A stretch of 11,150 bases of DNA from Pseudomonadota bacterium (GTDB taxonomy: Bacteria > Pseudomonadota > Alphaproteobacteria > Rhizobiales > Tepidamorphaceae), in NCBI GenBank assembly GCA_023435545.1, contig JAEYRQ010000154.1, positions 1 to 11,150 of the forward strand, read 5' to 3'. This document shows positions 1-11,150 of the stretch, in pieces (the first letter of the stretch is position 1; each line of letters opens with the position of its first letter). The notes beneath the pieces are model-generated. The model worked only from the letters and a program-made list of their open reading frames with translations, was not told the DNA's origin and made no database searches. The position numbers were made by a program, and so were the translations under genes.

Positions 1-38
1 ACCGCACCGTTTCCGGTGCGGTCCCGCCCCAAGGGCGG
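1..38. terminator. Tandem GC-rich hairpins at window edge, possible terminator of an upstream gene
   Basis: Bases 1-9 are perfectly complementary to 14-22, giving a 9-bp stem with a 4-base TTTC loop. Directly after it, bases 24-29 pair perfectly with 33-38 around a CAA loop. No T run follows on the plus strand, so this is not a textbook intrinsic terminator in that direction. The flank that would carry a U tract for leftward transcription is outside the window. The most likely role is ending an upstream transcript; an RNA-stabilising or regulatory hairpin is an alternative. Confidence 0.35.
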
Positions 39-184
39 ACGCCCAACGCCCGGCGCATGAAAGACAACAACTTCCAACTTTGCCAATGGGTTCCCCCGCG
101 CGCTTCACAAAACTGCGGTGTGTGTACTTTCCACAATAGCGCGGCACCTGCCGACCATGATATGCACCCTGCCCCGTGAGATAT

Positions 185-700
185 ATGCAGCGCACAAAAG
201 TATCGCCTTCCCGCCTCGCCGCGGCTTTCGGCTTCGCTTTGGGACTGGGATTGGCACTCGCCTCAGGCTCGCCCGCGGTTGCCGACGCCCGGATTCCGCT
301 GCTGCCGCTGCCCGGCGGCGAGCTTGCGCGCGACCGGCTGGTGGAAGCTTGCGAGGTGGCGGTTCTGGCCCATGCCGACCGCGTAACGCTGCATTTCACC
401 GAAGCCCGGCGCAGTGGCCTCGACATAACTCTCGACGTCCAGGTCGACGGTCCCGGCGGACGCCATATCGGCGAAGCCCATTGCGCCTTTCGCGAGATGC
501 CGCTGAACGAACCTCCGAGCCTGCTCGGTTTCGAGGCGCTCGGAAAGTCCGGATACGGTCTGTTCCTCATCTCGCACCATGCGATCTGGGCCCATTTCAC
601 CCGCCATCTGCGCCCGCCCGTCGAGGCGGTCGCGCCCGAGCGGGAACCGGCCCCCTCTCCCTCCCAGCCACGGCGCGGCCCCGCGGTCAAGGCTGGCTGA
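185..700 (+). CDS. Small secreted protein of unknown function
   Basis: I do not recognise a named family. The 171-residue product begins with a basic stretch, then a hydrophobic segment (about 11-27) and a likely signal peptidase I site after the AVA at 31-33, so it is probably periplasmic. The mature part (about 34-143) has exactly two cysteines, C56 in a CEVAV context and C100 in AHCAF, which could form a disulfide. The C-terminus (from about 144) is rich in proline, arginine and alanine and looks disordered. I chose the ATG at 185, preceded by GTGAG at 176-180; a GTG at 176 would add three residues and lacks a Shine-Dalgarno. The gene converges on aroQ with a 39-base gap, so it is not in an operon with it. 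Codon use is typical of the window, supporting a real gene. Confidence 0.7.
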   Translation: MQRTKVSPSRLAAAFGFALGLGLALASGSPAVADARIPLLPLPGGELARDRLVEACEVAVLAHADRVTLHFTEARRSGLDITLDVQVDGPGGRHIGEAHCAFREMPLNEPPSLLGFEALGKSGYGLFLISHHAIWAHFTRHLRPPVEAVAPEREPAPSPSQPRRGPAVKAG

Positions 701-722
701 GCCGGACGCGTCCTTGCCGGCC

Positions 723-737
723 GCCCCACATAGGGGC
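723..737. terminator. Small hairpin between convergent genes
   Basis: GCCCC at 723-727 pairs with GGGGC at 733-737 around ACATA. It lies in the 39-base gap between two convergent genes, where a bidirectional terminator would be expected. The stem is only 5 bp and has no T tract, so support is weak. Confidence 0.2.
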
Positions 738-739
738 AG

Positions 740-1183
740 CTACCGTCGTGCCAGCAGGGTAGCCAGCCTCTCCAGCGCCAATACGTAGCCCTGGGTGCCG
801 AATCCGGCGATCACGCCATCGGCGCGCAGCGAAACGTAGGAGTGGTGCCGGAAGGTCTCCCGCTTATGGACGTTGGAGATATGAACCTCCAGCACCGGGC
901 AGTCGCAGGCGTTCAGCGCATCGAGAATCGCGATCGAGGTATGCGTCAGCGCCGCCGGATTGATGATGATGCCGTCGGCCCACTCCCGCGCCTCATGGAT
1001 CCAGTCGATGATCTGGTGTTCGGCGTTGGATTGGTAGAAGCGAATCTCGAGCCCGAACTCCACCGCCGTGCGGCGGCACAATGCCTCGACGTCGGACAGG
1101 GTCTCATGGCCGTAGATCTCGGGCTGCCTCTGCCCGAGGAGGTTGAGGTTTGGCCCGTTGAGAATGAACACCGGCTTCGCCAT
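740..1183 (-). CDS. aroQ: Type II 3-dehydroquinate dehydratase
   Basis: This cytoplasmic enzyme converts 3-dehydroquinate to 3-dehydroshikimate, the third step of the shikimate pathway (the type II form can also serve quinate breakdown). The 147-residue product has the usual length. It shows the N-terminal GPNLNLLG motif, R19 and catalytic Y24 in the mobile lid (GQRQPEIYG), the QSNAE motif, N75 and H81 (NPAALTHTS), D88, H101 in VHISN, R112 in FRHHSY and a GTQGY segment. These positions coincide with the catalytic and ligand residues I recall for the Mycobacterium tuberculosis enzyme. The start at 1183 is favoured because a GGAAGG Shine-Dalgarno lies 6 bases upstream and the family starts just before the FILNGPNLN strand; an ATG at 1255 would add 24 unrelated residues. 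In many alphaproteobacteria aroQ precedes accB and accC, but here the gene stands alone and converges on a secreted-protein gene. Confidence 0.95.
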
Positions 1184-1189
1184 GGTCCG

Positions 1190-1195
1190 CCTTCC
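1190..1195 (-). promoter_or_regulatory. Shine-Dalgarno of aroQ
   Basis: Read on the minus strand this is GGAAGG, six bases before the ATG at 1183. It decides the start in favour of the 147-residue form over the ATG at 1255. Confidence 0.6.
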
Positions 1196-1301
1196 GTATC
1201 GTTCGCGCCGCCAGACACCGCGGCCGATCTCCATTAGCGCATATCGCTGGCCCATTCACCCGGAAGCGGCCGGCGCCTGCGCGCTACGTAGAGTTCCGCC
1301 C

Positions 1302-1331
1302 TTGCCCGGCCGGCGCAAGCCTTCCTAGCAT
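1302..1331 (+). promoter_or_regulatory. Candidate promoter for the SLC13 transporter, overlapping an inverted repeat
   Basis: TTGCCC at 1302-1307 and TAGCAT at 1326-1331 match four of six bases each of the sigma-70 -35 and -10 consensus, with an 18-base spacer. The inferred transcription start near 1338 leaves about 33 bases before the ATG at 1371. An inverted repeat, CTTGC at 1301-1305 and GCAAG at 1315-1319, spans the -35 box and the spacer and could be an operator. The match is modest, and in GC-rich DNA such pairs arise by chance. Confidence 0.25.
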
Positions 1332-1370
1332 GCCCGTCGACAGGCCCCACCAGGAACCGCGATCCCGTCG

Positions 1371-2849
1371 ATGACCTCCGGCGCCCCCTCACCGCGGCTG
1401 TTGGGCAAGCTGGCCGCCGCCGGGCTCGTCGCCGGACCGGCGGTCTTCGCGCTGACCTTGCTCCTGCCACCGCCCGCCGGACTTCCAACCGCCGGGTGGC
1501 ACACGCTGGGGCTTGCCCTGATGATGGCCGTCTGGTGGACCACCGAGCCGGTGCCGATCGGGATCACCGCGCTGCTTCCGCCGATCGTCCTCCCGCTCGC
1601 CGGCATCGTCGACATCGGCGGGGCGACCGCGCCCTACGCGAACCCGCTGGTGTTCCTCTTCCTGGGCGGTTTCCTGCTGGCGGCCGGCGTCAAGCGCTGG
1701 GGGCTTCACCGGCGGCTCGCCTGGATCGCCGTCCGCTCCTTCGGCACAGAGCTGCGCCGGCTGGTGCTGGGCTTCATGGTCGCCTGCGGCGTCCTGTCGA
1801 TGTGGATCAGCAACACCGCCGCCGTGGTGCTCATGCTGCCCGTCGCCGTTTCCGTCGTCGCCGCGATCGAGGGCGCCCGTCCCGGGGACGTCTCGGTCGA
1901 GCGATTCGCACGCGCGCTGCTGCTCGGCCTTGCCTATGCCGCCAGCATCGGTGGGGTGGGCACCCTCATCGGCACCCCGCCCAACGCGCTGCTGGCCGGC
2001 TACCTGAGGGACCGCCACGACATCGACCTGTCCTTCGCCGCCTGGTCGGCGGTCGCGATACCGCTCGTCCTGGTCTTCCTGCCGCTCGCCTGGCTGCTGC
2101 TGACGCGCGTGGTGTTCCCGGTTCCCGCCCGGTTTGCGGATACGCCCGCCGGCGAAACGCTGGTCGGCGGCCTCACCCCCGCCGGTCCCCCCAGCACGGC
2201 CGAGCGCCGGGTCGCGCTCGTGTTCGCGGCAGCGGCGCTTCTGTGGGTGCTGCGTCCGTTCCTGAACCGGCTGCCGGGGCTGGAAGGCCTCAGCGACCCC
2301 GGCATCGCGATCATGTGCGCGGCCGCACTCTTCCTCATCCCCAGCGGGTCGCCCGAAGATCGCCGCTTCCTGCTCGGATGGTCCGAGGCACAGTCCATCC
2401 CGTGGCAGGTGCTGATCCTGTTCGGCGGGGGCCTCTCGCTTGCCGCCGCCATGGATTCCAGCGGGCTCGCCGGCTGGATCGGCAATGGCCTTGCCGCTGC
2501 CGGCGCCCTGCCACCCTTCGTCTTCCTGCTGCTGCTCACGGCCACCGTCGTCATGCTGACCGAGCTGGCCAGCAACACCGCGACCGTCGCCGCGCTGCTG
2601 CCGATCGTCGCGTCCATCGCCGCCGGCTCGGGCCTCGACGTGGTCGTCGTCTCGGCGGCGGTCGCGATGTCGGCGAGTTGCGCCTTCATGCTTCCCGTCG
2701 CGACGCCCCCGAACGCCCTCGTCTTCGCCACGGGCCATGTGACGGTCGCCATGATGATGCGGGCGGGACTGCTGCTGAACCTGGCGTCGATCCTGCTGGT
2801 TTCGCTGGCTGCGCTCGCGCTCGCCCCACTGCTCGCGATCGGCCTGTGA
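1371..2849 (+). CDS. SLC13/DASS family anion:Na+ symporter
   Basis: This inner-membrane protein belongs to the divalent anion:sodium symporter family (SLC13, CitT/SdcS/VcINDY group), which usually imports C4-dicarboxylates, citrate or sulfate with sodium. The 492-residue length is normal. Both family signature motifs are present: S147-N148-T149 in MWISNTAAV in the first half and S401-N402-T403 in ELASNTATV in the second half; these bind sodium and substrate carboxylates. Further hallmarks are GTPPN at 201-205, TPPNA at 445-449, WWTTEPVP at 55-62 and WQVLILFGGGLSLA at 345-358. Many hydrophobic segments run along the whole length, and the inverted-repeat layout is complete. The start at 1371 has only a distant AGGA (1352-1355) before it, but no better start fits. 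The substrate cannot be read from sequence. The gene is divergent from aroQ and converges on the phosphatase gene with a 21-base gap, so it forms its own transcription unit. Confidence 0.9.
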   Translation: MTSGAPSPRLLGKLAAAGLVAGPAVFALTLLLPPPAGLPTAGWHTLGLALMMAVWWTTEPVPIGITALLPPIVLPLAGIVDIGGATAPYANPLVFLFLGGFLLAAGVKRWGLHRRLAWIAVRSFGTELRRLVLGFMVACGVLSMWISNTAAVVLMLPVAVSVVAAIEGARPGDVSVERFARALLLGLAYAASIGGVGTLIGTPPNALLAGYLRDRHDIDLSFAAWSAVAIPLVLVFLPLAWLLLTRVVFPVPARFADTPAGETLVGGLTPAGPPSTAERRVALVFAAAALLWVLRPFLNRLPGLEGLSDPGIAIMCAAALFLIPSGSPEDRRFLLGWSEAQSIPWQVLILFGGGLSLAAAMDSSGLAGWIGNGLAAAGALPPFVFLLLLTATVVMLTELASNTATVAALLPIVASIAAGSGLDVVVVSAAVAMSASCAFMLPVATPPNALVFATGHVTVAMMMRAGLLLNLASILLVSLAALALAPLLAIGL

Positions 2850-2870
2850 CGGCTTTCGTGCCGAACCGAC

Positions 2871-4964
2871 TCAGGCGGCCGCCTTGCGGTTGAGGATCAG
2901 CAGGGTGATGTCGTCGGATCGCTCCCCCCCGCTCTCGAAATACTGCACCGCCTCGACCACCGCCCGTGCCATGCCCTCAGGGCTGCGGCTAGCCGAATCC
3001 GCGAGGATCAACGCCAGCCGGTCCTCGCCGAACTGCTCGCCCCCCGGCGCGAACGCCTCGGTGACGCCGTCGGTGAACAGCACCAGCCTGTCCCCCGGCT
3101 CGAGGATGAGGCTGTGGGCGGTGAAGTCGAGATCCTCCATGACCGCCACCGCCATGTCGGTGGACGCTTCGAGCGCTCTGACCTCGCCCCGCGCCGAGAC
3201 GGTGAAGGGCGGGTTGTGGCCTGCGTTGACGTAGCGCAGCTCGCCGCTGTGCGGATCGAACACGCCAAAAAACAGTGTCACGAACATCATCTGGTCGTTG
3301 CCGGCACTGAGCAGCTCGTTGAGCTGACGGACGCAGACCGCCGGATCGGTCTCGAACAGCGCTATCGCCTTCAGCAATGTCCGGCAGATTGCCATAAAGA
3401 ACGCCGCCGGGACTCCCTTGCCCGAGACGTCGGCGATGACCACAGCAAAACGACCGTCGGTGCGGTCGAAGAAGTCGTAGAAGTCGCCGCCGACCTCGCG
3501 CGCCGATTCCATCGTCCCGAAGACCGAGAACTCCGGCCGGTCGGGGAAGTCCACCGGGATGACCGAGCGCTGCAGCTCCCGCGCGATCTGCAGCTCCTGC
3601 TGGAGGCTGGCAAGCTGGGTCTCCCGCACCAGCGCCTCCTGCAGGCGCGTGACGAGCTCGCTCAGCCGTCGGTGCTGCTCCACCACCCGCCCCGACATCT
3701 GCTGCAGCACGGCGGCGAGCGGTCCGAGCTGGTCGTCCTCCCGGATCAGGCGGCTCAGCGACTGCGAGCCGGGCGCCTCCTCGAGCGTCCCGGCGGTCGC
3801 GGCGACGATCCGGCGCAGGTCCGACAGCACCTCCTCGCGTGCACCCGCCTCCAGCGTGCCGGCCAGCGTCTCCATCTGCCGCCGCACGAACCGCTCTTGC
3901 CGGCGACGCTGCAACTCGCGCTGCCGCCGTGTGTCGTTGAAGGCGATCATGTCCCGGCGCAGGCCGCCGACGGCGTCGGCGATCTGGCCGATCTCGTCGT
4001 CGGACTCCTTGACAAGATCCGCCGACGTGTCGCCTCGCGACAGCGCCCCCAGCACTCCCACCGCCCGGTCGAGCGGGCGGAAGCTTGCCCGGAGGTAGAG
4101 GTAGAGGCCGACGAGCACCGCGAACAGCATCGCGATCGTTCCGGCGACCGTGAGCAGCGTCAGCCGCTCCACGGCGGCCAAGCTGGCGGTCGTGTCTCGC
4201 GCGGCCACCAGCAGGCCCGCAGACCCCGCAGCGATGTCCGCGAGCGGTACCGAGGTGATCGAATAGAGCCGCTCTTCGCGCTCGGCCTGGGTCACGGTGG
4301 CAATGCGCTGGGGCAAGGCGAGGCCGAAGCCGGGCCACAGATCGGATCTGGTTTCCTCGATCAGCCGCCCGCGGGTGTTGAGCATGAACGCATCGGCATC
4401 GAGAGCCGCAGCGAACCGCTCGAGCGCACCGTCGATCGGAGCGGCAAACGCCAGCACCAGGCCCCGCCCGCCAGAGGCCGACAACGGCTCGGCGACGACG
4501 ACGCGGAATCTGTCCGCCGAGACCTGGCGGATGCCGGCCGCTCCGGTCCCGTCGAGCACGGCCCGAATCGTCCCGAGATCGAGCAGGCGGAACGGCTCGG
4601 CAGCGACCGAAGAGGCGAAAAGGATGCGGCCATTACTGTCGAGGATCTGCATGTCGCTGAGGCCGGCGGCCGCGATCAGCCCGCGCGTCCAGCCGATCGC
4701 GGCGGCCCGGATCGTGCCGGGATCGCCTGACGCGAGCGCTTCCTGCAGCGCCGTGTCGGAGCCGATCTCGCTGGCCAGCCCCCGCATCGGTTCAGTGGCA
4801 CCGGCGACGATCTCCCGCCACAGCGCCTCGGTGCCGCTGATGGCGATCGCCGCATAGGGTTGTTCGGCCAGCCGCTCGCGCTGCAACCCGGCGAGCACCA
4901 GCCCGCCGAAGGTAACAAGGAAGGCGAGCGTGACGATGACGATGATCCGGGTGCGCAGCAGCAT
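2871..4964 (-). CDS. Membrane sensor protein phosphatase: dCache-like, HAMP, SpoIIE-type PP2C
   Basis: This 697-residue inner-membrane receptor has a serine/threonine phosphatase output. Order: TM helix 6-27; periplasmic sensor 28-265 with two PAS-like hairpins (DMQILDSNGRILFAS at 104-118, AFMLNTRGRL at 192-201), resembling a double Cache domain; TM helix 267-290; HAMP 291-345 (P297, D323-E324-I325-G326); charged linker and coiled coil to about 465; SpoIIE PP2C domain 470-693. Metal-binding motifs look intact: GGDFYD (D494, D497), ADVSGKG (D512), AGHNPP, FTDG (D632) and SDD (D684, D685). Relatives such as RsbU and SpoIIE dephosphorylate STAS anti-anti-sigma proteins; none is encoded in the window, so the target is unknown. 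It is the last gene of the minus arm, starting 9 bases after the 610-residue sensor-MFS gene, which strongly suggests shared transcription and a joint role. Its sensor lacks the GIPL-type motif of its neighbours. Confidence 0.92.
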   Translation of the reverse strand: MLLRTRIIVIVTLAFLVTFGGLVLAGLQRERLAEQPYAAIAISGTEALWREIVAGATEPMRGLASEIGSDTALQEALASGDPGTIRAAAIGWTRGLIAAAGLSDMQILDSNGRILFASSVAAEPFRLLDLGTIRAVLDGTGAAGIRQVSADRFRVVVAEPLSASGGRGLVLAFAAPIDGALERFAAALDADAFMLNTRGRLIEETRSDLWPGFGLALPQRIATVTQAEREERLYSITSVPLADIAAGSAGLLVAARDTTASLAAVERLTLLTVAGTIAMLFAVLVGLYLYLRASFRPLDRAVGVLGALSRGDTSADLVKESDDEIGQIADAVGGLRRDMIAFNDTRRQRELQRRRQERFVRRQMETLAGTLEAGAREEVLSDLRRIVAATAGTLEEAPGSQSLSRLIREDDQLGPLAAVLQQMSGRVVEQHRRLSELVTRLQEALVRETQLASLQQELQIARELQRSVIPVDFPDRPEFSVFGTMESAREVGGDFYDFFDRTDGRFAVVIADVSGKGVPAAFFMAICRTLLKAIALFETDPAVCVRQLNELLSAGNDQMMFVTLFFGVFDPHSGELRYVNAGHNPPFTVSARGEVRALEASTDMAVAVMEDLDFTAHSLILEPGDRLVLFTDGVTEAFAPGGEQFGEDRLALILADSASRSPEGMARAVVEAVQYFESGGERSDDITLLILNRKAAA

Positions 4965-4973
4965 GGTGACCGC

Positions 4974-6806
4974 TCAATCCGCCATGTTCGGATCGGACTG
5001 CCCCCGCGGCGCGGCAAGTGCTCCGACCAGCCCGAGGAGGACGACGCCGCCTGCGGCAACGGCATACTGGGGGAGCGCGAGGATGCTGGATGCCCCGACC
5101 GCCGCCGCCCCCGTGGCGATGCCGAGAGAGGCGGCGACCACGGCATCGCCCATCCGCGCACGGCGGGCGGACGCGAGCCCGCGCAGTCCTGCGCCCATCA
5201 ACAGCAGCCCGCCGGGGACCGCGGCCGAGTGCAGTCCCGGATTGGTGGCGATCGCCAGCCCAGCCGCGGTCAGCAGCGCGCCGGCGACGAGCGATCGCAA
5301 CGGCAGCAGCCAGGCCGCCATCCCGACGGTCGCGAACATCAGTGCGCCGGTGACGTAGTCGTCATAGCCGGGCCCCGCCGGAAGCTCGACCAGTAGCGTC
5401 CCCACGCTGACGCCGCCCGCGCAGATCGCTGCCGCCGACGCGAACCGCCGTCGCCGGGAGGTCTCGGGCAGCATTGTTGCTGCGCCGTCGCGCGCAACCG
5501 ACAACACCGCCGGCATCATGGCGAACAGAAGACATCCGGCGACGAGGAAGGTCATGCGCCGCCCGATCGCCTCGCCGAGCAGCCCGCCGACCATGGGTCC
5601 GGCGAGCAGGCCGGTGAACAGCACGATCCCGGCCGTGCCGGCGAAACGTCGCGCCCCGGCCGGCAGCAGCGCCGTAAGCGCGACGCCGAGGCCCGCGCCG
5701 GCCAATGCTCGCAATTCGAGGAATCCGATATAGTCGCGCGTCCAAGCCACCGCCGCCACGGCGACAGCCGACATCGCCAGCCCCCCCGCAGCCACCAGGC
5801 CGGGGGCGCCCGCCGCGACGAGGCGCGCCAGCAGGAAGCCGGCCGCCGCCGCCAATGCCACGGCCGCAATCGGCAGCACCGGCCACCACGCCTCGGAGAC
5901 ATGCGTCCAGTCGCGATCGATGGCAAAATTGGCGACGAAGGGCGCCGAGATCGCGTAGATCCCGACCACGACGACCGCGATCCACGCACCAGCCTCGGAT
6001 CGACGCGCCTCGGACGGACCCGCCACGGGCTGGTTGACGGCCATCACGGCTGAAACGGGCTCGACGATCGGCTGGACGCGGCGCGACAGCGAGCCGTCGA
6101 AATCGATCGCCTTGACCGTGGCGACAGCGTCCTCGAGCGTATGCGCCGACCGCATCAGGCCGGCGATGCAGGTATCGTAGGCACGGAACGCGGTCGCCAC
6201 GGCACCGCGCCCCTTTCCCGGCGGCAACAGCTCGTAGCGCCCCTCGATCGCGGCACGCATGCGATCGTCGAGGCGCCGGCGCCCGGCCGCGACATGGTGG
6301 GTGAGGTACAGGTGGGCCACGACACCGCCGATCAACCCGGCAAGGATGGACACGCAGGCCAGCGCCAGCCGTAGCCGGTCTATCGCCTGCCCGACCAGCG
6401 GAGGCGCGATCGCCAGCACCAGCGTCGCCGCCTCGGCACCGTCGAGCAGGACGGGGAAGGCGACGCCCTCGACGGCCGGCGCCGTCTCGACGACCACCTG
6501 GCCGTCGGTACCGCGCAGCGCCAGCGCCTTGACGATGGGCGAGCCGGCCACGATCGTTTGGAAGTAGCGGTCCACCGCATACAAGCGGTCGAGGGGGATG
6601 CCGTAGCCCAGCGCCCGACCGATCTCGTCTGCGACCGCGCGACCCACTGTCTCGGCCGAGGCTTCCGTCGCCTCCTCGAGGATCGGCAGGCTTTGCTGTG
6701 AGGCGGCCCGCAACAGGCCGGCCGCACCGGCTCCGACGGCCAGCGCGATGACGACGCCGACAAGCCCGGCAAGCAGCACGTCGCGAGTACGACTAGGCCG
6801 CCGCAT
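4974..6806 (-). CDS. Sensor domain fused to a degenerate MFS-like membrane domain
   Basis: The 610-residue protein starts with TM helix 9-33, followed by a periplasmic module (34-143) containing GIPL at 69-72, P90 and D101-G102. TM helix 146-168 and a weak HAMP-like cytoplasmic linker (169-265) follow. Residues 273-597 hold about twelve hydrophobic segments that align with the MFS part of the 662-residue protein. Shared parts are the loop GPMVGGLLGEAIGRRMTFLVAG (403-424, split: GPMVGGLL, then RRMTFLVAG) and the segment around 357-383. The MFS hallmark motif A between helices 2 and 3 is missing: the aligned stretch (about 325-337) is hydrophobic and lacks the arginine cluster. The EE and R of the paralogue's first MFS helix are replaced by Y284, A285 and A288. 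I infer a transporter-like sensor that may no longer transport, comparable in principle to UhpC. The gene overlaps the upstream sensor gene by 14 bases; GAGGA lies 5 bases before its ATG. Confidence 0.8.
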   Translation of the reverse strand: MRRPSRTRDVLLAGLVGVVIALAVGAGAAGLLRAASQQSLPILEEATEASAETVGRAVADEIGRALGYGIPLDRLYAVDRYFQTIVAGSPIVKALALRGTDGQVVVETAPAVEGVAFPVLLDGAEAATLVLAIAPPLVGQAIDRLRLALACVSILAGLIGGVVAHLYLTHHVAAGRRRLDDRMRAAIEGRYELLPPGKGRGAVATAFRAYDTCIAGLMRSAHTLEDAVATVKAIDFDGSLSRRVQPIVEPVSAVMAVNQPVAGPSEARRSEAGAWIAVVVVGIYAISAPFVANFAIDRDWTHVSEAWWPVLPIAAVALAAAAGFLLARLVAAGAPGLVAAGGLAMSAVAVAAVAWTRDYIGFLELRALAGAGLGVALTALLPAGARRFAGTAGIVLFTGLLAGPMVGGLLGEAIGRRMTFLVAGCLLFAMMPAVLSVARDGAATMLPETSRRRRFASAAAICAGGVSVGTLLVELPAGPGYDDYVTGALMFATVGMAAWLLPLRSLVAGALLTAAGLAIATNPGLHSAAVPGGLLLMGAGLRGLASARRARMGDAVVAASLGIATGAAAVGASSILALPQYAVAAGGVVLLGLVGALAAPRGQSDPNMAD

Positions 6807-7578
6807 CGCGTTCCTCGTCCTCGTCGATGCGCCGCACCGCCGCAGCCGCCGCCTCGACGCGGGCCGTCATCCGTTCGATCGAGGCTCGCATCGCGACCGC
6901 CGTCGCCACGAGGTCGTCCCCGTGCACCGTCGCAGTCTCGGGCGGCCGATCTGCACCCAGCACCTCCGCCGCCCGCGCGAGATCGCGTCCGCCCGCCCGC
7001 AGGACGAGCGCCGCCACGATGGCGACCAGGCCGAAGCCGCCGATCGCGATCGCTGCCAGCCACGGCAGCAGCGTTTCCGCCACCGTGTCGGCGTGCGCTT
7101 CGCGCGCCGTTCCCGACAGCGTGATCGCGATCTCGCCGGCCGTTTCGCCGAAGTCGTTGCGGACGGATTCGCCCACGACGATGGCGCCGAACTCCTCGAG
7201 CCGCCATCTGTCGTCGGGCGCGCGGCGGCGGATCGCCTCCTGCCAGGCCTGGGTGATGGGCTCGCCGACACTCCCACGGTCGGTGTTGAAGACGGATATC
7301 CCCGCCGTGTTGAAGATCTCGATCGCCAGGATGTCGGGACTGCCCGCCCGCTCGCGCTCGATCAGGTCCTGCGCAACCCGGATCTCCGGCAGCGCAAGTC
7401 CGAGGCTGATGCTCGTCTCGACCGCGTCACGCAGCTGGGTCAGCACGAAATCGGTGTTCGATTCGGCGGCGCGCAGGCGCAACCGGTCGAGCGTCGCGAA
7501 CACCAGCACGGCTGCCAGCACCAGCCCTGCGACCGCCAGCATCGCAAGCAGGAAGACAGTACGCGCTCTCGGTGACAT
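6793..7578 (-). CDS. Membrane sensor with HAMP-like tail and no output domain
   Basis: This 261-residue protein has TM helix 7-29, a periplasmic module (30-168), TM helix 172-193 and a cytoplasmic HAMP-like, alanine-rich helical segment (195-250), then an acidic end. No kinase, phosphatase, cyclase or chemotaxis domain follows. The sensor has the pattern shared by four proteins of this locus: G60, P81 and G93 at exactly conserved spacing, plus N141-D-F-G144, which it shares only with the 212-residue protein. I infer a partner subunit for the sensor-MFS protein encoded directly downstream, with which the gene overlaps by 14 bases. The start at 7578 was chosen because a short basic N-terminus then leads straight into the TM helix and a candidate promoter lies 38-66 bases upstream. 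An in-frame ATG at 7605 (nine more residues) is possible; extension towards 7791 would cross the divergent gene start and is unlikely. Confidence 0.75.
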   Translation of the reverse strand: MSPRARTVFLLAMLAVAGLVLAAVLVFATLDRLRLRAAESNTDFVLTQLRDAVETSISLGLALPEIRVAQDLIERERAGSPDILAIEIFNTAGISVFNTDRGSVGEPITQAWQEAIRRRAPDDRWRLEEFGAIVVGESVRNDFGETAGEIAITLSGTAREAHADTVAETLLPWLAAIAIGGFGLVAIVAALVLRAGGRDLARAAEVLGADRPPETATVHGDDLVATAVAMRASIERMTARVEAAAAAVRRIDEDEERDAAA

Positions 7579-7615
7579 GTCCCTGGATTCGGCCCCGCAT
7601 CCCATCGGCGCGACG

Positions 7616-7644
7616 ACCCTAGCCGAGCGGCCCTGCCCTGTCAC
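7616..7644 (-). promoter_or_regulatory. Candidate promoter of the minus arm
   Basis: On the minus strand GTGACA (7644-7639; five of six matches to TTGACA) and TAGGGT (7621-7616; three of six to TATAAT) are separated by 17 bases. The inferred transcription start is near 7608, about 30 bases before the ATG at 7578. The -10 match is weak. Confidence 0.25.
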
Positions 7645-7679
7645 TTCGCACGGCCATACCCGCCGAATCCGAACAACAT

Positions 7680-7711
7680 TTAACATTCGATCAGGTGCAG
7701 TACGTGATAAT
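7680..7711 (+). promoter_or_regulatory. Candidate promoter of the plus arm in an AT-rich island
   Basis: GATAAT at 7706-7711 matches five of six bases of the -10 consensus, and TTAACA at 7680-7685 matches five of six of the -35, but the 20-base spacer is longer than the usual 16-18. A heptad repeat (AACATT at 7675-7680 and 7682-7687) sits over the -35 and could be an activator or repressor half-site pair. This is the only AT-rich patch in the divergent gap. The ATG at 7748 is about 30 bases beyond the inferred start of transcription. Confidence 0.3.
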
Positions 7712-7747
7712 GGAGATGGGATTCTCGGGCCGCTGGGACGGATTCGC

Positions 7748-8386
7748 ATGCTCAGGCTTGCGCTGAGGACATTGCCGCTCTTCGCGGTCATCGTCGGGTT
7801 CGCGATGGCCCTCGGCGCCTACATGAACTACAGCGGAGTGCGTGGCGCGTATCTGGACCTGATCCGCGACCGCATGCAGATGGTCGCCACCGACGTCGGC
7901 ACCGTGATCGAATCCGCGGTCTCGGTCGGCATCCCGCCGTCCGAGCAGGTCACGCTTCCAACGCTTCTCGCCCGTCAGGCCGAAGCCGATCCCATCATCC
8001 GGGCGATTCATGTCGTCGCTCCCGACGGGCAGCTGCTGTTCACGAGCGAGCCGGATGCTGGTGCGCCGCAGGCCGGCGATGCAGGCGAGGTGCTGACGAT
8101 CGAGCGGCCCGCGCTGAACGATTTCGGCGTCGAGGTCGCCCGCCTCGTCATTCTCTACGACCGTTCCGCATTGGACGCGCGCATCGAGGGCTTCGGCAGA
8201 GCCATCCTGGCCGATGCCCTTCCTGCGGGGCTGATCGCCGTCTTCGCCGGCAGCCTCGCGGCCTTTCTGGTGCTGACGCGGCTGCATCGCCGGGCCTCCC
8301 GCGTCGCAGTCGACAGAGACGATGCAATCGCGGCGGCTCGCCGGGAAATCGACGGGCCCGCGAGCCAGCCGGGAGCCGCGACGTGA
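7748..8386 (+). CDS. Membrane sensor without output domain, first gene of plus arm
   Basis: This 212-residue protein consists of TM helix about 8-26, a periplasmic module (27-154), TM helix 157-178 and a 34-residue basic cytoplasmic tail, too short for a HAMP or any catalytic domain. The sensor carries GIPP at 61-64, P82 and D93-G94 at the same spacing as the three related proteins, and N124-D-F-G127 in common with the 261-residue protein of the opposite arm. That places it as the plus-arm counterpart of that protein. The start at 7748 follows GGGACGGA (7735-7742); no ATG or GTG start lies in frame in the divergent gap. The stop overlaps the GTG start of the next gene (GTGA, 8383-8386), which implies translational coupling. 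I infer it works as an accessory sensor or subunit with the 662-residue protein; its ligand is unknown. Confidence 0.75.
   Translation: MLRLALRTLPLFAVIVGFAMALGAYMNYSGVRGAYLDLIRDRMQMVATDVGTVIESAVSVGIPPSEQVTLPTLLARQAEADPIIRAIHVVAPDGQLLFTSEPDAGAPQAGDAGEVLTIERPALNDFGVEVARLVILYDRSALDARIEGFGRAILADALPAGLIAVFAGSLAAFLVLTRLHRRASRVAVDRDDAIAAARREIDGPASQPGAAT
8371..8375 (+). promoter_or_regulatory. Shine-Dalgarno supporting a GTG start
   Basis: GGGAG lies 7 bases before the GTG at 8383, inside the end of the preceding gene. It supports GTG as the real start of the 662-residue protein and the 4-base overlap. Confidence 0.55.
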
Positions 8387-10371
8387 ACCGGATCCAGATC
8401 CGGCTGTCGGTCGCGCTCGTCGCCGTCCTGCTGGCGGCGCTGGCCTTTCTCAGCCTGCGCACCGCGGAGCGTGCGGAGACGCTGCTACTGCCCGAGGTCG
8501 GCGCAAAGGCCGAGACGGTGGCGCGCTCAGTGGCCGGCCTCGTCACCCGGGCCGACGATGTCGGCATCCCGCTCGACCGGCTGGTCGGGCTCGACACCTA
8601 TCTGCAGCGCCTGATCGACGGCAATCCGGACCTCGCCTTCATCGGTCTTCTCGACGCGGACGGCCGCGTCCGCTACTGGGCCGGGACGGAATCCTCAGCG
8701 CCGGGCGCGCGCGTCCCGCTCGACATCGCTGGTAGCGCCGATGGGCTCACGCTCGCCGTGGACCTCGACCCGGAGTTCGCCCGCAGCGTCGTCTACAAGC
8801 TGTGGATCGATCTCGCCATCGTTATGGTCGTCACGGCTCTCGTCGCGCTGGAACTCGTCTACATCAGCTTCGGCGTCGGCCTATACGGCGCCATCGAAGG
8901 CGTCGAGCAGCGGCTGCAGGCGATCCAGCGCGGCGACCTCCGGCGGCACGAGCCGGTGGCGGGCGGCAGCAACTTCGGCGACATCGCGGCGCGTCTCGAC
9001 CAGCGCCTGACGGGGGTCGCCGAGCGCCTGCGGGCGATGACAGATGCCGCGAAGGCCGCCGGCGACTCGGCGCGCCTAGCCGTGCTGGAGGCCCTGCGGG
9101 CGAAATACCGGCTCGGCGAAGTGTTCGGCGATGCGCCGGTTTCCGTGATCGCGATCCGGGCACCGCTGTTCGTCTTCATGTTCGCCGAGGAACTGACGCG
9201 GCCGTTCCTGCCCATATTCATCCAGCGCCTCGCCTCGCCGATCCCCGGCCTGTCGCCGGCGCTGGTGATCAGCCTGCCGATGGTGGTTTTCCTGGCGATC
9301 GTCGCACTCGCTCAGCCGGTGCTCGGCACGGTGACCGAGCGGGCTGGGCGCCGCCGCTCGCTGATGCTGGGCGCGGCGCTCGGCGCTGCCGGCTATGTTG
9401 CCACCGCCTACGCCTTTGACCTACTCGGGCTGACGCTTGCCCGCGCGGTCACTGCCGTCGGCTTCGCGCTCGTCTTCGTCGCCGCTCAGGGCTTCGTCAT
9501 CGATGCGACCAGCGGCAGGCAGCGTGCCCGCGGCATGGCGGTGTTCATCGGCGCGATTCTCGTGGCGGGGCTCTGCGGTCCGCCCATCGGCGGCATCCTC
9601 GCCGACCGGCTGGGCATGCAGGTCGCCTTCCTCGTCGCCGGGGCGCTCGCCGCAGCCAGCCTCGGCCTTGCCGCAATGGCGCTGCCGCGGACTCCGCGAG
9701 GGGCGGACGCGGTGCCGTCGATCCGCTGGCGCGACTTCACCGCGACGCTCTCGTCGCCTCGGCTCGCCGCGCTGCTGTTCCTCTGCGCACTGCCGGCCAA
9801 GGTGGTTCTGGTGGCATTCTGCTTCTTCCTGACGCCGCTGCAGATGGAAGCGCTGGGCCAGGACCAGGCGGCGACCGGGCGGATGCTGATGATCTATCCG
9901 CTGGCGATGGTGCTGCTGGTGCCAGCCTTCGCCTCGCTCGCCGACCGCGCCGACCGCCAGGTGATGCTGGTCGCCGGCGGCGGCCTGATCGCCGGACTCG
10001 GTGGCTATGCCGTCCTCATTGACCCGACGAGCCTTTATGCGCTCGGCGCCATGCTGCTGCTGCTCGGGCTGGGGCAGGCGATGAGCATCGCCTCACAGTC
10101 GGCCCTGGTCGGGACCCTCGGCCGGCAGCTCTCCCCGGCGGTCCCCGAGAGCTCGCTCTATGGTATCTTCCGACTGGTCGAACGCACCGGCAGTGCGATC
10201 GGGCCGGTCGTCGCCGGGGCCTTGCTCGGTCTCTACGGCTTCACGACGGCGACTGCGCTGATCGGCACCTGCGTCGCCATCGGCGCGCTGCTGTTCGCGC
10301 TCGCCTCGGCCATCGGCCGCAGGACCGGGGACAGACCTGCGGGCCCGATGATCGAAGGGAGGACGGCATGA
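8383..10371 (+). CDS. Sensor-HAMP-MFS fusion transporter
   Basis: The 662-residue protein has TM helix 7-26, a periplasmic sensor (27-138) with GIPL at 61-64, P82 and D93-G94, TM helix 141-162, a cytoplasmic HAMP-like segment (163-215) with a helical linker to about 250, and a full MFS domain (about 252-645) with roughly twelve helices. MFS motif A is recognisable between helices 2 and 3 (G315, E319-R320, R323-R325), with a related ADR (520-522) at the matching place in the second half. GPPIGGILADRLG (399-411) is the usual loop before helix 6. Helix 1 carries E269, E270 and R273, unusual charges in a membrane segment that may form a proton or substrate site. MFS proteins normally lack sensor and HAMP parts, so transport gated by a periplasmic signal, or a transport-sensing receptor, is inferred. 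It overlaps the genes on both sides by 4 bases. Substrate unknown. Confidence 0.88.
   Translation: MNRIQIRLSVALVAVLLAALAFLSLRTAERAETLLLPEVGAKAETVARSVAGLVTRADDVGIPLDRLVGLDTYLQRLIDGNPDLAFIGLLDADGRVRYWAGTESSAPGARVPLDIAGSADGLTLAVDLDPEFARSVVYKLWIDLAIVMVVTALVALELVYISFGVGLYGAIEGVEQRLQAIQRGDLRRHEPVAGGSNFGDIAARLDQRLTGVAERLRAMTDAAKAAGDSARLAVLEALRAKYRLGEVFGDAPVSVIAIRAPLFVFMFAEELTRPFLPIFIQRLASPIPGLSPALVISLPMVVFLAIVALAQPVLGTVTERAGRRRSLMLGAALGAAGYVATAYAFDLLGLTLARAVTAVGFALVFVAAQGFVIDATSGRQRARGMAVFIGAILVAGLCGPPIGGILADRLGMQVAFLVAGALAAASLGLAAMALPRTPRGADAVPSIRWRDFTATLSSPRLAALLFLCALPAKVVLVAFCFFLTPLQMEALGQDQAATGRMLMIYPLAMVLLVPAFASLADRADRQVMLVAGGGLIAGLGGYAVLIDPTSLYALGAMLLLLGLGQAMSIASQSALVGTLGRQLSPAVPESSLYGIFRLVERTGSAIGPVVAGALLGLYGFTTATALIGTCVAIGALLFALASAIGRRTGDRPAGPMIEGRTA
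10356..10363 (+). promoter_or_regulatory. Strong Shine-Dalgarno for the substrate-binding protein
   Basis: AGGGAGGA ends 4 bases before the ATG at 10368 and lies within the 3' end of the preceding gene. It is the best Shine-Dalgarno in the window, fitting high synthesis of a periplasmic binding protein from a downstream cistron. Confidence 0.6.
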
Positions 10372-11150
10372 AGCGCAGGGAATTCCTGATCCTGTCGCTC
10401 GCGGGCGCGGCGCTCGTCACGGCGCCGGCGGTTGCGCAGTCCGAACCCTACCGCATCTACCGTGTCACCTTCCGGGGCCGCACCGCGGTGGAGGAGGGCT
10501 TTGACGACTACCTTGCGGCCAATGGCGTGCCGGTCGAGATCATCGAGCGCGACATCGGCCGCGACACCTCGAAGCTGCCGGGCCTGGTGGAGGAGATCCG
10601 CCAACTGAAGCCGGACCTCGTCTACACATGGGGAACGCCGGCGACGCTCGGCATTGCCGGCCGCCACGATGCCGCCGACACCTCCGCCCATATCACCGAT
10701 ATTCCCGTGGTGTTCGCGCTCGTCTCGGCGCCGGTCCAATCGGGGTTGGTTCCGGATCTCGAGGCGACCGGCCGGAACGTCACCGGCGCCGTCCACGTCG
10801 TTCCGACCGAGACCCAGCTGCGGGCCATGGCCTCGTACCGGCCCTTCCGCAGGCTCGGCGTCCTCTACAATCCGACCGAGCAGAACTCGGTGTCGATCGT
10901 CAAGGAGCTGGAGGAGCTTCGCGGCCATCTCGGTTTCGAGCTGGTGACGCGGGAGTTCCGCCTCGGTCCCGACGGCAAGCCGGTCGCAGACGGCATCGAG
11001 GATCTGATCGCCGAGATCAAGGCCGACGGTGCGGAATGGCTCTACCTCTTGCCCGACACGTTCCTTGGAACCGTCTATGACCGGGTGGTCCCGGCGGCGC
11101 TGAACGAGAAGCTGCCGACCTTTGGTGCCGCCGAGCTCGCGGTGCGCGAG
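10368..11150 (+). CDS. Tat-exported ABC-type substrate-binding protein (ABC_sub_bind type), partial at 3' end
   Basis: The frame is open from the ATG at 10368 to the window end (261 codons, no stop), so the C-terminus is missing. The N-terminus KRREFL followed by a hydrophobic stretch and AVAQ (about 21-24) is a twin-arginine-like signal, so the protein is likely exported folded to the periplasm. The mature part looks like the ABC_sub_bind family (PF04392, TrpX-like): an opening strand, then LPGLVEEIRQLKPDLVYTWG (about 70-89) with the typical statement of a periplasmic-binding fold, IPVVFALVSAP (about 112-122) followed by a GLV turn, a TGxxxxVP segment, the LGVLYNP strand near 163-169, and a later WLYLLPD strand. 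Family members feed ABC importers; permease and ATPase genes may lie just to the right. It overlaps the sensor-MFS stop by 4 bases (ATGA), so it may instead present ligand to the sensor proteins. The family assignment rests on pattern recognition only. Confidence 0.85.
   Translation, partial: MKRREFLILSLAGAALVTAPAVAQSEPYRIYRVTFRGRTAVEEGFDDYLAANGVPVEIIERDIGRDTSKLPGLVEEIRQLKPDLVYTWGTPATLGIAGRHDAADTSAHITDIPVVFALVSAPVQSGLVPDLEATGRNVTGAVHVVPTETQLRAMASYRPFRRLGVLYNPTEQNSVSIVKELEELRGHLGFELVTREFRLGPDGKPVADGIEDLIAEIKADGAEWLYLLPDTFLGTVYDRVVPAALNEKLPTFGAAELAVRE

What the first reader, a model, noticed from the sequence alone, without database searches (positions are those of the whole stretch)
2871..11150. 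Mirror-image divergent sensor/MFS locus with phosphatase and binding protein ends
Seen: two divergent operons each start with a two-TM sensor lacking output, continue with a sensor fused to an MFS-type domain, and end with a different effector (SpoIIE phosphatase on one side, periplasmic binding protein on the other). Gene overlaps make each arm one unit. Known: transporter-like sensors exist (UhpC of the MFS; CbrA, a transporter-histidine kinase fusion), but I know of no described system with this six-part layout. Inferred: solute sensing in the periplasm is relayed through transporter-like domains to a phosphatase controlling a partner-switch.
Basis: partly seen in the sequence, partly recalled or inferred. 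Interest (0 to 1): 0.78.

Follow-up and report, generated by a model that had tools for sequence, protein, structure and literature searches.

The report
Transporter-like receptor locus feeding a phosphatase
A conserved cluster of bacterial genes appears to sense a small molecule outside the cell with a binding protein and transporter-shaped receptors, and to pass the signal inside through a protein phosphatase; its parts are known, but this combination seems undescribed.

Summary
Two divergent arms share a 169-bp gap. Each has a two-TM Cache-like sensor, a sensor fused to an MFS domain, and an effector (SpoIIE left, ABC_sub_bind right). The fusions are homologous (hhalign 99.8%, E 2e-30); the left one, without Pfam match, models as an MFS fold. 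Of 62 mapped sensor-MFS loci, 22 show the complete divergent layout, so both refutation tests failed. The window cuts the locus short: in those 22, GNAT follows in 22, alanine racemase is present in 13, STAS in 18, RsbW-type ATPase in 18, class III cyclase in 10, fused to the ATPase in 6. The window's nearest database relatives probably carry that fusion on the same contigs. The right MFS domain is strongly constrained, the left is not. Best reading: a ligand receptor driving a PP2C/STAS/kinase partner switch, with a cyclase as output in one branch. Elsewhere the module sits beside other amine-modifying enzymes or among type VI secretion genes. Function is inferred; nothing was tested at the bench.

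The parts
2871..4964 (-). SpoIIE/PP2C phosphatase: N-terminal membrane sensor region, HAMP, SpoIIE domain; effector of the left arm
   Evidence: Pfam SpoIIE E 1.9e-55, residues 503-693; HAMP 2.6e-05. Kin in the PDB: PP2C domains of response regulators, Rv1364c and SpoIIE. The N-terminus of the syntenic relative L047 matches dCache_3.
4974..6806 (-). mFus: Cache-like sensor + linker with IDFDGSL motif + weakly constrained 12-helix MFS domain
   Evidence: No Pfam hit; homologous to pFus; AF2 pLDDT 81, pTM 0.72, 12 long C-terminal helices; Foldseek to VAChT, VMAT and MdfA, best E 4.2e-06, TM-score by target 0.40-0.67 in the 50 listed rows.
6793..7578 (-). mSens: two-TM Cache-like sensor without output domain (start read from sequence)
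   Evidence: ORF, start read; aligned with 31 other sensors.
7579..7747 (.). Divergent intergenic region, presumed to hold both promoters
   Evidence: Gene limits. A sigma-70 consensus scan found none, which says little for this group. The 22 divergent loci keep a gap (median 175.5 bp, range 77-663, by my gene calls).
7748..8386 (+). pSens: two-TM Cache-like sensor without output domain
   Evidence: AF2 pLDDT 90; Foldseek top rows are WalK, KinD, DctB and CitA extracytoplasmic sensors, but only one row (a WalK-YycH model) reaches E <= 0.001.
8383..10371 (+). pFus: Cache-like sensor fused to a constrained MFS domain
   Evidence: MFS_1 E 5.6e-33; 75 of 390 MFS-domain positions invariant over 23 sequences.
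10368..11150 (+). ABC_sub_bind periplasmic binding protein, cut by the contig end; twin-arginine-like signal sequence
   Evidence: PF04392 E 1.5e-16. PDB kin of the L001 orthologue: 3lkv, 6hni, 3lft.

Best explanation
The locus is a ligand receptor that controls a PP2C partner switch. A periplasmic ABC_sub_bind protein catches a small ligand, probably amino-acid-like, and docks on a membrane complex made of a two-TM Cache sensor and a Cache-MFS protein (right arm). The right-arm MFS domain still binds or moves the ligand. A diverged copy of the same pair (left arm), whose MFS domain has become a pseudo-transporter, couples the complex to the membrane SpoIIE phosphatase. The phosphatase dephosphorylates a STAS protein encoded just beyond the window, which then switches partners with an RsbW-type kinase; in the window's branch that kinase is fused or adjacent to a class III nucleotide cyclase, the likely output. 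Shown: gene content, homology, conserved layout, linkage of the switch genes in relatives, unequal constraint on the two MFS domains. Inferred: complex formation, signal direction, ligand, and that the cyclase is what is controlled.
For: Conserved unit: 22 of 62 mapped loci have all six genes in the divergent layout; two more have the same layout with the SpoIIE protein replaced by a dCache-HAMP-class III cyclase (L047, L048), and three have both arms on one strand (L011, L052, L053). Of the 62, 58 have a Cache sensor immediately upstream of the sensor-MFS gene on the same strand and 57 an ABC_sub_bind gene within -2 to +4 genes; of the five without, three are contig-cut and two (L056, L057) have it three genes upstream. 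STAS in 18, HATPase in 18, cyclase in 10 of the 22; cyclase and HATPase fused in 6 of the 22 and in L003; 40 of the 120 listed database hits to the fusion carry both PF13581 and PF00211. Twenty contig lengths are shared between the sensor-MFS hits (55 distinct lengths) and the first cyclase hits (63 distinct lengths), among them those of the window's closest relatives, 9886 and 12055 bases. Fusions tie neighbours together: two sensor parts plus MFS in one chain of 795-855 aa (L062, L063, L066, L067, L159, L160; second sensor read from sequence, weak profile match); sensor joined to SpoIIE (L056, L057). Constraint: pFus MFS 75 of 390 positions invariant with 18 conserved charged residues, mFus MFS 5 of 336 with 5. 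In the tree all 17 left-arm copies form one group (100/99), and within the window's own group the resolved branching of left- and right-arm proteins agrees.
Against: The STAS, kinase and cyclase genes are not in the window; their presence in its own genome rests on relatives. STAS is missing in 4 of 22 loci, a HATPase gene call in 4, the cyclase in 12. Many loci have the receptor module with no SpoIIE in the stretch mapped, so it does not always feed a phosphatase (L051, L055, L059, L061, L135-L137, L146, L147, L154, L155, L157-L161). Genome-level co-occurrence of the cyclase with the fusion looks good at first (4 of 8 strong cyclase genomes, p 0.0003; 5 of 23 in all, p 0.004) but is modest once the query genomes are removed (2 of 6, p 0.025; 3 of 21, p 0.059). 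The cyclase lacks the usual substrate-specifying residues, so its product, or activity, is uncertain. No expression, binding or interaction data exist.
Confidence: 0.6

Rival explanations
1. A regulated uptake or efflux system: the binding protein delivers a substrate to the MFS protein, which transports it; GNAT and racemase metabolise it; the phosphatase arm only tunes transport or expression.
For: The right-arm MFS domain keeps strong constraint and conserved charged residues. One PDB relative of the binding protein is named an extracellular solute-binding protein of a transport system (6hni). GNAT stays with the module even where no SpoIIE was mapped (L135-L137, L146, L154, L155, L161).
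Against: Both arms carry Cache-like sensor domains that a plain transporter does not need. The left copy keeps the MFS fold with little constraint. No ABC permease or ATPase was found among the nine window proteins. The SpoIIE/STAS/HATPase set is linked in most six-part loci.
Confidence: 0.2
2. The switch controls an alternative sigma factor, as in the classical Rsb systems, and the cyclase is only a neighbour.
For: STAS and HATPase_c_2 partners are of the anti-sigma type; 12 of 22 six-part loci have no cyclase within the stretch examined.
Against: No sigma factor among ten genes flanking the switch, one per locus in ten loci; two of the ten had no Pfam match. Kinase and cyclase are fused in many proteins. 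An alphaproteobacterial partner switch, RbaV/W/Y, also had no sigma factor that its authors could find (PMC3999984 abstract).
Confidence: 0.12
3. The two arms are independent systems that merely share a promoter region: a binding-protein/MFS module and a phosphatase module.
For: Single-arm loci exist (L045, L049, L054, L132), and the arms lie on opposite strands in most six-part genomes.
Against: The arms stay together even when all genes lie on one strand (L011, L052, L053). The two fusions show the same resolved branching in the window's group. In single-arm loci the phosphatase sits with the binding-protein arm (L012-L014, L045, L046, L049, L054, L132).
Confidence: 0.08

Closest known systems
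SiaABCD of Pseudomonas aeruginosa (abstracts of PMC7647112 and PMC8457831)
   Same: A PP2C-type phosphatase and a kinase set the phosphorylation of a partner protein, and that partner activates a nucleotide cyclase; a section heading of PMC7647112 says the partner resembles anti-sigma factor antagonists.
   Different: SiaD is a diguanylate cyclase; here it is a class III cyclase, in some loci fused to the kinase. No binding protein or MFS-type receptor is mentioned in those abstracts.
RbaV/RbaW/RbaY of Rhodobacter capsulatus (PMC3999984 abstract)
   Same: Alphaproteobacterial RsbV/RsbW/RsbY-like partner switch for which no sigma factor was found.
   Different: The abstract reports neither sensor-MFS proteins nor a binding protein nor a cyclase.
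CbrA (SLC5 transporter domain fused to a histidine kinase; passages of PMC8871633) and Ks-Amt5 (ammonium transporter domain fused to a histidine kinase; abstract and headings of PMC5764959)
   Same: A transporter domain recruited as a sensory module; Ks-Amt5 binds but does not translocate (a section heading of that paper).
   Different: Other transporter folds, with the kinase in the same chain. Here the fold is MFS, the output is a separate PP2C phosphatase, and a periplasmic binding protein is added.
LuxP-LuxQ type signalling (recalled; one LuxP-LuxQ structure appears at rank 38, E 0.15)
   Same: Periplasmic binding protein plus membrane sensor with an extracytoplasmic Cache/PAS-like domain.
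   Different: LuxQ is a histidine kinase (recalled); no kinase domain was found in the receptor proteins here.

Membership tests
SpoIIE/STAS/HATPase partner switch | PP2C phosphatase of the SpoIIE family with its metal-binding motifs | tested here: met
   Window SpoIIE domain, Pfam E 1.9e-55; GGDFYD, ADVSGKG and SDDIT stretches read in the sequence (meaning of the motifs recalled).
SpoIIE/STAS/HATPase partner switch | STAS antagonist and RsbW-type kinase encoded with it | tested here: met
   In relatives only: STAS 18 of 22, HATPase 18 of 22, Pfam on examples. The window ends before that region.
SpoIIE/STAS/HATPase partner switch | Phosphorylation of STAS by the kinase and reversal by the phosphatase | not testable with these tools
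   Needs biochemistry.
Classical Rsb sigma-factor switch | Cognate sigma factor | tested here: inconclusive
   None among ten flanking genes, one per locus in ten loci, two of them without any Pfam match; the rest of the genomes was not searched.
SiaABCD | Diguanylate cyclase (GGDEF) target | tested here: inconclusive
   A class III cyclase is linked instead; none of the flanking genes scanned matched GGDEF, but genomes were not searched for one.
MFS transporter superfamily | MFS fold | tested here: met
   pFus MFS_1 E 5.6e-33; mFus by structure comparison of a model.
MFS transporter superfamily | Conserved intramembrane functional residues | tested here: inconclusive
   Over 22 loci plus the window: 18 conserved charged positions in the pFus MFS domain against 5 in mFus; whether they lie in the membrane core was not modelled for pFus.
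MFS transporter superfamily | Transport activity | not testable with these tools
   Needs uptake assays.
Transporter-histidine kinase fusions (CbrA type) | Histidine kinase domain in the receptor | tested here: not met
   No HisKA or HATPase match in the sensor, sensor-MFS or SpoIIE proteins of the window at E <= 1.
ABC uptake transporter | Cognate permease and ATPase genes | tested here: inconclusive
   None among the nine window proteins (one sub-threshold permease match in mSens, E 0.11). The genes beyond the window's right end and the neighbours in other loci were not scanned for them.

The most novel reading that the evidence does not exclude
A self-contained small-molecule signalling system. 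Different versions of the receptor module carry different amine- or amino-acid-modifying enzymes beside it: GNAT acyltransferase, alanine racemase, formyltransferase, D-Ala-D-Ala-ligase-like or other ATP-grasp ligase, glutamate-cysteine-ligase-like enzyme, ketopantoate hydroxymethyltransferase. These enzymes would make, or tailor, the very ligand that the binding protein and MFS receptor detect, so that each version speaks its own chemical dialect. The output is interchangeable: phosphatase plus partner switch plus cyclase, a direct membrane cyclase, or a type VI secretion cluster. (Some loci show no such enzyme beside the module, for example L059, L061, L133, L147 and L157-L160, which speaks against a general rule.)
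Probability: 0.2. Interest if true: 0.9.

Novelty: new variant of a known kind. Interest (0 to 1): 0.7.

Why it matters
What the membrane phosphatases of partner switches sense is, as far as I recall, mostly unknown. Here the sensor side is written out gene by gene, in cultivable species such as Chelatococcus asaccharovorans DSM 6462 (L004), so ligand, receptor, phosphatase, kinase and output can be tested one deletion at a time. It would add MFS-type receptors working through a phosphatase to the known transporter-kinase fusions, and it gives a paired natural experiment: one constrained and one relaxed copy of the same MFS receptor in a single locus. The link to cyclases in one branch and to type VI secretion genes in another would make the receptor a portable input unit.

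Tried and rejected
Genome of the window: not held, so neighbours beyond the window come from relatives. Viral contigs: no relative of pFus. Idea that the four-gene Thalassospira operon is the ancestor of the six-part locus: dropped, because in the tree the left-arm copies form a group of their own beside all right-arm copies; the tree is unrooted, several left-arm branches are long, the tool warns that the join of the L052 and L053 left-arm copies may be false, and the make-up of 15 rows departs from the model, so the order of events is open. Idea that VgpA/VgpB (remembered as type VI gatekeepers) are relatives: the listing shows they belong to type III secretion; rejected. Sigma-70 promoter scan of the divergent gap: nothing, uninformative. 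Cyclase/fusion co-occurrence as strong proof: reduced after removing query genomes. Literature: ten searches listed no paper that describes this gene set; I saw listings, four abstracts with section headings and passages of one paper; only open-licence PMC papers are held, so this is not proof of absence.

Rows left out and weak points: the alignment used 20 of 35 hits and that 22 of 28; one search used 12 sequences (the window and 11 of the 14 loci) and 8; the tree used 55 chosen rows, the six dual-sensor proteins cut to their last 640 residues and L014 with a short gene call. Searches used a pSens without its first 27 residues and an mSens with the longer ORF start. One search compared contig lengths of P0002-P0063 (without the window's own P0036) with those of P0064-P0127 only; P0128 onward was not compared. 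Gene calls come from a simple codon-usage caller of mine, so start sites and split genes are approximate; neighbour labels come from my own profiles except where a Pfam call is cited. The 62 loci were all found through pFus and some are close relatives, so the counts are not independent events. only wrote a helper file.
Full report
OBSERVATION. The window is probably a whole contig (the longest contig listed for its own protein P0001 has 11,150 bases); no genome is held for it. ORFs and Pfam give two divergent arms. Left: SpoIIE 2871-4964, sensor-MFS 'mFus' 4974-6806, sensor 'mSens' 6793-7578. Right: sensor 'pSens' 7748-8386, sensor-MFS 'pFus' 8383-10371, ABC_sub_bind 10368-11150, cut by the contig end. 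Overlaps of 14, 4 and 4 bp and a 9-bp gap support one transcript per arm. The genes left of it (unknown protein 176-700, dehydroquinase 740-1255, sodium:sulfate-symporter-type protein 1371-2849) lie outside both arms; nothing like them was labelled in the 14 loci.

ARE THE HALVES REALLY MIRROR IMAGES? Yes in origin. pFus and mFus match at 28% identity over the sensor (E 2e-12), and profile against profile with probability 99.84% (E 2.2e-30) over 380 columns from the sensor into the first half of the MFS domain. mFus has no Pfam match, but its model (pLDDT 81, pTM 0.72, 22 aligned sequences) ends in 12 long helices and its best PDB matches are MFS transporters such as VAChT, VMAT and MdfA (best E 4.2e-06; TM-score by target 0.59 for the top row and 0.67 for the highest listed; rmsd mostly 5-7 A). 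pSens is modelled as a Cache/PAS-like extracytoplasmic sensor (pLDDT 90; WalK, KinD, DctB and CitA among the rows; best E 2.4e-05, only one row at E <= 0.001). Both kinds of stand-alone sensor align in a set of 32, although the window's two hardly match pairwise (E 0.04). Pfam does not recognise the sensor parts of the sensor and sensor-MFS proteins.

CONSERVATION. A scan of the species-genome collection with the pFus alignment returned 14 loci out of 59 candidate stretches. Searches of whole genomes gave 29 of 385 in the class of Jiella pelagia (L007, G007) at E <= 1e-40, 20 of them at E <= 1e-100; 26 of 397 in its order at E <= 1e-60; 9 of 398 in its phylum; and 5 of 369 in the class of G1052, which I take to be Gammaproteobacteria, though the tool names no group. 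In the gene maps, 22 of 62 loci show all six genes in the divergent layout (L001, L002, L004-L009, L118-L131). Two more (L047, L048) have the same layout with the SpoIIE protein replaced by a dCache-HAMP-class III cyclase (Pfam on L047; L048 by similarity). Three (L011, L052, L053) have both arms on one strand, and L162 has a comparable set on one strand. L003 and L010 are contig-cut but consistent. Of the 62 loci (profile score 250 or more), a Cache sensor lies immediately upstream on the same strand in 58 and an ABC_sub_bind gene within -2 to +4 genes in 57; of the five without, three are contig-cut and L056 and L057 have it three genes upstream. All loci were found through pFus and some are near relatives, so these are not 62 independent events.

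THE UNIT IS LARGER THAN THE WINDOW. In the 22 loci a GNAT gene follows ABC_sub_bind in 22; alanine racemase is present in 13; STAS in 18; HATPase in 18 (L007's is split, and missed by the gene caller); class III cyclase in 10, fused to the HATPase in 6 of the 22 and also in L003. Pfam confirms these families on examples, and the racemase aligns with solved alanine racemases through the lysine and tyrosine stretches (roles recalled). Of the 120 database hits listed for the kinase-cyclase fusion (224 found), 40 carry both domains. Twenty contig lengths are shared between the sensor-MFS hits and the first 63 cyclase hits with distinct lengths. They include 9886 (pFus 88% identical to the window's over the 250 residues searched, and a fusion) and 12055 (mFus 73% identical, and a fusion), so the window's nearest relatives probably encode the fused kinase-cyclase near the receptor. 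Equal length suggests, and does not prove, the same contig. None of ten flanking genes scanned, one per locus, is a sigma factor; eight had other Pfam matches and two had none. Across the 385-genome sample, 4 of 8 genomes with a strong cyclase match also have the fusion (p 0.0003), but only 2 of 6 after removing the query genomes (p 0.025); with all cyclase matches 5 of 23 (p 0.004) and 3 of 21 (p 0.059).

THE TWO MFS DOMAINS ARE NOT EQUAL. Over the same 22 loci, mean pairwise identity is 60% for ABC_sub_bind, 48% SpoIIE, 47% pFus, 39% GNAT, 38% pSens, 34% mSens and 30% mFus. With the window included, 75 of 390 MFS-domain positions of pFus are invariant and 18 charged or His positions are conserved in 90% or more, against 5 of 336 and 5 in mFus. 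In L056 and L057 the left arm has lost the MFS domain: a Cache-like sensor is joined to the membrane SpoIIE protein (971 aa; partly my reading of the sequence printed). So the right-arm MFS is under selection as a binding or transport domain, while the left one looks like a pseudo-transporter kept for coupling (inference). A 55-row tree puts all 17 left-arm copies on one side of a branch (100/99) and shows the same resolved branching of left and right copies inside the window's group; several left-arm branches are long and the tool warns of one possibly false join, so deeper order is uncertain.

FUSIONS. Relatives of 795-855 aa carry two sensor parts and the MFS domain in one chain (L062, L063, L066, L067, L159, L160; MFS_1 confirmed in L062 and L063; the first sensor read from the sequences for L062 and L063 and from a weak sensor-profile match in L159 and L160; L066 and L067 by length and similarity), which argues that the separate pSens and pFus work together.

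OTHER OUTPUTS AND ENZYMES. Single-arm loci place SpoIIE with the ABC_sub_bind arm (L012-L014, L045, L046, L049, L054, L132-L134). Many loci have no SpoIIE in the stretch mapped (L051, L055, L059, L061, L135-L137, L146, L147, L154, L155, L157-L161). Pfam identifies different enzymes beside other versions: ketopantoate hydroxymethyltransferase (L045), ATP-grasp (L047), D-Ala-D-Ala-ligase-like (L056, L063, L066), GCS2 (L062), formyltransferase (L054), with similar genes in L049, L048, L154 and L155, L057, L067 and L132 by my profiles. Most of these chemistries act on amines or amino acids; that common denominator is my inference, and L059, L061, L133, L147 and L157-L160 show no such enzyme beside the module. 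In L157 and L159, and by visibly similar neighbours in L158 and L160, the module lies among type VI secretion genes (ImpA_N, Hcp and sheath in L157; ClpB/ClpV-type ATPase and VasE in L159; Pfam); L155 (Azospirillum sp. B510) has ImpA_N and Hcp genes 3.5-5 kb upstream. L168 has two VgrG-like neighbours by eye; L161, L169 and L171 show no such genes in what I could read, and L170 is too short.

MECHANISM. As stated under best explanation. The order ligand, binding protein, right arm, left arm, SpoIIE, STAS, kinase, cyclase is inferred from co-conservation and fusions; only gene content, homology, linkage and constraint are shown. An amino-acid-like ligand is a guess from the enzymes and from what I recall of ABC_sub_bind proteins. 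The cyclase keeps the two metal aspartates (alignment; roles recalled), but the positions that select ATP or GTP (recalled) mostly carry N and M in the alignments, so its product is open.

KNOWN SYSTEMS. It works like SiaABCD, a partner switch whose output is a nucleotide cyclase (abstracts), but with a class III cyclase and a different receptor. It resembles CbrA and Ks-Amt5 in recruiting a transporter domain as sensor but has no histidine kinase. The alphaproteobacterial RbaVWY switch likewise had no sigma factor that its authors could find (abstract). Ten literature searches listed no description of this gene set.

VERDICT. A real, conserved, apparently undescribed receptor locus, best filed as a new variant of the PP2C partner switch. 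Interest 0.7; the self-made-signal reading (probability 0.2) would raise it to 0.9.

Noticed in passing
L157:7805-19731, L159:4301-13981, L155:3803-12945: The receptor module lies within or near type VI secretion genes (ImpA_N, Hcp and sheath in L157; ClpB/ClpV-type ATPase and VasE in L159; ImpA_N and Hcp in L155).
   Followed up: partly
L012:2954-6766, L013:583-17619: In Thalassospira the four-gene version lies beside flagellar/type III-type export genes (Bac_export_1 in L012; the rest read from sequence); a patatin-like gene lies beyond it in L013 (by eye).
   Followed up: no
window 4974-6806 (residues 233-240): mFus carries a motif AIDFDGSL between sensor and MFS domain, each position at least 90% conserved in 22 sequences; over the 23 sequences only its first D stays invariant. 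A candidate contact for the phosphatase.
   Followed up: no
L001:15242-16951 and alignment A4: The class III cyclase has unusual residues at the nucleotide-selecting positions, and an N-terminal region of about 200 aa without a Pfam match.
   Followed up: partly
L047:3257-5440, L048:14979-17162: SpoIIE replaced by a class III cyclase behind the same type of sensor and HAMP at the same place (Pfam on L047).
   Followed up: partly
L154:9069-14949: Azospirillum brasilense Sp7 carries sensor, sensor-MFS, ABC_sub_bind, GNAT and ATP-grasp genes on a 1.75-Mb replicon, a convenient laboratory strain for the input module.
   Followed up: partly
window 10368-10460: The binding protein starts with a twin-arginine-like signal (KRREFL); a strict RRx[FL] pattern occurs in 25 of 59 gene calls, so Tat export is possible.
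   Followed up: partly
L007:13792-15710: Alanine racemase and HATPase genes of Jiella pelagia appear split into two frames; decay or sequence error, not examined.
   Followed up: no
L133:11770-13923: A 718-aa protein without Pfam match lies between ABC_sub_bind and SpoIIE in a single-arm locus.
   Followed up: no
L159:7080-7769 and L059:7386-8366: A second, different binding-protein gene lies next to ABC_sub_bind: SBP_bac_3 in L159, and one that looks like a TRAP-type solute receptor in L059 (by eye).
   Followed up: no
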